This document shows positions 1 through 64,000 of a DNA stretch of 64,000 bases, piece after piece. The notes below the pieces were generated by a model. It searched no databases. It worked only from the letters and a program-made list of their open reading frames with translations, and was not told where the DNA came from. Made by a program: the position numbers and the translations under genes. The stretch's first letter is position 1, and every line of letters begins with the position of its first letter. The stretch comes from Deferrivibrio essentukiensis (GTDB lineage: Bacteria; Chrysiogenota; Deferribacteres; Deferribacterales; Deferrivibrionaceae): assembly GCF_020480685.1 (NCBI RefSeq), contig NZ_JAJAFU010000013.1, positions 1-64,000 of the forward strand, written 5' to 3'.

Positions 1-17
1 CTTTTCAGAAGTAAATG

Positions 18-62
18 CTGTCTTTGTAAAACCAACCTATTAGTTTTACAAAAGGCAGTTTT
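18..62. terminator. Imperfect hairpin at window edge, possible terminator
   Basis: Arms at 18-32 and 43-58 (core TTTGTAAAAC and its complement) enclose a 10-nt loop. Four T follow on the plus strand; there is no T-run on the minus-strand side. It lies about 40 nt past the end of the minus-strand operon that finishes at 97. It could end a plus-strand gene outside the window or act weakly on the minus transcript. Confidence 0.35.
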
Positions 63-96
63 GTTGTAGTGGCACTTCTTATATTATAATAATACC

Positions 97-447
97 TTAT
101 AAGATTCGTTTTATCAAGTTAAATAGCTCGTGAATTTCAAAAGGTTTTTCCAGGACTTCTATTCCACCTAACTGGTAAACAGATAACATATTATCAATAC
201 TGGAATAAGCAGTAATCACAATAACAGGGGTGTCGCACTCCATACTTTTTAGTCTGCTCAAAAGCTTCATCCCGTCCATAAAAGGCATCATCAAATCAGT
301 AATTATCAAATCATAGTGCTCTGAAATAGCTTTTTCGAAGCCTTCTTCACCATTTTCTGCAACACTGACTTCATACCCTTCAGACGAAAGAATTTTAGTG
401 AGCCCTTCTCTGCTGAAATGGTCATCTTCGATTACTAAAATTTTCAA
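97..447 (-). CDS. Stand-alone response-regulator receiver domain (CheY-like)
   Basis: Single receiver domain with no output domain. Visible landmarks are the acidic pair in VIEDD, the phospho-acceptor Asp in DLIITDLMMP, the switch Thr in VIVITAYSS and the conserved Lys in LEKPF. The reading frame opens at a TTG at 459, but a GGTGGT-like ribosome-binding site sits just upstream of an internal TTG at 447, giving LKILVIEDD as the N-terminus (116 aa), which is where receivers normally begin. It is the last gene of the operon led by the MOSC-MogA gene, 26 bp after tatD. No histidine kinase is adjacent, so its partner is unknown; the kinase-less cluster at 49.8-53.4 kb is one possibility. The receiver fold is certain; the role is not. 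Confidence 0.88.
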   Translation of the reverse strand: MKILVIEDDHFSREGLTKILSSEGYEVSVAENGEEGFEKAISEHYDLIITDLMMPFMDGMKLLSRLKSMECDTPVIVITAYSSIDNMLSVYQLGGIEVLEKPFEIHELFNLIKRIL

Positions 448-473
448 AATAACCACCAATGTTTTATTTGTAT

Positions 474-1322
474 TTAAAAATTATCCAAGCTGCCAAAGAG
501 CTGCTTAAAATTGTTTTCTAATTTTTCTGCTAAAATGTCTATTTTAGTATTTGTTAGTTTTGATAAGGTGTAGGCTGTGTATATCACAAATGAAGGATCA
601 TTTTTTACCCCTCTGAAAGGAATAGGGGTAAGGTATGGACAATCTGTTTCGATAAATACCCTATCTATTGGGACATATTTAACAGTGTCCCTTAAATCAT
701 CGGCTTTTGAGTAAGTTAAAGGGCCTGCATAAGATATGTAAAATCCTCTGTCAAGTGCCCATTTTAAGAGTGTTTTGTCACCGCTGAAACAGTGAATTAT
801 CCCACCGTAAAAATTATCTTTAATAATATTATGAAGGATATTTATTATATCCTTAGATGCATCACGGTTATGTATTACTATTGGCTTTTTATGGTATAAG
901 GCAATGTCAGTAAATGTAAGGAGAGTGCTAATTTGCTTATCTTTTGGCGAAAGGTTTCTAAAATAATCAAGCCCTATCTCTCCAACTGCAATAACTTTTT
1001 CACTTTTTAACAGATTTTCAAAACCTTCTATTTGTGCGACAGAAAAATTTTCAGAATCGTGCGGGTGGACACCGCAGGTAGCATAAACACCTTTGTGTTT
1101 TATTGCAAACTCATATGCATTCTGAGAATCTTTTAGGTCAATGCCAACTGTAATTATCCTTTTCACAGAGTTAGTTATGCAGTCTTCTAAAAAGTAGCCG
1201 CTTTTAAGTTCATCAAAATGTATATGAGCATGGGTATCAGTAAAAAAGAGCCCATGCTCTTTTAGTTGATTAATTTCCTTTATGAAATTTTCAAATTCTT
1301 GTGTATTTTTTTTTAATATCAT
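474..1322 (-). CDS. tatD: TatD-family metal-dependent hydrolase/DNase
   Basis: Amidohydrolase-fold metal-dependent hydrolase of the TatD family, whose members act as 3'-5' exonucleases and in DNA repair. Metal and catalytic motifs appear in order: TDTHAHIHF near residue 28, AVGEIGLDYF, PIVIHNRDA, GIIHCFSG and FIETDCPYLTP. At 282 aa it carries about 25 residues ahead of the first His motif, longer than the family norm; there is no later Met, GTG or TTG before the motif, so the extension is probably real. It follows metG by 19 bp, the common metG-tatD order. The exact substrate cannot be told from sequence. Confidence 0.93.
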   Translation of the reverse strand: MILKKNTQEFENFIKEINQLKEHGLFFTDTHAHIHFDELKSGYFLEDCITNSVKRIITVGIDLKDSQNAYEFAIKHKGVYATCGVHPHDSENFSVAQIEGFENLLKSEKVIAVGEIGLDYFRNLSPKDKQISTLLTFTDIALYHKKPIVIHNRDASKDIINILHNIIKDNFYGGIIHCFSGDKTLLKWALDRGFYISYAGPLTYSKADDLRDTVKYVPIDRVFIETDCPYLTPIPFRGVKNDPSFVIYTAYTLSKLTNTKIDILAEKLENNFKQLFGSLDNF

Positions 1323-1341
1323 CTTGTTATATTGTTAGCAG

Positions 1342-3273
1342 TTACTTAATTATAGTCCCCGGTGCAACCTCATCTGGAAGCTCTAAAACCCTGTGTTTGT
1401 GACCAATTGCTGCAGCCAAAACCATCCCCTCGGACATGAGCCCCATAAGCTTTGCAGGTTTTAAATTGGCCACTACCGCCACAGTTTTACCTACAAGATC
1501 GCCGGGCAGATAACTTTTTGCTATTCCAGCTATAATTTGTCTTGTTTCTTGGCCTAAATCCACCTTTAATTTTAATAATTTTTCAGATTTTTCAACTTTC
1601 TCAGCTTCTATAATTTTGCCCGCTTTTATCTGGACAGTCATAAAATGAGCAAAATCAATTAATTCAACTGCTTTGTCATTATTGTTTTTATCTTCATCCT
1701 TTTTATTTTCACTCTTTATGTTATCTATAATTTCATTTTCATCAAGTCTTGGGAAAATTGGTGTCACCTCGCCTATTTTCCCTCCTGCTTTTAATTGTTT
1801 TACTCGCTTTAACTCTTCAAAACTGTTTTTTTCTACAGGCTCCGTAATGTTTAACTGTTCTCTTATTTTTATGGCGGTATCAGGCATAAATGGATAAATT
1901 AAAAGTGATAATGCCCTTATTCCATCCATAGAAGTGTAAAGAACAGTTTCCAGTCTATCTCTATTTTCTTTATCTTTGGCAAGTGCCCAAGGTGCTGTTG
2001 TATCTATATATTTGTTTAGTGCAGATACAAGCTCCCATATAGCAATTAGTGCCTTGTTAAAAGCCAAGTCTTTTAAGTGAAGTTCAACATTATCAAAAGT
2101 ATCTTCAATTTTCTTGAAAAGTTCCACATCTACCGTGTCTTCCACTTTGTATGCCGGGATATCGCCATTGAAGTAGCGCTTAACCATCCCAAGCGTCCTG
2201 TTTAGAAGGTTGCCAAGATCATTAGCCAAATCACTGTTTATCCTGTGAATTAGTGCTTTAAATGAAAAATCCCCATCAAGCCCGAAAGGAACTTCCCTCA
2301 TTAAAAAATATCTAATGGGGTCGACTCCAAATTTTTCAATGAGCCAGTTTGGATCAATGGCATTTCCAAGGGATTTTGACATTTTTTGCCCCTCCACTGT
2401 CCACCATCCGTGAGCAAAGATAGACTTTGGCAGGTCAATTCCCAAGCTCATCAACATGGTTGGCCAGTAAACGGTGTGGAATCTTAAAATATCTTTACCT
2501 ACAACATGAAAGTCTGCAGGCCAGTATTTTTTTAACTCTGAATTTGCTTCAAAATAATTAAGTGCAGAGATATAGTTTGTCAGAGCATCTATCCATACGT
2601 AAATTACATGCTTTTCATCTCCAGGCACAGGAATGCCCCATTTGAAAGACACCCTGCTCACAGAAAGATTTCTAAGCCCTTCTTTTATGAATGCGATTAT
2701 CTCATTACGTCTTGAAGCAGGCTTTATGAAATCAGGATTTTCCTCTATATGTTTTAGAAGTTTTTCCTGGTATTTTGACATATTAAAGAAATAACTTGGT
2801 TCTTTTAGCTTGGTAGTCTCTCTTCTGCATGACGGGCAGCAGTTTCCATCAAGAAGTTGTGTCTCTGTCCAATATGTTTCGCAAGGGGTACAATACCACC
2901 CTTCATATTCATCAAGATATATATCCCCGTTTTCCTGCATCCTCTTGAATACTTCCTGAACAGTTTTTTTGTGACTTTCATCAGTAGTTCTGATAAAGTG
3001 ATTGTTGGATATATTAAGCTTTTCCCAGAGATTTTTATATCTTTGGACTACACTGTCGGCAAGCTCCTTTGGAGTCATCCCTTTTTGTTGAGCTGCCTGC
3101 TCAATCTTTTGTCCATGTTCATCTGTCCCTGTCAGGAAAAATACATCGTAACCTGACAACCTTTTATATCTACTTATAATATCACAGGCAACTGTTGTGT
3201 AAGCATGCCCTATATGTGGGACATCATTTACATAATATATCGGGGTTGTAACGTAAAAAGTCGGTTTATTCAT
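1342..3273 (-). CDS. metG: Methionyl-tRNA synthetase with C-terminal tRNA-binding domain
   Basis: Charges tRNA-Met with methionine in the cytoplasm. Class I signatures are clear: PHIGHAYT (HIGH) near residue 20 and GQKMSKSLGNA (KMSKS). A zinc knuckle CTPC...CCPSC supplies four cysteines. The last ~110 residues form a Trbp111-like OB-fold tRNA-binding domain (FAHFMTVQIKAGKI, then VVANLKPAKLMG), typical of the dimeric long form; 643 aa is the normal length. A charged, low-complexity linker rich in Asn, Lys and Asp joins this domain to the helical anticodon domain. The start codon overlaps the ricT/PSP1 stop by 4 bp, so translation is probably coupled. High confidence. Confidence 0.98.
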   Translation of the reverse strand: MNKPTFYVTTPIYYVNDVPHIGHAYTTVACDIISRYKRLSGYDVFFLTGTDEHGQKIEQAAQQKGMTPKELADSVVQRYKNLWEKLNISNNHFIRTTDESHKKTVQEVFKRMQENGDIYLDEYEGWYCTPCETYWTETQLLDGNCCPSCRRETTKLKEPSYFFNMSKYQEKLLKHIEENPDFIKPASRRNEIIAFIKEGLRNLSVSRVSFKWGIPVPGDEKHVIYVWIDALTNYISALNYFEANSELKKYWPADFHVVGKDILRFHTVYWPTMLMSLGIDLPKSIFAHGWWTVEGQKMSKSLGNAIDPNWLIEKFGVDPIRYFLMREVPFGLDGDFSFKALIHRINSDLANDLGNLLNRTLGMVKRYFNGDIPAYKVEDTVDVELFKKIEDTFDNVELHLKDLAFNKALIAIWELVSALNKYIDTTAPWALAKDKENRDRLETVLYTSMDGIRALSLLIYPFMPDTAIKIREQLNITEPVEKNSFEELKRVKQLKAGGKIGEVTPIFPRLDENEIIDNIKSENKKDEDKNNNDKAVELIDFAHFMTVQIKAGKIIEAEKVEKSEKLLKLKVDLGQETRQIIAGIAKSYLPGDLVGKTVAVVANLKPAKLMGLMSEGMVLAAAIGHKHRVLELPDEVAPGTIIK

Positions 3274-3983
3274 ATCTTTCCTCCGGTATTTTCATCAATA
3301 AAGTCCTTTAACTCGACATATTCGACACCTTCTTCAACTACATCATAACCATCTTTTTCATACATTAGGCAGCACATAAGCCTTCCGCATACGCCTGAAA
3401 TTTTTCCCGGGTTAAGCAAAAGGTTTTGGTCTTTAGCCATTTTAATGGAAATATTATCAAAATTTCTCAAGAATGTAGAACAACAAAATTCTCGTCCGCA
3501 GATTCCAAATCCACCAAGAATTTTTGTGGCATCCCTGACTCCGACTTGTCGCATTTCTATCCTTGTCTTAAATATTCTTGCAAGATCTCTAACAAGTTGT
3601 CTAAAATCAACTCTACCATCTGCGGTGAAGTAGAAAGTGACTCTTGTCCTATCAAGGGTATATTCGGCTTTTAACAGTTTCATTTCAAGCCCATGCTGCT
3701 CCACAAGTTTTTTACACTCTTCAAGGGCTTTTGGCTCTTCCTCTCTATTTTTTTTGAGATTTTCTATGTCTTGCTCTGTCGCCTTTCTAATAATTTTCTT
3801 AAATTCTTGCCCTTCCGCAGGTATTATTTCTCTATCGGGAAAAACGACAGTAGCCAAATCTTCCCCTTTTTCAGTCTCAATAATGGCAAAATCACCGCGC
3901 TTTAGCTGCACCCCATTTGTTAAAAAATCATATATTTTGCCGGCTCTTTTAAAGACTACGCCGGTGGCATTAACTTTTTTCAC
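3270..3983 (-). CDS. ricT: PSP1-domain protein (RicT/YaaT family)
   Basis: PSP1-domain protein of 237 aa, related to B. subtilis YaaT/RicT, part of the RicAFT complex that carries Fe-S clusters and affects RNase Y-dependent mRNA processing. The C-terminal cysteine set characteristic of the family is present: GICGREFCCSTF, then SGVCGRLMCCL, likely cluster ligands. It lies in the conserved order tmk-holB-ricT-metG-tatD best known from Firmicutes. The start overlaps holB by 14 bp. The family is secure; transfer of the B. subtilis function to this organism is inference, and no RicA or RicF gene is in the window. Confidence 0.92.
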   Translation of the reverse strand: MKKVNATGVVFKRAGKIYDFLTNGVQLKRGDFAIIETEKGEDLATVVFPDREIIPAEGQEFKKIIRKATEQDIENLKKNREEEPKALEECKKLVEQHGLEMKLLKAEYTLDRTRVTFYFTADGRVDFRQLVRDLARIFKTRIEMRQVGVRDATKILGGFGICGREFCCSTFLRNFDNISIKMAKDQNLLLNPGKISGVCGRLMCCLMYEKDGYDVVEEGVEYVELKDFIDENTGGKI

Positions 3984-4908
3984 TAAACTCTCCGTAAAGT
4001 TTAATTATCAAATCCGTTTTAGCAATATTCAGGTTGAAATTGCTTTGTAGCATACTTAGCATGTTTAGTAAATAATTAGAAATTGTCAAATATTTATTAT
4101 TTTGTTCTTTCCGGTATTTTTCAACAAGATTTACATATAATTGGTCAATTATAGCTTTCAATCCATCTTTATCATTCACTCTGAAAATAAAGTCCAAGAT
4201 ATTGTCTAAATCTTCGTAAATATCTGTCTTAATAATTTTATTTGTTTTACTACTTAAATGTTCAATCCCTTTTTTTACCGAGCCGCATGCATATTTGCAT
4301 GCTTCTTCTAATATTTCATTGCTAATGCCACTAAATTTTTCAGTAAGTATTTGCTTTATATAATTGTCATTCAATCTTGAAAACTCAAAATTAAGACACC
4401 TTGATTGTATTGTCGGCAAAAGTTTTTCAGGCAAGTGAGTGACAAGGATAAAAATTGTATTCTCCGGCGGCTCTTCAAGGGTTTTTAAAAAAGCGTTGGC
4501 CGCCTGATGGGTCATTTTATGAGCGTCGTTTATGATAAAAAACTTATACATCCCTCGATAAGGGGATAAAAAAGCGATTTCTCTTAACTCTTTTATTTCG
4601 TCAATCCCAATACTATCCTTTGATTGAGCTTCATCCTTTTTAGATTGGGATAATTTAGAATCAGTTTCTCCTATATTAAGGATAAATATGTCCGGATGAG
4701 AATTATTGTCGGCAAGGCTGCAGTCCTGACAATCACATTGGGAGAAAAAGCTCCCTTTTTGGCAAAGAATACTTTTAGCAAGATTTTTTGCAAAAAGAAA
4801 TTTTCCACACCCTTCAATTCCGGAAAATATATAGGCATTGGCAAACTGTTTTTTTTGAGTAATTTTACTAAATATATCTTTTTCTCTGTCAAAACCTATA
4901 ACTTTCAT
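3970..4908 (-). CDS. holB: DNA polymerase III delta-prime subunit
   Basis: Clamp-loader subunit of the replicative polymerase, AAA+ fold, 312 aa. The P-loop region reads GIEGCGKFLFAK, with Phe where Ser/Thr normally binds the magnesium nucleotide, consistent with delta-prime subunits that do not hydrolyse ATP. Four cysteines near residue 50-62 (CQKG...CDCQDC) form the usual zinc module, and TLEEPPENTIFIL plus IQSRC match the sensor 1 and SRC regions. The ATG overlaps the tmk stop by 4 bp. Fits the conserved tmk-holB pair. Confidence 0.93.
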   Translation of the reverse strand: MKVIGFDREKDIFSKITQKKQFANAYIFSGIEGCGKFLFAKNLAKSILCQKGSFFSQCDCQDCSLADNNSHPDIFILNIGETDSKLSQSKKDEAQSKDSIGIDEIKELREIAFLSPYRGMYKFFIINDAHKMTHQAANAFLKTLEEPPENTIFILVTHLPEKLLPTIQSRCLNFEFSRLNDNYIKQILTEKFSGISNEILEEACKYACGSVKKGIEHLSSKTNKIIKTDIYEDLDNILDFIFRVNDKDGLKAIIDQLYVNLVEKYRKEQNNKYLTISNYLLNMLSMLQSNFNLNIAKTDLIIKLYGEFSEKS

Positions 4909-5537
4909 AACGATAGAATATCCAAAATCTCTTCGTGCACTTCGTTAAGCGGTTTGTTGGCATTAATAATATGGCAATCTTTAAATGCATTGGCGTACCA
5001 AAGAAAACCTTCTCTTACATTTTCAAAAAATGAAATGTCAAGAGATTCAAATTTACCTTCATTTTCAAAAGTCCCGGTATTTTCAAGTCGTTTTCTTGCC
5101 CTTGAAAGAGCTATTTTTGGATCTATATCGAGAATAAATGTAAAGTCAGGATACCTTGTTACTGTAATTTTTGAAAGTGTGTCTAAAATATCTTTATTAA
5201 GCCTTCTACCAAAGATTTGATAAGCATAAGTGGAGGAAAGAAACCTGTCTGTTATCACACTAGTGCCACTTTTAAGCATTGGGATGATTACACGTTTTTG
5301 ATGTTCGTTTCTATCTGCTGCATAAAGAAGCATTTCTGTTATGTGGTCGATGTGATATTTTTTTGAGATAAGAATATCTCTTAAAATACTTCCTACTTCT
5401 GTGCCTCCCGGCTCTTTTGTGACAGATATTTTTGCACCTGACTTTTCAAAAAAGTCAGCCAACATTTTTACCTGTGTGGATTTACCGCATCCATCAATAC
5501 CGTCCAAGGCTATAAAAAGGGGTCTATTTAATTGCAC
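4905..5537 (-). CDS. tmk: Thymidylate kinase
   Basis: Phosphorylates dTMP to dTDP. The P-loop is ALDGIDGCGKST near residue 12; the DR[FY] substrate motif appears as TDRFLSSTYAYQ; TKEPGGTEVG matches the conserved Pro-Gly-Gly segment, and a basic lid region SRARKRLENTG follows. Length 210 aa is normal. The gene overlaps the upstream MOSC-MogA gene by 14 bp and holB by 4 bp, so all three are likely translationally coupled. Confidence 0.96.
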   Translation of the reverse strand: MQLNRPLFIALDGIDGCGKSTQVKMLADFFEKSGAKISVTKEPGGTEVGSILRDILISKKYHIDHITEMLLYAADRNEHQKRVIIPMLKSGTSVITDRFLSSTYAYQIFGRRLNKDILDTLSKITVTRYPDFTFILDIDPKIALSRARKRLENTGTFENEGKFESLDISFFENVREGFLWYANAFKDCHIINANKPLNEVHEEILDILSL

Positions 5538-6453
5538 AGTCGGATTTATCCCCCTGTAATTTCTTTATAGTGTGAGGAATTGCTTCATATATTACTTCAA
5601 GGTTTTCTATTGCACCTTTGGGAGAGCCAGGAAGATTTATTATAAGGCTGTTATTCCTTGTGCCGCATACCGCTCTTGAAACTATTGCATGTTTGGTTTT
5701 TTTAAAGCTTTCCATTCTCATTGCTTCTTCAAAGCCAGGAAGTCTTTTATGAATGAGCTTTTCTGTGACATCCGGTGCGATATCTCTCGGTGAAATCCCT
5801 GTTGAGCCGTTTGTAATGATAAGGTCAAATTCCTGCATATCGGTAAATTCCACGAGCATATTCTCAAGAATATTTTTTTCATCCGGAATCATTTCATATC
5901 TTAGAAATGAAAGTTCAAAATTTTTATTGAGAAAATCGATTATATCTTTACCTGTAATATCTTCTCTTTCCCCTTTGCTCCCTTTGTCACTTAAAGTTAT
6001 GACAGCGGCAGTAAAACCTTTTTTAGGCAATATCTCAATTTTATCGCCTACTTTTATTTCGCCACTCCCTTTAACTGTGGCAAAAATACCTTCTTTGGGC
6101 ATTATACAGTCCCCTGCCTGATAGTATATCGCACATCTGTGGTGACATATTTTGCCTTTTTGTGAAATTGTAAACTCTATATCATTTATCACTATTCTTG
6201 AGCCTACTTTAAGAGTGCAAAGGTCGACACCCTCTGTGGTGATATTTTCGGCAAAATCGCCGCTTTTGACATTTAATCCAAGCTTTACCATTTTTTCTAT
6301 GCTCTCTTTGGCGAGAAAGCTTATCTGTCTATGCCACTTACCAGCGTGGGCATCACCTTCAATACCAAAGTTATCCAACACTTTTGCAGAGTCGACATTG
6401 GTCTTTTTTATCCCTTTCTTATCGCTAACAGATATTGAATAAATTGTGCTCAT
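5524..6453 (-). CDS. MOSC domain-MogA fusion, molybdenum cofactor protein
   Basis: Two domains in 309 aa. Residues ~1-145 are a MOSC domain (GIEGDAHAGKWHRQIS, GDFAENITTEG, and a conserved Cys in GKICHHRCAIY), a fold found in proteins that handle sulfur or molybdopterin. Residues ~147-309 are a MogA/MoaB-type molybdopterin adenylyltransferase (VITLSDKGSKGEREDITG, then TNGSTGISPRDIAPDVT, then NLPGSPKGA). It presumably acts in molybdenum/tungsten cofactor maturation. It heads the tmk-holB-ricT-metG-tatD operon and is divergent from modE and the molybdate/tungstate importer 150 bp away. An AAAGGGGT ribosome-binding site precedes the ATG. Confidence 0.92.
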   Translation of the reverse strand: MSTIYSISVSDKKGIKKTNVDSAKVLDNFGIEGDAHAGKWHRQISFLAKESIEKMVKLGLNVKSGDFAENITTEGVDLCTLKVGSRIVINDIEFTISQKGKICHHRCAIYYQAGDCIMPKEGIFATVKGSGEIKVGDKIEILPKKGFTAAVITLSDKGSKGEREDITGKDIIDFLNKNFELSFLRYEMIPDEKNILENMLVEFTDMQEFDLIITNGSTGISPRDIAPDVTEKLIHKRLPGFEEAMRMESFKKTKHAIVSRAVCGTRNNSLIINLPGSPKGAIENLEVIYEAIPHTIKKLQGDKSDCAIK

Positions 6454-6478
6454 AAATACCCCTTTGCTTTTTTTGAAA

Positions 6479-6505
6479 ATTATACAATTTATCCCTTTAT
6501 GTCAA
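6479..6505 (-). promoter_or_regulatory. Sigma70-type promoter of the MOSC-MogA/tmk/metG operon
   Basis: On the minus strand a perfect TTGACA (6500-6505) and a perfect TATAAT (6479-6484) are separated by 15 bp, about 26 bp upstream of the ATG at 6453. Both hexamers are consensus; the spacer is shorter than the usual 17. No other promoter is evident upstream of this seven-gene unit. Confidence 0.6.
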
Positions 6506-6567
6506 TAAACATAAAATATTCAGGGGTGCAGACAATTTATATTTAACAACACTATAAAAGTTTTATA

Positions 6568-6596
6568 TTGATTTTCGTTATATTTTAGAATATATA
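6568..6596 (+). promoter_or_regulatory. modE promoter, possibly giving a leaderless mRNA
   Basis: TTGATT (6568-6573), a 17-bp spacer and TATATA (6591-6596) predict a start point near 6603-6604, which is the modE ATG itself. There is no Shine-Dalgarno sequence before that ATG. The ModE-type box covers the spacer and the -10 element, as expected for repression. Confidence 0.45.
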
Positions 6597-6599
6597 TCG
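6576..6599. promoter_or_regulatory. ModE-type operator upstream of modE
   Basis: CGTTATAT, 6 bp, then ATATATATCG form an imperfect palindrome closely resembling the known E. coli ModE box (inverted CGNTATATA halves around 6-7 bp). The same arrangement recurs at 6969-6992 in front of the transporter. This position implies autoregulation of modE. Confidence 0.75.
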
Positions 6600-6603
6600 A
6601 ATT

Positions 6604-6954
6604 ATGGATAATAAATCAAAATCGTACAAAATTCTTGGCAGGCTGTGGATAAAAGGTGAAAAGGGCACTTTTTTAGGGCATGGAAGGATTATTTTGCTGG
6701 AAAAGATTGATGAGTATGGCTCTATTTCAGAGGCTGCCAGAGCGCTTGATATGTCTTACAAGCATGCTTGGGATTTGATAAAATTTATGAATAATGAAGC
6801 CAAATTGCCTGTTGTAGAGACGACAAAGGGTGGTAAAGGTGGAGGAGGTGCTAAGGTTACTGAATATGGTAAAAAGTGCATATCATACTATTGGAAGTTA
6901 CAAGAAAGGTTTGAGGAATTTTTGAGAAGAGAAACGGATATATTTAACGAATAA
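6604..6954 (+). CDS. modE: ModE-type winged-helix regulator without Mop domain
   Basis: 116-aa LysR-type winged helix like the N-terminal half of ModE, which represses molybdate transport genes when molybdate is plentiful. Recognisable features are GRIILLEKIDEYGSISEAARALDMSYKHAWDLI (helix-turn-helix near residues 28-58) written here only in part as GSISEAARALDMSYKHAW, and a Gly-rich wing KGGKGGGG. It lacks the C-terminal Mop metal-binding domains of E. coli ModE (262 aa), so oxyanion sensing must be done differently or by another protein; the TOBE-containing ATPase downstream is one candidate. Two ModE-like boxes flank it. Confidence 0.9.
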   Translation: MDNKSKSYKILGRLWIKGEKGTFLGHGRIILLEKIDEYGSISEAARALDMSYKHAWDLIKFMNNEAKLPVVETTKGGKGGGGAKVTEYGKKCISYYWKLQERFEEFLRRETDIFNE

Positions 6955-6968
6955 ATTTTTTTATATGG

Positions 6969-6992
6969 CGTTATATTTTAAAATATATTACG
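6969..6992. promoter_or_regulatory. ModE-type operator upstream of the ABC importer
   Basis: CGTTATAT, 6 bp, then ATATATTACG: the same half-sites and spacing as the box at 6576-6599. It overlaps an AT-rich promoter zone 24-47 bp before the substrate-binding protein ATG. An upstream reading-frame extension starting at 6965 would run through this box, which argues for the start at 7016. Confidence 0.78.
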
Positions 6993-7015
6993 GCTATGTT
7001 GTGATGGAGGAATAT

Positions 7016-7861
7016 ATGAAAAGGGTATTTATTGCATTTATAGTGATAGCTTTTTTGTTGACGGGTGTTGTTAGAGCTGAAGAAAGACTTTTGATATTTG
7101 CCGGTGCGGCATCAAAACCACCTACTGAGGAAGTGGCAAAGCTGTTTAGAGAAAAATATGGGGTAAAGGTTGAAACAGTTTTTGGTGGCTCAGGATATGT
7201 TTTATCACAAATGATATTGGGGAAAATGGGGGATTTATATTTCCCCGGGTCTTCAGACTTTATGGAAATAGCCAAAAGGAAAGGGGTTGTTTTCCCTGAA
7301 ACAGAGAAATATGTGGTTTATCTTGTAAATGCTATAAATGTTCAGAAAGGAAATCCTAAAAATATAAAAACGCTAAAAGATTTAACTAAGCCGGGCTTAA
7401 AGGTTGCTATTGCAAATCCTGAAGGGGTATGCGTAGGTACTTATGCTGTTGAAATAATTGAGAAGAACTTTACTGAAGAAGAGAAACAGCAGTTTAGAAA
7501 AAATCTTATAAATTATACGGGGAGCTGTGAAAAAACTGCAACTGCGATCTCTCTAAAGGCAGCAGATGCGGTTATAGGCTGGCGTGTATTTGAATATTGG
7601 GACCCGGAAAGGATTGAAACTATCCCCTTAAAACAAGAAGAATTGTCAAGAATAGGATATATCCCTATCGCTATATCAAAATTTACTAAAAATATGGGGT
7701 TGGCACAAAAATTTATTGACTTTTTGGATACTGAAGAGGCAAAAAGTGTCTACAGAAAGTATAAATATTTTATGACCCCTGAAGAAGCTAAATCGTGGAT
7801 TGGGGTTGAAAAACCAATAGGGGGGGAATATAAAGTTCCTGAGATATGGCTGAAAAAATAA
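7016..7861 (+). CDS. modA: Molybdate/tungstate ABC transporter substrate-binding protein
   Basis: Periplasmic oxyanion-binding protein, 281 aa, with a signal peptide (MKRVFIAFIVIAFLLTGVV, cleavage after VRA). The mature start LLIFAGAASKPPTEEV matches ModA/WtpA-type proteins, where an alpha-amino/Ser cluster binds the oxyanion. The start at 7016 is chosen because GGAGG lies 5 bp upstream and the signal peptide begins there; the longer frame from 6965 crosses the ModE box. It overlaps the permease gene by 16 bp. Whether the ligand is molybdate or tungstate cannot be decided from sequence. Confidence 0.9.
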   Translation: MKRVFIAFIVIAFLLTGVVRAEERLLIFAGAASKPPTEEVAKLFREKYGVKVETVFGGSGYVLSQMILGKMGDLYFPGSSDFMEIAKRKGVVFPETEKYVVYLVNAINVQKGNPKNIKTLKDLTKPGLKVAIANPEGVCVGTYAVEIIEKNFTEEEKQQFRKNLINYTGSCEKTATAISLKAADAVIGWRVFEYWDPERIETIPLKQEELSRIGYIPIAISKFTKNMGLAQKFIDFLDTEEAKSVYRKYKYFMTPEEAKSWIGVEKPIGGEYKVPEIWLKK

Positions 7862-8637
7862 CATTTAAAAGGATAGCGATACTATTCAGCGGGTTTGTAT
7901 TTGTTTTGTATGGTGGTCTGATACTATCGCTGTTATATTTTTTTGATAAAGATGTATTTTTTAAGGCTGCTTTTTCAGAAAGAGCAGCCTATTCCATCCT
8001 TTTGAGCTTGAGTGTTGCAACTGTTGTTACGGTCATTTCACTTTTAATTGCAATTCCTGCGGCTTATGCACTTTCGAGGTATAATTTTCAAGGGCGGTCC
8101 ATTATAGATACAATATTGGAGTTGCCAATGGTTGTATCCCCTGCTGCGCTTGGGGCAATGCTCTTGATATTTTTCAATAATCCTTTAGGAGGCTTTATTC
8201 AGGAAAATTTTGCACAATTTGTATTTACAGTCTATGGGATAATTCTCGCGCAATTTGTTACAACATTAGGGGTGTGCATAAGGTTGGTAAAAGCTGCCAT
8301 GGACGAAATCCCTCAAAGATATGAAGATGTGGCAAGATGTTTGGGTGTCCCACCTTTTAAAACCTTTTTGAAGGTTACCCTTCCTTTGTCAAAAAATGGG
8401 ATTATTGCCGCTTCTATTCTCACTTGGGCTAAAGCTGTCGGAGAATTTGGTGCGACATTCACGGTTGCAGGCTCGATGGCTATGAACACTGAAACACTAC
8501 CTGTGGCAATATACATGAGACTTTCTACCGCTGATATCGAGGGGACTGTAGCCCTTATAATAATATTACTAATTTTGGGGCTTTCTACCCTCTATATTGT
8601 AAGAATATTGACTAACAAAAGGGTTATAAGTGATTAA
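7846..8637 (+). CDS. modB: Molybdate/tungstate ABC transporter permease
   Basis: Inner-membrane permease of 263 aa with about six hydrophobic segments. The EAA-type loop that contacts the ATPase reads YEDVARCLGVPPFKTFLKVTLP in outline (key residues A, G at 155-165), followed by the ModB/CysT-type segment GEFGATFTVAGSM. It overlaps the preceding and following genes (16 and 8 bp), so the importer is one translationally coupled unit under the ModE-type box at 6969. Confidence 0.9.
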   Translation: MAEKITFKRIAILFSGFVFVLYGGLILSLLYFFDKDVFFKAAFSERAAYSILLSLSVATVVTVISLLIAIPAAYALSRYNFQGRSIIDTILELPMVVSPAALGAMLLIFFNNPLGGFIQENFAQFVFTVYGIILAQFVTTLGVCIRLVKAAMDEIPQRYEDVARCLGVPPFKTFLKVTLPLSKNGIIAASILTWAKAVGEFGATFTVAGSMAMNTETLPVAIYMRLSTADIEGTVALIIILLILGLSTLYIVRILTNKRVISD

Positions 8638-9718
8638 AGTAAAAAACTTGGCAGTTAAGACAAAAAATTTTGCTCTTGAAGATATCTCTTTATCTGTAAA
8701 TACAGGCTCTTGTCACGTTATTATAGGACCGACCGGTTGCGGAAAGACCACTCTTTTGGAGGCAATATTAGGGCTTAGGCCGGTTAAAAGTGGTGAAATT
8801 TTTAGAGACAGTGAAAATATAACAAAGTTGCCGACATACAAAAGAATGTTTGCTTATTTACCTCAGGATTTAGCGATATTTCCCCATTTGACCGTCAGTG
8901 AGAATATATTCTTTGGTATTAACCATGGAAATGTGACAAATAAATCGAGCTTGCACAAAAGGGCAGATGATATAATTTCTTCCTTAAATATATCTCACTT
9001 GCTTGATAGAAAGCCCGTTAATTTAAGTGGTGGAGAAAAGCAGAGGGTAGCACTTGCGAGAGCTTTGTCCAGCGGATTTAAATATCTTTTGATGGATGAG
9101 CCTTTATCAGCACTCCATGAAGGATTTAAAAAAGAGCTGTGGGTGTTACTTAAAAAACTCCAAAAAGAATATAATCTGACTCTTTTAATTGTAAGTCACG
9201 ATATGGAGGAGACATTTTTTTTGGCAGATGATGTTTCGGTTATGATAGACGGAAAAATCCATCAGACAGGTAGTAAAAAAAATATTTACAGATATCCGCG
9301 AACTCTTGAAATAGCAAATTTTTTCGGGATAAAAAATATTTTTAAAGGGAAAGTTAAAGAGCTGACTGAGAAGTTTGGTTACATTTATGTGCCTGATTTA
9401 AATCAAGCTGTGACATACTATACTGAAAAGTTTCCTCAAATCAAAAAAGGGGATGATATTTATTGGGGTGTCAGATCTGAAGAGGTCATGATTTTAAAAG
9501 ACGGTAAAAGTATAAATCCGAAGGATACTAAAATTGAAGGGGAAATCATTGACCTGTTTTGGAAAGGGGACAGCTATACGGTATTGTTCAAACCTGAAAA
9601 CACAAATGTTATTATAGAAATAGATATATCAGGGTATGCGTTTAGAAAATTTAAGATAGAAAAGGGGAGCAAGTCTTCTGTTGCACTTAGAAACGATTGG
9701 GTTTTTCTGATTAAATAA
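8630..9718 (+). CDS. modC: Molybdate/tungstate ABC transporter ATP-binding protein
   Basis: ATPase subunit, 362 aa, starting at GTG 8630. Walker A GPTGCGKTT near residue 33, signature NLSGGEKQRVALARAL, Walker B YLLMDEPLSAL with the Leu-Asp-Glu-Pro variation, and the switch His in VSHDMEE. About 120 C-terminal residues after NFFGIKNIF form a TOBE/Mop-like domain, which in ModC-type ATPases can bind the oxyanion and inhibit transport. The WtpC subfamily of tungstate importers is equally possible. Confidence 0.9.
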   Translation: MIKVKNLAVKTKNFALEDISLSVNTGSCHVIIGPTGCGKTTLLEAILGLRPVKSGEIFRDSENITKLPTYKRMFAYLPQDLAIFPHLTVSENIFFGINHGNVTNKSSLHKRADDIISSLNISHLLDRKPVNLSGGEKQRVALARALSSGFKYLLMDEPLSALHEGFKKELWVLLKKLQKEYNLTLLIVSHDMEETFFLADDVSVMIDGKIHQTGSKKNIYRYPRTLEIANFFGIKNIFKGKVKELTEKFGYIYVPDLNQAVTYYTEKFPQIKKGDDIYWGVRSEEVMILKDGKSINPKDTKIEGEIIDLFWKGDSYTVLFKPENTNVIIEIDISGYAFRKFKIEKGSKSSVALRNDWVFLIK

Positions 9719-9760
9719 GGTTCTAAGTTCTAAGTTCATTGTTCAATGTTTTAACGTGCT
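9719..9760. repeat. Heptad array A (7-bp period, degenerate)
   Basis: Just after the modC stop, words AGTTCTA, AGTTCAT, TGTTCAA and TGTTTTA follow each other every 7 bp. It is the shortest of the intergenic arrays of this kind in the window (see 29327, 30348, 33231, 34965, 35101 and 45842). The words are the reverse complement of the GAACNTA class seen elsewhere. Confidence 0.65.
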
Positions 9761-9836
9761 ATTGATTATAATTAGAAAACAGTTGAATAAAAATATATTT
9801 TGTAGCAAAATATATTATCAGTTTTGTGAGGTTATT

Positions 9837-10352
9837 ATGGAAGAAACAGGTATCAAGAGAGTATGGGCACCGTGGAGGATGCGCTATATCGATGGCTCAC
9901 ACAAGGATGAAGGGTGCATTTTCTGCACAAAACCAAACGAAGACGAAAGTAAAGATAAAGAAAACCTTATCCTTTATAGAGGTAAAAAAGCTTTTATAAT
10001 GATGAATCTTTTCCCTTACACAAATGGACACGTAATGGTTATCCCTTATAAACATACTGGTAATATTGAAGATTTGGATGATGAAGAGATGCTTGAGCTT
10101 ATGAATTTGTGTAAGCTTACTGTTAAAGCTATGAAAAGCATTATAGGCCCCGAAGGGTTTAATATAGGATTTAATGTAGGTCGACCTGCTGGTGCAGGTG
10201 TGGTTGACCATGTCCATATGCATATTGTTCCAAGATGGGTTGGTGATACAAATTTTATGCCGCTATTGGCGGAGACAAAGGTGATTTCAGAGCATATTTT
10301 TGATACTTATGATAAGCTAAAATCAGCTTTGTTAAAATTGGAGGAGTTATGA
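9837..10352 (+). CDS. HIT-family nucleotide hydrolase/phosphorylase
   Basis: 171-aa histidine-triad protein. The triad motif is DHVHMHIVPRW and the N-terminal segment VWAPWRMRYIDG plus CIFC matches the Ap4A phosphorylase/hydrolase-like branch that cleaves dinucleoside polyphosphates. The frame opens at 9756, but the ATG at 9837 has a GTGAGG site upstream and puts the WAPWRM motif at the usual place; the upstream extension is hydrophobic and unlike the family. It overlaps lapA by 4 bp. The substrate is not certain. Confidence 0.88.
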   Translation: MEETGIKRVWAPWRMRYIDGSHKDEGCIFCTKPNEDESKDKENLILYRGKKAFIMMNLFPYTNGHVMVIPYKHTGNIEDLDDEEMLELMNLCKLTVKAMKSIIGPEGFNIGFNVGRPAGAGVVDHVHMHIVPRWVGDTNFMPLLAETKVISEHIFDTYDKLKSALLKLEEL

Positions 10353-10648
10353 AGTTGATTGGGAATATTGTAAAAATTGTAGTTATTGCAGTAATTTTGG
10401 TCTTGGGCTATCTGAATATGCAGATGGTAGAAGTGTCATATTTCTTTACAAAAGCACCAATTAAAGTCCCCTTGATTTTAGTTTTTTTAGGCGGGATAGC
10501 TATTGGAGTTATTTTGGCGGGCTTAATTTCTTTTGGTGAAAAGTTTAAGCTTAAAAGAGAGATCAGCAGTCTTAAGAAAAAAATAGCAGAATCTGAAAGC
10601 GAAATAAAAAGACTTAGGACTTTGCCGCTTTCTAAAGAGGAAAAGTAA
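10349..10648 (+). CDS. lapA: LapA-family inner-membrane protein
   Basis: 99 aa with two transmembrane helices (residues ~6-24 and ~38-60) and a short charged coiled-coil tail, the DUF1049/LapA layout. In E. coli LapA pairs with LapB in control of lipopolysaccharide assembly. The next gene encodes a TPR protein with the LapB-type rubredoxin-like end, which supports the assignment. Confidence 0.8.
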   Translation: MKLIGNIVKIVVIAVILVLGYLNMQMVEVSYFFTKAPIKVPLILVFLGGIAIGVILAGLISFGEKFKLKREISSLKKKIAESESEIKRLRTLPLSKEEK

Positions 10649-10653
10649 AGCTG

Positions 10654-11649
10654 ATGGACTTGGCAAATCTTATCAAAGCAAATTTATATCTTTTGGAAGG
10701 TAATTACGGTTTAAGTATTGAAGAGTTTAAAAAATTAGTTATTTCAGACAATGCGCCTAAAGAGATATACATATTGCTTGGTAGCGTCTTAAGAAAAAAC
10801 GGGGAATACGAAAAAGCAATACATATCCACGAAAGCCTTGTGGGAGATAAGACCCTTACTAACAAGCTAAATAAAATTTTGTATTTTGAGCTGGTAAAAG
10901 ACTATAAAGAGCTTCAAGAATATAAAAAGTCTCTCTACTATGCACAAAAGCTTCTTGATATTGATAAATCACCGATAATTTATAAATACTTTTATGAGTT
11001 AAACTTAAGTCTTAAAAATTTTGATGATGCCTTTAAATATCTGTTAAAGTATCAGAAAGGTAATAAGAGTGATTTTTCCAAAGAGCTTTCATATATTCTC
11101 TATGAAAAGTACGTATTTCTCGAGAAAAAGGATGATTCCTTAATTAAAAAGGCTTTAAAATTTTACCCCAACAACAGGCCTGTGAATTTGATACTTTTTG
11201 ATCAGGTTTATGCAACAGGAAAAAAGAGCAAGATATCAGACGCTTTTGAAGATTTGCTGAAAAAAGATATTATAAAAACTGAAAAGGATTTAAAGAAGTT
11301 TGAAAATGATTTTTTTGCTATCGGGCTTTATAAGGATTTTGAGTCTGCTGTTTTTAAAAAGGTCGCTCAGTCATCTGCAAATCCCATTTATGCTGTTTAC
11401 AGCTCAAATCTTTTTATAAAAAAGAATAATCCTGAAAAGGCGAATGAAGTCCTTGTAAATTACTTAAATAATATTGGTGAAAAAAATATAGTAAAAAACA
11501 AGATTTTAACTTTACAGCTTCCTGAAGGTTTGAAGTCAAAATTCAAGTTTAGTGACATTTATGTTTGTAGCGTGTGCGGTACCGATTTTGATAAATATTA
11601 CGAATATTGTCCAAACTGCAAGAGTATAGAAACTATTGATTTTAAATGA
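10654..11649 (+). CDS. lapB: TPR protein with C-terminal zinc ribbon, LapB/YciM-like
   Basis: 331 aa of helical TPR repeats (for example LLEGNYGLSIEEFKKL, ILLGSVLRKNGEYEKA) followed by a rubredoxin-type metal ribbon CSVCGTDFDKYYEYCPNC. This combination next to lapA matches LapB (YciM), the scaffold that controls LpxC turnover and LPS export in enterobacteria. Unlike E. coli LapB (389 aa) it has no N-terminal membrane helix, so it may be recruited by LapA. It overlaps mutS by 4 bp. The family is likely; the LPS role is by analogy. Confidence 0.75.
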   Translation: MDLANLIKANLYLLEGNYGLSIEEFKKLVISDNAPKEIYILLGSVLRKNGEYEKAIHIHESLVGDKTLTNKLNKILYFELVKDYKELQEYKKSLYYAQKLLDIDKSPIIYKYFYELNLSLKNFDDAFKYLLKYQKGNKSDFSKELSYILYEKYVFLEKKDDSLIKKALKFYPNNRPVNLILFDQVYATGKKSKISDAFEDLLKKDIIKTEKDLKKFENDFFAIGLYKDFESAVFKKVAQSSANPIYAVYSSNLFIKKNNPEKANEVLVNYLNNIGEKNIVKNKILTLQLPEGLKSKFKFSDIYVCSVCGTDFDKYYEYCPNCKSIETIDFK

Positions 11650-14213
11650 CAATGAGTGAGTCTGACTTTTCCAAGTTAACACCCATGATGCAGCAGTTTT
11701 ACTCTATCAAAAAAGAGTATCCTGACTGCATTCTTTTCTTTAGAATGGGTGATTTCTACGAAATGTTTGATAATGATGCTAAAACAGCAAGCAAAATCCT
11801 TGGGATTGCTCTCACTAACAGGAATAAGTCTTCAGATAACAGTCCTCCCATGTGCGGTATCCCCTATCATTCTTACCAAACATATCTTAATAAGCTATTA
11901 AATGCAGGATTTAAGGTGGCAATATGTGAGCAGTTGGAAGACCCTTCAAAGGTAAAAGGGATAGTAAAAAGGGGTGTGGTCAGGGTTGTAACGCCCGGCA
12001 CCATTATTGAAGATGAAACATTGTCGAATTCAAATTTTAATTTTCTTGTTGCAGTATCTAAAGCAAGAGATTTTTATTATGCTGCAATTGCCGATATATC
12101 TACAGGGGATTTATTCCTTTTTAACTCAAAAGAATTGTCAGAAATTATAAACAAATTCAGACCAAAAGAGATTATTGGGGAGATAGACAACCTCAATGGT
12201 ATAAACTTACCATTTTTTAAAATTGAAAGGGTTTATCATTACAAAAGCATGCTTATCGGGATAACGGACTACTTTAGTGGCTCATCGCTAAAATCTGTAG
12301 GGATTACGGAAGATGAATATGTTAAACCGGTATTTTACCTTTTATCCTACCTCAAAGAGATGTTAATCGATGTAAAGCTAAAAAAGCCTACAGTGTTTTT
12401 GTCTGACAGGCAAATGTATCTTGACGCTATTGCCCAAAAGACGCTTGAGCTTTTTGAAAGTACATCCGGGAGAAAAGATGCCACACTATTTAATGTTCTA
12501 AATAAATGTTCCACACCTATGGGTGAAAGGCTGCTTGCAGTCTATCTTATGTCACCTACTAATGATTTGAATGAGATAGATATCAGGCTTAACATAGTAG
12601 AATATTTTTTATACAATAAAGAGAAAAGAGTTAATATTAAAGAGCTTTTAAAAGGTGTGTATGATCTTGAGCGGATTTTGACAAGATTGAATGCAAAAAA
12701 AGGCACACCGAGAGATTTGAGCTGGCTGACAAGTTCGCTTGCCCCTCTTACTGATATAAAAAAAATGTTGAAAGGCACAAATAACCCTTTTATTGATGAT
12801 TTGTTTGATAATTTTGATGATTTGTCAGATATTTGTGAATTTCTGAAAAAAGCCGTTGCTGATGAGCCACCTGTATCTATTGATAAAGGAGGGACGATAA
12901 AAGACGGTTTTGTAAAAGAGATAGACGAATTGCGTTTTTTAAGAAAAAACAGCCGTGTTGAGCTTGCTAAGATTGAATCAGAAGAGAAAGAGGCGACAGG
13001 AATTAACAACCTTAAGATAAAGTTCAATAAGGTTTTTGGGTATTATCTTGAGGTGCCAAAATCGCAAATTAAAAATGTTCCCGAATATTTTGAAAGAAGG
13101 CAGACACTTGTGAATGCCGAACGGTATATAACCCCAAGGTTAAAAGAGCTTGAAGAAAAAATTCTTACCGCCGAAGATAGACTGATAGAGCTTGAAAAAG
13201 AGGTTTTTGAAGAAATAGTTGCAAAGATAGTTGAGCAAAGTGAAAGGATTAGATATGTTTCTAATCTTTTGGGGAGAATAGATACGCTGATTAGTTTTGC
13301 TGATGTGGCTGAATCAAACAGATATGTAAGACCGACTGTAAATGACAGTGATGTAATAAAGATAATCGATGGCAGGCACCCTGTAATAGAAAAGTTTTTG
13401 GATGAGCCTTTTGTTCCAAATGATGTTTTTCTCAATAATAATGAAAGCAGATTGATGATAATTACAGGACCAAATATGGCGGGAAAAAGCACATATATAA
13501 GGACGGTTGCACTTATCAGCATAATGGCACATATAGGCTCTTTTGTGCCGGCAAAGAATGCTGAGGTGGGCTTTATTGATAGGATTTTTACCAGAATCGG
13601 TGCCAGTGACAACCTTTCTCAAGGGGAATCAACATTTATGGTGGAGATGGTTGAGACTGGAAATATTTTAAATAATGCCACGGGCAACTCATTGGTGATA
13701 TTGGATGAAATAGGTAGAGGGACTTCGACATTTGACGGAGTATCGATAGCTTGGGCTATTTCGGAGTATTTATTGAATAGAGTTAAGGCTAAAACACTTT
13801 TTGCTACACATTATCATGAGCTTTCAGACATACCTCTGGCAAATCACGGAGCAAAAAATCTAACCATAGAGGTTAAAGAGTGGAAAAATGAGATAATCTT
13901 CTTGAGAAAGATAATAGAGGGGAGCACTGATAGAAGTTATGGGATTTATGTGGCAAAACTGGCCGGGCTTCCACAGGAGATTATCCAAAGAAGTGATGAG
14001 ATTTTAAAACAACTGGAAAAGAATGAATTTGGTCTTGACGGACTGCCAAAGCTTGCAAGGAAAACTAAAAAAGAGCAGCAAATTGTCCAGCCTATGCTTA
14101 TTTTTGAAGAAAATGAGGCATTGGAAGAGTTGAGGAAAGTGGATGTGAATAGTATAACTCCTCTTGAAGCCCTTAATATTTTGGCAAAATTGAAGGAGCT
14201 GGCAGGTGAGTAA
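11646..14213 (+). CDS. mutS: DNA mismatch repair protein MutS
   Basis: 855 aa, full-length MutS1. The mismatch-contact motif F-x-E is in GDFYEMF near residue 37. Walker A GPNMAGKSTYIR, the Asp-Glu pair of ILDEIGRGTSTFDG and the ATHYHEL motif make up the ATPase, and the C-terminal clamp-type tail is present. It recognises mismatches and recruits MutL, which is not in the window. Overlaps of 4 and 8 bp with its neighbours place it inside the HIT-lapA-lapB-mutS operon. Confidence 0.98.
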   Translation: MTMSESDFSKLTPMMQQFYSIKKEYPDCILFFRMGDFYEMFDNDAKTASKILGIALTNRNKSSDNSPPMCGIPYHSYQTYLNKLLNAGFKVAICEQLEDPSKVKGIVKRGVVRVVTPGTIIEDETLSNSNFNFLVAVSKARDFYYAAIADISTGDLFLFNSKELSEIINKFRPKEIIGEIDNLNGINLPFFKIERVYHYKSMLIGITDYFSGSSLKSVGITEDEYVKPVFYLLSYLKEMLIDVKLKKPTVFLSDRQMYLDAIAQKTLELFESTSGRKDATLFNVLNKCSTPMGERLLAVYLMSPTNDLNEIDIRLNIVEYFLYNKEKRVNIKELLKGVYDLERILTRLNAKKGTPRDLSWLTSSLAPLTDIKKMLKGTNNPFIDDLFDNFDDLSDICEFLKKAVADEPPVSIDKGGTIKDGFVKEIDELRFLRKNSRVELAKIESEEKEATGINNLKIKFNKVFGYYLEVPKSQIKNVPEYFERRQTLVNAERYITPRLKELEEKILTAEDRLIELEKEVFEEIVAKIVEQSERIRYVSNLLGRIDTLISFADVAESNRYVRPTVNDSDVIKIIDGRHPVIEKFLDEPFVPNDVFLNNNESRLMIITGPNMAGKSTYIRTVALISIMAHIGSFVPAKNAEVGFIDRIFTRIGASDNLSQGESTFMVEMVETGNILNNATGNSLVILDEIGRGTSTFDGVSIAWAISEYLLNRVKAKTLFATHYHELSDIPLANHGAKNLTIEVKEWKNEIIFLRKIIEGSTDRSYGIYVAKLAGLPQEIIQRSDEILKQLEKNEFGLDGLPKLARKTKKEQQIVQPMLIFEENEALEELRKVDVNSITPLEALNILAKLKELAGE

Positions 14214-14784
14214 AAGTCAAATAATATTAAGGTATATGCTTGACAGTCCCATATCTTTTATATCATTTTTTTTAGGTAGAATACCTTTGTGGGCTTTGAT
14301 ATATTTGGCTTCTATTGGTAAAATCAGCATTTTAATGTTTTTCCTTTTATCAGGGCTTGTTTATTTGTCGAGAAGTTATTTCGATGTGGAAATATTTGGG
14401 GCAAATCCTATTTATTCCATTTTTACGAGCGTATTTTATAGTATTTACAAGCCGATTTTATTTGTCAGTGTTGTTATAATAATTTTTTTAGGTATTAATT
14501 ATTTTTTCATTACTCAAAACTTTTTTATATTGCTAATTTCCGTTTCTGCTGCCAGTATTTTCTTTGTTGGGATGACTTTTTTCTTTAGAAAGGACTATTT
14601 TGATGCTTTGTGGAGGATAAAAAATGCTCCTCAGGTAAATATATCTTCTTTTAAAGCATTTTTACTTGATGTTTTGTGGTTAATTACGATTACAACCCCT
14701 ATTTCATTATCAGTTGTTGGTCTTTTGATAATTTATTTTATTGAGTTTAATATTTTGTTACAAGAGTTTGACGGAATTTTATAA
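14206..14784 (+). CDS. Hypothetical integral membrane protein
   Basis: 192 aa starting at GTG 14206 inside the mutS end. At least four or five hydrophobic spans can be seen (around residues 14-50, 80-105, 105-125 and 150-175). I recognise no family. It is the last gene of the HIT-lapA-lapB-mutS unit and ends just before a strong hairpin. A role in the cell envelope would suit the lapA/lapB neighbours but is a guess. Confidence 0.7.
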   Translation: MSKSQIILRYMLDSPISFISFFLGRIPLWALIYLASIGKISILMFFLLSGLVYLSRSYFDVEIFGANPIYSIFTSVFYSIYKPILFVSVVIIIFLGINYFFITQNFFILLISVSAASIFFVGMTFFFRKDYFDALWRIKNAPQVNISSFKAFLLDVLWLITITTPISLSVVGLLIIYFIEFNILLQEFDGIL

Positions 14785-14786
14785 AG

Positions 14787-14820
14787 GCTAAGTGAGCATT
14801 TAGCTCACTTAGCAAGTTTT
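14787..14820. terminator. Bidirectional intrinsic terminator
   Basis: Perfect 11-bp arms GCTAAGTGAGC (14787-14797) and its complement (14803-14813) around a 5-nt loop, followed by AAGTTTTAG on plus and CTTTATAAAAT on minus. It sits between two convergent genes, 14206-14784 and 14825-15871. Confidence 0.75.
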
Positions 14821-14824
14821 AGTG

Positions 14825-15871
14825 TTATTTCAAAAGTAGTGCTTCTACTCTTCTGTTTTGGTTTTTCCCTTCTTCTGTATCATTTGAAGCTACCGGCTTA
14901 TCAGGGCCATAACCTTTAGCTGTGATTCTATCTTTTTCAATACCAAATTCTGTCGAAAGATATTCGGCAACAGCATCAGCTCTTTTTTGTGAAAGGGCTA
15001 TATTTTTATCACGGTCACCATCACTATCGGTGTGTCCGGCTATTTCTACCTTAACTTCGGGGTGCCTTTTTAAGAATTCTGCAAATTTTTTGATTTCATC
15101 TACATATTCAGGTTTTATGTCTGATTTATTTGTATCAAATTGGACGTTAAGTGTAATTTTAACTTCACATCCATCTTTATCAACGATTGCATTTTTTACT
15201 GAATTAGGACACTTGTCTAACCCGTCAAATACTCCATCATTATCTGTATCAAGTGGGCAACCTTTTTTATCAACAGGCGTATTCATAGGAGTATTTTGGC
15301 ACATATCCTCCGTATCAGCTACTCCGTCTTTGTCTGTATCAAGCACTACAGGTTTTATAGTACATCCGGTGCTGTCAACCTTGTCCCCTTTAGGAGTATC
15401 AAGACATTTATCGATATTGTCGTTAACACCATCATTGTCAGAATCCATAACAGGCTTGCTCTTTTTACCAAAATTAAAAGTTAATCCGAGAGCAGCGATT
15501 ACATCGTTACCATCGCCAAAAAGATAATTGTATCTTACTTCGGCAAAAACTCCAAAGTTGTCTTTTATCATGTACTTGACACCCAATGCTGCTGAAGGGC
15601 CAATATTCATACTTGAGCTAAGGTCGCCGGCAATCCCCAAAGCACCATAAGGCTTAAGAGTCTCATTTTCTAAAAAGTAATATTTCACATGTCCTAAATA
15701 TTGAAAAAGGTTTGTATCATTACCGTTGTCATATTCTGTAGGGATATATCCTACGCCAAGTTCTACTTCAAATTTTTCATTTAAGCTTTTGCCTAATCTT
15801 AATCCATACTCGGGATTATCATCAATATCTCTTTCCCCTGTAAAATAGTGATACCCTAAATAAGGTGACAC
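14825..15871 (-). CDS. OmpA-family outer-membrane protein with interrupted signal peptide
   Basis: The 348-residue open frame holds an N-terminal beta-barrel-like half (YLGYHYF...ELGVGYIP), three calcium-binding thrombospondin type 3-like repeats (DSDNDGVNDNIDKC, DTDKDGVADTEDMC, DTDNDGVFDGLDKC) and an OmpA peptidoglycan-binding domain (VQFDTNKSDI, AGHTDSDG, NRRVEAL). The only start inside the frame is a GTG at 15871, without a signal peptide. In the same frame upstream, minus-strand codons from 15934 read a plausible export signal (VIVAMLFVSSAYAS), but a TAG at 15884-15886 separates it from YEYSVSPYLG. The gene is therefore either a recent nonsense mutant, read through, or affected by a sequence error. 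Without the signal it should not reach the outer membrane. Confidence 0.8.
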   Translation of the reverse strand: MSPYLGYHYFTGERDIDDNPEYGLRLGKSLNEKFEVELGVGYIPTEYDNGNDTNLFQYLGHVKYYFLENETLKPYGALGIAGDLSSSMNIGPSAALGVKYMIKDNFGVFAEVRYNYLFGDGNDVIAALGLTFNFGKKSKPVMDSDNDGVNDNIDKCLDTPKGDKVDSTGCTIKPVVLDTDKDGVADTEDMCQNTPMNTPVDKKGCPLDTDNDGVFDGLDKCPNSVKNAIVDKDGCEVKITLNVQFDTNKSDIKPEYVDEIKKFAEFLKRHPEVKVEIAGHTDSDGDRDKNIALSQKRADAVAEYLSTEFGIEKDRITAKGYGPDKPVASNDTEEGKNQNRRVEALLLK

Positions 15872-16107
15872 TGAGTATTCATACTAAGAAGCATAAGCAC
15901 TTGAAACAAAAAGCATTGCTACGATAACCTCCATTATTTAGAATGATTATAGATTAGGCTATAATATTAAGCAAGCAATATAGTTAAATAATATCATTTT
16001 TATCTGAATTTGTCAGTTAAATTTCCGATATTAGCTAATACAGGACGATACAATATTGATATTATTGATAAACTTTACAAAATTAAATATTGTGTTAACA
16101 TATTAAT

Positions 16108-16878
16108 ATGAAATACATAATATTTACTGATCTGGATGGCACACTGCTTGACCATTTTACTTACTCTTTTGATGAAGCTACACTTTGTATTAACATAATT
16201 AAATCTAAAAATATACCTCTTGCCTTTATTACAAGCAAGACAAAGACAGAGGTGGAAAAGATTATTTTTCAAATAGGATATGATATCGTTTTTTCCGTGG
16301 AGAATGGGGCTGCAGTATATTTTCCAGGTAAATTAAGTAAGTATAACAAAGTTTACGGCGAAAGTTTGGAAAAGGTTGGTAATTTTTATGAGCAGGTAAA
16401 AAGCCGATATGAATTGCTCAGTGTGTTTGAGATATCTGAAAGAAAACTATCAGAAATGGTTAATTTGTCAGCTGAAAAAATCAGACTTTTAAAGAAGAGA
16501 GAATTTAGTTTGCCATTTATAATAAAAGACAATAACAACCTTCAGCAACTTGAAGCTGAGGCCGCTTCTTCAGGATTTAAGATACTAAAGGGTGGAAGAT
16601 TTTATCATCTTGTAAGCAAAAATCAGGACAAAGGGGTTGCTTTAAACTATATTAAGGATATTTTAGGTAAAAATTGTGTAAGTATTGGGCTTGGTGATAG
16701 TGGCAACGACTACGACCTGCTCTCAAATGTAGATATTCCGATTATAATAAAAAAACATGACCACACTTATGATAAAAAATTACTCGGAATAAAGAATGCC
16801 GTTAAAGCTAATTATGTAGGGCCAAAAGGTTGGTGTGATTCGTTAATAAAGTTTCTAAAGGAGGAAAACTGTGGCTGA
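16108..16878 (+). CDS. HAD phosphatase, mannosyl/glucosyl-3-phosphoglycerate phosphatase-like
   Basis: 256-aa HAD-superfamily phosphatase of the Cof/MPGP branch. The nucleophile motif is FTDLDGTLLD near residue 7, motif II Thr is in AFITSKTKTE, and motif IV is GLGDSGNDYDLL. It removes phosphate from a sugar phosphoglycerate to give the compatible solute mannosylglycerate or glucosylglycerate. The overlapping downstream glycosyltransferase makes the substrate, which is the main reason for this assignment. Confidence 0.78.
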   Translation: MKYIIFTDLDGTLLDHFTYSFDEATLCINIIKSKNIPLAFITSKTKTEVEKIIFQIGYDIVFSVENGAAVYFPGKLSKYNKVYGESLEKVGNFYEQVKSRYELLSVFEISERKLSEMVNLSAEKIRLLKKREFSLPFIIKDNNNLQQLEAEAASSGFKILKGGRFYHLVSKNQDKGVALNYIKDILGKNCVSIGLGDSGNDYDLLSNVDIPIIIKKHDHTYDKKLLGIKNAVKANYVGPKGWCDSLIKFLKEENCG

Positions 16879-18082
16879 TTTCTATCAAAATTCACTTTTT
16901 ACTACTTTACAAAATTTGAATAACAGAAAGTTTGAAGAGATATCTGATGACATAATGAAATACACCGGCAGAAGAAAGATAGCTCTGCTTTTACCTGCCC
17001 TTTACTCAGAGTTTGAGACTGAAGCTATGAAAATCATTATTGATGAATTAAAGGAAGTCCCCTTTATAGAGACTATAGTTTTGTCCCTTGACCAAGCCAA
17101 CAAGGAGCAGTTTTTAGATGTTAAAAAGAGGCTTAGTGTTTTACCGCAAGAGGTAAAGGTCGTTTGGAATCATGGGGAAAGGGTGCAAGCGCTTTATGAC
17201 GAGCTTTTAAGGGAAGACTTCCCACTCAATATCCCCGGTAAAGGTCGAGTAGTCTGGATGGGGCTTGGATATATATTAGCTCAAAACAGGCATTACGTTG
17301 TCGCCCTTCATGATTGTGATATTTTAAACTACAAAAAAGAATTGGTTGCAAGGCTTGTTTACCCGCTTATAAACAAAAATTTAAATTACAGATTTTCAAA
17401 AGGTTATTATGCAAGAGTTACCGACAAGCTATACGGCAGAGTAAAAAGGCTTTTTTATATCCCTCTAATCAGGTCGTTGAAAAAGATTGTGGGGCATGAA
17501 AATAATTTTTTAAGGTATCTCGATAGTTTCAGATATGCCCTTTCAGGAGAGTTTGCCTTTCTTTCGGATCTTGCAAGGACTGTTAGGATTTCCCCCACAT
17601 GGGGGCTTGAGATATCCATACTAAGTGAAATATATCAAACTGTTCACTTGAGCAAAGTTTGCCAGGTAGAGATTATGGATACTTATGAACATAAGCATAA
17701 TACAATTGACGTTAAGAAGCCAAACGAGGGGCTTATCAAAATGGCTTCGGATATTGCAAAAACCACTTTTAGGGTATTGGCACAAGACGGAGTTATCGTT
17801 TCTGAGGCTTTTTACAGGACACTCCTTGCCACATATATTCAAGAGTCAAGGCGGACTATCGAACAATATTATGCACTGGCAGAAATAAATGGACTGCAAT
17901 ACGATAGGCATGAAGAGATAAAGGCTGTGGAATCTTATGCAGTTGCAATTAAAAATGCTTGGCTGGAGTTTACTGAAAATCCTATAGGGGTAAGGTTGAT
18001 TTCTCCTTGGATAAGAATAGAGTCAGCGCTTCCGGGATTTATGGAGAAATTATCAGAGTATGTTGAAGCCGACAACAGTTAA
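16871..18082 (+). CDS. Glucosyl-3-phosphoglycerate synthase-like glycosyltransferase
   Basis: 403 aa, GTG start overlapping the phosphatase by 8 bp. A GT-A-type nucleotide-sugar region is visible: IALLLPALYSEFETEAM near residue 40, GKGRVVWMGLGYILA, and the metal-binding ALHDCDI near residue 150. Together with the adjacent MPGP-type phosphatase this makes a two-step pathway to glucosylglycerate or mannosylglycerate, solutes used against salt, heat or nitrogen stress. It does not look like the archaeal GT55 mannosyl-3-phosphoglycerate synthase, so the glucosyl form is favoured. Sugar specificity is not established. Confidence 0.72.
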   Translation: MADFYQNSLFTTLQNLNNRKFEEISDDIMKYTGRRKIALLLPALYSEFETEAMKIIIDELKEVPFIETIVLSLDQANKEQFLDVKKRLSVLPQEVKVVWNHGERVQALYDELLREDFPLNIPGKGRVVWMGLGYILAQNRHYVVALHDCDILNYKKELVARLVYPLINKNLNYRFSKGYYARVTDKLYGRVKRLFYIPLIRSLKKIVGHENNFLRYLDSFRYALSGEFAFLSDLARTVRISPTWGLEISILSEIYQTVHLSKVCQVEIMDTYEHKHNTIDVKKPNEGLIKMASDIAKTTFRVLAQDGVIVSEAFYRTLLATYIQESRRTIEQYYALAEINGLQYDRHEEIKAVESYAVAIKNAWLEFTENPIGVRLISPWIRIESALPGFMEKLSEYVEADNS

Positions 18083-19383
18083 TTATTTTTTGGGACACAG
18101 TTTTTCATAGGTAAAAACAGGAATAGTGAAGCTATACTTCTGCCTATTACAAGTGCTGTTGCAGCAATGATTGCACCCGGCAGTAATGTAAATTTAATTA
18201 ACAAAATTAATGAAGCGATAATAATCGACACTTCAAGTGCAGTAGCAATAGTGATAGGGTTTGTGATACTGCAATTAACTAACACACCTCTTTGAAAAGA
18301 TATCAACACTGTACTTGCAGGCAGAGCTACCATAATCATAGCCGGAATCATGGCAAACTTTGCAAGTTCGTCAGAGAGTCCTGAAATTACCTTAAACCAT
18401 AGATGAGATACGGGGGTAAATGCGATTATTCCCATGGATATAAGGCAAAATAGTCCGAGAAAAGCCGCAAAGTTTCTAACTATCTTATAATTATTTTCAT
18501 TCTTTGAAATAATAGCGATGACTACCTCTTGATATGAAAGCCCTAAGCTTCTGAAAATAAACACAAGAGAGTTAATTACAGGAAGCACTGCCAAAGATTC
18601 GATAGATTTTATACTTTTCCCCATAAAAAATGTTACAGCGGGGTAAACCCCAAGGCCAATAAGAGGGGTAAGTGCAAGAGGGATATAAAATTTTGAGATA
18701 GTTATCAAAGGGATATTTTTATCTTGTTCATTTTGCTTGATACCTTTGACAATATTATTAGCCATAATTCTTACTGCAACAGCCTCGGCAATTACACCGC
18801 TGCTCAATGAAAATGTCCCTACTGCGGCGCCGGTAAGTATATTTAAATTGTATAAAACAATTGCGGAAACAGACATAAACATTAACCTGAATATTGTGCT
18901 AAATGCCACATATTTTGTTTTGCCGTTTTTAATAAGAATCCCTTGGTAAAAGCGTCTGTACCCTATGGCAGCAGGCCAAGGGATTAGGAGAATCGTTGCA
19001 ATATGTGCAATTTTTGACACTTCACTTTTAAGCCCCAAAACATCTTGTGCAAAAAAGTAGAATATTTGCGGGATACAAATTATTGAAATTATCAGCGTGA
19101 GCAGAATATTTAAATAAATTGCAAATCTTCTCAGATCGTAATAACTGTGCTTCCCTTTGACCATTGCCGTCGATGCACTCATAAGCATGATAATGGGGGC
19201 TTCTGCCAAAAGGCCAATTGCAAGTGCCACACCATAAGCGGCCAAATTAAATTTTTCCTGAGGCAATCTTGCTATTATACTTGCAAGGTATGGCCCTTCA
19301 AAAGCCATCATAAGCCAGGTTGATGCAAGAGGGAGCCAAAATTTAAATATATCTTTGTATTTAACCTTTTGAATGTTATCCAT
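18079..19383 (-). CDS. MATE/ANK-like multi-helix exporter
   Basis: 434 aa with about twelve hydrophobic spans and the MOP-superfamily rhythm (FWLPLASTWLMMAFEGP at the N-terminus). It could be a drug/sodium antiporter of the MATE type or resemble ANK-type phosphate/pyrophosphate transporters; I cannot separate the two by eye. It converges on the glycosyltransferase gene with a 4-bp overlap at the stop codons and follows the sirtuin gene with an 8-bp overlap. Confidence 0.72.
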   Translation of the reverse strand: MDNIQKVKYKDIFKFWLPLASTWLMMAFEGPYLASIIARLPQEKFNLAAYGVALAIGLLAEAPIIMLMSASTAMVKGKHSYYDLRRFAIYLNILLTLIISIICIPQIFYFFAQDVLGLKSEVSKIAHIATILLIPWPAAIGYRRFYQGILIKNGKTKYVAFSTIFRLMFMSVSAIVLYNLNILTGAAVGTFSLSSGVIAEAVAVRIMANNIVKGIKQNEQDKNIPLITISKFYIPLALTPLIGLGVYPAVTFFMGKSIKSIESLAVLPVINSLVFIFRSLGLSYQEVVIAIISKNENNYKIVRNFAAFLGLFCLISMGIIAFTPVSHLWFKVISGLSDELAKFAMIPAMIMVALPASTVLISFQRGVLVNCSITNPITIATALEVSIIIASLILLIKFTLLPGAIIAATALVIGRSIASLFLFLPMKNCVPKNN

Positions 19384-20197
19384 TTAATTCTTCATCTATC
19401 AAAGTAATTGCCTCAAGCCCCCTCATTGGGATTGAGATATTATCCCCACCGATTTGTGATTCTCTTAAATTTATTCTTATCGCTGTTGCATTTTCACGTC
19501 TTGAAAGTCGTTCTGTTGTATATCTGATTGATGGTATGGCAGTCCCCGCGCCAACTTCAACAATGACAACATTTTTGCCTGACGCAAAACTTAAAAAATC
19601 ATCCAGTCTTTCCGATTGCTCGTGTGAGCGGCTTGGCAGCCATGAGTAATCTCCAAACATCAAAATATTGGGCCTTGCTACTCGGCCGCAAAATTTGCAT
19701 TTAGGGATATTTTTAGCTCTCATAGTTTCATAGTCGATATCAACTGATTCATTGTTTTCCCAAATTGCGTCACAGCACGGGGAAAGGCATTGGAGATAGT
19801 GAATAGAGCCGTGAATTTCATAAATTTTATAAGGGTCAAACCCGGCTTTTTGAAATTGCCCGTCAACATTGGAAGTGATGACAAAATAATCTTTCACAAG
19901 CTCTTTGCCCCAGTTTAACATAATATCAAACCCTTTGTGAGGTTTGGTTTTCCTGTATAATTCCAATCTGTGCCCGTAAAATCCCCAACCAAAGTGCGGG
20001 TCGTTTTCAAAATGGGCAGGGTTTGCACAATCATAAAAATTAAGCCCAAGCCTTTCATACATTGGATATGCATGCCAAAACCCTTTTTCCCCTCTGAAAT
20101 CAGGCAGCCCTGAATCTACTCCAATCCCCGCACCTGCGGTAATTATAAGTATGTCAGCATTTTTTATCTTTTCTGCGGCCTTTTTGATGGCATCCAT
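19376..20197 (-). CDS. Sir2-family NAD-dependent protein deacylase
   Basis: Sirtuin fold, 273 aa. NAD-binding motifs GAGIGVDSGLPDFRG and TSNVDGQF, catalytic His in EIHGSIHY, and a zinc pair CLSPCCD...CKFCG. The frame opens at 20245, but the ATG at 20197 has an AGGGGGG ribosome-binding site and begins MDAIKKAAEKI, a normal sirtuin N-terminus. The region IDYETMRAKNIPKCKFC and the SWLPSRSHEQ segment suggest a diverged subgroup. It could reverse lysine acetylation of metabolic enzymes; substrates are unknown. Confidence 0.85.
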   Translation of the reverse strand: MDAIKKAAEKIKNADILIITAGAGIGVDSGLPDFRGEKGFWHAYPMYERLGLNFYDCANPAHFENDPHFGWGFYGHRLELYRKTKPHKGFDIMLNWGKELVKDYFVITSNVDGQFQKAGFDPYKIYEIHGSIHYLQCLSPCCDAIWENNESVDIDYETMRAKNIPKCKFCGRVARPNILMFGDYSWLPSRSHEQSERLDDFLSFASGKNVVIVEVGAGTAIPSIRYTTERLSRRENATAIRINLRESQIGGDNISIPMRGLEAITLIDEELNG

Positions 20198-20309
20198 ACA
20201 GCACCCCCCTAAAACTATAAAATCAAAACCTGTATGAATCAACACAATTATTTCTTTGTATAATTTAAAAATTATGTATAATAAATTATCAAGCTTTTTC
20301 GGAGGTTAT

Positions 20310-21587
20310 ATGAAAGATTTGATAGTAGATAAAAATTCGCCGAAGATAAATAAGATTTTAGATAGAGGCGGGATATTTGATAAAGAGTATCTTCCGGTGG
20401 TTATGGATATACTTGATAAGGTAAAAACAGAAAAAGATAAGGCACTTATAGAGTTGACTCTGAAATTTGACAAGACAGATTTGACAAAAGGGTTTGAGGT
20501 TGAAAAACAATATCTGAAAACATGTTTTGATAATTTGCCTGAAAGTTTGCAAAAATCCCTTGAGCTTGCCAAAGGAAATATCATGGAATATCACAGAAAT
20601 ATGCTTGAGAAAACATGGATGTACGAAAGGGAAGACGGGTGCATACTGGGTGCAAAAGTTACTCCTCTTGAAAGGGTTGGGGTGTATGTGCCGGGTGGAA
20701 AAGCTACATACCCTTCAACGGTATTAATGAATATACTTCCTGCAAAGGTAGCTGGGGTTAGCGAAGTTATTATGGTTACCCCCGCAACGGAGAATAGGCT
20801 CAATGAAGTGGTGCTTGCTGCGGCGTATCTGGCAGGCGTTGACAGGGTATTTAAAATTGGTGGGGCTCAGGCTGTTGCTGCCCTTGCTTACGGCACGGAG
20901 ACAATACCAAAGGTGGATAAAATAGTTGGCCCGGGCAATATTTATGTGGCTTTGGCAAAGAAAATAGTTTTTGGGACAGTTGATATAGATATGATTGCAG
21001 GGCCAAGTGAAATACTTGTCATTGCAGACAGATTTGCCAACCCTGAATATGTAGCGGCCGACATGCTTTCTCAGGCGGAGCATGATGAGCTTGCCTCTTC
21101 CATTGTAATAACAGATGATATGAAATTGGCTGAAAAAGTTGCAATAGAAGTTAAGAAGCAACTAAATGAACTTCCCAAAAAAAATATTGCTGAAAAATCG
21201 TTGAAAGATTTTGGTGCAATTATTGTGGTAAATGATTTGGACGAAGCGTGCAAGCTTGCAAATGAGATTGCTCCGGAGCATCTTGAGCTTTATGTTAGCA
21301 CTCCATTTGAGTATCTCAATAAGATAAAAAATGCCGGTGCAATATTTTTGGGGGAATACACCCCTGAGGCTGTTGGCGATTATGTCGCAGGCCCAAATCA
21401 CACCCTTCCTACAAACGGCACTGCAAGATTTTTCTCCCCACTTGGCACTTATGATTTTGTAAAGCGGTCGAGTATAATCAGTTTTAATAAAAATGCTCTT
21501 TTAAAAGTAGGTGAGAATATAGTAGAGATTGCAAAGGCTGAAGGGCTTGATGCCCATGCAAATTCAGTGATTAAAAGGATTAAATAG
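20310..21587 (+). CDS. hisD: Histidinol dehydrogenase
   Basis: Catalyses the last two oxidations of histidine synthesis, L-histidinol to L-histidine, with zinc and NAD. Conserved blocks: YVPGGKATYPSTVLM, KIVGPGNIYVA, IDMIAGPSEILVIAD, and the catalytic Glu-His pair in APEHLELY with GPNHTLPTNGTARF. The ATG at 20310 is preceded by GGAGG; an open frame reaches 20256 but lacks a site. 425 aa is the usual length. No other his gene is next to it. Confidence 0.96.
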   Translation: MKDLIVDKNSPKINKILDRGGIFDKEYLPVVMDILDKVKTEKDKALIELTLKFDKTDLTKGFEVEKQYLKTCFDNLPESLQKSLELAKGNIMEYHRNMLEKTWMYEREDGCILGAKVTPLERVGVYVPGGKATYPSTVLMNILPAKVAGVSEVIMVTPATENRLNEVVLAAAYLAGVDRVFKIGGAQAVAALAYGTETIPKVDKIVGPGNIYVALAKKIVFGTVDIDMIAGPSEILVIADRFANPEYVAADMLSQAEHDELASSIVITDDMKLAEKVAIEVKKQLNELPKKNIAEKSLKDFGAIIVVNDLDEACKLANEIAPEHLELYVSTPFEYLNKIKNAGAIFLGEYTPEAVGDYVAGPNHTLPTNGTARFFSPLGTYDFVKRSSIISFNKNALLKVGENIVEIAKAEGLDAHANSVIKRIK

Positions 21588-21589
21588 TT

Positions 21590-23947
21590 ATGTCGACAAT
21601 TATTATAGACGGCCACTCGGTTGCTTACAGGATATTTTACAAAGTCCCACCTTTGACTAACTCAAAGGGTGAGCCTACCGGGCTAATTCATTCATTTATA
21701 AACACGATACTTTCTATCAAAGAAAAATTTAATCCTGAAAAATTATATGTGACATTTGATTCAAAAGGGGAAACAGATAGGCACAAAATGCTTGAGAAAT
21801 ATAAGGCAAACAGACCATCGACCCCTGAGGATTTAATTTTTCAAGTTGAAAAGGTAAAGGAAATTTTACCCCTTTTGGGGATAGATGTCTTTTGTATAGA
21901 AGGGATAGAAGCCGATGATATTATTTACACTTTGACTGAAAAGAGTGACGGAGAAGTTTACCTTGTGACAAAAGACAAAGATTTAATGCAGCTTGTAAAT
22001 TCAAAGGTAAAGCTCCTTGATTATCAAACGGGAAACCTTTTAGATAAGGAAGCGGTAAAAGAAAAGATAGGGGTATATCCGGATAAGATACTTGACTTTC
22101 TTGCTCTTTGCGGCGATTCGGCAGATAATATCCCGGGGGTAAAAGGTGTTGGCCCTAAGACTGCTATAAAGCTATTGGAAGAATACGGCTCTCTTGAGGG
22201 TGTATATGAAAATGTGGAAAATATTAAAGGTAGTTTAAAGAATAAGCTCACAGAGAATAAAGAGTTAGCATTTTTAAGTAGAGAGCTTGCAAGGCTGAAA
22301 GTAATAGATAACATTGAGACTTTAAAGGTTAAGGGTGATATAAAACAGGTATTAAAAGAGCTTGAGTTAAATAGCTTGTATAAAAGAATTTTTAAAACAA
22401 GTGACAAAGAAATAAAAAGTAAAGATTTCAGTGAGGGTATTCTTTTCTTTATTGATAACAAGACTTTTCTTTCAAAGCAAAACGAAATTATCGAAAATGC
22501 TCAGCCTACCACATCAGTCAAATATGTCTATGATATAAAAAACTTGTACAAACAATCAGCATTTTATACAGATGATGTTTGCGATTTACTCCTTATCTCT
22601 TGGCTGAATAACCCTGACAGTGGCGGGCTTGGGATGTCCAAAAATGAATCTGTGAATGATTTTATTGCAAAGGTGAGAAATAGAGTAGCTGAAGAGATTG
22701 AAAATCTAAAGAAAAATGAGCTTTATGAAATATATTTCAAGTATGAGCTTCCCCTGACAAAAGTAATTGCCAGGATGGAAAATGCAGGGATAACCCTTGA
22801 TAGAAAAATACTTGATAGATTGAATGATGAGATACAAACAGAAGCGTTAGCAAAAGAGAAAGAGATTTACTCGCAGATTGGCGAAGAGATAAATATAAAT
22901 TCACCAAAGCAGCTTCGGGAGGTTTTATTTGATAAACTGAAACTTTCTCCCTTTAAGAAGACAAAGACAGGTTTTTCCACGGATGAAGAGTCATTGAGAA
23001 ATATGGTGATTGTGAATCAGCATAGCAAAAAACTGCTTGAAAATATCATAGAATACAGAGAGCTTACTAAGCTTTTAAATACATACATCACAAAATTGCC
23101 GGAGTATATAGATAAAGATACAGGCAGAATATATTCAGAATTTAAACAGACAGGCACAGCTACCGGTAGATTTTCTTCCAATAATCCAAATTTACAAAAT
23201 ATCCCTTTGAAAGGGAAGTGGGGGAAGAAAATTAGGTCTGCCTTTGTAGCAAGCGAGGGGAAGAAATTTATATCTTTTGACTATTCTCAGATAGAGCTGA
23301 GGTTTTTGGCACATTTTTCTCAAGATGAAACCCTGTTAAGTGCATTTAAAAATAACCTTGATATACATAAGATTACAGGCTCAAAAATCTTTAAACTCCC
23401 CGAAGAGAAGATTGAGGGGGATTTGAGGAGAATAGCAAAAGCTGTCAATTTTGGGATACTTTATGGTTTAAGCCCTTTCGGTCTTGCCAGAGATACAGGA
23501 GTATCAAATGCAGATGCTAAAGAGTTTATAGAGACATATTTTAAGACCTACCCAAAGGTGAAAAGATACATTGAACAGGTGGTAAATGAGGCGAGAAAGC
23601 AGGGATTTGTAAAGACGATTCTCGGAAGAAAAAGATTCTTCCCCGAAATAAACAGCAAAAATCCCGTTTTAAGAAACAGGTCAGAAAGGATGGCTCTTAA
23701 CTCTATTTTGCAGGGCTCTGCCGCTGATGTGATAAAACTTTCGATGTTAAAGAGTGATGAATATGTCCGAGATATCGATGCTGATATTGTGTTGCAGATA
23801 CATGATGAGTTAGTCTTTGAGGTAGATGAAAATATTGCTTTACAGGTAGAAAATAAGGTAAAATATATTATGGAAAATGTGTTAAGTCTTGATGTAAAGC
23901 TTGAGGTAAATAGCTCTACCGCTTCAAATTTAGGGGAGGCTAAATAA
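21590..23947 (+). CDS. polA: DNA polymerase I, proofreading domain degenerate
   Basis: 785 aa against 928 in E. coli. Residues ~1-265 form the 5'-3' exonuclease/flap nuclease (IIIDGHSVAYR, VTFDSKGETDRH, GDSADNIPGVKGVGPKTA). The C-terminal polymerase has motif A FDYSQIELRFLAHFS, motif B RRIAKAVNFGILYGLS and motif C QIHDELVFEVDE. The middle (~265-385) is short and shows none of the Asp/Glu exonuclease motifs, so it should fill gaps and mature Okazaki fragments without proofreading, as Taq polymerase does. It starts 2 bp after hisD. Confidence 0.95.
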   Translation: MSTIIIDGHSVAYRIFYKVPPLTNSKGEPTGLIHSFINTILSIKEKFNPEKLYVTFDSKGETDRHKMLEKYKANRPSTPEDLIFQVEKVKEILPLLGIDVFCIEGIEADDIIYTLTEKSDGEVYLVTKDKDLMQLVNSKVKLLDYQTGNLLDKEAVKEKIGVYPDKILDFLALCGDSADNIPGVKGVGPKTAIKLLEEYGSLEGVYENVENIKGSLKNKLTENKELAFLSRELARLKVIDNIETLKVKGDIKQVLKELELNSLYKRIFKTSDKEIKSKDFSEGILFFIDNKTFLSKQNEIIENAQPTTSVKYVYDIKNLYKQSAFYTDDVCDLLLISWLNNPDSGGLGMSKNESVNDFIAKVRNRVAEEIENLKKNELYEIYFKYELPLTKVIARMENAGITLDRKILDRLNDEIQTEALAKEKEIYSQIGEEININSPKQLREVLFDKLKLSPFKKTKTGFSTDEESLRNMVIVNQHSKKLLENIIEYRELTKLLNTYITKLPEYIDKDTGRIYSEFKQTGTATGRFSSNNPNLQNIPLKGKWGKKIRSAFVASEGKKFISFDYSQIELRFLAHFSQDETLLSAFKNNLDIHKITGSKIFKLPEEKIEGDLRRIAKAVNFGILYGLSPFGLARDTGVSNADAKEFIETYFKTYPKVKRYIEQVVNEARKQGFVKTILGRKRFFPEINSKNPVLRNRSERMALNSILQGSAADVIKLSMLKSDEYVRDIDADIVLQIHDELVFEVDENIALQVENKVKYIMENVLSLDVKLEVNSSTASNLGEAK

Positions 23948-25011
23948 TGAGCAGATTAAATACAATCTTAAAGGAAAATTCCGAGCTAAAAAATGAGCTT
24001 GAGGGGATAATCGGACTTATCAGGGAAAATGAAGTCAAGCATCAGGGGTTTAAAATTGTAGAATATGCCTTTTTGATGTCTCGAAAACTTTCAGATATTG
24101 AAGAAAGGCCTCTCAGTTACTTAAAAGAGATTTTTTCTCTTGATAAAATATATCTGTGTATAAACAAAGATATTTTTAATTTTGAAGATTTTGACAACAC
24201 GCAGGAGTATCAACACATTAAGTTTTACAATACAAACGTATTTAAGTATTTCTTTCTTAAAAAAAGACCGTATATCGGTAGCAATAAGGTAAATTTGATT
24301 AGTGAGTTTGACCTTTATCCTGAGATGGGCTCATATCTCATTAGCCCTATTTTTGAAAATGATAAGCTTGTGGGTAGTCTGAATATTTATAGCAAATCTA
24401 CTGACAGATTTTCCGATGATTTTTCAGGAACCGTGAGTTTTGATTTTATAAAGGAGCTTTCTTTTAAGGCAGGGATTTCTCTTAGAAAAATTTACGATAG
24501 TGAATTTATCAGGATGAAATCAAAAATAGATGATTTGACTGGCTGCTACAATAAAAACGGACTATATGAAAATCTTGAAATATTTTTAAACAGGCATAGG
24601 AGATATGCACAACCTTTTTTCTTTATAATGTTTGACCTTGATAATTTTAAAATCGTAAATGACACGTTGGGACATCTTGTAGGGGATGAGTTTTTGCGAA
24701 GAGTTGGCAAAGGGCTTAAGGAAAAGTTTAGAAAGAGCGACATAATCGGCAGGTTTGGAGGGGATGAATTTTTTATGCTTATCCCTAAAAAAGGTGCGGA
24801 TGAAGCTAAGATAATACACAGTAAGGTAACCGATTTACTGGAAGACTTGTCAAATGAGTTTGATTTGGAAAAGCTTGTAACAGCAAGTGCAGGATGCGTG
24901 GAGATGGGAGCGGAGAAAGAGCCTATCCCTCTTGTAGATTTGATAAAGCTTGCTGATGATATGCTTTATAAAAGCAAAAAAGAGTCTAAAGGTTCGATTA
25001 GCATTGCATAG
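23947..25011 (+). CDS. GGDEF-domain diguanylate cyclase with GAF-like sensor
   Basis: 354 aa. Residues ~1-175 look like a GAF-type sensor with a short coiled coil at the start; residues ~190-354 form a GGDEF domain with the active-site motif RFGGDEFFM and the substrate region FDLDNFKIVNDTLGH. It should make cyclic di-GMP. The inhibitory RxxD site four or five residues before the motif (KFRKSDIIGRFGGDEF) is present in part. No membrane span, so cytoplasmic. It overlaps polA by 1 bp and precedes the sigma54 activator. Confidence 0.9.
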   Translation: MSRLNTILKENSELKNELEGIIGLIRENEVKHQGFKIVEYAFLMSRKLSDIEERPLSYLKEIFSLDKIYLCINKDIFNFEDFDNTQEYQHIKFYNTNVFKYFFLKKRPYIGSNKVNLISEFDLYPEMGSYLISPIFENDKLVGSLNIYSKSTDRFSDDFSGTVSFDFIKELSFKAGISLRKIYDSEFIRMKSKIDDLTGCYNKNGLYENLEIFLNRHRRYAQPFFFIMFDLDNFKIVNDTLGHLVGDEFLRRVGKGLKEKFRKSDIIGRFGGDEFFMLIPKKGADEAKIIHSKVTDLLEDLSNEFDLEKLVTASAGCVEMGAEKEPIPLVDLIKLADDMLYKSKKESKGSISIA

Positions 25012-25017
25012 ATTTCT

Positions 25018-26337
25018 ATGAAAGAGTTGAGCCCGGAGTTGTCAAAACTGATTTTTAATAATGTTTACAATGGTATTTACCTCGTAGATAGTCAAGGTAA
25101 GACCCTCTGGGTGAATAAGGCTTTTGAAGAGATGTCAGGATTTTCCTTAAACGAACTTGAGGGGAAGACACTCTATGACCTTGTCAATGTATATAAATAT
25201 TTTAGCGGCTCTGCAAGTATCCTTGTCCTTGAAAATAAAAAACCTGCTACCGTCACTTACAGGACAAGCAAAGGCAAAAATTTTCTTGTAAAAGGGAAAC
25301 CGATATTTGATGATAATGGCAACCTCAAGTATGTTGTAAATACAATATGGGATTTGACCGTAATTAACTATACTGATGTAGTGGACAAAGACACATTGAG
25401 GGAATTCAAACTTCAAGAGTCGGATATCATTACCACAAGCAGCAGTATGAATAGTGTTATTGATATGGCAATGAAAGTTGCTCCCACCGATGCGAATATC
25501 CTTATAACTGGTGAATCAGGTGTAGGTAAAAGCCTTCTTGCAGGTCTGATTCATAAGATGAGTGATCGAAAAAATGGCAAATTTCTTAAAATAAATTGTG
25601 CGTCAATCCCTGAAACATTGTTGGAATCAGAGTTATTTGGTTATGAATCGGGTGCATTTACCGGCGCAAATACAAGGGGTAAAATGGGATTAGTAGAGGC
25701 AGCAGAAGGGGGGACAATTTTTTTGGATGAGATTTCCGAGCTCTCATTGAATGTTCAGGCAAAAGTTTTGACACTTATTCAGGAAAAAGAGTTTGTGAAA
25801 GTAGGAGGCACAAAGTCGATAAAGAGCAATGTGAGGATAATTGCTGCTACCAATAAAAATCTTTACACACTTGTCAATGAAGGGCGTTTTAGGGAAGATT
25901 TATATTACAGATTAAACGTTATTCCGATAAATATTCCGCCCCTAAGGGAAAGGTTGGATGATATCCCCATTTTGTGCGAATATTTTTTGAAAAAGTTTAA
26001 TGAAAAGTATAATAGTTACAAATATATTTCCGATAGTGTGATTGAGTATTTCAAGACGTATAATTGGCGGGGCAATGTGAGGGAGCTTGAAAATACCATA
26101 GAGCGGCTTGTGGTTACCACAAAGTCAAATAATATTACCCTTTCAGACCTTAACCAGCTCTTTGACGAAGATTTTAGTGGCAACAAGTTAAATTTTGACG
26201 AACAGATTGCACTGTTTGAAAAAAATATCTTGCTGAAAGCTAAGAAAAAATTTGGCTCTACAAGACAGATAGCCAAACATTTAAACCTTTCTCAGACAAA
26301 AGTGGTCAGGCTTTTGAAAAAACACAAAATTGTATGA
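25018..26337 (+). CDS. Sigma54-dependent activator, PAS-AAA-HTH
   Basis: 439 aa. An N-terminal PAS domain (IYLVDSQGKTLWVNKAFEEM) senses a small ligand; the AAA+ core has Walker A GESGVGKS, the sigma54-contacting ESGAFTGAN loop and Walker B GGTIFLDEI; a Fis-type helix-turn-helix (STRQIAKHLNLSQTKVVRLL) ends it. There is no receiver domain, so it responds to a metabolite rather than to a kinase. Its stop codon lies beside the first of two palindromes upstream of a -24/-12 promoter for the thiolase/CoA-transferase genes, so it very likely controls them. Confidence 0.93.
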   Translation: MKELSPELSKLIFNNVYNGIYLVDSQGKTLWVNKAFEEMSGFSLNELEGKTLYDLVNVYKYFSGSASILVLENKKPATVTYRTSKGKNFLVKGKPIFDDNGNLKYVVNTIWDLTVINYTDVVDKDTLREFKLQESDIITTSSSMNSVIDMAMKVAPTDANILITGESGVGKSLLAGLIHKMSDRKNGKFLKINCASIPETLLESELFGYESGAFTGANTRGKMGLVEAAEGGTIFLDEISELSLNVQAKVLTLIQEKEFVKVGGTKSIKSNVRIIAATNKNLYTLVNEGRFREDLYYRLNVIPINIPPLRERLDDIPILCEYFLKKFNEKYNSYKYISDSVIEYFKTYNWRGNVRELENTIERLVVTTKSNNITLSDLNQLFDEDFSGNKLNFDEQIALFEKNILLKAKKKFGSTRQIAKHLNLSQTKVVRLLKKHKIV

Positions 26338-26352
26338 GTCGAATATAACTCA
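26335..26352. promoter_or_regulatory. Palindromic upstream activator site 1
   Basis: TGAGTCGAATATAACTCA, arms TGAGT and ACTCA. It begins on the stop codon of the sigma54 activator and lies about 125 bp upstream of the -24 element. A second copy (16 of 18 bases the same) is at 26399. A half-site TATAACTCA is between them near 26364. Confidence 0.75.
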
Positions 26353-26398
26353 CTTGAATTGTTTATAACTCATTTATTTTCTTTAAATGTCTGCATGT

Positions 26399-26416
26399 TG
26401 AGTTGAATATAATTCA
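26399..26416. promoter_or_regulatory. Palindromic upstream activator site 2
   Basis: TGAGTTGAATATAATTCA, the second copy of the palindrome at 26335, 64 bp further on and about 60 bp before the -24 element. Paired sites of this kind are typical for hexameric sigma54 activators. Confidence 0.75.
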
Positions 26417-26475
26417 GGCAGTCTTACATGTATTTGTAACTTATTAATAGTTAGAGTTAAAAATTTTATTGATAT

Positions 26476-26491
26476 AGGCATACAAATTGCA
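26476..26491 (+). promoter_or_regulatory. Sigma54 (-24/-12) promoter of the thiolase/CoA-transferase operon
   Basis: AGGCATACAAATTGCA: GG at 26477-26478 and GC at 26489-26490 with exactly 10 bp between, the invariant sigma54 spacing, and TTGCA at -12 is consensus. It lies 36 bp before the thiolase ATG and downstream of two palindromic sites and a sigma54 activator gene. Confidence 0.85.
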
Positions 26492-26526
26492 ACAATGTAT
26501 TATCAAATAAAAATGGGGGTATGTTT

Positions 26527-27702
26527 ATGAAAAATGTTTACATTGTAGAAGCTTTAAGGACACCTTTTGGTTCATATGGCGGAAGTTTGGCAGATGTCCA
26601 TGTTGCAGATTTGGGGGCAACTGTAATCAAAGGGCTTGTGGAAAAAACAGGGATTGATGTTGATGCTATTGATGAAGTTATTTTAGGGCAAGTACTTATG
26701 GGTGGCAGCGGACAGGCACCTGCAAGGCAGGCGATGAGAAAGGCTGGATTAAAAGATAAGACTCACGCAATGACAATTAATAAAGTATGTGGAAGCGGTA
26801 TGAAAGCAATTATGCTTGCTGCGCAGTCAATAATGCTTGGTGATAGCGAAGTAGCTATTGCAGGCGGTATGGAAAATATGTCAAATACACCTTATGCACT
26901 TGATAAGGCAAGATTTGGTTACAGAATGGGCAATGGCAATATCCTCGATTTAATGATTTTTGATGCCCTCCTTGACCCTTATTCCGGCAGACATATGGGT
27001 GAGATTACTGAAGAAAGTATAGCAAAAAACAATGTTTCAAGGCAGGAGCAGGATGAATACGCTATAAGGTCATACACTTTGTCCCAAAAGGCTGTTGAAG
27101 GTGGTAGATTTGATGTGGAAATCGTCCCTGTAGTTAAACAAAGTAAAAAGGGTGAAATAGTTGTAAACAGAGATGAAGAGCCTTTTAAAGGGGATATATC
27201 AAAACTACCAAATTTGCGTCCGGTATTTAAAAAGGATGGCACTATTACTGCCGGCAATGCCTCCACGATAAATGACGGTGCTGCAGCTGTGCTTCTTGCT
27301 TCAGAAGATGCCGTTAAAAAATATGGTTTAAAGCCAAAGGCAAAATTGGTTGCTTATTCTACAAACAGTATCCATCCTAATGATTTTGGCGAGGCTCCGG
27401 TAGGTGCTATTGAAAAAATCTGGGCTAAAACGGGACTTTCAAAGGACGATATCGGACTTTACGAAATAAACGAGGCATTTGCCGCTGTACCACTTTTTGC
27501 AATCAAAAAACTTGGACTTGATATAAATAAAGTGAATGTGAACGGAGGGGCAGTTTCTATCGGGCATCCTGTTGGAGCAAGCGGTGGTAGACTTGTGGTA
27601 ACAGTATTAAATGAGATGCAACTTAGAAAAGAGAAATACGGTCTTGCTACCCTTTGTATCGGTGGCGGTGAAGCTGTGGCAGTATTGCTTGAGCTACTTT
27701 AA
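26527..27702 (+). CDS. Acetyl-CoA acetyltransferase (thiolase)
   Basis: 391 aa. Nucleophile Cys in NKVCGSGMKAIML near residue 88, His in GGAVSIGHPVGASG and second Cys in TLCIGGGEAVAV, the three catalytic residues of degradative/biosynthetic thiolases. The ATG at 26527 is preferred over 26521, because the GGGGG site is only 1 bp from 26521 but 7 bp from 26527. With the CoA transferase downstream it makes a route between acetoacetate and two acetyl-CoA, under sigma54 control. Confidence 0.95.
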   Translation: MKNVYIVEALRTPFGSYGGSLADVHVADLGATVIKGLVEKTGIDVDAIDEVILGQVLMGGSGQAPARQAMRKAGLKDKTHAMTINKVCGSGMKAIMLAAQSIMLGDSEVAIAGGMENMSNTPYALDKARFGYRMGNGNILDLMIFDALLDPYSGRHMGEITEESIAKNNVSRQEQDEYAIRSYTLSQKAVEGGRFDVEIVPVVKQSKKGEIVVNRDEEPFKGDISKLPNLRPVFKKDGTITAGNASTINDGAAAVLLASEDAVKKYGLKPKAKLVAYSTNSIHPNDFGEAPVGAIEKIWAKTGLSKDDIGLYEINEAFAAVPLFAIKKLGLDINKVNVNGGAVSIGHPVGASGGRLVVTVLNEMQLRKEKYGLATLCIGGGEAVAVLLELL

Positions 27703-27714
27703 GAGAGGTGACTA

Positions 27715-29079
27715 ATGGCTAATAAAGTTTACGAATCAGTAGAAAAGGCGTTAGAAGGTGTTTTAAAAGACGGGATGACAATTGCTGCAGGTGGATTTGG
27801 CCTTTGTGGTATCCCTGAAAAATTGATTCTTGCAATAAGGGACAGCGGAGTAAAAGATTTGACTTTTGTTAGCAACAATGCAGGTGTGGATAATTTTGGT
27901 CTTGGTCTGCTTTTACAAACAAGACAAGTGAAGAAGATGATCTCTTCTTATGTGGGAGAAAACAAAATATTTGAACAGCAATATTTAAACGGAGAGCTTG
28001 AGCTTGAGCTTACCCCTCAGGGGACTTTAGCTGAAAAGCTCAGAGCCGGAGGTGCAGGCATCCCTGCGTTTTACACAAGGACAGGCTACGGCACAATTTT
28101 GACTAAAGATAAAGAGATAAAGGTATTTAACGGAAAAGAGTATGTTTTAGAAGAAAGTATTGTGGCTGATCTTTCAATAGTCAAAGGGTGGAAGGCTGAC
28201 AAGGCAGGCAATGTAATGTTTAGAATGACAGCCAATAATTTTAATGAGGCCTGTGCTAAAGCGGGGAAATTAACAATTGTTGAAGTTGAAGAGATTGTTG
28301 AAACAGGTGAGCTTGACCCTCACTGCATTCATTTACCGGGGATTTATGTAGATAGACTTGTACTTGGTACAAATTACGAAAAGCCTATTGAGCAAAGGAC
28401 TGTAAATACAGGTACAATCAGTGCAAAAGGGTTTAATGAGCAAAAAGAGTGGATGGCAAAAAGGATTGTAAAAGAGCTAAGGGACGGATATTATGTAAAT
28501 TTAGGTATAGGTATGCCTACACTTGTGGCAAACTTTGTCCCTGAAGATATCAATATTATTCTTCATTCTGAAAACGGGCTACTCGGTATCGGGCCATTCC
28601 CTACAGAGGAAGAGGTGGATGCTGACCTTATAAATGCAGGTAAGCAAACTGTTACCTATATTAAAGGTGCTAGTTTCTTCGACTCATCAGAATCATTTGC
28701 CATGATTAGGGGCGGTCACCTTGATTTGTCCGTTTTGGGCGGTATGCAGGTAAGCAAATATGGAGATTTGGCAAATTGGGTAATTCCGGGGAAAATGGTC
28801 AAAGGTCCCGGCGGTGCAATGGATTTGGTGTCAGGGGTGAAAAAACTTATTGTTATGATGGAGCATACTGCAAAAGATGGAAGTCCTAAAATACTCAATG
28901 ACTGCACTCTGCCTATCACGGGCAAAAATGTAGTAGACATGATTGTTACCGAAAAAGGTGTATTTACTGTTGATAAGGATGAAGGGCTTACACTTATTGA
29001 AATATCGCCATTCTCAAACCTTGAGGATATAAAAGCAACGACTGGTTGCGACTTTAAAGTAGCAGATAATTTAAAGTAA
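27715..29079 (+). CDS. 3-oxoacid/acetoacetate CoA-transferase, fused alpha-beta subunits
   Basis: 454 aa covering both halves of a family I CoA transferase. The alpha part ([24 protein letters not shown]) runs to ~residue 220 and the beta part ([15 protein letters not shown], then [11 protein letters not shown] with the catalytic Glu) follows in the same chain. Most bacteria encode these as two genes (scoA/scoB, atoDA); the fusion resembles the mitochondrial SCOT layout. It moves CoA between succinyl-CoA or acetyl-CoA and acetoacetate or another short acid. RBS AGAGGTG is 12 bp after the thiolase stop. Confidence 0.92.
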
Positions 29080-29092
29080 TTTTTTAACACAA

Positions 29093-29115
29093 CAGGCGGC
29101 CATTGCGGTCGCCTG
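29093..29115 (+). terminator. Hairpin after CoA transferase
   Basis: CAGGCGGCC and GGTCGCCTG form a 9-bp stem with one wobble around ATTGC, 14 bp after the stop codon. Only a weak T-rich run follows (ATTCTTATAAA). Likely terminator or mRNA 3' end. Confidence 0.5.
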
Positions 29116-29326
29116 ATTCTTATAAACCGAAATTGTATGATATATGACAAATATCTGTTGCAAGCAATAGGTTTGTTTATTTTTATTAATTAAGCTCAGT
29201 GAGAAATTGAGCGAAGGATGGGTATTGTGAAAGAATTAGGTAGCCTATTGTAACTTATTACATAGCCCGACATTTATTTACCTGCAAAAAAACGTATCCT
29301 TCTCTTGGTGTCAGGGATGGTATTTT
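29116..29326. other. Intergenic region with no recognised feature
   Basis: About 210 bp between the operon-end hairpin and heptad array B. I checked for open frames, tRNA, riboswitch-like folds and repeats and see nothing I can support. Confidence 0.4.
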
Positions 29327-29380
29327 AACTTAATACTTAGCACTTAGTACTTAGTACTTAACACTTATCACTAATTCTTA
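29327..29380. repeat. Heptad array B (CTTAGNA words)
   Basis: TACTTAG, CACTTAG, TACTTAG, TACTTAA, CACTTAT and CACTAAT follow every 7 bp, running into the stop codon of the minus-strand DUF4412 gene at 29378. The word class differs from the GAACGTA class but the period is the same. Confidence 0.75.
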
Positions 29381-30088
29381 ATTTTTCCCGCCCATAAATT
29401 GTTTCATCATCTGCTGAATCTCTTCTTGACTTGGCTGATTGTTATCCCCCTTTTGACTGTCCGGCCCGCTCATCACCTCCCTGTAAGATTTTATAGGATA
29501 ATTGGGCAGTTTAAACTCAGAGTCGCTAATTTTTATATTAAACTGTACTTTTTTTGCGACTTCTACCCTTTTTACCCCCATCACTTCTGCTTTACTTTTA
29601 AGAGGTATCCCTTTATAAATCCAAATTATTGCCTGTTCATATTGCCAGATATCACAAGGGTATCCGAGCACCTTTTCATGCCCTACTTTTTTAGCTTTGT
29701 TCGACTTCAAAAAGCTTTTTAAATCTTTGTATTCTTCGCTCATCTTTTGCATTTCATTTATGTTTGCCTTGATAATAATATTTTCATCAAAATCTACGGT
29801 GTAGACTATATCTTTGTCATATTTTGACATCTCTTTGGTAATATTTTGCCTGCCCATTGTGGTTGATTTTGTCTCTGACTTTTGCAGCTCAAGCTCACCG
29901 AAATCTTTAAAAATAAGTGTGGACGCCCCTTCTTCTTTTATCTGCATCCCATAAACATTTCCTGTGGCAGAGATGGCGTATTCTATAATACCTGATTCTA
30001 CATCATACCTTTTTTCTTTGGCAACTCCGGGAAAAGTTAGTCCATAAAGGAAAATTGTGATAACTGAAATAATTTTTAAAGTTTTCAT
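29378..30088 (-). CDS. Exported DUF4412-type protein
   Basis: 236 aa with a signal peptide (KTLKIISVITIFLYGLTF, cleavage near GVAK), so periplasmic or lipid-free exported. The body is a beta-rich domain (GMQIKEEGASTLIFKDFG, HEKVLGYPCDIWQY) like the DUF4412 family, which has no known function. The tail is Gln/Met-rich (EEIQQMMKQFMGG). It is a single-gene unit divergent from flagellin; its terminal codons run into heptad array B. Role unknown. Confidence 0.75.
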   Translation of the reverse strand: MKTLKIISVITIFLYGLTFPGVAKEKRYDVESGIIEYAISATGNVYGMQIKEEGASTLIFKDFGELELQKSETKSTTMGRQNITKEMSKYDKDIVYTVDFDENIIIKANINEMQKMSEEYKDLKSFLKSNKAKKVGHEKVLGYPCDIWQYEQAIIWIYKGIPLKSKAEVMGVKRVEVAKKVQFNIKISDSEFKLPNYPIKSYREVMSGPDSQKGDNNQPSQEEIQQMMKQFMGGKN

Positions 30089-30204
30089 GACATATCTCCT
30101 TGGGATAGGATAATAAATTATAGCACAAATATTTAAAACTTGCTTTGTAGGATTAGGATTAAGTGCTTAAATTTTATCGGGTATGTGAAAATGTAAAATT
30201 TTTC

Positions 30205-30231
30205 TAAAGTTTTTCGCACCTTGTTCGATTA
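30205..30231 (+). promoter_or_regulatory. Sigma28 (FliA) promoter upstream of flagellin
   Basis: TAAAGTTT (30205-30212), an 11-bp spacer, then TTCGATTA (30224-30231), close to the known sigma28 form TAAAGTTT-N11-GCCGATAA. It lies 255 bp before the flagellin ATG, unusually far, with an intrinsic terminator between. Confidence 0.8.
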
Positions 30232-30237
30232 GGTAGT

Positions 30238-30308
30238 CAGAAAGCTAAATAGGAAAAGGTACTGAGACAATCGGGCCGATGTGGTTTTAAACCATGTCGG
30301 CCCTTTTT
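30238..30308 (+). ncRNA. Possible short leader RNA ending at an intrinsic terminator
   Basis: From the predicted sigma28 start point (about 30238) to the T-run at 30304-30308 a transcript of roughly 70 nt would be made, ending in a strong terminator before flagellin. It may be an independent small RNA or the terminated form of a controlled leader. I recognise no known riboswitch in it. Confidence 0.4.
30273..30308 (+). terminator. Strong intrinsic terminator inside the flagellin leader
   Basis: GGGCCGA (30273-30279) pairs with TCGGCCC (30297-30303), and TGGTTT with AAACCA inside, followed directly by five T. It sits downstream of the only sigma28-type promoter seen and 178 bp upstream of the flagellin ATG. 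Confidence 0.85.
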
Positions 30309-30347
30309 GTTTTCTAAAGAAAATTGGGCAAGGAGGTGAGAAGAAAA

Positions 30348-30437
30348 GTTAGCACGTAGGAACTTTAGAAAGTTGGAACGTTAGAACGTTGAAACATTTA
30401 ACGTAGAACCTTGAACGTAGAACGTTGAACGTTTAAC
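30348..30437. repeat. Heptad array C in the flagellin 5' region
   Basis: TTGAACG, TAGAACG, TTGAACG and TTTAACT repeat every 7 bp at the right end. On the left, GTTGGAAC, GTTAGAAC and GTTGAAAC repeat every 8 bp, the one clear change of period among the arrays. It lies between the leader terminator and the CsrA-like hairpin and so would be part of the flagellin mRNA. Confidence 0.72.
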
Positions 30438-30445
30438 TAACAAAA

Positions 30446-30480
30446 GGCAAGGATGCCAAAATTAAAAAACACATGGAGGT
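30446..30480 (+). promoter_or_regulatory. CsrA-type binding site pair in flagellin leader
   Basis: GGCAAGGATGCC (30446-30457) folds as a GGCA/TGCC stem presenting AGGA in the loop, the classic CsrA target. A second GGA is in the ribosome-binding site ATGGAGGT (30473-30480). In B. subtilis hag a very similar pair of sites lets CsrA block translation until FliW removes it. No csrA or fliW gene is in the window. Confidence 0.6.
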
Positions 30481-30485
30481 AAGTT

Positions 30486-32780
30486 ATGGCACTTACAATT
30501 TACAACAATATTTCTTCGTTAACATCTCAAAGATATTTGGGGCAAACAAATTCAGCAACAGCTAAGACATTGGAAAAACTTTCTTCAGGTCTTAGGATTA
30601 ACCACGCAAGTGACGATGCATCAGGGCTTGCAATTTCTGAAAAATTAAGAGGACAAATCAGCGGTCTTAAAAGAGCAAGTATGAATGCTCAAGACGGTAT
30701 ATCAATGCTGCAGACCGGTGAAGGTGCTTTGCAAGAAGTACAAAACATCATCCAAAGGATGAGAGAATTGGCAGTACAAGCTGCAAACGGCACATACACA
30801 TCAAACGACCGTAAAGAGATTCAAAAAGAGGTAGACCAACTAAAAGATGAAATTAACCGTATATCATCTTCTACAGAATTTAACACTAAGAAGTTATTAA
30901 ACGGTGATGCTACAGCACTATGGTCATCAAGCAGCAATAAAATCGATGCTTTAGTTAAAAGTTCAGTAGCTGAAGGTAACTACAAGCTTAGCATTGCGGC
31001 AAACCCAGGTACTAATTATGTATATAAAACAGATATTATGACATTAAAAGATGGAGCTTATGCTGCTGAAATTATTGATAATGATGTTTCAGCAAGAAGT
31101 ATAAAAAATGTTAGTGGACTAAATAGTACTATTAATGATAGTAGTAAAAGCTACAAACTAACTTTTTCTAATGCGGACTTATCTACTACAGATGTTGGTA
31201 GTGCTGTAGGGACATATTTAGTAGATTCAACAGTAAATGGAGCAAGTTCATTAAATTTAACAAGCGTAACTATTACTGCAACTGGCACATCAGGCTATCT
31301 TGAAATTGAGATGGCTCAAGGTTGGACAGCGGGTGGAGCTAATATTTCCGATGTAGGTAAGGCAAGATTTATTAATGCTATTACAGGAGATGTCACAGAG
31401 TGGACTAGTGTTAGCTATAGTGGTGGTAGTCACTCAATAGTTATTAACAATATAGATGGAAGTATTGATATTACACTTTCAGCTGCTGATTCTCTTAAAT
31501 TTAGTGAAGGTGACAAAAAACTATTTTGGGTAACTGATGGAAGTACTGATGCTACAGCGGCTGCTAACAGTTATGTCACTTTTACTGATTCGTATGGTAA
31601 AACTGCAGAATTTGAGCTTGCCAATATTGTAAGTAGCTCTGAATACAAACAAAATACTCTTTATACTGCTGAAATAAATACTGCAAATGGCAGCGTAAAC
31701 TTAGGTAGCTTTACGTTTGAAATGGGTAAATTAAGTGCTGCTTTAGCAGGTGATTTAAAATTTGATGTTGCAGGCCCAGGGGATAGAGCTACGACATCTA
31801 CCAAGCTTTCTGACATTGCAAGATTTGTAACAGCAGATGGAAGAAATATCTTTGATAATACTCAAGAGCTTACAATTTTTGGTAATGGTAAGCAGACAAC
31901 TATCTTTTTAGAAGGTAGCGATACTGTAGCTGACTTTGAGCAAAAACTTACTGATGCTTTAGTTAACGAGCTTGGTGTTGGCAGTGATACTAGTACAGTA
32001 AATAATCACCTTGTAGATTATGTTAAATCAGTAAGCAATTCAAACTCTAATCAAGCAGTAGCAGGTACATTTGTAATTCAAACAGCCCTGCTTGGTGATG
32101 ATAGTAAATTGTCATTTATCGGAGACCAGGCACTTATTGATGGACTTTCACTTGCTACAATTCAAGAAGGTGAAAATTCAGAGTTAACAATTTCCGTAAC
32201 AAATGCACATACAGGTGAAGAAATTGGAAGTGACACAGTTAACGATTATACTTTAAAAGGAGTTATTTCAGGTGTTGATGTTAAGGTAGATAGCTCTTTA
32301 GGTGTAGACGTAGCGGATTCTAATGATGATGGCAAATTAGAGTTTAGTGCTGCAAGTAATACGAACGTGTTCCTTCACGTGGTTGACAACTCTACAGACC
32401 TTCAGATTGGTGCAAATGAAGGACAGGCAATTAATGTAAGTATTGCTCAGATTGATACAAAATCTCTTGGACTTGAAGATGTGCTGATGGTTGACCAATC
32501 TTCAGCTCAAAAAGCTATTACAAAGCTTGACAAGGCTCTTGAATTTGTATCAAGCACAAGGGCTACAATAGGTGCTCAGATTAACAGGCTTGAAAGTGCA
32601 ATATCAAACCTTGATACTGCAAGAGAAAACTTAACTGCTTCTGAGTCAAGGATTCGTGACCTTGATATGGCTGAAGAGATGGCTAAATTTACAAGGAACC
32701 AAATCCTTTCTCAAGCTGGTACTGCAATGCTTGCACAAGCCAATCAGTTGCCACAGATGGCTTTACAACTTCTTCAGTAA
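30486..32780 (+). CDS. fliC: Flagellin
   Basis: 764 aa, considerably longer than common 280-500 aa flagellins. The conserved D0/D1 ends are intact: YNNISSLTSQRYLGQTN and LSSGLRINHASDDASGLAIS at the N-terminus, SRIRDLDMAEEMAKFTRNQI and QLPQMALQLLQ at the C-terminus. The ~480 residues between (from about 150 to 640) are Ser/Thr/Gly/Asp-rich and form the variable surface domains. It polymerises into the filament after export through the flagellar secretion system. Transcription likely starts at the sigma28 promoter at 30205; translation is likely modulated by the CsrA-type sites. Paired with flaG downstream. Confidence 0.97.
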   Translation: MALTIYNNISSLTSQRYLGQTNSATAKTLEKLSSGLRINHASDDASGLAISEKLRGQISGLKRASMNAQDGISMLQTGEGALQEVQNIIQRMRELAVQAANGTYTSNDRKEIQKEVDQLKDEINRISSSTEFNTKKLLNGDATALWSSSSNKIDALVKSSVAEGNYKLSIAANPGTNYVYKTDIMTLKDGAYAAEIIDNDVSARSIKNVSGLNSTINDSSKSYKLTFSNADLSTTDVGSAVGTYLVDSTVNGASSLNLTSVTITATGTSGYLEIEMAQGWTAGGANISDVGKARFINAITGDVTEWTSVSYSGGSHSIVINNIDGSIDITLSAADSLKFSEGDKKLFWVTDGSTDATAAANSYVTFTDSYGKTAEFELANIVSSSEYKQNTLYTAEINTANGSVNLGSFTFEMGKLSAALAGDLKFDVAGPGDRATTSTKLSDIARFVTADGRNIFDNTQELTIFGNGKQTTIFLEGSDTVADFEQKLTDALVNELGVGSDTSTVNNHLVDYVKSVSNSNSNQAVAGTFVIQTALLGDDSKLSFIGDQALIDGLSLATIQEGENSELTISVTNAHTGEEIGSDTVNDYTLKGVISGVDVKVDSSLGVDVADSNDDGKLEFSAASNTNVFLHVVDNSTDLQIGANEGQAINVSIAQIDTKSLGLEDVLMVDQSSAQKAITKLDKALEFVSSTRATIGAQINRLESAISNLDTARENLTASESRIRDLDMAEEMAKFTRNQILSQAGTAMLAQANQLPQMALQLLQ

Positions 32781-32800
32781 ACTGGCGGTAACAAAATTTA

Positions 32801-32822
32801 AGGGCAGGGTCATCCCTGCTCT
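32801..32822 (+). terminator. Hairpin between fliC and flaG
   Basis: A 9-bp stem (AGGGCAGGG with CCCTGCTCT, one wobble) around TCAT, followed by TAAACTAAAA, not a T-run. It could be a partial terminator or an mRNA stabiliser that sets the flagellin:FlaG ratio. Confidence 0.45.
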
Positions 32823-32845
32823 AAACTAAAAAGGCGGTGATTAAA

Positions 32846-33196
32846 ATGTTGGATACTATAAGAAATGTCACAGCTCATCAGGTGGAGCAGGCATCAAAAC
32901 CTATTGATGCGGCTTCAAAAGATATGGCTAAGCAACAGACTCAGCAGGTTGTGGCAGAAAAAAGGCAACCCTCAGAGGAGCAGGTAAAGTCTGCCGTTGA
33001 GGACCTTAACAAAACACTGCAAAATTTGAATATAAAACGCCAGTTTGTCGTAGACAAAGAAGTTGACAAAGTGATTGTGAAGGTGATTGACAGCGACGAA
33101 AAAGAGGTAATTAGGCAGATACCTTCTGAGGAAGCATTAAAATTGTCAAAAAATGTCAGGGAGATGATTGGTCTCTTGTTTGACAGCAAATCTTAA
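32846..33196 (+). CDS. flaG: FlaG-family protein
   Basis: 116 aa. The C-terminal half carries the FlaG pattern (RQFVVDKEVDKVIVKVIDS, EVIRQIPSEEALKLSKNVR). FlaG proteins affect filament length and motility. The ATG at 32846 has GGCGG 9 bp upstream; a GTG at 32837 in the same frame overlaps that site and is less likely. Directly downstream of flagellin, the usual position. Confidence 0.88.
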   Translation: MLDTIRNVTAHQVEQASKPIDAASKDMAKQQTQQVVAEKRQPSEEQVKSAVEDLNKTLQNLNIKRQFVVDKEVDKVIVKVIDSDEKEVIRQIPSEEALKLSKNVREMIGLLFDSKS

Positions 33197-33203
33197 AATA
33201 TTC

Positions 33204-33224
33204 GCCGGGGCAACCCGGCTTTTT
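33204..33224 (+). terminator. Intrinsic terminator after flaG
   Basis: GCCGGG and CCCGGC pair around GGCAA-type loop and are followed by TTTTT. Ends the flagellin-flaG unit. Confidence 0.88.
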
Positions 33225-33230
33225 AATTAG

Positions 33231-33341
33231 TATTAAGTACTAAGTGCTAAGTGTTAAGTCAAAAGCAACATTGAACGTAGAACTTAGAACGTAGAACATA
33301 GAACGTAGAACTTAGAACGTAGAACGTTGAACATTAAACCT
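33231..33341. repeat. Heptad array D (two word classes in one phase)
   Basis: TATTAAG, TACTAAG, TGCTAAG and TGTTAAG run for four units, then two transition words, then nine GAACNTN words (GAACGTA, GAACTTA, GAACATA and so on). All 16 units keep a strict 7-bp phase with no indel. It ends at the stop codon of the minus-strand AAA-ATPase gene. Confidence 0.85.
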
Positions 33342-34881
33342 ACACCTTTTCCCATTCAAAATTAGTAATATTCTTTTCCTCAGAGCTAAATTCAATACCT
33401 ATAAGATAAATTTGTTTGCCCTCATTTAAATATTTCTCAGAATATTTTCTTTCTTTGATTTGATTTAACGCCTCACCTTTTTTGCCATCAACTTTAAATT
33501 CAAAAATATAAACCTTATCTTCCACAAAAAGTGTCAAATCTATCCTGCCCTTATTCGTAACATCTTCGCCAACAATTCTGAAGCCAAGTGATGCAAGGTA
33601 TGAATAAATTACACTTGCATAAAAACCTTCATGTAACTTCATCTCATTATTTGTAAAATTATAATATGGTATTGAAGCAAACAGAGAAATTAAATTATCT
33701 CTTACTATATTTAAATCTGCATTAAACAAGGCTTTAAAAGTAAGATTTTGATTTGACGGGGACTCTTTATAATGGAAAAGATAACGAAGGATGTAATCAT
33801 TTAAAGATATCTGTACTTCTAAATTTGGCACTCTTAATCTATATTCTATTGACCTGCCTGTATCAATCACCTCTTGAATTGTCAAATAACCTGATTGGTA
33901 AAGTATTACTTCCAAATCAATATTTTCAACATCAAAGCTTGAAAGTATCTTTTTATCTACAACCAGATTAGTTAAATTAGGTAAAAAATAATCTTTCCCT
34001 TTTATGAGTTTAATCAAAAAAGATGGCGTGCCACTTTCAAACCAATAATTGTCAAATACAAATTCATTGCTGATAAACTGTAAAATGTCAAAGGGATTAT
34101 AAACATTATCCTTGAGAAAGTTATAGCCGTTATACCATCTTTTTACCTTTTCCATATCTACGTTTTCAAAGTAAGGTCTAAAAGTTGTCTCGATGTCATT
34201 TTGAGTATAGCCGCAGATATTTCCAAACTTGGGATTTAGAGAGATATCAGTTAGCATATTAAGCCCGCTAAAGATAGATGCCTTGGAAAATTTACTTACC
34301 CCTGTCAAAAATGCAAATTTGATATGGGCATCTACACCTTTTAAAACAGAATACAATCCTTTTAGATATTCCCGATGCTCTTTTGCTTGCTCAATATTAT
34401 CCAATACATCGAGAATAGGTTTATCATATTCATCTATCAACACGACCACTTTTTGATTGTATTTTTCTGATGCCTGGGTAATTAATCTTCTAAAACAGAT
34501 AACCAAATCCAAATCATCGTCACATTCTATACCAAGTCTTCTTTGATTTTCTAACAAAGTTTCTCTAAGAGTCGACTCCAAGTCTTTTATTGTCCTATTT
34601 TTACCATCCCAACTTATTTTAATCACTGGGTATTTTTCATCCCAGTTCCATTTATCGTAAATATAAAGACCTTCAAAAAGCTTTTTATTCCCTTCAAATA
34701 ATTCTTTTAATGTATCAAGAAAAAGGGACTTACCAAATCTGCGGGGACGGGAAAGGAAAACATAAGAGTAGTTTTCTATTAATTCTAATACCTCTTTTGT
34801 TTTGTCAACATAAATGTAGTCGCCTTCAATTATTTTACTAAAAGTTTGGATACCTATTGGAAGCTTTTTTAATGTTTGCAT
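33340..34881 (-). CDS. AAA-ATPase-like/PD-(D/E)XK nuclease-domain protein
   Basis: 513 aa. The N-terminal two thirds match the AAA-ATPase_like family: LPIGIQTFSKIIEGDYIYVDKT, then a P-loop-like SRPRRFGKSLFLDTL, then VVLIDEYDKPILD. The C-terminal ~90 residues are a PD-(D/E)XK fold, GRIDLTLFVEDKVYIFEFKV, with the Asp and the E-x-K pair. These genes are common, patchy and often multi-copy in anaerobes; their job is unproven, with defence or mobile-element roles proposed. It is bracketed by heptad arrays D and E, and has its own GGAGA site. A transferred gene is likely. Confidence 0.88.
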   Translation of the reverse strand: MQTLKKLPIGIQTFSKIIEGDYIYVDKTKEVLELIENYSYVFLSRPRRFGKSLFLDTLKELFEGNKKLFEGLYIYDKWNWDEKYPVIKISWDGKNRTIKDLESTLRETLLENQRRLGIECDDDLDLVICFRRLITQASEKYNQKVVVLIDEYDKPILDVLDNIEQAKEHREYLKGLYSVLKGVDAHIKFAFLTGVSKFSKASIFSGLNMLTDISLNPKFGNICGYTQNDIETTFRPYFENVDMEKVKRWYNGYNFLKDNVYNPFDILQFISNEFVFDNYWFESGTPSFLIKLIKGKDYFLPNLTNLVVDKKILSSFDVENIDLEVILYQSGYLTIQEVIDTGRSIEYRLRVPNLEVQISLNDYILRYLFHYKESPSNQNLTFKALFNADLNIVRDNLISLFASIPYYNFTNNEMKLHEGFYASVIYSYLASLGFRIVGEDVTNKGRIDLTLFVEDKVYIFEFKVDGKKGEALNQIKERKYSEKYLNEGKQIYLIGIEFSSEEKNITNFEWEKV

Positions 34882-34964
34882 AGTTGTCTCCGCAGTGAGT
34901 ATACTCTTTCACAAAATATAGGCGAAAATGAAGGATTAGGCAAGGGGGATGCTCCTAAAGACAA

Positions 34965-35055
34965 GAATTATGAATTATGAATTGTGAATTATAAATTTTG
35001 AATTAGGCTCGCTACGCGAAAATTTTGGATTATGGATTTTGAATGATAAGTGATA
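34965..35055. repeat. Heptad array E1 (GAATTAT words)
   Basis: GAATTAT, GAATTAT, GAATTGT, GAATTAT, AAATTTT, GAATTAG, then GCTCGCT, ACGCGAA and GATTATG, GATTTTG, in one 7-bp phase. It lies upstream of the AAA/PD-(D/E)XK gene, so would contain or border its promoter. A third word class. Confidence 0.7.
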
Positions 35056-35100
35056 GTCTTACAGGCTTGTAAAAATTATTAACAGTTAAAATCATAATAA

Positions 35101-35150
35101 GCTTAGCACTTAACACTAACTTAGAACGTAGAACATAGAACGTAGAACAT
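35101..35150. repeat. Heptad array E2 (CTTAGCA to GTAGAAC words)
   Basis: GCACTTA, ACACTAA, CTTAGAA, CGTAGAA, CATAGAA, CGTAGAA follow every 7 bp and run to the stop codon of the minus-strand crotonase gene. As in array D, two word classes adjoin in one phase. Confidence 0.75.
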
Positions 35151-35785
35151 CATTTCCCTACAAACCCTTTATATTCCCCTAAAAACAGTTTGTTTTTACG
35201 TGCAATTTTTTTGGCAAAATTGTCGGCAAAGTTATTCATCTCATCAACACTTTCAAATGTTTCTAAGATAAAATTAGCTTCTTTCATAAACTCTGCATCC
35301 ACCATATCACCAAACAAGAATAATTTTTGTAAATGTGCCGGTTTCATCAGCCTTGGCAGTCTTTGTGTCCCTCCAAAACCTGTAATTATTCCAAGCTTTG
35401 CTCCCGGATGAGCAAATTTACTCTTTTTAGTAGCAAGCCTAAAATCGCAGCTTGCAGCAAAATCAACCCCGCCACCCATACAAAATCCGTCAATCTCCCC
35501 AATTATTACCTGAGGGATACTGTCCATAAGTTTAAAAAGGGAGTTGCCAAGTATAGAAAACTTCTTTGCAGTAAATCCGCTGTATTTAATCATTTGTCTG
35601 ATATCTGCACCTACGGCAAATGAGCCGCCGTGCCCTTTGACCCTTATCACCTTCGCCTGCGATATAGAAATCTCCTTAAAAGTCTCCCTTAATTTAATTA
35701 TCGTAGGGATATTTAGGATATTAAATTTATCCTCGGGGAAAAGCTCTATCGTGGCTATTTCTTGTTCAATACTATACTTTATCAT
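35150..35785 (-). CDS. Crotonase-family protein, catalytic glutamates missing
   Basis: 211 aa, about 50 short of usual enoyl-CoA hydratases; the C-terminal trimerisation helices are reduced. The oxyanion-hole region (AVGADI, DGFCMGGGVDF) and GGTQRLPRLM are kept, but the two hydratase glutamates are not: Asp stands at the GGGxE position, and the P-E of the second motif is P-G (HPGAKLGIITGFGG). It is therefore unlikely to be an enoyl-CoA hydratase; another crotonase reaction or a regulatory role is possible. Its ATG overlaps the stop of the AlbA_2 gene (ATGA). Confidence 0.82.
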   Translation of the reverse strand: MIKYSIEQEIATIELFPEDKFNILNIPTIIKLRETFKEISISQAKVIRVKGHGGSFAVGADIRQMIKYSGFTAKKFSILGNSLFKLMDSIPQVIIGEIDGFCMGGGVDFAASCDFRLATKKSKFAHPGAKLGIITGFGGTQRLPRLMKPAHLQKLFLFGDMVDAEFMKEANFILETFESVDEMNNFADNFAKKIARKNKLFLGEYKGFVGK

Positions 35786-37158
35786 TTTATCTCCATATTT
35801 TTATTAACTATCCACTTCCCTTTTTTAGTACTACCTTCACGAATAAGAATACCTTTTTTCTTTAAAACACTTATGTAGCTTTTTGTAGATCTGAGGCTTT
35901 TACCAATAATATTACTAATTTCATTAATCGTCACATAGGGATTTTGCGCTATTATTTCAAGTATTTTTGTTGCAATTTCTGGTGCAATTTCTGGTGCAAT
36001 TTCTGGTGCAACTTCTGGTGCAATATGACTCTGTGAATTAAATATTGTTACTTTAAAAAAATTATCTGTACTTTCGAAAATAGGCTCAGGCATAGAAGAC
36101 TTTTTAAAAGCCTCAATGACTCTTTTAATCCCGGAGCCGTATTTTTCAATAAGTCCTGCTTCTTTAAAAATTGCCGCAATTAATTTATTTCTTGGTGTTG
36201 ATACAAAATTTCCTTCTTTCAGGCTTTCTACTGTCAATCCTTCAGGTAGTCCACCAGGGTTAGTAAACTCAATTTTGTTATTGTAGATTTTTATGACTGA
36301 GTCATAACTACTTTTGTAGTCCCTGTGTACAATCATATTTAAAACTATCTCCCTGATCGCTTCCATAGGATAATCCCATTTTTCTTCCCGTTGAGGGTTA
36401 CCTGAAAACACAAGTGCTTTGTTTGTATGTTTTGCAATAAAATTCATTATGAGTTCGACTTCAGAAAATAAGTCCTCTCTAATTGTCACATCATCTTTTA
36501 TATTCGTCTCGTCTACAAACCTTCCCATTTCAATAGTAGAAACTATTGGACAGTCTTTTGCAAACAGCAGATATGCTCCAAAAGTAATCCTATTCTCCCT
36601 GATTGCTTGAAATTTTTTTAAAACAGTTAGTGGATCGTCAATTATTGGAAAAGCTCTTTTTTGATTTGTCATTGAAATAAAGCGATTGACTTTTTCTAAA
36701 GAAATATCTTCTATAGTATGTATAGAATCTTGAGAAAAATCCCAACTTGAATTTATCGTTTTAAGGTGCTCATCGGCAATTTCAATGGGGGACATTTGAT
36801 GGTTCGAATTATTTATTCTTTTAAAATATCTACCTTTATAGCTTACTGGCTTAATCGGTTGTTCAATTATATGTAATATTGCAATAGATTTTCCACGGAT
36901 GTCTATTTTTTCAATCTCTGGAATTATAGAAGGCGATGTTGATGTTTTTATTTGATTTATCCAATTTTGAAAAGTTTCATCATTTATGTTGATTCCTTTT
37001 ATCTTACCATCATCTGTGATTCCAATAACAATTTTGCCGCCTTTTGTATTAGCAAAGGCACAAACTGACTCAATAGTTTCCCTATCAAAAGAAGACTTAA
37101 ACTCAACAAATTCGGATTCACCTTGGCTTATTAGTATATTTAGTCTTTCTATATCCAT
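35782..37158 (-). CDS. AlbA_2 (Schlafen-like) ATP-binding HTH protein
   Basis: 458 aa. N-terminal AlbA_2 domain (GESEFVEFKSSFDRE, VCAFANTKGGKIVIGI), a central HATPase_c_4-type region (IREIVLNMIVHRDY, NPGGLPEGLT, GSGIKRVIEAF), then an Ala-Pro-Glu-Ile tetrapeptide repeat linker and a winged helix (VTINEISNIIGKSLRSTKSYISVL). Such proteins are regulators or nucleases of uncertain role, often accessory. It sits between two crotonase genes, sharing an ATGA overlap with the second, and is bordered by 11-bp direct repeats, which suggests insertion into an older operon. Confidence 0.85.
   Translation of the reverse strand: MDIERLNILISQGESEFVEFKSSFDRETIESVCAFANTKGGKIVIGITDDGKIKGININDETFQNWINQIKTSTSPSIIPEIEKIDIRGKSIAILHIIEQPIKPVSYKGRYFKRINNSNHQMSPIEIADEHLKTINSSWDFSQDSIHTIEDISLEKVNRFISMTNQKRAFPIIDDPLTVLKKFQAIRENRITFGAYLLFAKDCPIVSTIEMGRFVDETNIKDDVTIREDLFSEVELIMNFIAKHTNKALVFSGNPQREEKWDYPMEAIREIVLNMIVHRDYKSSYDSVIKIYNNKIEFTNPGGLPEGLTVESLKEGNFVSTPRNKLIAAIFKEAGLIEKYGSGIKRVIEAFKKSSMPEPIFESTDNFFKVTIFNSQSHIAPEVAPEIAPEIAPEIATKILEIIAQNPYVTINEISNIIGKSLRSTKSYISVLKKKGILIREGSTKKGKWIVNKNMEIK
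35784..35794. repeat. 11-bp direct repeat, right copy of AlbA_2 flank pair
   Basis: Minus-strand GGAGATAAAAT, identical to 37167-37177. Both copies are ribosome-binding/stop-codon junctions around the AlbA_2 gene. Joining them would recreate a coupled ATGA junction between the two crotonase genes. Confidence 0.5.
35971..36018. repeat. 12-bp tandem repeat in the AlbA_2 linker
   Basis: Four copies of TGCAATTTCTGG (the fourth with one change) plus a partial one. On the minus strand they encode Ala-Pro-Glu-Ile tetrapeptides between the ATPase-like region and the winged helix. Copy-number changes keep the frame. Confidence 0.92.
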
Positions 37159-37164
37159 TTTAAT

Positions 37165-37959
37165 CTATTTTATCTCCTCAAAATCTTCCCACCTGTCTTT
37201 AAATTCCGGGCTCCTTTTTTCAAGGAAGGCGCTCATCCCTTCAATTTTATCGTTGCTTGCAAAAGCCACTGTAAAAGCATTTTGCTCAATAAGGAGTGCC
37301 TGATTAAAATCTGTTTCAAGTCCGTTATTGATGGTTTCTTTGGCAAGACCGATGGCAAAAAGGCTTTTTGACTCAAATTTTTCAAGGAGTAAGTTTAAAT
37401 TTAGCTCAAGCTCATTTTTATCTTTGTAGGTGCTCAAAAATATCCCATATTGCTTGAGAAACTCTGCATCAACTTTTTCTCCGGTAAAAATTAAATATTT
37501 TGCAAGTGTTTCATGAGATTTTTTGGCAATTATCTGACTGCCGCCAAAACCGGGGATAAGTCCGAAATTTACCTCGTCAAATCCAAATCTTGCATCGCTT
37601 GTGGCAAGAATCAAATCGCAGGCAAGTACAATCTCAAAGCTACCGCCTAAAGTGTCGCCGCATACACAAGCAATTACAGGTTTTTTAATCTCTCGTATCT
37701 TTTTTATGATATTTTGGCCTAATTTAGCATAAATTTTTGATTCAGCTTCATTAAACTTGACAAGCTCATCGATAGGTGCACCTTTAGAAAAATATTCAAG
37801 CTCGCTTTTTATAACAATTACATCAACATTTTTATCCGTTTCACCCTTTTCAAGTGCAGAGTAAATTTGATTGAGCGTACTCATATTCAGTCTGTTTTCA
37901 CCCGATTTGTTATTAAGTGATATAAAGAAAGCCCTTTTTGAAATCTCAGATTTAATCAT
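37165..37959 (-). CDS. Enoyl-CoA hydratase/isomerase family protein
   Basis: 264 aa with both catalytic glutamates of the crotonase fold: GGSFEIVLACD and FDEVNFGLIPGFGGSQ. The oxyanion-hole segment is reduced (FSKGAPIDEL). The open frame reaches 38001, but the ATG at 37959 follows a GGAGAGG site and gives MIKSEISKRAFFI. It leads the operon with the AlbA_2 gene and the second crotonase. Probable role in fatty or aromatic acyl-CoA breakdown; exact reaction unknown. Confidence 0.85.
   Translation of the reverse strand: MIKSEISKRAFFISLNNKSGENRLNMSTLNQIYSALEKGETDKNVDVIVIKSELEYFSKGAPIDELVKFNEAESKIYAKLGQNIIKKIREIKKPVIACVCGDTLGGSFEIVLACDLILATSDARFGFDEVNFGLIPGFGGSQIIAKKSHETLAKYLIFTGEKVDAEFLKQYGIFLSTYKDKNELELNLNLLLEKFESKSLFAIGLAKETINNGLETDFNQALLIEQNAFTVAFASNDKIEGMSAFLEKRSPEFKDRWEDFEEIK
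37167..37177. repeat. 11-bp direct repeat, left copy of AlbA_2 flank pair
   Basis: Minus-strand GGAGATAAAAT at the 3' end of the first crotonase gene; see 35784-35794. Confidence 0.5.
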
Positions 37960-38067
37960 TTTTCCTCTCCAAATTGAGTATTTGAAGTTACCCAAATTCA
38001 TATTTTTATTTGTTGCTTATAGTAAAAAATATTGATATTTACAAGAAAATTAAACTTGGAGCGTGTC

Positions 38068-39480
38068 ATGGCAAAGGTTAATCATAGGTCTATGCGACTT
38101 TTTGAAGACAAATTAACAGAAAGACAACAGGAATTTATAGATGATTTTTCAATGGCTTACAGCAATAAATTTGAATCTTCCAAAAAATGGATTCAGGAGA
38201 AAAGGTTTGTCTACTGTGACTGGATGAATGCCCTGACGTTTAAAAAGAGTATCAAAGAGCTTATTTTCCCCATATTTTCAAAGAGGTCAAAAGGGGCACA
38301 TTTTGAAGATATAGATGGCAATCTGCTGACAGATATTGCCATGGGCTACGGCGTAAATTTTTGGGGGCACAACCCCGATTTTGTTAAAAAGGCGATTTCA
38401 GAAAGGCTTGAGCTTGGAGTTGAACTTGGCCCTCAGCTTAAATTGTCTGCTGAAGTTGCTGAGCTTATCTCTGAGCTGACAGGTGTAGAGCGGGTAGCTT
38501 TTTGTAACTCCGGGACTGAGGCTGTCATGACTACTATTCGTATTGCAAGAGGGAAAACGGGGAAAAATAAAATAGTAATATTTAAAGGCTCATATCACGG
38601 GACTTTTGACGGTGTGCTTGGCGTGGGAAATTTTAACAGTGTTAAGCCAATCTCTATCGGGACACCTGATAATTTTGTAAAAGATTTGTATGTGTTGGAT
38701 TACGGGGCTTCTGAGTCGTTGGAGTTTATAAAGAAAAATATAAAAGAGATTGCGGCTGTAATAGTTGAGCCTGTACAGAGTAGAAACCCTGCCTTAAGAC
38801 CTAAAGAATTTTTGCATAATTTAAGGGAGATAACTTCTACTACATATACTGCCCTTATTTTTGATGAAACAATTACAGGCTTTAGAATAAGTCCGGGAGG
38901 CGCTCAAAAATACTTTGACGTGATGGCTGACTTGGTGGTCTATGGTAAAGCGTTAGGCGGAGGAATGCCGATAAGTGCCGTTGCCGGTAAGGATGAATAT
39001 ATGCAGCTTTTGGACGGCGGGATGTGGCAATTTGGGGATAAAAGTGCACCGCACGATAATGTAATATTTCACGCAGGGACTTATTATAAGCATCCTCTAT
39101 CTATTGCGGCGGCCAAAGCATCGTTGACGGAGATTAAAAAGAGGAAAAATAGTATATATGAAGAGATGCGTGCTAATATGGCATATCTTGCTGAATCATT
39201 AAATGGCTATTTTAAGGGTAAAAATATCCCCCTCAGGCTTGATTATTGTGAGTCGATGTTTAGATTCTTCGGGCTTGGAAGATATGACTTGACTCTGGAG
39301 CCTTTGGAGCTTGACTTACTGTTTAAAATATTGATTTACAACAATATCTACACATGGGAAAAAAGAACGTGTTTTATCTCTGCTGCACATACGAGGCAAG
39401 ATATTGAAAGTATAATCAATGCTTTTAAATTATCTGTAGAAACATTGAGAACGGGTGGTTTTGAATTTATAATCGATTGA
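38068..39480 (+). CDS. Class III PLP aminotransferase
   Basis: 470 aa, PLP fold type I. Recognisable are the cofactor phosphate and substrate motifs CNSGTEAVMTTIRIARG, the ALIFDETITGFR Asp that binds the pyridine nitrogen, and the lysine in VYGKALGGGMPISAVAG that forms the Schiff base. It resembles glutamate-1-semialdehyde aminomutase and related enzymes, with an extra ~75 residues before the usual start, so the substrate is open. The ATG at 38068 has GGAG upstream. No adjacent heme gene, which argues against hemL itself. Confidence 0.85.
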   Translation: MAKVNHRSMRLFEDKLTERQQEFIDDFSMAYSNKFESSKKWIQEKRFVYCDWMNALTFKKSIKELIFPIFSKRSKGAHFEDIDGNLLTDIAMGYGVNFWGHNPDFVKKAISERLELGVELGPQLKLSAEVAELISELTGVERVAFCNSGTEAVMTTIRIARGKTGKNKIVIFKGSYHGTFDGVLGVGNFNSVKPISIGTPDNFVKDLYVLDYGASESLEFIKKNIKEIAAVIVEPVQSRNPALRPKEFLHNLREITSTTYTALIFDETITGFRISPGGAQKYFDVMADLVVYGKALGGGMPISAVAGKDEYMQLLDGGMWQFGDKSAPHDNVIFHAGTYYKHPLSIAAAKASLTEIKKRKNSIYEEMRANMAYLAESLNGYFKGKNIPLRLDYCESMFRFFGLGRYDLTLEPLELDLLFKILIYNNIYTWEKRTCFISAAHTRQDIESIINAFKLSVETLRTGGFEFIID

Positions 39481-39513
39481 TATAAAAACTTTTTTGAAAT
39501 GAAAAAAAAAGTA

Positions 39514-39540
39514 TTGACTTTTTTGTTAGGTTTATCTAAC
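39514..39540 (+). promoter_or_regulatory. feoB promoter with DtxR/MntR-like palindrome
   Basis: TTGACT at 39514-39519 followed by the palindrome GTTAGGTTTATCTAAC (39525-39540), which overlaps the expected -10 region and lies 26 bp before the feoB ATG. Arms GTTAG/CTAAC with TTAGGTTT resemble metal-repressor sites of the DtxR family more than a Fur box. Iron repression is therefore likely. Confidence 0.55.
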
Positions 39541-39566
39541 TTTCCTCGTAATTGATAGGAGGACGT

Positions 39567-41507
39567 ATGACAGGTGCTCAAAAATATAAGGTTTTATTGG
39601 TAGGAAATCCCAATGTAGGGAAAAGTCTTTTATTTTACCATATTACAGGCAAATACGCTTCCGTTTCGAATTACCCGGGCACGACTGTATCTATAACAAA
39701 GGGGACTACAAAAATAGGCAGTCACCACGAGCTTGAGATTATTGATACGCCGGGCTTTTACAATATGATTACAATTACTGAAGAGGAGAATGTAACTAAA
39801 AAGATTATATTGGAAGAGAGGCCTGATGTAATACTTCATGTCATTGATGCTAAAAATATAGAAAGGATGCTCCCTTTGACGCTGCAATTATTGGAAGCAA
39901 ATCTTCCTGTTATACTTGTACTTAATATGTATGATGAGCTTAAAACGAGAGGGCTTGATATCGAGCTTTCACACCTCGAGCATGACCTTGGTATTCCTGT
40001 GGTGTGTACTATTGCTACAAAGCGCTATGGACTTGATAACCTTATATCAAGGATAATTAGCGTTGCTGAAAAAAGGTATAAATACCAACCTATTACTGTG
40101 GAATATTCGGAAAATATAGAAAAAGCCATAACTGAAGTGGCCGGACTTATAAAAAGTGAATATCCAATTAGTAAAAGGAGCATTGCGACACTCCTTCTCC
40201 AAAATGACAACGAAGCGTACAATTTGCTGAAAGATAAGGAAAATATTGAAGAAATTAAAGCTAAGGTTAGTGAATTTTATGATAAAGATATAAATCTTCG
40301 CATTGCCTACGACCGGCACAAAATGGCTGCCGAAATAATTAAAGAGCATATATCGGAGGATAAAAGTGTTAAAAAAATTAAAATAACAGAATTATTAGAT
40401 AAACTGACACTTCATCCTATATTTGGATTTTTCGCCGTATTTGTTATCTTATATTTTGGGTTTTATAAGTTTGTTGGCGGCTTTGGAGCAGGCACTCTTG
40501 TGGATTTGATTGAAACAAAAATATTTGAAGAGCTTATCAACCCTTATGTAAATGCTTTCTTTGGAAAAATTCTTGGTGACAGCATATTCTTTAATCTTTT
40601 TGCCGGAGATTACGGAATGATTACACTTGGGGTAAGATATGCCTTTGCAATTGTATTGCCTGTAGTGTCAACTTTTTTCTTGATGTTTTCGATAATTGAG
40701 GATTCAGGATTTTTGGTGAGAATCTCAATGCTCCTTGATAAAATATTGAAGAAAATCGGTCTGAGCGGAAGGTCAGTTATCCCTCTTATTTTAGGTCTTG
40801 GTTGCGGTACTATGGCTACTGTTGTCACAAGGACACTTGAGACTAAAAGGGAAAGATATTTGGTGACATTTCTCCTTGCCCTTACAATCCCCTGCTCTGC
40901 TCAGCTTGGAGTAATTTTAGGGCTTTTGGGGGACAGTTTTTCTATGCTTATGATTTGGTTTATTTCTATTTTGGTTATTTTCCTGATTTCAGGCTATGTC
41001 CTTAACAAATATACTAAAGGGGACGGGGCAACATTTTTTATGGAAGTACCGCCTATTAGGATGCCAAAATTTGGCAATGTAATGGTAAAAACCTTTTCGA
41101 GACTAAAATGGTATGCTTTTGAGATTATCCCTATATTTATCTATGTAAGTGCTCTGATATGGATAGGGAAGATTACAAAGATATTTGACTTTTTGACATA
41201 TGTTTTGACATTCCCCGCAAAGTGGGCAGGCTTGCCTGACAAGATGGGGGAAATATTTTTATACGGTTTTTTCAGAAGGGATTTTGGAGCAGCGGGGCTA
41301 TACGATATTCAGCATCTTATGACAAATAAGCAGATGGTGGTTGCTGCAGTAGTATTGACCCTTTTTGTCCCCTGTGTTGCACAGTTTGCTGTTATGATTA
41401 AGGAAAGGGGTGCCAAGACATCAGTGCTTATATTTTTGTCCGTAATACCATTTGCTTTTATATTCGGTATTTTATTAAATATGTTACTTACTGCTTGGGG
41501 GTATTAA
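39567..41507 (+). CDS. feoB: Ferrous iron transporter FeoB
   Basis: 646 aa. The N-terminal G domain has GNPNVGKSLLF (G1), the PGTT switch, DTPGFY (G3) and VLNMYDEL (G4-like, NMYD in place of NKxD as in other FeoB). The membrane half carries two Gate regions (SGRSVIPLILGLGCGTMA; FIPCVAQF-type VPCVAQFAVM). It imports Fe(II) through the inner membrane. AGGAGG lies before the ATG at 39567; a TTG at 39552 overlaps that site and is rejected. feoA follows with a 1-bp overlap, the reverse of the common feoA-feoB order. Confidence 0.96.
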   Translation: MTGAQKYKVLLVGNPNVGKSLLFYHITGKYASVSNYPGTTVSITKGTTKIGSHHELEIIDTPGFYNMITITEEENVTKKIILEERPDVILHVIDAKNIERMLPLTLQLLEANLPVILVLNMYDELKTRGLDIELSHLEHDLGIPVVCTIATKRYGLDNLISRIISVAEKRYKYQPITVEYSENIEKAITEVAGLIKSEYPISKRSIATLLLQNDNEAYNLLKDKENIEEIKAKVSEFYDKDINLRIAYDRHKMAAEIIKEHISEDKSVKKIKITELLDKLTLHPIFGFFAVFVILYFGFYKFVGGFGAGTLVDLIETKIFEELINPYVNAFFGKILGDSIFFNLFAGDYGMITLGVRYAFAIVLPVVSTFFLMFSIIEDSGFLVRISMLLDKILKKIGLSGRSVIPLILGLGCGTMATVVTRTLETKRERYLVTFLLALTIPCSAQLGVILGLLGDSFSMLMIWFISILVIFLISGYVLNKYTKGDGATFFMEVPPIRMPKFGNVMVKTFSRLKWYAFEIIPIFIYVSALIWIGKITKIFDFLTYVLTFPAKWAGLPDKMGEIFLYGFFRRDFGAAGLYDIQHLMTNKQMVVAAVVLTLFVPCVAQFAVMIKERGAKTSVLIFLSVIPFAFIFGILLNMLLTAWGY

Positions 41508-41731
41508 TGAATTTGAATGATGCCAGGGTTAAAGAAACTTATATTGTTGAAAACATTGATTCTTCTGATGTGGAATCGATGAAAAAACTTCTGTCTATGG
41601 GGATTTTGCCGGGGACAGAATTGAAAGTATTACAAAAAAATCCTACAATAATATTTGAAGTGTATCATAGCAGATTTGCAATTGATAACAAATTAGGAGA
41701 AAAAATTTATGTCAAAAAAAATAACGCATAG
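41507..41731 (+). CDS. feoA: FeoA-domain protein
   Basis: 74-aa SH3-like FeoA protein (MKKLLSMGILPGTELKV), a small cytosolic partner of FeoB. The ATG at 41507 overlaps the feoB stop (TAATG) and has a GGGGG site; a longer frame from 41495 is not needed. It overlaps the rseC-like gene by 23 bp. Confidence 0.9.
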   Translation: MNLNDARVKETYIVENIDSSDVESMKKLLSMGILPGTELKVLQKNPTIIFEVYHSRFAIDNKLGEKIYVKKNNA

Positions 41732-42128
41732 AGGCAAGGTCGTTAAGAAGATTGATGAAAATAAATACGTAGTGGAAGTGATGCCTATGTCTGCTTGCTC
41801 ATCATGCTCTATGGGGGGGAGCTGCCATGGTGGAGAAACTTCTCAAAAGAGTTTTACCATAACATCTGACCAGAATATAGATATAAGCAGTGAAGTAATA
41901 ATTTCGTTATCTAAAAAGAGCCTTCTTTTTTCTGTTTTGATGGCATATATCCTTCCTATTATTTTAATGCTTATAATAGCTGTGACAGTTGATAAAGTAT
42001 TTTCAAAAGATATTGTTACAGCAGTCGTCTCCCTTGTTGTGCTCGGGATATATTTTGTAATATTAAGGGTTTATCTTAAAAGCTCCGGGCAGCTTAATAT
42101 CTCGATTGAAAAAATAGAAAAATCTTAG
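41709..42128 (+). CDS. RseC/SoxR-reducing-system family protein
   Basis: 139 aa. N-terminal Cys cluster ACSSCSMGGSCHGG that could hold an Fe-S cluster or disulfides, then two transmembrane helices (residues ~72-92 and ~97-117), the RseC layout. RseC belongs to the electron-transfer system that reduces SoxR in E. coli and is often linked to Rnf genes; here it is linked to iron uptake instead. The 23-bp overlap with feoA indicates one transcript. Confidence 0.82.
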   Translation: MSKKITHRGKVVKKIDENKYVVEVMPMSACSSCSMGGSCHGGETSQKSFTITSDQNIDISSEVIISLSKKSLLFSVLMAYILPIILMLIIAVTVDKVFSKDIVTAVVSLVVLGIYFVILRVYLKSSGQLNISIEKIEKS

Positions 42129-42140
42129 GCGGCAAATAAA

Positions 42141-43757
42141 GTGAAGATTTCGGGAAATATTGTAGATGTTATAAAGGAAGAGATTTACCCCGGGTATATT
42201 GTGGTTGAAAATGGCAGAATACAGGATATTGTTAGGGAAAATTTAAAGTCGGACAAATTCATATTACCGGGATTTATTGATTCTCATATTCATATAGAAA
42301 GTTCAATGCTTCTTCCATACGAATTTGCAAGAATAGCCTCGACTCATGGGACTGTTGCCTGTGTGGCTGACCCACACGAGATTGCAAATGTATTAGGTAG
42401 AAAAGGTGTAGAATTTATGCACCAAAATGCACAAGGGTCTGCTATAAAAGTATATTTTGGTGTGCCATCTTGCGTCCCTGCTACAAATTATGAAACGGCA
42501 GGGGGCAAAATTGATATTGAAGATATAAAATATCTTTTTGAAAAATACGATTTAAAATTTTTAGGGGAGATGATGAACGTCCCCAGCGTAATTTATAATG
42601 ACGAAAATGTGGCTGAAAAGATTGAAATTGCAAAAAAATTAAACAGAAAGATTGATGGGCATGCTCCAAAATTAAGAGGAGCAGATTTAAAAAAATATAT
42701 TGAGGCAGGGATAGTTGCTGACCATGAGTCTGTAAGTATTGAGGAAGCTGAAGAAAAGATAAATCTTGGGATGAAAATTCAGATAAGGCAAGGCTCTGCT
42801 GCACAAGATTTCAGCACTCTTTACCCGTTGTTTGAGAAGTATCCTGATTATTGTATGTTTTGCTCCGATGACTTGCATCCTGATAACCTTGTGGATGGGC
42901 ATATAAACCTTCTCGTGAAAAAGTCCGTGGAACTTGGTGTTGATATTTTTAAGGTACTAAAGGCTGCAACACTTAATCCCGTCAAACATTACGGACTTGA
43001 TGTGGGGCTTTTGCAGGTAGGGGACAGTGCAGATTTTATTGTGGTTTCCGATTTGAAAAATTTTGAAGTACTAAGAACATACATAAATGGTGAAATTGTT
43101 GCCAGAAACGGTAGACCGGAGTACCCATATAAGTCATTTGAAAAGGTTAATAATTTTAAGAAATATAAATTAAGCCAGGAAGATTTTCAAATTAAAAGCG
43201 AAAAAGATATGGAAGTAAATGTTATCACTGTGCATGACAACAGTCTGATTACAAGCAGAGAAAGATTTAAGATAAATTCTATTGCAGGTGAGCTTGTCGC
43301 CGATACAAGTAGAGATACTTTAAAGATTGCGGTAGTAAATCGCTATGAAAAATCAAAACCTGCAGTAGGTTTTATTAAAAACTTCGGGCTAAAATCAGGG
43401 GCAATTGCTTCAAGCGTGGCACACGATTCACACAATATTGTCGCGGTAGGTTGTGACAATGACAGCCTTTGTCGTGTTGTAAATCTTATAATGGAAAATG
43501 AGGGTGGAATAAGTGCAAGTGACGGGGTGACAGATGAGATATTACCTTTATCATTTGCCGGTATTATGAGTGGTGATGATGGCTACAATGTAGCAAAAAT
43601 GTATAAAAAACTTGATGTTATGGCAAAAAATATGGGGAGCAAGTTGACTTCACCATTTATGACACTTTCATTTATGGCACTTTTAGTTATCCCTGACCTT
43701 AAAATGAGTGATAAAGGCTTGTTTGATTCGCAAAATTTCAAATTTATAGGCCTTTAA
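42141..43757 (+). CDS. ade: Adenine deaminase (Ade type)
   Basis: Converts adenine to hypoxanthine in purine salvage. 538 aa, GTG start. The amidohydrolase metal site is DSHIHIESSM near residue 52 with ADPHEIANV following; C-terminal Ade-specific segments include SVAHDSHNIVAVG and the ISASDG region. Slightly shorter than the usual 570-590 aa. It lies 12 bp after the rseC-like gene and is probably the last gene of the feoB unit. Confidence 0.92.
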   Translation: MKISGNIVDVIKEEIYPGYIVVENGRIQDIVRENLKSDKFILPGFIDSHIHIESSMLLPYEFARIASTHGTVACVADPHEIANVLGRKGVEFMHQNAQGSAIKVYFGVPSCVPATNYETAGGKIDIEDIKYLFEKYDLKFLGEMMNVPSVIYNDENVAEKIEIAKKLNRKIDGHAPKLRGADLKKYIEAGIVADHESVSIEEAEEKINLGMKIQIRQGSAAQDFSTLYPLFEKYPDYCMFCSDDLHPDNLVDGHINLLVKKSVELGVDIFKVLKAATLNPVKHYGLDVGLLQVGDSADFIVVSDLKNFEVLRTYINGEIVARNGRPEYPYKSFEKVNNFKKYKLSQEDFQIKSEKDMEVNVITVHDNSLITSRERFKINSIAGELVADTSRDTLKIAVVNRYEKSKPAVGFIKNFGLKSGAIASSVAHDSHNIVAVGCDNDSLCRVVNLIMENEGGISASDGVTDEILPLSFAGIMSGDDGYNVAKMYKKLDVMAKNMGSKLTSPFMTLSFMALLVIPDLKMSDKGLFDSQNFKFIGL

Positions 43758-43797
43758 GAATAAATTTATTTTTTAAAAGAGGTCTAATCTCTGACAT

Positions 43798-43994
43798 CAC
43801 CCCATTTTTTTATATAATTGACATTTAGTTACAATAATAATGCTTCCAAGATTTTGCATATTATTTTCATCCAAAAAAGCAACAATAACAACAAAATGGA
43901 GGCAATGTACGATAGGTAACTTGCTAAGAATGCGAAGGAAATATGAAAAGAAAGAAGAGTGTACTCATGGCATAAGAGTGTAAAAAATGGGGTG
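43798..43994. mobile_element. MITE-like element, copy 1 (197 bp)
   Basis: Ends are 13-bp terminal inverted repeats, CACCCCATTTTTT and AAAAAATGGGGTG (flanking AT on each side extends the match to 15 bp in this copy). The body is the same as 44847-45043: 7 substitutions and no indels over 197 bp, same orientation. No transposase is encoded. The pair brackets the Abi_2 gene and its RNA hairpin. A minus-strand open frame with a hydrophobic Leu-rich stretch crosses both copies, but I do not consider it a gene. Confidence 0.85.
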
Positions 43995-44050
43995 ATAGCA
44001 GATTTTAATATGTTGCAACAGAATAGTTTTTTAACTATAAAAAGAAAAAA

Positions 44051-44100
44051 CCACGGGTTCGTCACCGCTACATTCGTAGCGTGAGAGGATTTGCCCGTGG
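44051..44100 (+). ncRNA. Structured RNA upstream of Abi_2 gene, abiF-motif candidate
   Basis: An outer 7-bp helix CCACGGG (44051-44057) with CCCGTGG (44094-44100) encloses a hairpin TCAC-C-GCTAC / GTAGC-GTGA (44062-44084, one bulged C, loop ATTC) and two single-stranded joins. It is the only G+C-rich patch in an A+T-rich gap and lies 34 bp before the Abi_2 start. A structured RNA motif linked to abiF-type genes is known from comparative RNA surveys; position and two-helix form fit, but I cannot score it against that model. Confidence 0.6.
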
Positions 44101-44134
44101 GCTGCATTACTAAGTATAAGAAAAATGAGGTAAA

Positions 44135-44833
44135 ATGCAAGCTAATTTTTCGACATCTATCAGAACATATTTATCAAACGATAGATTAACACCTTACGAG
44201 AAAATATTAAAAACAAAAGATGATAAAATAATCTTATCCCATTATATATGGAATATAAAGTTGTCAGAATGCTTTTATCCTTTGTTACAAATTCTGGAAA
44301 TTTCTTTAAGAAACAGTATTAATAATGCAATTATTGATTATTTTGGATTTGATGATTGGTATGAAGATAAATACGGCATATTAGAAAAAAATGAATTAGT
44401 ACTTGTATCAAAAGCTAAAGATGAAATAACAAAAAGGACTGAAGATTTGACAAAAGGTAAAATTATTGCGGAACTTAACTTTGGTTTTTGGACAAGTTTA
44501 TTTAACAAGAGATATGATGTTAAATTATGGCATAAAATCATCAAAAAAGTTTTTCCTGATTTGCTAAGAAAAAATAGAAACCGCAAATACCTTTCTCGGA
44601 AACTCAATGAAATAAGGAAATTAAGAAATAGAATATTTCACCATGAACCCATATGGAATAATGTTGGATTAAAGGAGATTCATGATGATATCGTAGAAGT
44701 AATTGGAGGCATAGATACTCATATAAAAAAGATGGTGATACTTTTAGATAATTTTGATCATATTTATGATAAACAATTTCAAATAAAACAGATAGAAAGC
44801 CAGATAGGTGATTTGTTTATTAAGGAGGCTTGA
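44135..44833 (+). CDS. Abi_2/AbiF-type HEPN protein (abortive infection)
   Basis: 232 aa. Abi_2-type features: DRLTPYEKILKTKDD at the start, YPLLQILEISLRNSINNA, FGFWTSLFNKRY, and the HEPN RNase motif RNRIFHHEP at residues 164-172 (R-x4-H). Such proteins (AbiD/AbiF) are RNA-targeting effectors of phage defence, and the family is thought to be related to the source of Cas13 HEPN domains. It is a single gene between two 197-bp MITE-like repeats, preceded by a structured RNA that may act as its control or antitoxin RNA. A+T-richer than its neighbours, so probably acquired. Confidence 0.85.
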   Translation: MQANFSTSIRTYLSNDRLTPYEKILKTKDDKIILSHYIWNIKLSECFYPLLQILEISLRNSINNAIIDYFGFDDWYEDKYGILEKNELVLVSKAKDEITKRTEDLTKGKIIAELNFGFWTSLFNKRYDVKLWHKIIKKVFPDLLRKNRNRKYLSRKLNEIRKLRNRIFHHEPIWNNVGLKEIHDDIVEVIGGIDTHIKKMVILLDNFDHIYDKQFQIKQIESQIGDLFIKEA

Positions 44834-44846
44834 ATTCTTTTGGTAT

Positions 44847-45043
44847 CACCCCATTTTTTTATATAATTGACATTTAGTCACAATAATAATGCTTCCAAGA
44901 TGTTGCATATTATTTTCATCCAAAAAAGCAACAATAACAACAAAATGGAGGAAATGTACGGTAGATAACTTGCTAAGAATGCGAAGGAAATATGAAAAGA
45001 AAGAAGAGTGTACACATGGCATAAGAGTGCAAAAAATGGGGTG
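44847..45043. mobile_element. MITE-like element, copy 2 (197 bp)
   Basis: Same 13-bp terminal inverted repeats and body as 43798-43994, direct orientation. Outside, AGGTCTAAT occurs both 9 bp before copy 1 (43780-43788) and 5 bp after copy 2 (45049-45057), which could be a trace of one insertion of the whole cassette. Confidence 0.85.
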
Positions 45044-45097
45044 GCTGCAGGTCTAATTTGTAATGACATTTATTAAAAATTATATTATTAAGTCTTT

Positions 45098-45841
45098 ATG
45101 AAAGAGATATTACTATTTTTAGTTGGCATTTTGACCGGGTTTGTTAATGTGATTGCCGGCGGCGGCTCATTTTTAACGATACCTCTTCTTATTTTTATGG
45201 GGCTCCCCCCTACCGTGGCAAATGGGACAAACAGATTAGGTATTTTTCTCCAAAGTCTTTTTGCTGTAAGAAAATTTCATCAATATGGTGTTTTCCCCGT
45301 AAAATTTGCGATTTTTGCGGCTATCCCTGCTACTTTGGGGAGCTTGCTTGGGGCATATTGGGCTACTATTATCAGTGAGAATTCATTTAAAAAATATCTT
45401 GCAATCTTGATGATAGTTATCACTCTAATAACATTGTATAATCCTCTTAATAAATTAAAGACTAAGCAGGATGAAGATTTTTCTTTAAGAAGAAAAATTG
45501 TAATCTTTATTGTGTTTTTTCTTATCGGAATTTATGGAGGTTTTATACAGGCAGGTGTTGGTTTCTTGATTTTGGCAGGTATGATGCTGACAGGGTATGA
45601 CCTTGTAGCAGGTAATGCTGTTAAGACGTTTGTAATACTTATTTTTACACTATTTGCACTTGTAATATTTATAATGAATGCAAAAGTAAATTTTACCTTG
45701 GGGCTTATCCTCGGTGCTGGAAGCATAATAGGTGCTAATTTAGGCACAACAGTAAGTGTAAAAAAAGGGAATAAATTTATTCAATATTTTGTCACGGTTT
45801 GCATCATCATCTTTGCAGTAAAACTCCTCTTCTATAAATAA
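45098..45841 (+). CDS. TauE/SafE-family membrane transporter
   Basis: 247 aa with about eight hydrophobic spans and the family motifs GFVNVIAGGGSFLTIPLL near the N-terminus and GIYGGFIQAGVGFLIL in the middle. Members move sulfite, sulfoacetate or other organic sulfur anions, but most are untested. It stands alone, between MITE copy 2 and heptad array F. Confidence 0.88.
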   Translation: MKEILLFLVGILTGFVNVIAGGGSFLTIPLLIFMGLPPTVANGTNRLGIFLQSLFAVRKFHQYGVFPVKFAIFAAIPATLGSLLGAYWATIISENSFKKYLAILMIVITLITLYNPLNKLKTKQDEDFSLRRKIVIFIVFFLIGIYGGFIQAGVGFLILAGMMLTGYDLVAGNAVKTFVILIFTLFALVIFIMNAKVNFTLGLILGAGSIIGANLGTTVSVKKGNKFIQYFVTVCIIIFAVKLLFYK

Positions 45842-46025
45842 CTAACTGTTAAGTGCTAAGTAGTAAGTAATTCGTAAACCGTGAGTCGTTATTCATAAAT
45901 CGAGATTCGAATTTCGTTATTCGGCTTTCGGTTTACGTTTTGTAACGTTTACACGTTTTAACCTTGAACCTTGAACCTTGAACATAGAACATAGAACGTT
46001 GAACTTTTGACCTTGAACTTTCCTT
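45842..46025. repeat. Heptad array F, longest (26 units)
   Basis: From the transporter stop onward 26 units keep a strict 7-bp phase while the word changes: TTAAGTG/CTAAGTA/GTAAGTA, then ten NNNCGNN words such as ATTCGTA, AGTCGTT, ATTCGAA, TTTCGTT, ATTCGGC, then ACCTTGA (three identical in a row), ACATAGA (two) and ACGTTGA. No single unit defines it; only the period is constant. Confidence 0.85.
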
Positions 46026-46052
46026 CTTGATTTATTTCAAAGTTTGCTTATA

Positions 46053-46071
46053 TATACCCCCATAGGGTATA
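46053..46071. promoter_or_regulatory. Copper-repressor (CsoR-like) operator before copA
   Basis: TATACCC-CCATA-GGGTATA is a 19-bp palindrome lying between TTGCTT (46044-46049) and GTATAC (46067-46072), 16 bp before the copA ATG. The G-run/C-run form with TAT ends resembles CsoR operators. No csoR gene is in the window. Confidence 0.7.
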
Positions 46072-46086
46072 CAATGTGAGGCGAAT

Positions 46087-48435
46087 ATGAAAAGTTATAG
46101 TTTATCTGTAAAAGGGATGACTTGTGCGGCTTGCGCAAGAAGAATTGAGGTGATGCTTAAAAAGCTCCCAAACATACATAATCCAAATGTAAATCTGACT
46201 ACGGAAAAGGTTGTCTTTGAAGCGGAAGATTCCGTTGAACTCAATGATATTGTTAATAAGATTGAAGGTTTGGGCTATGAAGTCGAGAAGGAAAAGGTAG
46301 AGTTTGATATTAAGGGGATGACTTGTGCGGCTTGTTCAAACAGGATAGAAAAGCAGGTTGCAAAAATGCCGGGTGTTTTGAGCTCGGTAGTAAATCTTAC
46401 TATGGCCAAAGGGACTTTTTACGTATTAAAAGGTGTTCAAAATGAGACTCAAATAGCTGAAAAAATAACCAAACTCGGATATGAACCAAACTTGGTAAAA
46501 AATAAGATTTTGCAAGAAAGCGATAAATCAGTGAAAGAAAAAAGATTCAAGCTCACATTGTCCATTGCCTTTTCTATACCGTTTCTTTTGGCAATGTTTG
46601 ATATGATGTTTAAATTGTATCTTATACCTGATTTCTTGTCCAATAAATATTTTCAACTTTTCCTTGCAACAATTGTTCAGTTTTATTGCGGTTTTCAATT
46701 TTATAAAGGGGCTTATGCCAATCTGAAACATTTTAGTGCAAATATGGATGTGTTGGTAGCTCTTGGTACATCAGCCGCCTACTTTTTTAGTGTGTATAAT
46801 ATCTTTGCCGGCGGGCACTTGTATTTTGAGACTTCGGCGATTTTAATTACATTGATACTGTTGGGTAAATACCTTGAAGAAAGAGCAAAAGGGAAAACAA
46901 AAGAAGCTATATCAAAGCTTATAGATTTGACTCCGAAGAAAGCAAGAGTAATAAAAGACGGAGTAGAAAAAGAAATTTTGACTGAAGAAGTGATAGAAGG
47001 TGATATTGTCATTGTAAGACCGGGGGAAAAATTGCCTGTAGATGGGGTTATCGTAGAAGGTGAAACATATATAGATGAATCAATGATTACCGGGGAGAGT
47101 GTTCCGGTTAAAAAAGGGGTCGGCGAAGAGGTTATCGGGGCGACCGTCAATAAGAACAATACTTTTAAATACAAGGCGACAAAGGTCGGGCAAGATACTA
47201 TGCTTGCTCAGATAGTTAAAATTATTGAAGAAGCCCAAAGTTCAAAAGCTCCTATACAAAGATTTGCCGATGTCATTTCCGGCTATTTTGTCCCGACAGT
47301 TATTGGGATATCGATTTTAACCTTTGTCTATTGGTACTTTATTGGTAGCAATCATGACTTTAACTTAAGTATAATCAATATGGTGGCAGTCCTTGTTATT
47401 GCTTGCCCTTGTGCCCTTGGGCTTGCCACACCCACATCCATAATGGTTGGGACAGGAAAAGCAGCGGAAAGCGGGATACTTTTTAAAGGGGGAGAATACC
47501 TTGAAAAATTGCATAAGGTAACTGCTGTTGTGTTTGATAAGACGGGGACGATTACGATAGGTAAGCCTGTTGTGACAAATATTTTAGCTGAAGATAAAGA
47601 TTTTACATTAAAATTAGCGGCATCTGTTGAAAGATATTCGGAGCATCCGATTGCTGAGGCTATAGTTAATCATTATAAGGGTGAGTTACTGAATGTGTTA
47701 AATGTAGAGGCTGTGCCCGGCAAAGGTATAAAAGGCGAGCTTGATGACAAGACTGTTTTGGTTGGCTCAAAAAAATTTATAGAGGAGCAAATAAAAGGCA
47801 CTTTTGCAGATGAGTCAAATCCTACCGTTGGCACTAAGGTGTATGTTGCTCTTGACGGAAAATATTTGGGAGCTATTACCGTTAAAGATGAGATAAAAGC
47901 TTCTTCGGTAAAAGGGATAAATATTTTAAAAGATAAAGGGTTAAAACTTTATATGCTAACCGGAGATAATAAGGAAGTGGCAAATGAGATAGCTAAAAAA
48001 GCAAATATAGACAACGTAATAGCGGAAGTGTTGCCTGACCAAAAGGCTGATAAGATTAAAGAGCTTCAAAATAATGGAGAAATTGTGGCAATGGTTGGGG
48101 ATGGTATTAATGATGCACCGGCGCTTGCCGTAGCCGACATAGGTATTGCAATTGGCACAGGTACGGATATAGCTATTGAGGCTGCTGATATTACTCTTGT
48201 AAAAGGGGATATTCTTGGGGTAGCAAAGAGTATCGAGCTTAGTAAAGCGGTGATAAGAAATATAAAACAAAATCTTTTTTGGGCACTTATTTATAACATT
48301 ATTGGCATACCTATAGCAGCATCAGGTTTTTTAAACCCTATTGTGGCTGGAGCTGCAATGGCATTTAGTTCCGTCTCTGTTGTCAGCAACGCGCTAAGGC
48401 TGAAAAGATGGAAATTTGAAAGTAGTAATGAGTGA
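46087..48435 (+). CDS. copA: Copper-translocating P1B-type ATPase
   Basis: 782 aa. Two N-terminal heavy-metal domains ([10 protein letters not shown] near residue 11, [10 protein letters not shown] near residue 79), the ion motif CPC in [12 protein letters not shown], the phosphorylated Asp in [11 protein letters not shown], the His-Pro of SEHPIAEA and the hinge [10 protein letters not shown]. Exports Cu(I) to the periplasm. It is preceded by a palindromic copper-type operator and followed by copZ. Confidence 0.96.
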
Positions 48436-48473
48436 TTTGTTATGAATATAAACAAACACCAAGGAGGAAAAAG

Positions 48474-48683
48474 ATGAAAGAGGTCAAAATCACAGTAAAC
48501 GGGATGAGTTGCCACCATTGTAAAAATGCAGTGGAATCAGCTCTCAAAAATCTTGACGGAGTAGAAAATGCTGAAGTAAACTTAGCAGAAAAAAGTGTAA
48601 AAGTCGTATTTGATGACGCCGTAGCAAATCTTGAAAAAATCTACTCTGAAATAGAAGAAGCAGGATACGAGCCTGTAAAATAA
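48474..48683 (+). CDS. copZ: Copper chaperone CopZ-like HMA protein
   Basis: 69-aa heavy-metal-associated domain with the Cu(I) site GMSCHHCKNAV. It passes copper to CopA. The ATG at 48474 has AAGGAGG upstream; the open frame reaches 48432 in the copA end but lacks a ribosome-binding site. Ends at a strong shared terminator. Confidence 0.93.
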   Translation: MKEVKITVNGMSCHHCKNAVESALKNLDGVENAEVNLAEKSVKVVFDDAVANLEKIYSEIEEAGYEPVK

Positions 48684-48689
48684 GTAAAA

Positions 48690-48713
48690 AAGGCGGAAAA
48701 CTTCTTCCGCCTT
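48690..48713. terminator. Bidirectional intrinsic terminator, copZ / HinT
   Basis: AAGGCGGAA (48690-48698) and TTCCGCCTT (48705-48713) pair around ACTTCT-type loop. On the minus strand six T follow the stem. It overlaps the last base of the HinT stop codon. Confidence 0.88.
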
Positions 48714-49129
48714 TATCTGTTTAAAATATCGGCTACTTTCTTAGCCCAAAGACACATATCTTCTTGAGAACCATAAGCTTTGTGCGGTATTCCAAACTTT
48801 ATCCCATCCTCTTTGTATCGTGGAATGATATGAATGTGGGAATGAAAGACCTCTTGTCCGCCTGCTTCCTCAACATTTTGAATAATATTAAAACCGTCAC
48901 ATTTATATGCCTGTTTCATAGCAGTTGTAATATTTTTGATGACGGGATATATTTTTTCAGACACATCATCCGGAGCATCAAGAACGTTTACAAAGTGCTT
49001 TTTTGGTATCAAAAGGGCGTGACCAAGATTAACCGGTCTGATGTCAAGAATAGCGACAAAATTTTCGTCTTCATAGAATCTGCTGCACGGAAGATTCCCT
49101 TTTATTAGGTTACAAAATATACAGTCCAT
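48713..49129 (-). CDS. HIT-family protein (HinT-like)
   Basis: 138 aa, the second HIT protein of the window. CIFCNLIKG at the N-terminus, LIPKKHFVNVLDA, and the triad FHSHIHIIPRY. HinT proteins hydrolyse purine nucleotide phosphoramidates. It is a separate branch from the 171-aa HIT protein at 9.8 kb. Single-gene unit, convergent with copZ, divergent from the HAD gene. Confidence 0.88.
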   Translation of the reverse strand: MDCIFCNLIKGNLPCSRFYEDENFVAILDIRPVNLGHALLIPKKHFVNVLDAPDDVSEKIYPVIKNITTAMKQAYKCDGFNIIQNVEEAGGQEVFHSHIHIIPRYKEDGIKFGIPHKAYGSQEDMCLWAKKVADILNR

Positions 49130-49216
49130 TATTCCTCCTTAGTTTAAAGGCTTTATTTTTTGAGTAATTTATAATATCATTTTAACACAATAAAAATCTT
49201 TTAAAAGGGGTAATTT

Positions 49217-49846
49217 TTGAAAAAATTAGTGTTTGACTTGGATAATACTCTGTATAACCCCTCTTCCGGTGTTTTGAATGAAATCGATAAGCGTATAAAC
49301 GTATTTATGAAAGAAGTTTTAGAACTTGATGGTGTTGATGAATTAAGGATTTTTTATAGGAATACTTACGGCACTACTTTGCTTGGGCTTATGAGGCACT
49401 ATAAGGTAAAACCTCAAGATTATCTGGATTTTGTACATGATATAGATTATGCCAATCTGCTTGGCAAAGATTGTAAGCTAATAGAAGTCTTAAAAGATAT
49501 AGACGGTGAGAAGATAATATTTACAAACGGCTCTCGTTTGCATGCTATCAATACTCTTTCAAGTTTGGGGATATTGGAGCAGTTTGTAGAAATTTTTTCC
49601 ATTGAAGACTACCTTGAATTTCCGAAACCTTTTGAGCCCGCATATTTGAAACTTATTGATAAACTAAGTATTAACCCTAAAGAGTCAATTTATTTTGAAG
49701 ATTCTCATAGAAATTTAAATGCATCAAAAAAGTTCGGGTTTAAAACCGCACTTGTGTGGAGTGAATCGGAAGACTTTGATTATTCATTTAATACTATCTA
49801 TGATATAATTAGATTAAAATCATCAGGGGAAGTCAATGTCGGATAA
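49217..49846 (+). CDS. HAD-family pyrimidine 5'-nucleotidase-like phosphatase
   Basis: 209 aa, TTG start with AAAAGGGG upstream. Nucleophile motif VFDLDNTLYNP, motif II IFTNGSRLHA, motif III Lys in EFPKPFEPAY and motif IV FEDSHRNLNASKKFG, as in SDT1/pyrimidine 5'-nucleotidases that dephosphorylate UMP/CMP or damaged nucleotides. Overlaps the DHp-like gene by 11 bp. Confidence 0.85.
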   Translation: MKKLVFDLDNTLYNPSSGVLNEIDKRINVFMKEVLELDGVDELRIFYRNTYGTTLLGLMRHYKVKPQDYLDFVHDIDYANLLGKDCKLIEVLKDIDGEKIIFTNGSRLHAINTLSSLGILEQFVEIFSIEDYLEFPKPFEPAYLKLIDKLSINPKESIYFEDSHRNLNASKKFGFKTALVWSESEDFDYSFNTIYDIIRLKSSGEVNVG

Positions 49847-50399
49847 AAAATTAAATAAGGTGTATGAGTTTTTTTCTCATAATGTCAGGACATTTACTAC
49901 AGAAATAGTTACCACGATAGAATGCCTTAAGGTAGGTTTTGTAGAGACTGAAAGTGAAGAGTTTGATATTGTGTATGAGGCAGCTTACCTTTTGGATTTA
50001 TATGATATAGGCCTTAATATAGTATTTAAATATTTAAGTGGTGATGAGAGTGTCAATAAGGAAAAAGTCAGCGTCAAGGAAATTACCGAAGAGTTTTTAA
50101 AATCAGTAAACGGATATATTACAAGTAGTGAGCTTAATATTGTGAAAGATTATCAAAATGATACAGTGCTAACTGATAATTTTATTTTTAAAAATATATA
50201 CAAAATAATCCTTTATGAGTTTATAAAGCTTGCTTCAGGAGCTTTAAATATTTCTCTGGCGGAAAAGATAGAGATTAGCAGTGAAAAACTTAATGATAAA
50301 TATCCTGAAATCTTCAGCTTATTTGGTCAAATTTTAAATAGCGTTGGTGTAAAATTTACTATGACAGATAACAAAATTATTTTGGAGCAGTTAAAATGA
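49836..50399 (+). CDS. DHp-like phosphotransfer protein (ChpT-like)
   Basis: 187 aa, no clear family. The segment FFSHNVRTFTTEIVTTIE near residue 13 looks like a histidine kinase H-box (SHxLRTPL), followed by a helical hairpin, and the C-terminal half (KLASGALNISLAEKIEISSE, GVKFTMTDNKIILEQ) has the beta pattern of an HATPase without N, G1 or G2 boxes. This is the layout of ChpT, the Caulobacter phosphotransferase. It overlaps a receiver gene by 4 bp. I infer a phosphorelay intermediate; no biochemical family evidence. Confidence 0.6.
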   Translation: MSDKKLNKVYEFFSHNVRTFTTEIVTTIECLKVGFVETESEEFDIVYEAAYLLDLYDIGLNIVFKYLSGDESVNKEKVSVKEITEEFLKSVNGYITSSELNIVKDYQNDTVLTDNFIFKNIYKIILYEFIKLASGALNISLAEKIEISSEKLNDKYPEIFSLFGQILNSVGVKFTMTDNKIILEQLK

Positions 50400-50758
50400 A
50401 GGTATTGATAGCAGATGATGAATTGCGACTGAGAAAGGTCGTGTCATTGCATTTGAAAAAGAGTGGACTTGATGTGATAGAAGTTTCTAACGGGGCTCAG
50501 GCCCTTGAAAGGGCTAAAGAAGAATCGCCTGACGTGATAGTGCTTGATGTGATGATGCCGGAGCTAAATGGTCTTGAGACTTTGGAAAGGATAAAGGGGG
50601 ATAGTTCGTTAAAAGATATTCCTGTAATTATGCTTTCAGCTAAGGCTACCCAAGATGATATAAAAAAAGGGGTAGAGCTTGGAGCAACTTCTTATCTCAC
50701 AAAGCCTTTTAGCCCAAAGCAGCTGTTGGAGGAAATCTATAAATTTAAGAGTGAATAA
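50396..50758 (+). CDS. CheY-like receiver protein
   Basis: 120-aa receiver with no output domain: acidic pair DDE near residue 7, phospho-Asp in VIVLDVMMPELNG, Ser/Thr in IMLSAKA and Lys in LTKPFSP. Overlaps its neighbours by 4 and 1 bp, so it most likely exchanges phosphate with the DHp-like protein encoded just upstream. Confidence 0.93.
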   Translation: MKVLIADDELRLRKVVSLHLKKSGLDVIEVSNGAQALERAKEESPDVIVLDVMMPELNGLETLERIKGDSSLKDIPVIMLSAKATQDDIKKGVELGATSYLTKPFSPKQLLEEIYKFKSE

Positions 50759-51843
50759 TGTATCAAGTATATTTTGAAGGTGATAATCAAACTTTTTTGG
50801 ATATTTACAGGCAGCTTAAAGACACATTTTCCTTTGTGCAAGATGCTGCCATTGCCGATATAGTTCTGTTTGAAGCAAAAAGTGCTGAAGATATAAGTAA
50901 ATTGGATGGATTGAAATATTCAAAGGTATTTGTTATTCTTGATAAACCGGATAGAGAAATTATTCTCAAATTAAAACAGTATAAAATTGCAGGAATACTT
51001 TCTAAGCCGATAAAGCAAGACATATTGCTGGAAAAAATGCAGTCTTTTGGCACAAATATCGACTTACAAGAGCTGCTTAAGTATGAAACCCTAAAAGCTA
51101 AAATTATTGCAAAGGCTACGAGTATACCACCACTGCCAAAAGTGGCACGAGAGCTTATTGCTATGTCTTCAAAAGAGAATGTAGAAATTAACGATATTGT
51201 GGCAAAGATAAAAACTGATCAGGGTGTTGCTTCTAAAGTATTAAAGATTATTAATTCACCTTTTTATGGGATGAGACGAGAAATAACAAGCATAGAAAGG
51301 GCTACAATATATCTTGGTCTTGGGACGGTAAAAAATATTGCAATTTCTCTTTCTACAGCCGAGATGTTTAATAAAAACTTTTCGCTTTACGGGACAAGTG
51401 GTCAAAAGATGTGGGAGCATTCTTTTATAACAGCAAGGCTTTGTGAAGAGATAGCAAATCTTTCAAAACAAAAGCTTGATAGCGATGCACTTTACTTGGC
51501 TGGGCTTTTTCATGACATAGGGAAGGCTATTTTGGTCGATTTTATTTATGAAAAAGTTACAGGAGCAGCGGACGAAAAAAGGCAATTGGGCCTAAACCAT
51601 ATTGATGTTGCTATGATTATTTTAAAAAAATGGAATATTGCCGAACAAATTATTTTTTGGGTCAAAAACCACCATGAATTTAGCCCCGAAATAAATTCTG
51701 CCATATTGTATTTTGCAAATATCATTGCAAATGATCCTGAAATGATAGGAGAGTGCAGCGAAGATATTTCCAAAATAATCGGAGTAGATAAAGAATTATT
51801 CTTAAAGAAAATAGAAGACTTTTTATCTGAGGAGGAAGGTTAG
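50758..51843 (+). CDS. HDOD-domain protein with degenerate receiver
   Basis: 361 aa. Residues ~1-100 fold like a receiver (FVILDKPDRE, GILSKPIKQDIL) but lack the phospho-acceptor Asp. Residues ~115-330 form an HDOD domain: SIPPLPKVARELIAM, INSPFYGMRREITSIERA, GLFHDIGKAILVDF. HDOD proteins act in signalling and chemotaxis-linked circuits and are usually not active phosphohydrolases. Part of the 49.8-53.4 kb signalling operon. Confidence 0.9.
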   Translation: MYQVYFEGDNQTFLDIYRQLKDTFSFVQDAAIADIVLFEAKSAEDISKLDGLKYSKVFVILDKPDREIILKLKQYKIAGILSKPIKQDILLEKMQSFGTNIDLQELLKYETLKAKIIAKATSIPPLPKVARELIAMSSKENVEINDIVAKIKTDQGVASKVLKIINSPFYGMRREITSIERATIYLGLGTVKNIAISLSTAEMFNKNFSLYGTSGQKMWEHSFITARLCEEIANLSKQKLDSDALYLAGLFHDIGKAILVDFIYEKVTGAADEKRQLGLNHIDVAMIILKKWNIAEQIIFWVKNHHEFSPEINSAILYFANIIANDPEMIGECSEDISKIIGVDKELFLKKIEDFLSEEEG

Positions 51844-51845
51844 GA

Positions 51846-53396
51846 TTGAGCTATCAAAAATTGATTAAAGTGTTAGCAGCTTCTGTTGTAGATGAGTATT
51901 TCGAAAGTATTGCGGAATTATTGAATGAAATAGGTGCGATAAGTTTTTGCATTTTAAAGTTTGAAAATAACTTGAGCGAGATTGTAGTAAGTAAAAACAT
52001 AGAGGGTGATTTATTTTTTGATAGTTCAGACATACAGTTTGATAAGTCAGATTTTAAAGAAGATGTGGCTATAAATTATTTTGATAAACAACTAAAATTT
52101 GATTCGATTTTTTATATACACCATAATTCTTCCCTTTTTGCAGCAATACTTATCAATATATCGAATAAAACAAATCTAAATATTCTGAAAGAGAATATTG
52201 AGAGAATCTCACAGAGGTATCTTGAAATACTTATTAAGGATAAAAGGACAGAAGTATATGTAGAGTATCAAAAAAAGATAGATTTTGTAAAAGTTGTCAG
52301 CAATATTTTTAGGAATCTCTCTATTGACGATTTACTTTCCACCGGGGTTGCCCTTTTCATGGATGTATTTTCTGCAGAGGCAAGTTGCGTGCTTTATGGT
52401 GATAAGTTTGTCCCGATAGGTGTCAAAGAGGATGACTTGGCGAAGATAACAGTCAAGGGGGAGCCTTTGTCAGAGATTATTTACAGGTTAGATAAATCGT
52501 ATTTTTTCAAAGAAGATTTGTTGGCAGATAAGTATAATGTAGAGAATATATTTTTTATTTATGAGCCTAAGTATAAACTTAGAATAATCCTTTTTAATGT
52601 AAGTGTTGATTTCGCGCCGGATGTGGAGTTTTCTGAGATTATTTCCAGTATATTGACAATTGCCATGGAAAATGCATATGCACACGAAAAGATGGTGGAG
52701 ATGAAAGTATATGAATCAGAAATGGATAAGACGGCTGAAATATTAAATATGTTTGTAAACAATGAGATAGTATTTAATTCAGGGGTTAAGGCTTATGGAG
52801 TCAGCATTCCCTCAAAGGTAGCCGGCGGTGATTTTTTATATTTAACAGATAACGAAGATGAAATATTTTTGTGTATTGCAGATGTGTGTGGTAAGGGTTA
52901 TGCGGCTGCAGTGTTAACTGTCGTAATGAGCACAGTGGCAGAGCTTCTTAAAAATGTTAAACACTACGATATACTTGATTTGACAAACAAGTTGTTAGAT
53001 TTTTTGTTATCTAAAAATCTTGGTGGCAGATTTATTACGCTGTTTTTTGGGGTAATAGATAAGAAAAGCTTGGAGTTAAAATATATATCATTAGGGCATG
53101 AGCCGGCATATATTGTAAGAGATAATGCTATAATAGAGCTCCACTCCTCTTTTTTGCCGATGGGGATTATGAAAGAAGAATACGGTATTGAGAAAATCAG
53201 ATTATCTAATGAGGATTTGCTTTTTCTGTTTACTGACGGAATAATAGAGTATATTGACTATGAAAATTTAAAATACAGGTTAATGGAAATAAAAGATACA
53301 CCCCTTGAAGATTTTGTAAAAAATCTTTATAAAGAGTGCGTAAAAGATAGAAAGCAGCAGCTTGATGATTTTACCTGTGCAGTCTTAAAAATCTGA
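51846..53396 (+). CDS. SpoIIE/PP2C-type Ser/Thr phosphatase
   Basis: 516 aa, TTG start. The N-terminal ~300 residues resemble a GAF-type sensor; the C-terminal ~220 are a PPM phosphatase with metal-binding Asp motifs KVAGGDFLYL, IADVCGKGYAAA, FTDGIIEY and DDFTC. In other bacteria such phosphatases act on anti-sigma antagonists (RsbU-like). No anti-sigma gene is adjacent. With the receivers upstream it forms the output end of the cluster. Confidence 0.92.
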   Translation: MSYQKLIKVLAASVVDEYFESIAELLNEIGAISFCILKFENNLSEIVVSKNIEGDLFFDSSDIQFDKSDFKEDVAINYFDKQLKFDSIFYIHHNSSLFAAILINISNKTNLNILKENIERISQRYLEILIKDKRTEVYVEYQKKIDFVKVVSNIFRNLSIDDLLSTGVALFMDVFSAEASCVLYGDKFVPIGVKEDDLAKITVKGEPLSEIIYRLDKSYFFKEDLLADKYNVENIFFIYEPKYKLRIILFNVSVDFAPDVEFSEIISSILTIAMENAYAHEKMVEMKVYESEMDKTAEILNMFVNNEIVFNSGVKAYGVSIPSKVAGGDFLYLTDNEDEIFLCIADVCGKGYAAAVLTVVMSTVAELLKNVKHYDILDLTNKLLDFLLSKNLGGRFITLFFGVIDKKSLELKYISLGHEPAYIVRDNAIIELHSSFLPMGIMKEEYGIEKIRLSNEDLLFLFTDGIIEYIDYENLKYRLMEIKDTPLEDFVKNLYKECVKDRKQQLDDFTCAVLKI

Positions 53397-53418
53397 TTTT
53401 TTAAAAGAAGGAGCTAAC

Positions 53419-54099
53419 TTGGAAGATAAATCAAAACAAATACAATCTATGTTTGACAATATTGCAGGCAAATATGATTTGCTGAATAGGTTGTTAAGCT
53501 TTAGGCGTGATGTAGCTTGGAGAAGAAAAGCTATCAAAAAGATGGAACTTATTGAAGATATGCTTGTTCTTGACCTTGCTTGCGGAACGGGTGATATGAT
53601 TTTAGAGCTTAAAAATCAAGTAAGTGGTGTAAATGTTATTGGTGCCGATTTTAGTAAAAATATGCTTAGTATCGCCAAGCAAAAAGGGATTACAGAGCCT
53701 TTACTGGCTGCAGATGCCCATTTTTTGCCTTTTAAAGAGAATTCTTTTGATAGAATTATGATTGCTTTTGGTTTTAGAAATGTTGTAGACAAGCAGAAGG
53801 GGCTTGAAAATCTGTATAGGGTTTTAAAGCCGGGTGGTAGGGTTTGTATCCTTGAATTTTCACAGCCTGAAGGGGTGATATTTTCAAGAATTTATAGATT
53901 CTATTTTACAAAATTATTGCCATTTATAGGTGGAATTATATCAGGTGATAAGAATGCTTATTCTTACCTGCCTGATTCCGTATACAAGTTTCCCAAAAAA
54001 GATGTGTATAAAAAAATGATATTAGATGCCGGGTTTAAAGATGTAAAGTTTAATCCCATGACATTTGGCATATGCGATGCAACAATCTGTTATAAGTAA
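53419..54099 (+). CDS. menG: Demethylmenaquinone methyltransferase MenG/UbiE
   Basis: 226 aa, TTG start after AAGGAG. SAM motif LDLACGTGDMILEL, then ADFSKNMLSIAK, AFGFRNVVDKQKGL and the UbiE/MenG signature VLKPGGRVCILEFSQP. It makes the last methylation of menaquinone. Overlaps nth by 23 bp. Confidence 0.95.
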   Translation: MEDKSKQIQSMFDNIAGKYDLLNRLLSFRRDVAWRRKAIKKMELIEDMLVLDLACGTGDMILELKNQVSGVNVIGADFSKNMLSIAKQKGITEPLLAADAHFLPFKENSFDRIMIAFGFRNVVDKQKGLENLYRVLKPGGRVCILEFSQPEGVIFSRIYRFYFTKLLPFIGGIISGDKNAYSYLPDSVYKFPKKDVYKKMILDAGFKDVKFNPMTFGICDATICYK

Positions 54100-54715
54100 A
54101 GTCAAATTTATTTTAGATTATCTTGATAAAAAGTACCCTGATGCGAAATGTTCTTTAAGACATGACAATCCATTTCAACTTTTAATTGCCACAATTTTAA
54201 GTGCCCAATGTACGGATGCAAGAGTGAATATTGTTACGGAAAAGCTTTTTGAAAGGTATAAAACTCCTCAAGATTTTGCGGCAGCAGATATTAAAGAGTT
54301 GAAAAACATTATCAAACCGACTGGTTTTTTTAATAATAAGGCAATAAATATAAAGAATATGGCAATTAAGCTTATTGAAAATTATAACGGTAACATCCCG
54401 CAAAATATGCAAGAGTTATTAAGCCTACCCGGTGTCGGGCGAAAGACTGCCAATGTAATCCTCGGAAACTGTTTTGCCCCCGAAGGGATTGTAGTAGACA
54501 CTCATGTCAAAAGGGTGTCAAAAAGACTTGGGTTGACAAACAATGATAATCCCGACAAGATTGAAAGTGACCTTGTGAAAATTATTCCTAAAGAGAAGTG
54601 GAATATTTTTTCACATCAGGTGATACTTTTTGGCAGAGAGATATGTGCTTCCAGAAAACCAAAGTGTGATGTATGTGGGCTAAATACTATTTGCAGCTAT
54701 TATAAAGGATATTAA
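54077..54715 (+). CDS. nth: Endonuclease III
   Basis: 212 aa from ATG 54077 (a TTG at 54065 in frame is possible). Base-excision repair glycosylase/AP lyase for oxidised pyrimidines. The helix-hairpin-helix has LPGVGRKTANVILG with the catalytic Lys, the catalytic Asp is in VDTHVKR, and the [4Fe-4S] loop shows the exact C-x6-C-x2-C-x5-C spacing (CASRKPKCDVCGLNTIC). Confidence 0.95.
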   Translation: MQQSVISKVKFILDYLDKKYPDAKCSLRHDNPFQLLIATILSAQCTDARVNIVTEKLFERYKTPQDFAAADIKELKNIIKPTGFFNNKAINIKNMAIKLIENYNGNIPQNMQELLSLPGVGRKTANVILGNCFAPEGIVVDTHVKRVSKRLGLTNNDNPDKIESDLVKIIPKEKWNIFSHQVILFGREICASRKPKCDVCGLNTICSYYKGY

Positions 54716-55267
54716 ATGGAAATATTATTAAATTTTATGTTTATATTTTTATCAAGGATTGTAGATGTCAGTCTTGGGACGGTAAGGATTATATTAGTCT
54801 CAAAGGGGATGCGCGTTCAGGCGAGTATTTTAGGTTTTTTTGAGGTGCTTATCTGGATTGTTGTTGTTGCAAGAGTAATAATGTATGTTTCAAGTCCAAT
54901 ATACTATGTGGCTTTTGCTGCAGGGTTTGCTACCGGCAATTACGTTGGGATGATTTTGGAAGAAAAGCTTGCCTTGGGCAATGTCCTTATTAGAGTTGTT
55001 ACAAGGTTTGACGCAGAGAGGCTTGTTGAAGTACTTAGAAATGAAAATTTTATAGTTACTTCAATAGATGGTGAAGGGAAGGATGGCCCTGTGAAGGTAA
55101 TATTTGGTATACTTAAGAGAAAAAGTGCTCGAAAGTTTATTAAATTAGTCAATCAATATAACCCCAATGCGTTTTATACGGTCGAAAACGTTACATCTGT
55201 AAGTAAGTTTGAAAATGACCCTGTGTTGAAAAAGAGACTTTTTATGAACAACCTTATAAGGAAATAG
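54716..55267 (+). CDS. UPF0316/DUF2179 membrane protein
   Basis: 183 aa: three transmembrane helices in residues ~1-85 (SRIVDVSLGTVRIILVSKG, then IWIVVVARVI) followed by a soluble DUF2179-type domain (RVVTRFDAERLVEVLRN, GKDGPVKVIFGILKR). The family, including YebE-like proteins, is of unknown function. Starts 1 base after the nth stop codon. Confidence 0.85.
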   Translation: MEILLNFMFIFLSRIVDVSLGTVRIILVSKGMRVQASILGFFEVLIWIVVVARVIMYVSSPIYYVAFAAGFATGNYVGMILEEKLALGNVLIRVVTRFDAERLVEVLRNENFIVTSIDGEGKDGPVKVIFGILKRKSARKFIKLVNQYNPNAFYTVENVTSVSKFENDPVLKKRLFMNNLIRK

Positions 55268-55269
55268 AT

Positions 55270-56433
55270 ATGCTTTATTTTGATATGACATCAGGTATTT
55301 CAGGCGATATTACGCTTGCATTGTTGTCGCAATATTTTGGTGGTTTGAAAGAGTTTTCAGGCGAAGTGTCAAGTTTATTAAAAACGAAAGTGCAGCTTTC
55401 TTTTAAAGATGTATTTATTAACGGGATTTTATGTAAGCGGCTATCAATAGATATTGAAAAAGAGCCGCACATTCATAGAAATTTTAGGGATATAAAAAAT
55501 ATTATCTTTAACTCTGATTTTGAAGAGAATATAAAAACAGATGCTATAAAAATATTTGAACTTATTGCTGAGGCTGAGGGGAAGATACACGGCAAATCTA
55601 TAGATGAAGTCCACTTTCATGAAGTGGGTGCTATTGACTCTATTATCGATATATTAGGTGCTTCATGGTTTTATAATAAACTTAATCGGCCAAAAATTAC
55701 TGCATCAAAAATCAAAATTGGAAACGGCATTGTTAACTCTGCCCACGGGCTAATCCCTGTGCCTGCACCTGCAACACTTGAGATAATAAAGGGGATAGAG
55801 TTTAAAAGAATTGATATCGATGAAGAGCTTACTACCCCTACAGGGGCAGCTTTAATGAAATATTTCAGCACTAAATTTACAAATAATATAAGCGGAAATA
55901 TAGAAAAAATTTTTTATGCTACCGGGACAAAAACCTTTAAAAATTTGCCAAATATCTCAAGGCTGTTGGTATTAAAAGAAGATGAGAAGAGTGATGAAGA
56001 TATTGTCGTATGTGAAACAAATATAGATGATATGCCTCCGGAATTTTTTGACAATGTTATGAAGCAACTTTTTGACAGTGGTTGCAAGGATGTCTTTTTT
56101 ACGCCTATTTTAATGAAAAAAAACAGACCTGCCTACAAGATTTCAGCCTTAGTTGAAAGCAAGTATCTTGGTAAGGTTAGTGAAATTTTGCTTACTCAGA
56201 CATCTTCTTTTGGGCTTAGGTATTACAATGTAAATAGAGTTATTGCTGAGCGAGAATTTAAAGAGGTAGAATATGAGGGGCATTATGTAAGTGTAAAATA
56301 TGGCAAATTTAATGAGTTTGTCAAATTTAGCCCTGAATATGAAGATGTGGTAAAGGTAGCTGAAAAAATAGGCGAGCCACCTTATGAGGTCTATAAAAAA
56401 ATAATTGGCATGTTATATAGGGGTCAAAATTGA
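55270..56433 (+). CDS. larC: LarC-family nickel insertion protein
   Basis: 387 aa, DUF111 family: DMTSGISGDITLALL, EVHFHEVGAIDSIIDI, LTTPTGAALMKYF, and ETNIDDMPPEFF. LarC makes the nickel-pincer cofactor from the LarE product for lactate racemase and related enzymes. larB and larE are not next to it. The standard form in L. plantarum needs a frameshift between two halves; here the frame is continuous. Overlaps cca by 4 bp. Confidence 0.9.
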   Translation: MLYFDMTSGISGDITLALLSQYFGGLKEFSGEVSSLLKTKVQLSFKDVFINGILCKRLSIDIEKEPHIHRNFRDIKNIIFNSDFEENIKTDAIKIFELIAEAEGKIHGKSIDEVHFHEVGAIDSIIDILGASWFYNKLNRPKITASKIKIGNGIVNSAHGLIPVPAPATLEIIKGIEFKRIDIDEELTTPTGAALMKYFSTKFTNNISGNIEKIFYATGTKTFKNLPNISRLLVLKEDEKSDEDIVVCETNIDDMPPEFFDNVMKQLFDSGCKDVFFTPILMKKNRPAYKISALVESKYLGKVSEILLTQTSSFGLRYYNVNRVIAEREFKEVEYEGHYVSVKYGKFNEFVKFSPEYEDVVKVAEKIGEPPYEVYKKIIGMLYRGQN

Positions 56434-57755
56434 CAACAGTAGGAAAGATTTCCGGTAAAATTAAATACATACCTTATATAAAAGAATTAGAGCAGTTAGA
56501 AAATGAATGTAATATTCAAATATTTCTGGTTGGCGGCACGGTAAGGGACTTGATTCTTGACAGAGAGATAGCTGATTTGGATATCATTGCTTTTGGGCAA
56601 GATTATGAGAAGGTTGCAGAAGTATTTGCAAACAAAATAAATGCCACACCGATAAAATTTAAAGATAATGTAAGGATTGTTAAAAAAGGTTTTTCTATAG
56701 ATGTTTCAAAGACAAGGGGGATTAGCCTCGAAGAAGATTTGTTAAAGAGAGACTTTACCATTAATAATTTGGCTATGAGTTTGAAAGGGGACATTTTTGG
56801 CGATTTGACTGACATCCTCTTAAGAAAGATACGCGCTGTTTCCGAAGAAAGTATTTTGGATGATCCCCTTAGGATATTAAGAGCTTTTAGGTTTTTAAGT
56901 GAGTTTGATTTTGAAATAACTGCAGAGACTTTTGATTTTATAAAAAAATACCGTGAAAAGTTAAGCAGTGTGGCAAGTGAAAGAATATATGCGGAGCTTA
57001 AAAAAACAGTTTTGGGAGAATATTTTTTAAAAGCCTTTGATTATATGAAAGAATTAGGAATTTTTGACATAATTATTCCGGAGCTTAACTGTTTGAAAGG
57101 TAAAGATAGAGGGATATATCACAATCATGACCCATATGAGCATACATTTTGTGCTACAAGGAGCACATATGAGTATGGAAAACAAGTTGGTATAGAAGGT
57201 GAAAAGCTTTTTCTGCTATTTGTTTCAGCCCTACTGCACGATATAGGAAAGGGATTGCCTGAGTATCTTGAGACACACGGGAAATATATTGGACATGAAA
57301 TTAAAGGTGCAAAACTTGCTTGTGATATATTGAAAAGACTTAGCTTTTCCGCCAAAGAGATAAAGTTTATTAAGACTATGATAGAAAATCATACTAAAAT
57401 CAGAATCTATGCCGTAAATAGCGCCAAGGAAAATACGCTGAAGATGTTTATCTTTGACTACAATGAATTACTTGATTATCTGTATGTAATTACTATCGGT
57501 GATAACAGTTGTAAGCCTATAGAGCTTAATAAGATTTTAGATACTATAGATAAAATAAAGGGGCTGAGAAATGATATTGATTTTGATAAGAGCAAGCTTA
57601 TAAGAGGGGAAGATTTAATCAAGCTTGGTCTTAAGCCTTCTGAAAGTTTTAAAAAAATACTAAAAGATGTAAAGTTTAAACTTTCAACAGGCAACTTAAA
57701 GGATAAAGATGATGCCATAAAATATATAACTTCAAATTACAGGGAGGCCTTATGA
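56430..57755 (+). CDS. cca: CCA-adding enzyme/tRNA nucleotidyltransferase with HD domain
   Basis: 441 aa, TTG start. Class II nucleotidyltransferase head FLVGGTVRDLILDREIADLDI with the catalytic Asp pair, the RRDFTINNLA-like KRDFTINNLAMSL, the Arg-rich DDPLRILRAFRF, then an HD domain (LLHDIGKGLPEYLETHG, MIENHTKIR). It could add CCA or, as in some relatives, only part of it. The tRNA genes in this window do not encode CCA, so an active enzyme is needed. Confidence 0.9.
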   Translation: MTTVGKISGKIKYIPYIKELEQLENECNIQIFLVGGTVRDLILDREIADLDIIAFGQDYEKVAEVFANKINATPIKFKDNVRIVKKGFSIDVSKTRGISLEEDLLKRDFTINNLAMSLKGDIFGDLTDILLRKIRAVSEESILDDPLRILRAFRFLSEFDFEITAETFDFIKKYREKLSSVASERIYAELKKTVLGEYFLKAFDYMKELGIFDIIIPELNCLKGKDRGIYHNHDPYEHTFCATRSTYEYGKQVGIEGEKLFLLFVSALLHDIGKGLPEYLETHGKYIGHEIKGAKLACDILKRLSFSAKEIKFIKTMIENHTKIRIYAVNSAKENTLKMFIFDYNELLDYLYVITIGDNSCKPIELNKILDTIDKIKGLRNDIDFDKSKLIRGEDLIKLGLKPSESFKKILKDVKFKLSTGNLKDKDDAIKYITSNYREAL

Positions 57756-58513
57756 AATTTTTAAGATTTTCCAAGGACAAAGTTGAAATGAAAGGAATTT
57801 ATGAGGATGGTAAGATAAAGAGAATAATCGGCTCTTTTTTTGACAATTATACTGTTACCGACGAGATTTACAGTGAAGATGAAGTAATATTTTTGCCGCC
57901 GGTTATCCCTTCAAAATTTGTTTGTGTAGGCAGAAACTATGCAGAGCACGCTAAAGAGCTTGGCAATGAAGTCCCCACAGAGCCGTTGATATTTTTAAAG
58001 CCTTCAACAGCTGCTAATTCTCACAAGGGGGATATCTTGTATCCGCCAATGTCAAATAAGGTCGACCATGAAGCTGAATTGGCAGTTGTAATCGGTAAAA
58101 AATGCAGCCAGGTTTCTGAAAAAGATGCAATGAAATATGTGTTTGGATATACATGTTTAAATGATATTACAGCAAGGGATATTCAAAAGAAAGAAAATAA
58201 ATTTACAAGGGCTAAGTCATTTGACACTTTTGCACCATTCGGCCCTTTTATTGAGACCGAGTTTAACTACGAAAATGTTGGGGTAAGGTGTAGGGTAAAT
58301 GGTGAAATTAGGCAGGATGGAAATACAAAAGATATGATTTTCAAAATACCTTTTCTTATTTCATTTATTTCAAATATTATGACCCTTTTGCCGGGGGATG
58401 TTATTGCTACAGGCACCCCTTCAGGAGTTGGTGGACTAAATATAGGGGATACTGTTGAAATTGAGATTGATGGACTTGGAAAATTAGTAAACTATGTCAA
58501 AGCAAGAAATTAA
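57752..58513 (+). CDS. Fumarylacetoacetate hydrolase-family protein
   Basis: 253 aa, FAH fold: CVGRNYAEHAKELG, EPLIFLKPSTA, metal ligands in VDHEAELAVVIG, and LNDITARDIQ, ATGTPSGVG. Members open or decarboxylate acylpyruvates and oxaloacetate. Substrate unknown. Overlaps cca (4 bp) and the YkgJ gene (20 bp). Confidence 0.9.
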   Translation: MKFLRFSKDKVEMKGIYEDGKIKRIIGSFFDNYTVTDEIYSEDEVIFLPPVIPSKFVCVGRNYAEHAKELGNEVPTEPLIFLKPSTAANSHKGDILYPPMSNKVDHEAELAVVIGKKCSQVSEKDAMKYVFGYTCLNDITARDIQKKENKFTRAKSFDTFAPFGPFIETEFNYENVGVRCRVNGEIRQDGNTKDMIFKIPFLISFISNIMTLLPGDVIATGTPSGVGGLNIGDTVEIEIDGLGKLVNYVKARN

Positions 58514-58745
58514 ATGCTTTATGTGTGGTGCCTGCTGTGTAGCGTATGATATATCTACGTTAAAAAAACCGGCAGGCACCCCTTGTAAATTTTTATGTGA
58601 AGACGGCAAATGTGGCAATTATGAAAACAGACCTAAGGTATGTAGAGATTTCAAGCCGGATGAAATATGCGTGCTTATTTCTACACTTGACTTTAAAGAT
58701 AAGGTTAAGGTGATTCAAAGGATTTATGGGATATCCGAAGAGTAG
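58494..58745 (+). CDS. YkgJ-type cysteine-cluster protein
   Basis: 83 aa with a Cys set CFMCGACCVAYD, CKFLCEDGKC, CRDF typical of the YkgJ zinc- or iron-chelating family. Function unknown. It overlaps the FAH gene by 20 bp and ends 1 base before the convergent CRP-type gene. Confidence 0.82.
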   Translation: MSKQEIKCFMCGACCVAYDISTLKKPAGTPCKFLCEDGKCGNYENRPKVCRDFKPDEICVLISTLDFKDKVKVIQRIYGISEE

Positions 58746-58746
58746 A

Positions 58747-59412
58747 TTACTGCTTTCTGTAGAGAAATTTTCTTAAAAAACTATACATTTTTTCTTCATC
58801 CAATTTGAATGTTATTTCCGGTATTTTGTCAGTGTCAAGAGTATAAATCACCTCTTCCTTTTCCAAGATAAAAAGAGCTTTTAATATTTCTGATTGTTCT
58901 AAGTGCATCATTTCTGTAAGTTTTTTTAAGTGAATACCTATATTTTTGATTTTTTTGTTCACAAATGTGTCAATCAGGTAAAAGGATACAGTTGATATTA
59001 ACTTATATTCCAAGGCGTTAGCGTATTTATTGTTAATTTCATTCAATCTTTCAATGAGTGAGCTCATTACTGAAAAATTAAATTTAGGTATTTTTGATGC
59101 AGCCTGTAAAAATGTATTCTTCGAAAAAGCTATCACTTCCACATCCGTTTTGGCTCTTACCGATGCAGATCTTTTGTTTTCGAGGAATACAGCCATTTCA
59201 CCGAATATGCTTATATCGTTTATTGTATTTATCGTATAAAGTGAGCCTGCATCATCTTGCTTAAGTATCTCAAGGATACCGCTTTTTAAAATATATACAG
59301 AATCCGCTTCGTCCCCTTCTTTAAAAATAAACTTCCCCGGTTCAAATTTTTCAATTTTCCCCGATTTTTCCAACAGCTTGAGTATATTGTCATCAATGCT
59401 AATATTTTTCAT
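58747..59412 (-). CDS. Crp/Fnr-family regulator
   Basis: 221 aa. N-terminal cyclic-nucleotide-binding fold (FEPGKFIFKEGDEADSVYIL, DISIFGEMAVFLENKRSASVRAKT in outline) followed by a winged helix (HLKKLTEMMHLEQSEILKALFIL). No Cys cluster, so not an oxygen-sensing Fnr. Ligand unknown. Divergent from the tRNA cluster. Confidence 0.85.
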   Translation of the reverse strand: MKNISIDDNILKLLEKSGKIEKFEPGKFIFKEGDEADSVYILKSGILEILKQDDAGSLYTINTINDISIFGEMAVFLENKRSASVRAKTDVEVIAFSKNTFLQAASKIPKFNFSVMSSLIERLNEINNKYANALEYKLISTVSFYLIDTFVNKKIKNIGIHLKKLTEMMHLEQSEILKALFILEKEEVIYTLDTDKIPEITFKLDEEKMYSFLRKFLYRKQ

Positions 59413-59465
59413 TTCGACTCCTGCACATATTTTAGCACATAAATATACTTTGACGCAAAAAAATG

Positions 59466-59494
59466 TTGACTTTTTTAAGGTGTTTTGATAATGG
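59466..59494 (+). promoter_or_regulatory. Promoter of the tRNA cluster
   Basis: TTGACT at 59466-59471 and TTGATAATGG at 59485-59494; GATAAT gives a 15-bp spacer, TAATGG a 17-bp one. It precedes the first tRNA by about 35 bp. Confidence 0.5.
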
Positions 59495-59527
59495 TATCAG
59501 TCCTTGATAAGAGGGGTTTTCTTATGT

Positions 59528-59601
<74 letters not shown>

Positions 59602-59608
59602 TTTTTGT

Positions 59609-59682
59609 GGTGGGTGTAGCTCAGTTGGTAGAGCCCAGGATTGTGGCTCCTGTTGTCGCGGGTTCGATCCCCGTCACTCACC
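59609..59682 (+). tRNA. tRNA-His (GUG)
   Basis: Acceptor GTGGGTG with CACTCAC (one G-U), preceded by the extra G-1 opposite discriminator C, a tRNA-His identity mark. Anticodon loop TTGTGGC gives GUG. No encoded CCA. Confidence 0.96.
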
Positions 59683-59698
59683 CTTTTGAGGAAATATT

Positions 59699-59780
59699 GC
59701 GAGTGTGGCGGAACTGGTAGACGCGCTAGACTTAGGATCTAGTGTCTTTCGGCGTGGGGGTTCAAGTCCCTCCACTCGCA
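59699..59780 (+). tRNA. tRNA-Leu (UAG)
   Basis: 82 nt, class II with a long variable arm (TGTCTTTCGGCG). Acceptor GCGAGTG with CACTCGC, discriminator A, anticodon UAG in CTTAGGA. Confidence 0.96.
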
Positions 59781-59789
59781 TAAATCACT

Positions 59790-59862
59790 GCGGGTGTAGC
59801 TCAGTTGGTAGAGCGCGACCTTGCCAAGGTTGAGGTCGCCGGTTCGAGTCCGGTCACCCGCT
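59790..59862 (+). tRNA. tRNA-Gly (GCC), flanked by integrated element
   Basis: 73 nt. Acceptor GCGGGTG with CACCCGC, anticodon GCC in TTGCCAA. The integrase gene starts 283 bp downstream and reads away from it, so its 3' half is the likely attL core. Confidence 0.96.
59843..59862 (+). other. Predicted attL core at tRNA-Gly 3' end
   Basis: The T-arm and acceptor end of tRNA-Gly. P4-type integrases usually target this part of a tRNA and rebuild it. The matching attR would be right of the window, so this is unproven. Confidence 0.45.
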
Positions 59863-59912
59863 TTCTTTGTGTCTATCATACTACTTCATGCTCTTTCATG
59901 TTCCTTTATTTT

Positions 59913-60045
59913 ACAAGCACTTATAAGGAATTTTTAATTTTTCCTAATTCTGTCAATCATTGTTTTTACTCAAAAAACGAGTATGAAAACGAGTATAAAA
60001 GAATATTTGGCAATTCTATACTCGTTTTTGAAACAAAGTGCTTGT
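59913..60045. repeat. Nested inverted and direct repeats upstream of the integrase
   Basis: ACAAGCACTT (59913-59922) has its exact complement at 60036-60045. Inside it AAAACGAGTAT occurs twice in direct order (59974 and 59986) and once inverted (TATACTCGTTTTT, 60017-60029). Likely integrase/excisionase arm-type sites or an operator; the inner hairpin could also end the tRNA transcript. No gene in 59863-60145. Confidence 0.7.
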
Positions 60046-60092
60046 TTATGAGTAAGTTGTAAAAAATTTTTGTAATTTTTTACAATTTTCTC

Positions 60093-60110
60093 TCATCAAA
60101 ACTTTACTCA
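60093..60110 (+). promoter_or_regulatory. Shared 18-bp motif, integrase copy
   Basis: TCATCAAAACTTTACTCA, 36 bp upstream of the integrase ATG. The minus-strand recombinase at 61973-62968 has the same motif with one change in the same orientation relative to its start (63010-63027), with a following AATATT in both. Confidence 0.7.
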
Positions 60111-60145
60111 CAAATATTACATAATAAAATTTGTGAGGTGTTGTT

Positions 60146-61369
60146 ATGGCAAAAAAGGACATGTCAGAAAAAGAAGTTAAAAATCTCAAACCGTCTGAAG
60201 ATTCTGTTGATAAGCACAGGGTATCTGAAAAACTGTACATTTACGTTTATCCTAATTGGAAAAAGAAATGGTATTACCGTCAACGTAATAATTCAGATAT
60301 ACTTATTGGCGAGTATCCGATAGTTTCATATGCCGAAGCTTTTACCATAAGAGATGAAATGAGAAATTCAGAAAATATGGGTATGCCTCTAAGGAGAGAA
60401 GTTACTGTCGATGATATGTTTAATAAGTATTTCGATTTAAAAAGTAACAGTTGGTCTGGCTATACTAAAAAAAGAAAAGTACAAATTTATGAGAAAGACA
60501 TTAAGCCAATCCTGGGTAATATGGAAATACAAAAGGTAACCATACATAATATTTTAAAAGTTATCAAAGTTGTCGAAGATAGAGATGCTCTTCATACTTT
60601 GGAAAAGGTTGTAGTAATAATTAAAAATATATTTAATAAGGCTTGCAGCTTTGGATATATAAAAATTAATCCTGCTAGTGAATTAGAAAACATAATAAAA
60701 AAACCGGTAAGAAAGAACTATGCTGCATTAACAGAGCCTGAAGATATAAGTACCCTTGTAAAAGGCATTGATTATTATAGGGGCAATTTTATTGTAAAAA
60801 TGGCTTTAAAGTTTCTTTTATTAACTGCTCAGAGAAGTTTTACTGTAAGAGCTGCAAAGTGGAAGGATATAGACTTAGAAAATGCTATTTGGAATATCCC
60901 TGCTGAGGATATGAAAATGAAAACACCTCTTAGACTACCCTTATCAAAACAGGCTGTAGAACTATTAAAAGAAATTAAACAGTATACTGGGAATAAGAAA
61001 TATGTGTTTTATTCATTTCGCTCTAAAAAAGAGATATTAAGTGAGAATACATTTAATACAGCACTAAGAAGGATTGGCTTTAGTAGTGATGAAACAGTGG
61101 CTCATGGATTTAGGGCAAGTTTTATGACTTGTATGGCAGAAATGGGTTTTCCGGTTGATGTTTTAAACCTTATTCTTGACCATAAGAAAAGAAGTAAAAT
61201 TGAAGCAGCTTATAATAGGTCTGAAAAGTTTGAAGATAAAAAGATAGTATTACAGGCTTGGGCTGATTATCTTGATAAGTTAAAAGTAACTGATAAACCT
61301 TCTGCTGTTAAAGTAAAAGTTGCTAAGACAAGTGTAGAATCATATTCAATAATAGAAAGGGTATCCTGA
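60146..61369 (+). CDS. P4-type tyrosine recombinase/integrase
   Basis: 407 aa. An N-terminal DUF4102-like arm-binding domain (YPNWKKKWYYRQRN), a helical core-binding domain (TVDDMFNKYFDLKS) and a catalytic domain with the first Arg in LLTAQRSFTVRAAKW, H-x-x-R in AHGFRASFMT, the LILDHKKRS His region and the nucleophile Tyr in EAAYNRS. It should insert the element at tRNA-Gly. RBS GTGAGG precedes the ATG; the stop codon lies in a terminator loop. Confidence 0.93.
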   Translation: MAKKDMSEKEVKNLKPSEDSVDKHRVSEKLYIYVYPNWKKKWYYRQRNNSDILIGEYPIVSYAEAFTIRDEMRNSENMGMPLRREVTVDDMFNKYFDLKSNSWSGYTKKRKVQIYEKDIKPILGNMEIQKVTIHNILKVIKVVEDRDALHTLEKVVVIIKNIFNKACSFGYIKINPASELENIIKKPVRKNYAALTEPEDISTLVKGIDYYRGNFIVKMALKFLLLTAQRSFTVRAAKWKDIDLENAIWNIPAEDMKMKTPLRLPLSKQAVELLKEIKQYTGNKKYVFYSFRSKKEILSENTFNTALRRIGFSSDETVAHGFRASFMTCMAEMGFPVDVLNLILDHKKRSKIEAAYNRSEKFEDKKIVLQAWADYLDKLKVTDKPSAVKVKVAKTSVESYSIIERVS

Positions 61370-61384
61370 ATGGATACCCTTTTT
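61356..61384. terminator. Strong bidirectional terminator between integrase and AlpA gene
   Basis: AAAGGGTATCC and its complement around TGAAT (containing the integrase TGA stop), with T-runs on both sides. It separates the integrase from the convergent minus-strand genes. Confidence 0.92.
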
Positions 61385-61568
61385 AATCTTCATTTTTGGC
61401 ATTTTCAATAAATTCAATGATATCTGACAGCCGCCATAGTTTAACCCCCATATCTAATTCTATCGGTTTGGGAAATATGCCGGATTTCATGCCCCTTCTG
61501 AAAGTGCTTTCAGAAACGTTAAAATATTTGAGTACTTCTTTTAAACGAATAAAACCATTTTCATACAT
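61383..61568 (-). CDS. AlpA-like DNA-binding protein, probable excisionase
   Basis: 61 aa: a winged helix FIRLKEVLKYFNVSESTFRRGMKSG with FPKPIELDMGVKLWRLSDI, typical of AlpA/MerR-like regulators that activate the integrase or help excision of P4-type elements. AGGGGGT lies before the ATG. Beside the integrase, separated by the shared terminator. Confidence 0.88.
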   Translation of the reverse strand: MYENGFIRLKEVLKYFNVSESTFRRGMKSGIFPKPIELDMGVKLWRLSDIIEFIENAKNED

Positions 61569-61638
61569 TTGTCCACCCCCTTAAAAAATATTTCTTTAAA
61601 ATAAAATTGAGTCAAATTTTGATTGCAGTTTTTTTATA

Positions 61639-61968
61639 TTATTTCCTGAATGATTTTATAAACTTTACTACGTTGTATAAGGGTAACTCTTTGCGAAATC
61701 TTCTATTTATCTGTTTGATAAATTTATTGACTGAATAGAGAATATCTTTTGCGTAAGTGACGGATATTTGGTTTTTCCTAACCTGATTCAAAATAAAATG
61801 ATAAAATCCATTAAGCTCATTTTGTGATAGTTTCTCAAATGATTTGAGCATTGTTCTTGTTTCAAGATAATAAATAAAATACTTCTCAATTATTCGGTAG
61901 TCTTGAGCTACGGTTGATTTGCTACCGGTAATTTTAAATCTTCTTTTAAATTGCTCTAATAAATTCAT
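61639..61968 (-). CDS. Small SAM-like (recombinase core-binding type) protein
   Basis: 109 aa, helical, with IIEKYFIYYLETRTML and LNGFYHFILNQVRKNQISVTYAKDIL resembling the N-terminal SAM-like domain of tyrosine recombinases but with no catalytic part. It lies 4 bp after the recombinase at 61973 on the same strand and may be a DNA-binding partner or the remnant of a second recombinase. AT-rich like the rest of the element. Confidence 0.6.
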   Translation of the reverse strand: MNLLEQFKRRFKITGSKSTVAQDYRIIEKYFIYYLETRTMLKSFEKLSQNELNGFYHFILNQVRKNQISVTYAKDILYSVNKFIKQINRRFRKELPLYNVVKFIKSFRK

Positions 61969-61972
61969 AATA

Positions 61973-62968
61973 TCACCTCCCCAAATAAGAATTTGTTATT
62001 TCTAATCTATGATGCCCTAATTCTTCAGAAACAATTAATCTTGCTTCTTTTATTAGTTCTACTGTTTCATTAATTGATATGTTAAGTTTTGATGCTGCAT
62101 AATTAAGATATTCTTCTTTTGACAGTCCTATTTTTGCAGGAGGCTCAACCCCTGTTAATTCTTTATATCTTTCTTGTGCGTAGTGGTGTCTTTCCCCGTG
62201 ATAGTGAAATTGTTCACCGTATTCATTATTAAAATTGGTGACTGTATGGTAGGCAAAGGTTTGCCATATCTTAAAATTCATATTGTCAGGGATAAGTGAC
62301 CTTGTATAATTATTCTCTTTTCTGAATTCCTGTATTTGCTTGATTAAATTTAATGCTTTTTCAGTAACAGGGACTTGTCTTGCCTGTCCCCCTTTGGTGC
62401 CATTTACTATGGTTATAGTTTGATTAGATTTATTTAATTTAGCCCCATCAAATAGAGTAGATTCTTTAAATCTTAGTCCTAATTCTCTCTGCAATTGAAC
62501 ACTAAGTTTTAATGCTTGAAATCTTGAATCTCCGGTTTGATTAAGTTTATCATTTAAATAATTTAAAAATTTATCGTGAACAACAGCAGAAACACTTTTA
62601 TCTTTATTGTCATATTTTGGACCTCTACTTAATCCTTCTTCTTTTGCTGATAGTTTTAAATCATCTCTGCCAAAATGATTAAATACAGTATTTAGACATG
62701 AGACTATATTTGCTGCATTAGCTAAAGCAATTTCTCCAGCATTAACCTTTTCCCTGAGATGTTCAGCAAATGTAGCCATGTGTTCACGTTCAAGCTTGGC
62801 TAAGTTTTTTAAATCAAACTCTTCCTTAATAAAACCTGCTAATGTTCGAATAGCATAGGCAGACTTTTCAATACTGCCTTTATTACCACTCTTAACAACT
62901 GCCATAGCAAGATTAAAGCTTCCGGCCTTTCTTGATAAATCTTTTTCCCCAATAAAATTTCTTCGCAT
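61973..62968 (-). CDS. Tyrosine recombinase of the Integrase_1 type
   Basis: 331 aa. N-terminal helical SAM-like domain (residues ~10-120) and a catalytic half with Arg in QRELGLRFKESTLF, HGERHHYAQERY, LGHHRLEITNSYLGR where H, H-H and the final Tyr fit the recombinase pattern. It differs clearly from the P4-type integrase and is encoded convergently. Such proteins occur in ICEs and phages of Gram-negatives. Shares an upstream 18-bp motif with the P4-type integrase. Confidence 0.75.
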   Translation of the reverse strand: MRRNFIGEKDLSRKAGSFNLAMAVVKSGNKGSIEKSAYAIRTLAGFIKEEFDLKNLAKLEREHMATFAEHLREKVNAGEIALANAANIVSCLNTVFNHFGRDDLKLSAKEEGLSRGPKYDNKDKSVSAVVHDKFLNYLNDKLNQTGDSRFQALKLSVQLQRELGLRFKESTLFDGAKLNKSNQTITIVNGTKGGQARQVPVTEKALNLIKQIQEFRKENNYTRSLIPDNMNFKIWQTFAYHTVTNFNNEYGEQFHYHGERHHYAQERYKELTGVEPPAKIGLSKEEYLNYAASKLNISINETVELIKEARLIVSEELGHHRLEITNSYLGR

Positions 62969-63009
62969 GTTTTCACCTCTTTAAAAAATTAATCAAAATA
63001 AAATATTAA

Positions 63010-63027
63010 TGAGTAAAGTTTTGGTGA
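63010..63027 (-). promoter_or_regulatory. Shared 18-bp motif, recombinase copy
   Basis: On the minus strand TCACCAAAACTTTACTCA, 42 bp before the ATG of the Integrase_1-type recombinase; one base different from 60093-60110. A common operator or arm-type recombinase site is likely. Confidence 0.7.
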
Positions 63028-63293
63028 TAGAAATTTTGGTTAATCAACCAAAATAAGTTTAGACAATTTTCAGTTTCTTAGATTTTTCATGCTGCAAGAT
63101 ATATTTGTTAGCGAAATTCTCCTGATTTTAAGGTTCAGGATACCTGTGAAAAATCTATATAAACCTACAATAATGTAGGATAGCAAAGGATTCTATCTGT
63201 AATAAATTGTGCCATGATGCAGCTTAACAAGGCACGCAACAATTGCAATATTAGATTGCAAATAGTGCTTCTATTACAGTTTTTCTGTTTTTT

Positions 63294-63387
63294 CTGTAAA
63301 GTTAACCTGTTGGTAGATAAATACACTCTCACGGCTTTCACATTTCCTACGGCTATGTGAAAGCCGCTTGGAGAGGTTACTTTACAG
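63294..63387. repeat. 94-nt nested inverted repeat
   Basis: Three nested arm pairs: CTGTAAAGTTAACCT with AGGTTACTTTACAG (one base bulged), CTCTC with GAGAG, and a perfect 12-bp pair CGGCTTTCACAT (63332-63343) with ATGTGAAAGCCG (63355-63366) around an 11-nt loop. It would fold into one long hairpin as ssDNA. Candidate origin of transfer, replication origin or recombinase site of the element. Confidence 0.8.
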
Positions 63388-64000
63388 TTTGCTTTCATTG
63401 ATAAAAAGAGGATTGTTTCATTTTGTGCTAAAGTAGATTACCAGCTTATTTATGCAACACTGTGCATATATACATTTGCATTGTCTATCCTTTACATCAA
63501 CGCACAAAATAAAACTCTAACTTACCATTATTATTTGTCTGTTGTATAACTCCTGGCTGTTTTTGTAGGTATGTTGAACGCATACTTCATAGAAATTGTG
63601 TTTGGACTAACCGCATATTAATAAACTTCCTTTCAGCTATCCCAAACCTCATCGCCTAATATATAATAAAAGTTAGTCAAAATTTGGTGGTAGTTTTTTG
63701 GGCAATTTTTTACTAGGTCGTAACTACTATATAAATCTATTAGTCAATATCAAAGTACCCTATTTAAGTTAAATACGATAATTAACTAAAATGTGTATCC
63801 ATCCACAAATCAAAATAGTATTAGCCCTACTACAATTATTTTTATTCATATTATTATAAATTTTTTTATTAAACTGAATTAGTAAAATATGCCATTTTTG
63901 TTATTATTGCTTTATTGCCAAGATGTTATGTAATATCTTTGAAGTATTCCCATTATAAATTCTTGTTTAATATAGTTTTTGTATAAAAATAAAGTGAGAA

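Follow-up and report, generated by a model that had tools for sequence, protein, structure and literature searches.

AbiF proteins are HEPN toxins that act together with a small structured RNA. In C. difficile, the RNA RCd22 is co-transcribed with the toxin AbiFCd and neutralises it by direct binding (PMC12373285). According to PMC12737573, PbAbiF binds one RNA per monomer, and the HEPN RNase lineage of Cas13 is thought to have derived from AbiF. A more distant relative of AbiF/D is PD-T4-5, a plasmid gene that provides abortive defence against phage T4 and is counted among toxin-antitoxin-like systems (PMC9519451); the sections of that paper on which this account is based make no mention of an RNA partner for PD-T4-5. 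Below, we describe an Abi_2 gene of the PD-T4-5 branch and a structured RNA beside it in Deferrivibrio essentukiensis, both located in a 64,000-nucleotide stretch of contig NZ_JAJAFU010000013.1, referred to as the window.

The gene (44135 to 44833, plus strand) encodes a protein of 232 aa, identified from Pfam, PADLOC and a fold match as an Abi_2 HEPN protein of the PD-T4-5 branch. The Abi_2 family (PF07751) is matched with an E-value of 2.5e-7 and 31.6 bits against a cut-off of 25.6, and the best PADLOC profile is PD-T4-5 (E 7.7e-28, residues 8-201), with AbiD at E 1.2e-6. Alignment of homologues places the HEPN catalytic motif, of the form R-x4-H, at RNRIFH (R164 to H169; 44624 to 44641, plus strand), and R164, N165 and H169 are invariant in 11 homologues. 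An AlphaFold2 model built from an 11-sequence alignment has a pLDDT of 90.8, and a Foldseek search with this model against the PDB returned chain 8VZ6_A, PbAbiF bound to its ncRNA (probability 1.00, TM 0.55, E 0.016), as the sole credible match, the next reaching a probability of 0.09. A model computed from the single sequence was poor (pLDDT 45.7) and was set aside. The protein has no phmmer match among PDB sequences and no relatives in the viral contigs scanned with it.

Directly before this gene lies a structure of two helices. The outer helix pairs CCACGGG (44051 to 44057) with CCCGTGG (44094 to 44100) over 7 bp and encloses a bulged hairpin closed by CGCTAC/GTAGCG around an ATTC loop (44066 to 44081); both helices covary, and the ATG at 44135 follows 34 nt after position 44100, in A+T-rich surroundings. 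Folding is stable on either strand, with -28.3 kcal/mol (z -4.73) on the plus strand and -22.9 kcal/mol (z -3.99) on the minus strand, and 0 of 200 shuffles were as good in each case. In a plus-strand scan with a sliding window of 58 nt, this locus reaches z -5.85, the most extreme value among 35 homologous upstream regions, whose median is -1.6, with 12 of the 35 below -2; as a general test over homologues, folding stability is thus weak and was not relied on. The stronger proof of the RNA is comparative, namely covariation in 24 sequences and recovery by a model built without the window. The two-helix structure at 44051 to 44100 is real and is a member of a conserved RNA family, which bears out what a reading of the sequence alone (the sequence-only reading) had claimed for this site.

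Upstream regions of homologues, taken from a genome scan and from plasmids, show one shared order of elements, with TC[A/G]TCAC between the outer and the inner stem, GAGAGGA between the inner stem and the return of the outer stem, and usually GGCTG after that. A first covariance model, made from seven homologues with the window excluded and the structure drawn by hand, recovered 44052 to 44104 of the window with an E-value of 0.003 over 182 kb, and it matched L006, L008, L011 and the Pseudodesulfovibrio locus L007 at the equivalent place. Covariation in homologous upstream regions, which the sequence-only reading had named as a check, is extensive: both sides change in 9 of 10 pairs in a 12-sequence alignment and in all 10 helix pairs in a 24-sequence alignment. 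In the latter, 94.3% of cells pair, where shuffles reach 72.9% and slid controls no more than 59.8%; both alignments are structure-fitted and hold partly related sequences, so that their numbers lean upward, yet they remain far above both controls. RNAalifold, with the structure left free, forms both helices and adds a middle helix to which the conserved element gives rise. The loops are fixed and the helices variable, and the conserved internal loop sets UCCUCUC opposite GUGAYGA. The RNA is single-copy, the model matching each locus once and the genome once. It is absent from the upstream regions of some homologues, where other hairpins may replace it.

The RNA is also linked to the gene. A second RNA model, run without protein information on 955 genomes (369 + 247 + 339), gave 14 matches, comprising four seed loci (L098, L101, L102 and L107, of which L107 has a protein identical to that of L006) and 10 new sites. 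Seven of the new sites lie directly before the same Abi_2 gene, which is intact in L105 and L108-L111 and broken in the other two, L112 and L113. No homologue follows the RNA match in L104, L106 or L114; L106 and L114 may be false matches, and L114 has no promoter. The linkage spans several phyla. In the protein tree the RNA type follows clade, requiring 10 changes against 19.6 in shuffles, and the window protein belongs to a supported nine-member group in which eight carry the RNA. Placement of an RNA beside a toxin gene across relatives is a trait of type III toxin-antitoxin and AbiF-AbiFr modules, and it is found here. In the cyanobacterial L112 and L113, a broken or fragmentary toxin gene accompanies an intact RNA whose minus-strand promoter matches TTGACA/TATAAT perfectly. 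L104 holds an orphan RNA (1501 to 1551) that is well conserved and has a promoter and a U-tract, with no Abi_2-like gene nearby, as expected of an independent antitoxin and not of a leader.

Sequence signals on either side of the RNA make it very probable that the minus strand carries it, reading away from the Abi_2 gene. The strand test, prompted by inspecting the spacer between RNA and gene, covered 27 loci that are partly related (for example, a Pseudodesulfovibrio group) and do not amount to 27 independent trials. TAnnnT occurs 7-8 nt before the RNA at 20 of these loci on the minus strand and at none on the plus strand at that distance, and hexamers matching TATAAT in at least five of six positions number 17 against 3. 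The mean joint -35/-10 score is 8.59 of 12 for the minus strand, where shuffles give 5.50 (sd 0.23; z 13.6), and 5.33 for the plus strand, where they give 5.15 (z 0.9). Minus-strand terminators follow the RNA at 18 of 27 loci, six as U-tracts after the outer helix (the window included) and 12 as separate hairpins, compared with a plus-strand terminator at 1 of 27. When the loci are aligned in the minus-strand (transcribed) direction, all elements come in order. A generic promoter and terminator scan called nothing at the RNA, whichever the strand, and found nothing above shuffles; what decided the matter was the comparison of loci at a fixed distance from the RNA.

Since the minus strand is favoured, the window RNA would run from about 44105 to 44045. 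Model recovery, covariation, promoter and terminator signals and folding together point to a small RNA gene of about 60 nt (44045 to 44105, minus strand) belonging to the conserved family, with its predicted 5' end near 44105 and its 3' end in a U-tract. This tract, TTTTTTCTTTTT (44039 to 44050, minus strand), directly follows the outer helix as a predicted intrinsic terminator, missed by the generic scanner because the stem has internal loops. A -10-like TATACT (44113 to 44118, minus strand) stands 8 nt before the RNA and, across a spacer of 16, a -35-like TTGCAT (44135 to 44140, minus strand), a promoter that is weak in the window alone (total 8 of 12). The -35 overlaps the Abi_2 start codon, and the promoters of RNA and toxin may therefore compete. 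In L062, L067, L073 and L079, an extra hairpin of the GGCCCTG...CAGGGCC type lies between the RNA and the minus-strand terminator, so that the transcript is probably longer there, roughly 110 nt, than in the window.

We favour, as the rather likely explanation, a toxin-antitoxin or abortive-infection module in divergent layout, in which the RNA of about 60 nt would serve as an antitoxin of type III-like function, one of the two roles that the sequence-only reading had raised. The plus-strand gene would supply the toxin, a HEPN RNase from the PD-T4-5 branch of the Abi_2 superfamily, and the minus-strand gene the small RNA, expressed from its own promoter with the -35 on the toxin start codon and ending at the U-tract. 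Once folded, the RNA would bind the HEPN dimer through the conserved internal loop and block the active site; phage infection would stop the supply of RNA, upon which the freed toxin would cut RNA. We infer transcription, binding, neutralisation, toxicity, phage defence and trigger from features computed here: a conserved covarying RNA, gene linkage (an RNA-only search that landed on the gene, and an RNA type that follows clade), minus-strand promoter and terminator signals belonging to the RNA itself, the gene-less copy in L104, the HEPN motif and an AbiF-like fold matching PbAbiF. Precedent is provided by the neutralisation of AbiFCd by RCd22 (PMC12373285) and by PD-T4-5, counted as toxin-antitoxin-like in PMC9519451. 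Counted against this explanation are the greater folding stability of the plus strand in 20 of 27 loci, one inner pair in which U-G maintains pairing on the plus strand alone, the same-strand position of AbiF RNA, the modest figures of the fold match (E 0.016 with TM 0.55) and the homologues without the RNA.

The first two of these points would suit a different arrangement, implied by the sequence-only reading, in which the toxin mRNA carries the structure at its 5' end as a cis-acting control of the gene itself, working by autoregulation, by attenuation or by sensing a phage protein. The position of the structure 34 nt before the start codon, a plus-strand TTGCAA-17-TATAAA at 44013 to 44041 and the 5'UTR control described for lactococcal AbiD1 (PMC12373285) are likewise in keeping with such a sense-strand leader. 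Wobbles outside the middle helix are about equal for the two strands (8 G-U against 9 A-C) and do not tell the strands apart. However, no conserved plus-strand promoter is seen (z 0.9), plus-strand terminators are confined to a single locus, the minus-strand signals are strong and one RNA copy has no gene to lead, all of which make a leader unlikely. A minus-strand RNA could alternatively act as a type I-like antisense, pairing with the toxin mRNA leader and not with the protein; the two genes overlap divergently, and a toxin mRNA that starts upstream of 44051 would have a leader complementary to the RNA over its full length. A perfect antisense would nevertheless need neither the conserved loop nor the covarying helices that are kept across phyla, and AbiF relatives act by RNA-protein binding, so we regard antisense action as quite improbable.

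The sequence-only reading also raised an RNA-guided effector, in which the RNA directs the HEPN RNase to its targets as in Cas13, and fold homology to AbiF, the proposed Cas13 ancestor, lends this some appeal. Yet no repeat array surrounds the gene and no spacer or variable guide segment is present; the RNA is one compact hairpin with variable helices and fixed loops, and there is one site per genome searched closely. The guide claim thus finds no support and is very hard to credit. Most remote is a chance hairpin, or a terminator or promoter spacer devoid of RNA function. Generic promoter and terminator scans at the level of shuffles and the modest median stability in homologues (z -1.6) would agree with it, but covariation, the conserved loop, fixed promoter spacing and gene linkage across several phyla contradict it for the family.

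The antitoxin RNA favoured here resembles the AbiF RNA of Rfam (RF03085) in shape. The sequence-only reading had suggested an abiF-type RNA and an Infernal search with the Rfam model; that model (gathering score 37 bits) finds nothing in the window or its genome with the E-value relaxed to 10, nor anything in the homologues, and it recovers its known site in phage phiC2 at 37.6 bits as a positive control. Conversely, the seven-homologue model has no match in phiC2. An Rfam search at loose thresholds gave sub-threshold chance matches only, which were discarded. The alignment to phiC2 shows RF03085 to be 37 nt long, its 6-bp outer helix separated from an inner hairpin by a 1x6 internal loop. The window RNA, also next to an Abi_2 gene, likewise combines an outer helix with an asymmetric internal loop and an inner hairpin, which is a likeness of shape and not homology, and the two differ in sequence, copy number and strand. 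What stands of the suggestion is a structured RNA accompanying an Abi_2 HEPN gene, an AbiF fold (8VZ6) and an abiF-like topology, whereas membership of RF03085 does not. A CCUCUCA following the 5' arm of the outer helix is common to the RF03085 consensus and the window minus strand, and is a lead only. Further AbiF RNA models by Zilberzwige-Tal et al., AbiF5_iter3.CM and diverse_rna_xinsi.CM, are named in PMC12804078; the present family, set apart here from RF03085 alone, may already be known among them.

The RNA and toxin gene lie between two MITEs in what looks, from the sequence, like a small composite transposon-like unit. The left MITE (43791 to 44001) is a 206-nt repeat with inverted ends CTG...ATCACCCCATTTTTT, and the right MITE (44845 to 45050) is 95% identical to it. 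These ends are common to insertion sequences of ~1.45 kb in the sister genome G001, which encode a DDE transposase (PF01609) and carry 8-11 bp target duplications at CTG...CAG ends. The outermost ends of the unit, 43791 and 45050, are flanked by probable target-site duplications, GTCTAATCT on the left (43782 to 43790) and GTCTAATTT on the right (45051 to 45059), which match in 8 of 9 positions and sit at the same distance from the ends as the duplications of complete insertion sequences do. By eye, the inner MITE ends show no such duplication. As only the outermost ends are duplicated, the 1,260-bp unit (1.26 kb) seems to have moved as one. G001 has the same 1,260-bp unit in the same place, with 98% DNA identity and one of five codon differences changing a residue, and the sister species G002 has an empty site, its two flanking genes being only about 50 bp apart.

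Other hairpins precede Abi_2-family genes at loci sorted by eye into group B (L063, L077, L084, L085) and group C (L068, L069, L074, L081, L083, L086). Several of these have strong minus-strand promoters (e.g. TTGACA-17-TATGAT in L063) and minus-strand terminators, and divergent RNAs may be general in this Abi_2 branch. For the PD-T4-5 branch, we tentatively propose RNA-controlled toxins with an unrecorded, divergent RNA family that has its own promoter and terminator, the AbiF RNA being a sister in function and not in sequence or layout. AbiF with its RNA is the proposed root of Cas13, and an RNA on the distant PD-T4-5 branch, which includes an experimentally shown defence gene and where RNA sequence and strand differ from those of AbiF RNA, bears on how HEPN toxins gain RNA partners. 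Annotation of PD-T4-5-like systems as single genes may miss half of the system, and a gene cloned alone could look toxic or inactive. With 24 sequences, a promoter and a terminator, the RNA family is defined well enough for testing.

Among known systems, Cas13 shares a HEPN RNase with the window locus, which has a single HEPN motif and neither a CRISPR array nor a guide segment. The type III systems ToxIN, CptIN and TenpIN resemble it in having an RNase whose presumed inhibitor is a small structured RNA, as we propose for the window, but they have a different toxin and a repeated RNA motif before it, with a terminator between the two (PMC12373285). The window RNA is single-copy and divergent, no repeated motif is found, and over the 27 loci the RNA signals favour the strand opposite the toxin gene, with a plus-strand terminator at just one locus. 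PD-T4-5 is the best profile match, yet the window protein is a shorter and distant member (232 aa against a 309-position profile). Unlike RCd22, which has two motifs, the window RNA has one; it is also divergent with its own predicted terminator, whereas AbiF RNA is co-transcribed on the same strand as its gene, and the window protein can barely be aligned to AbiFCd. AbiFCd/RCd22 (PMC12373285) and PbAbiF/AbiFr (PDB 8VZ6; Zilberzwige-Tal et al. 2025, as cited through PMC12737573 and PMC12373285) nevertheless share with the window an Abi_2 HEPN protein, a two-helix RNA beside the start of its gene and the same fold.
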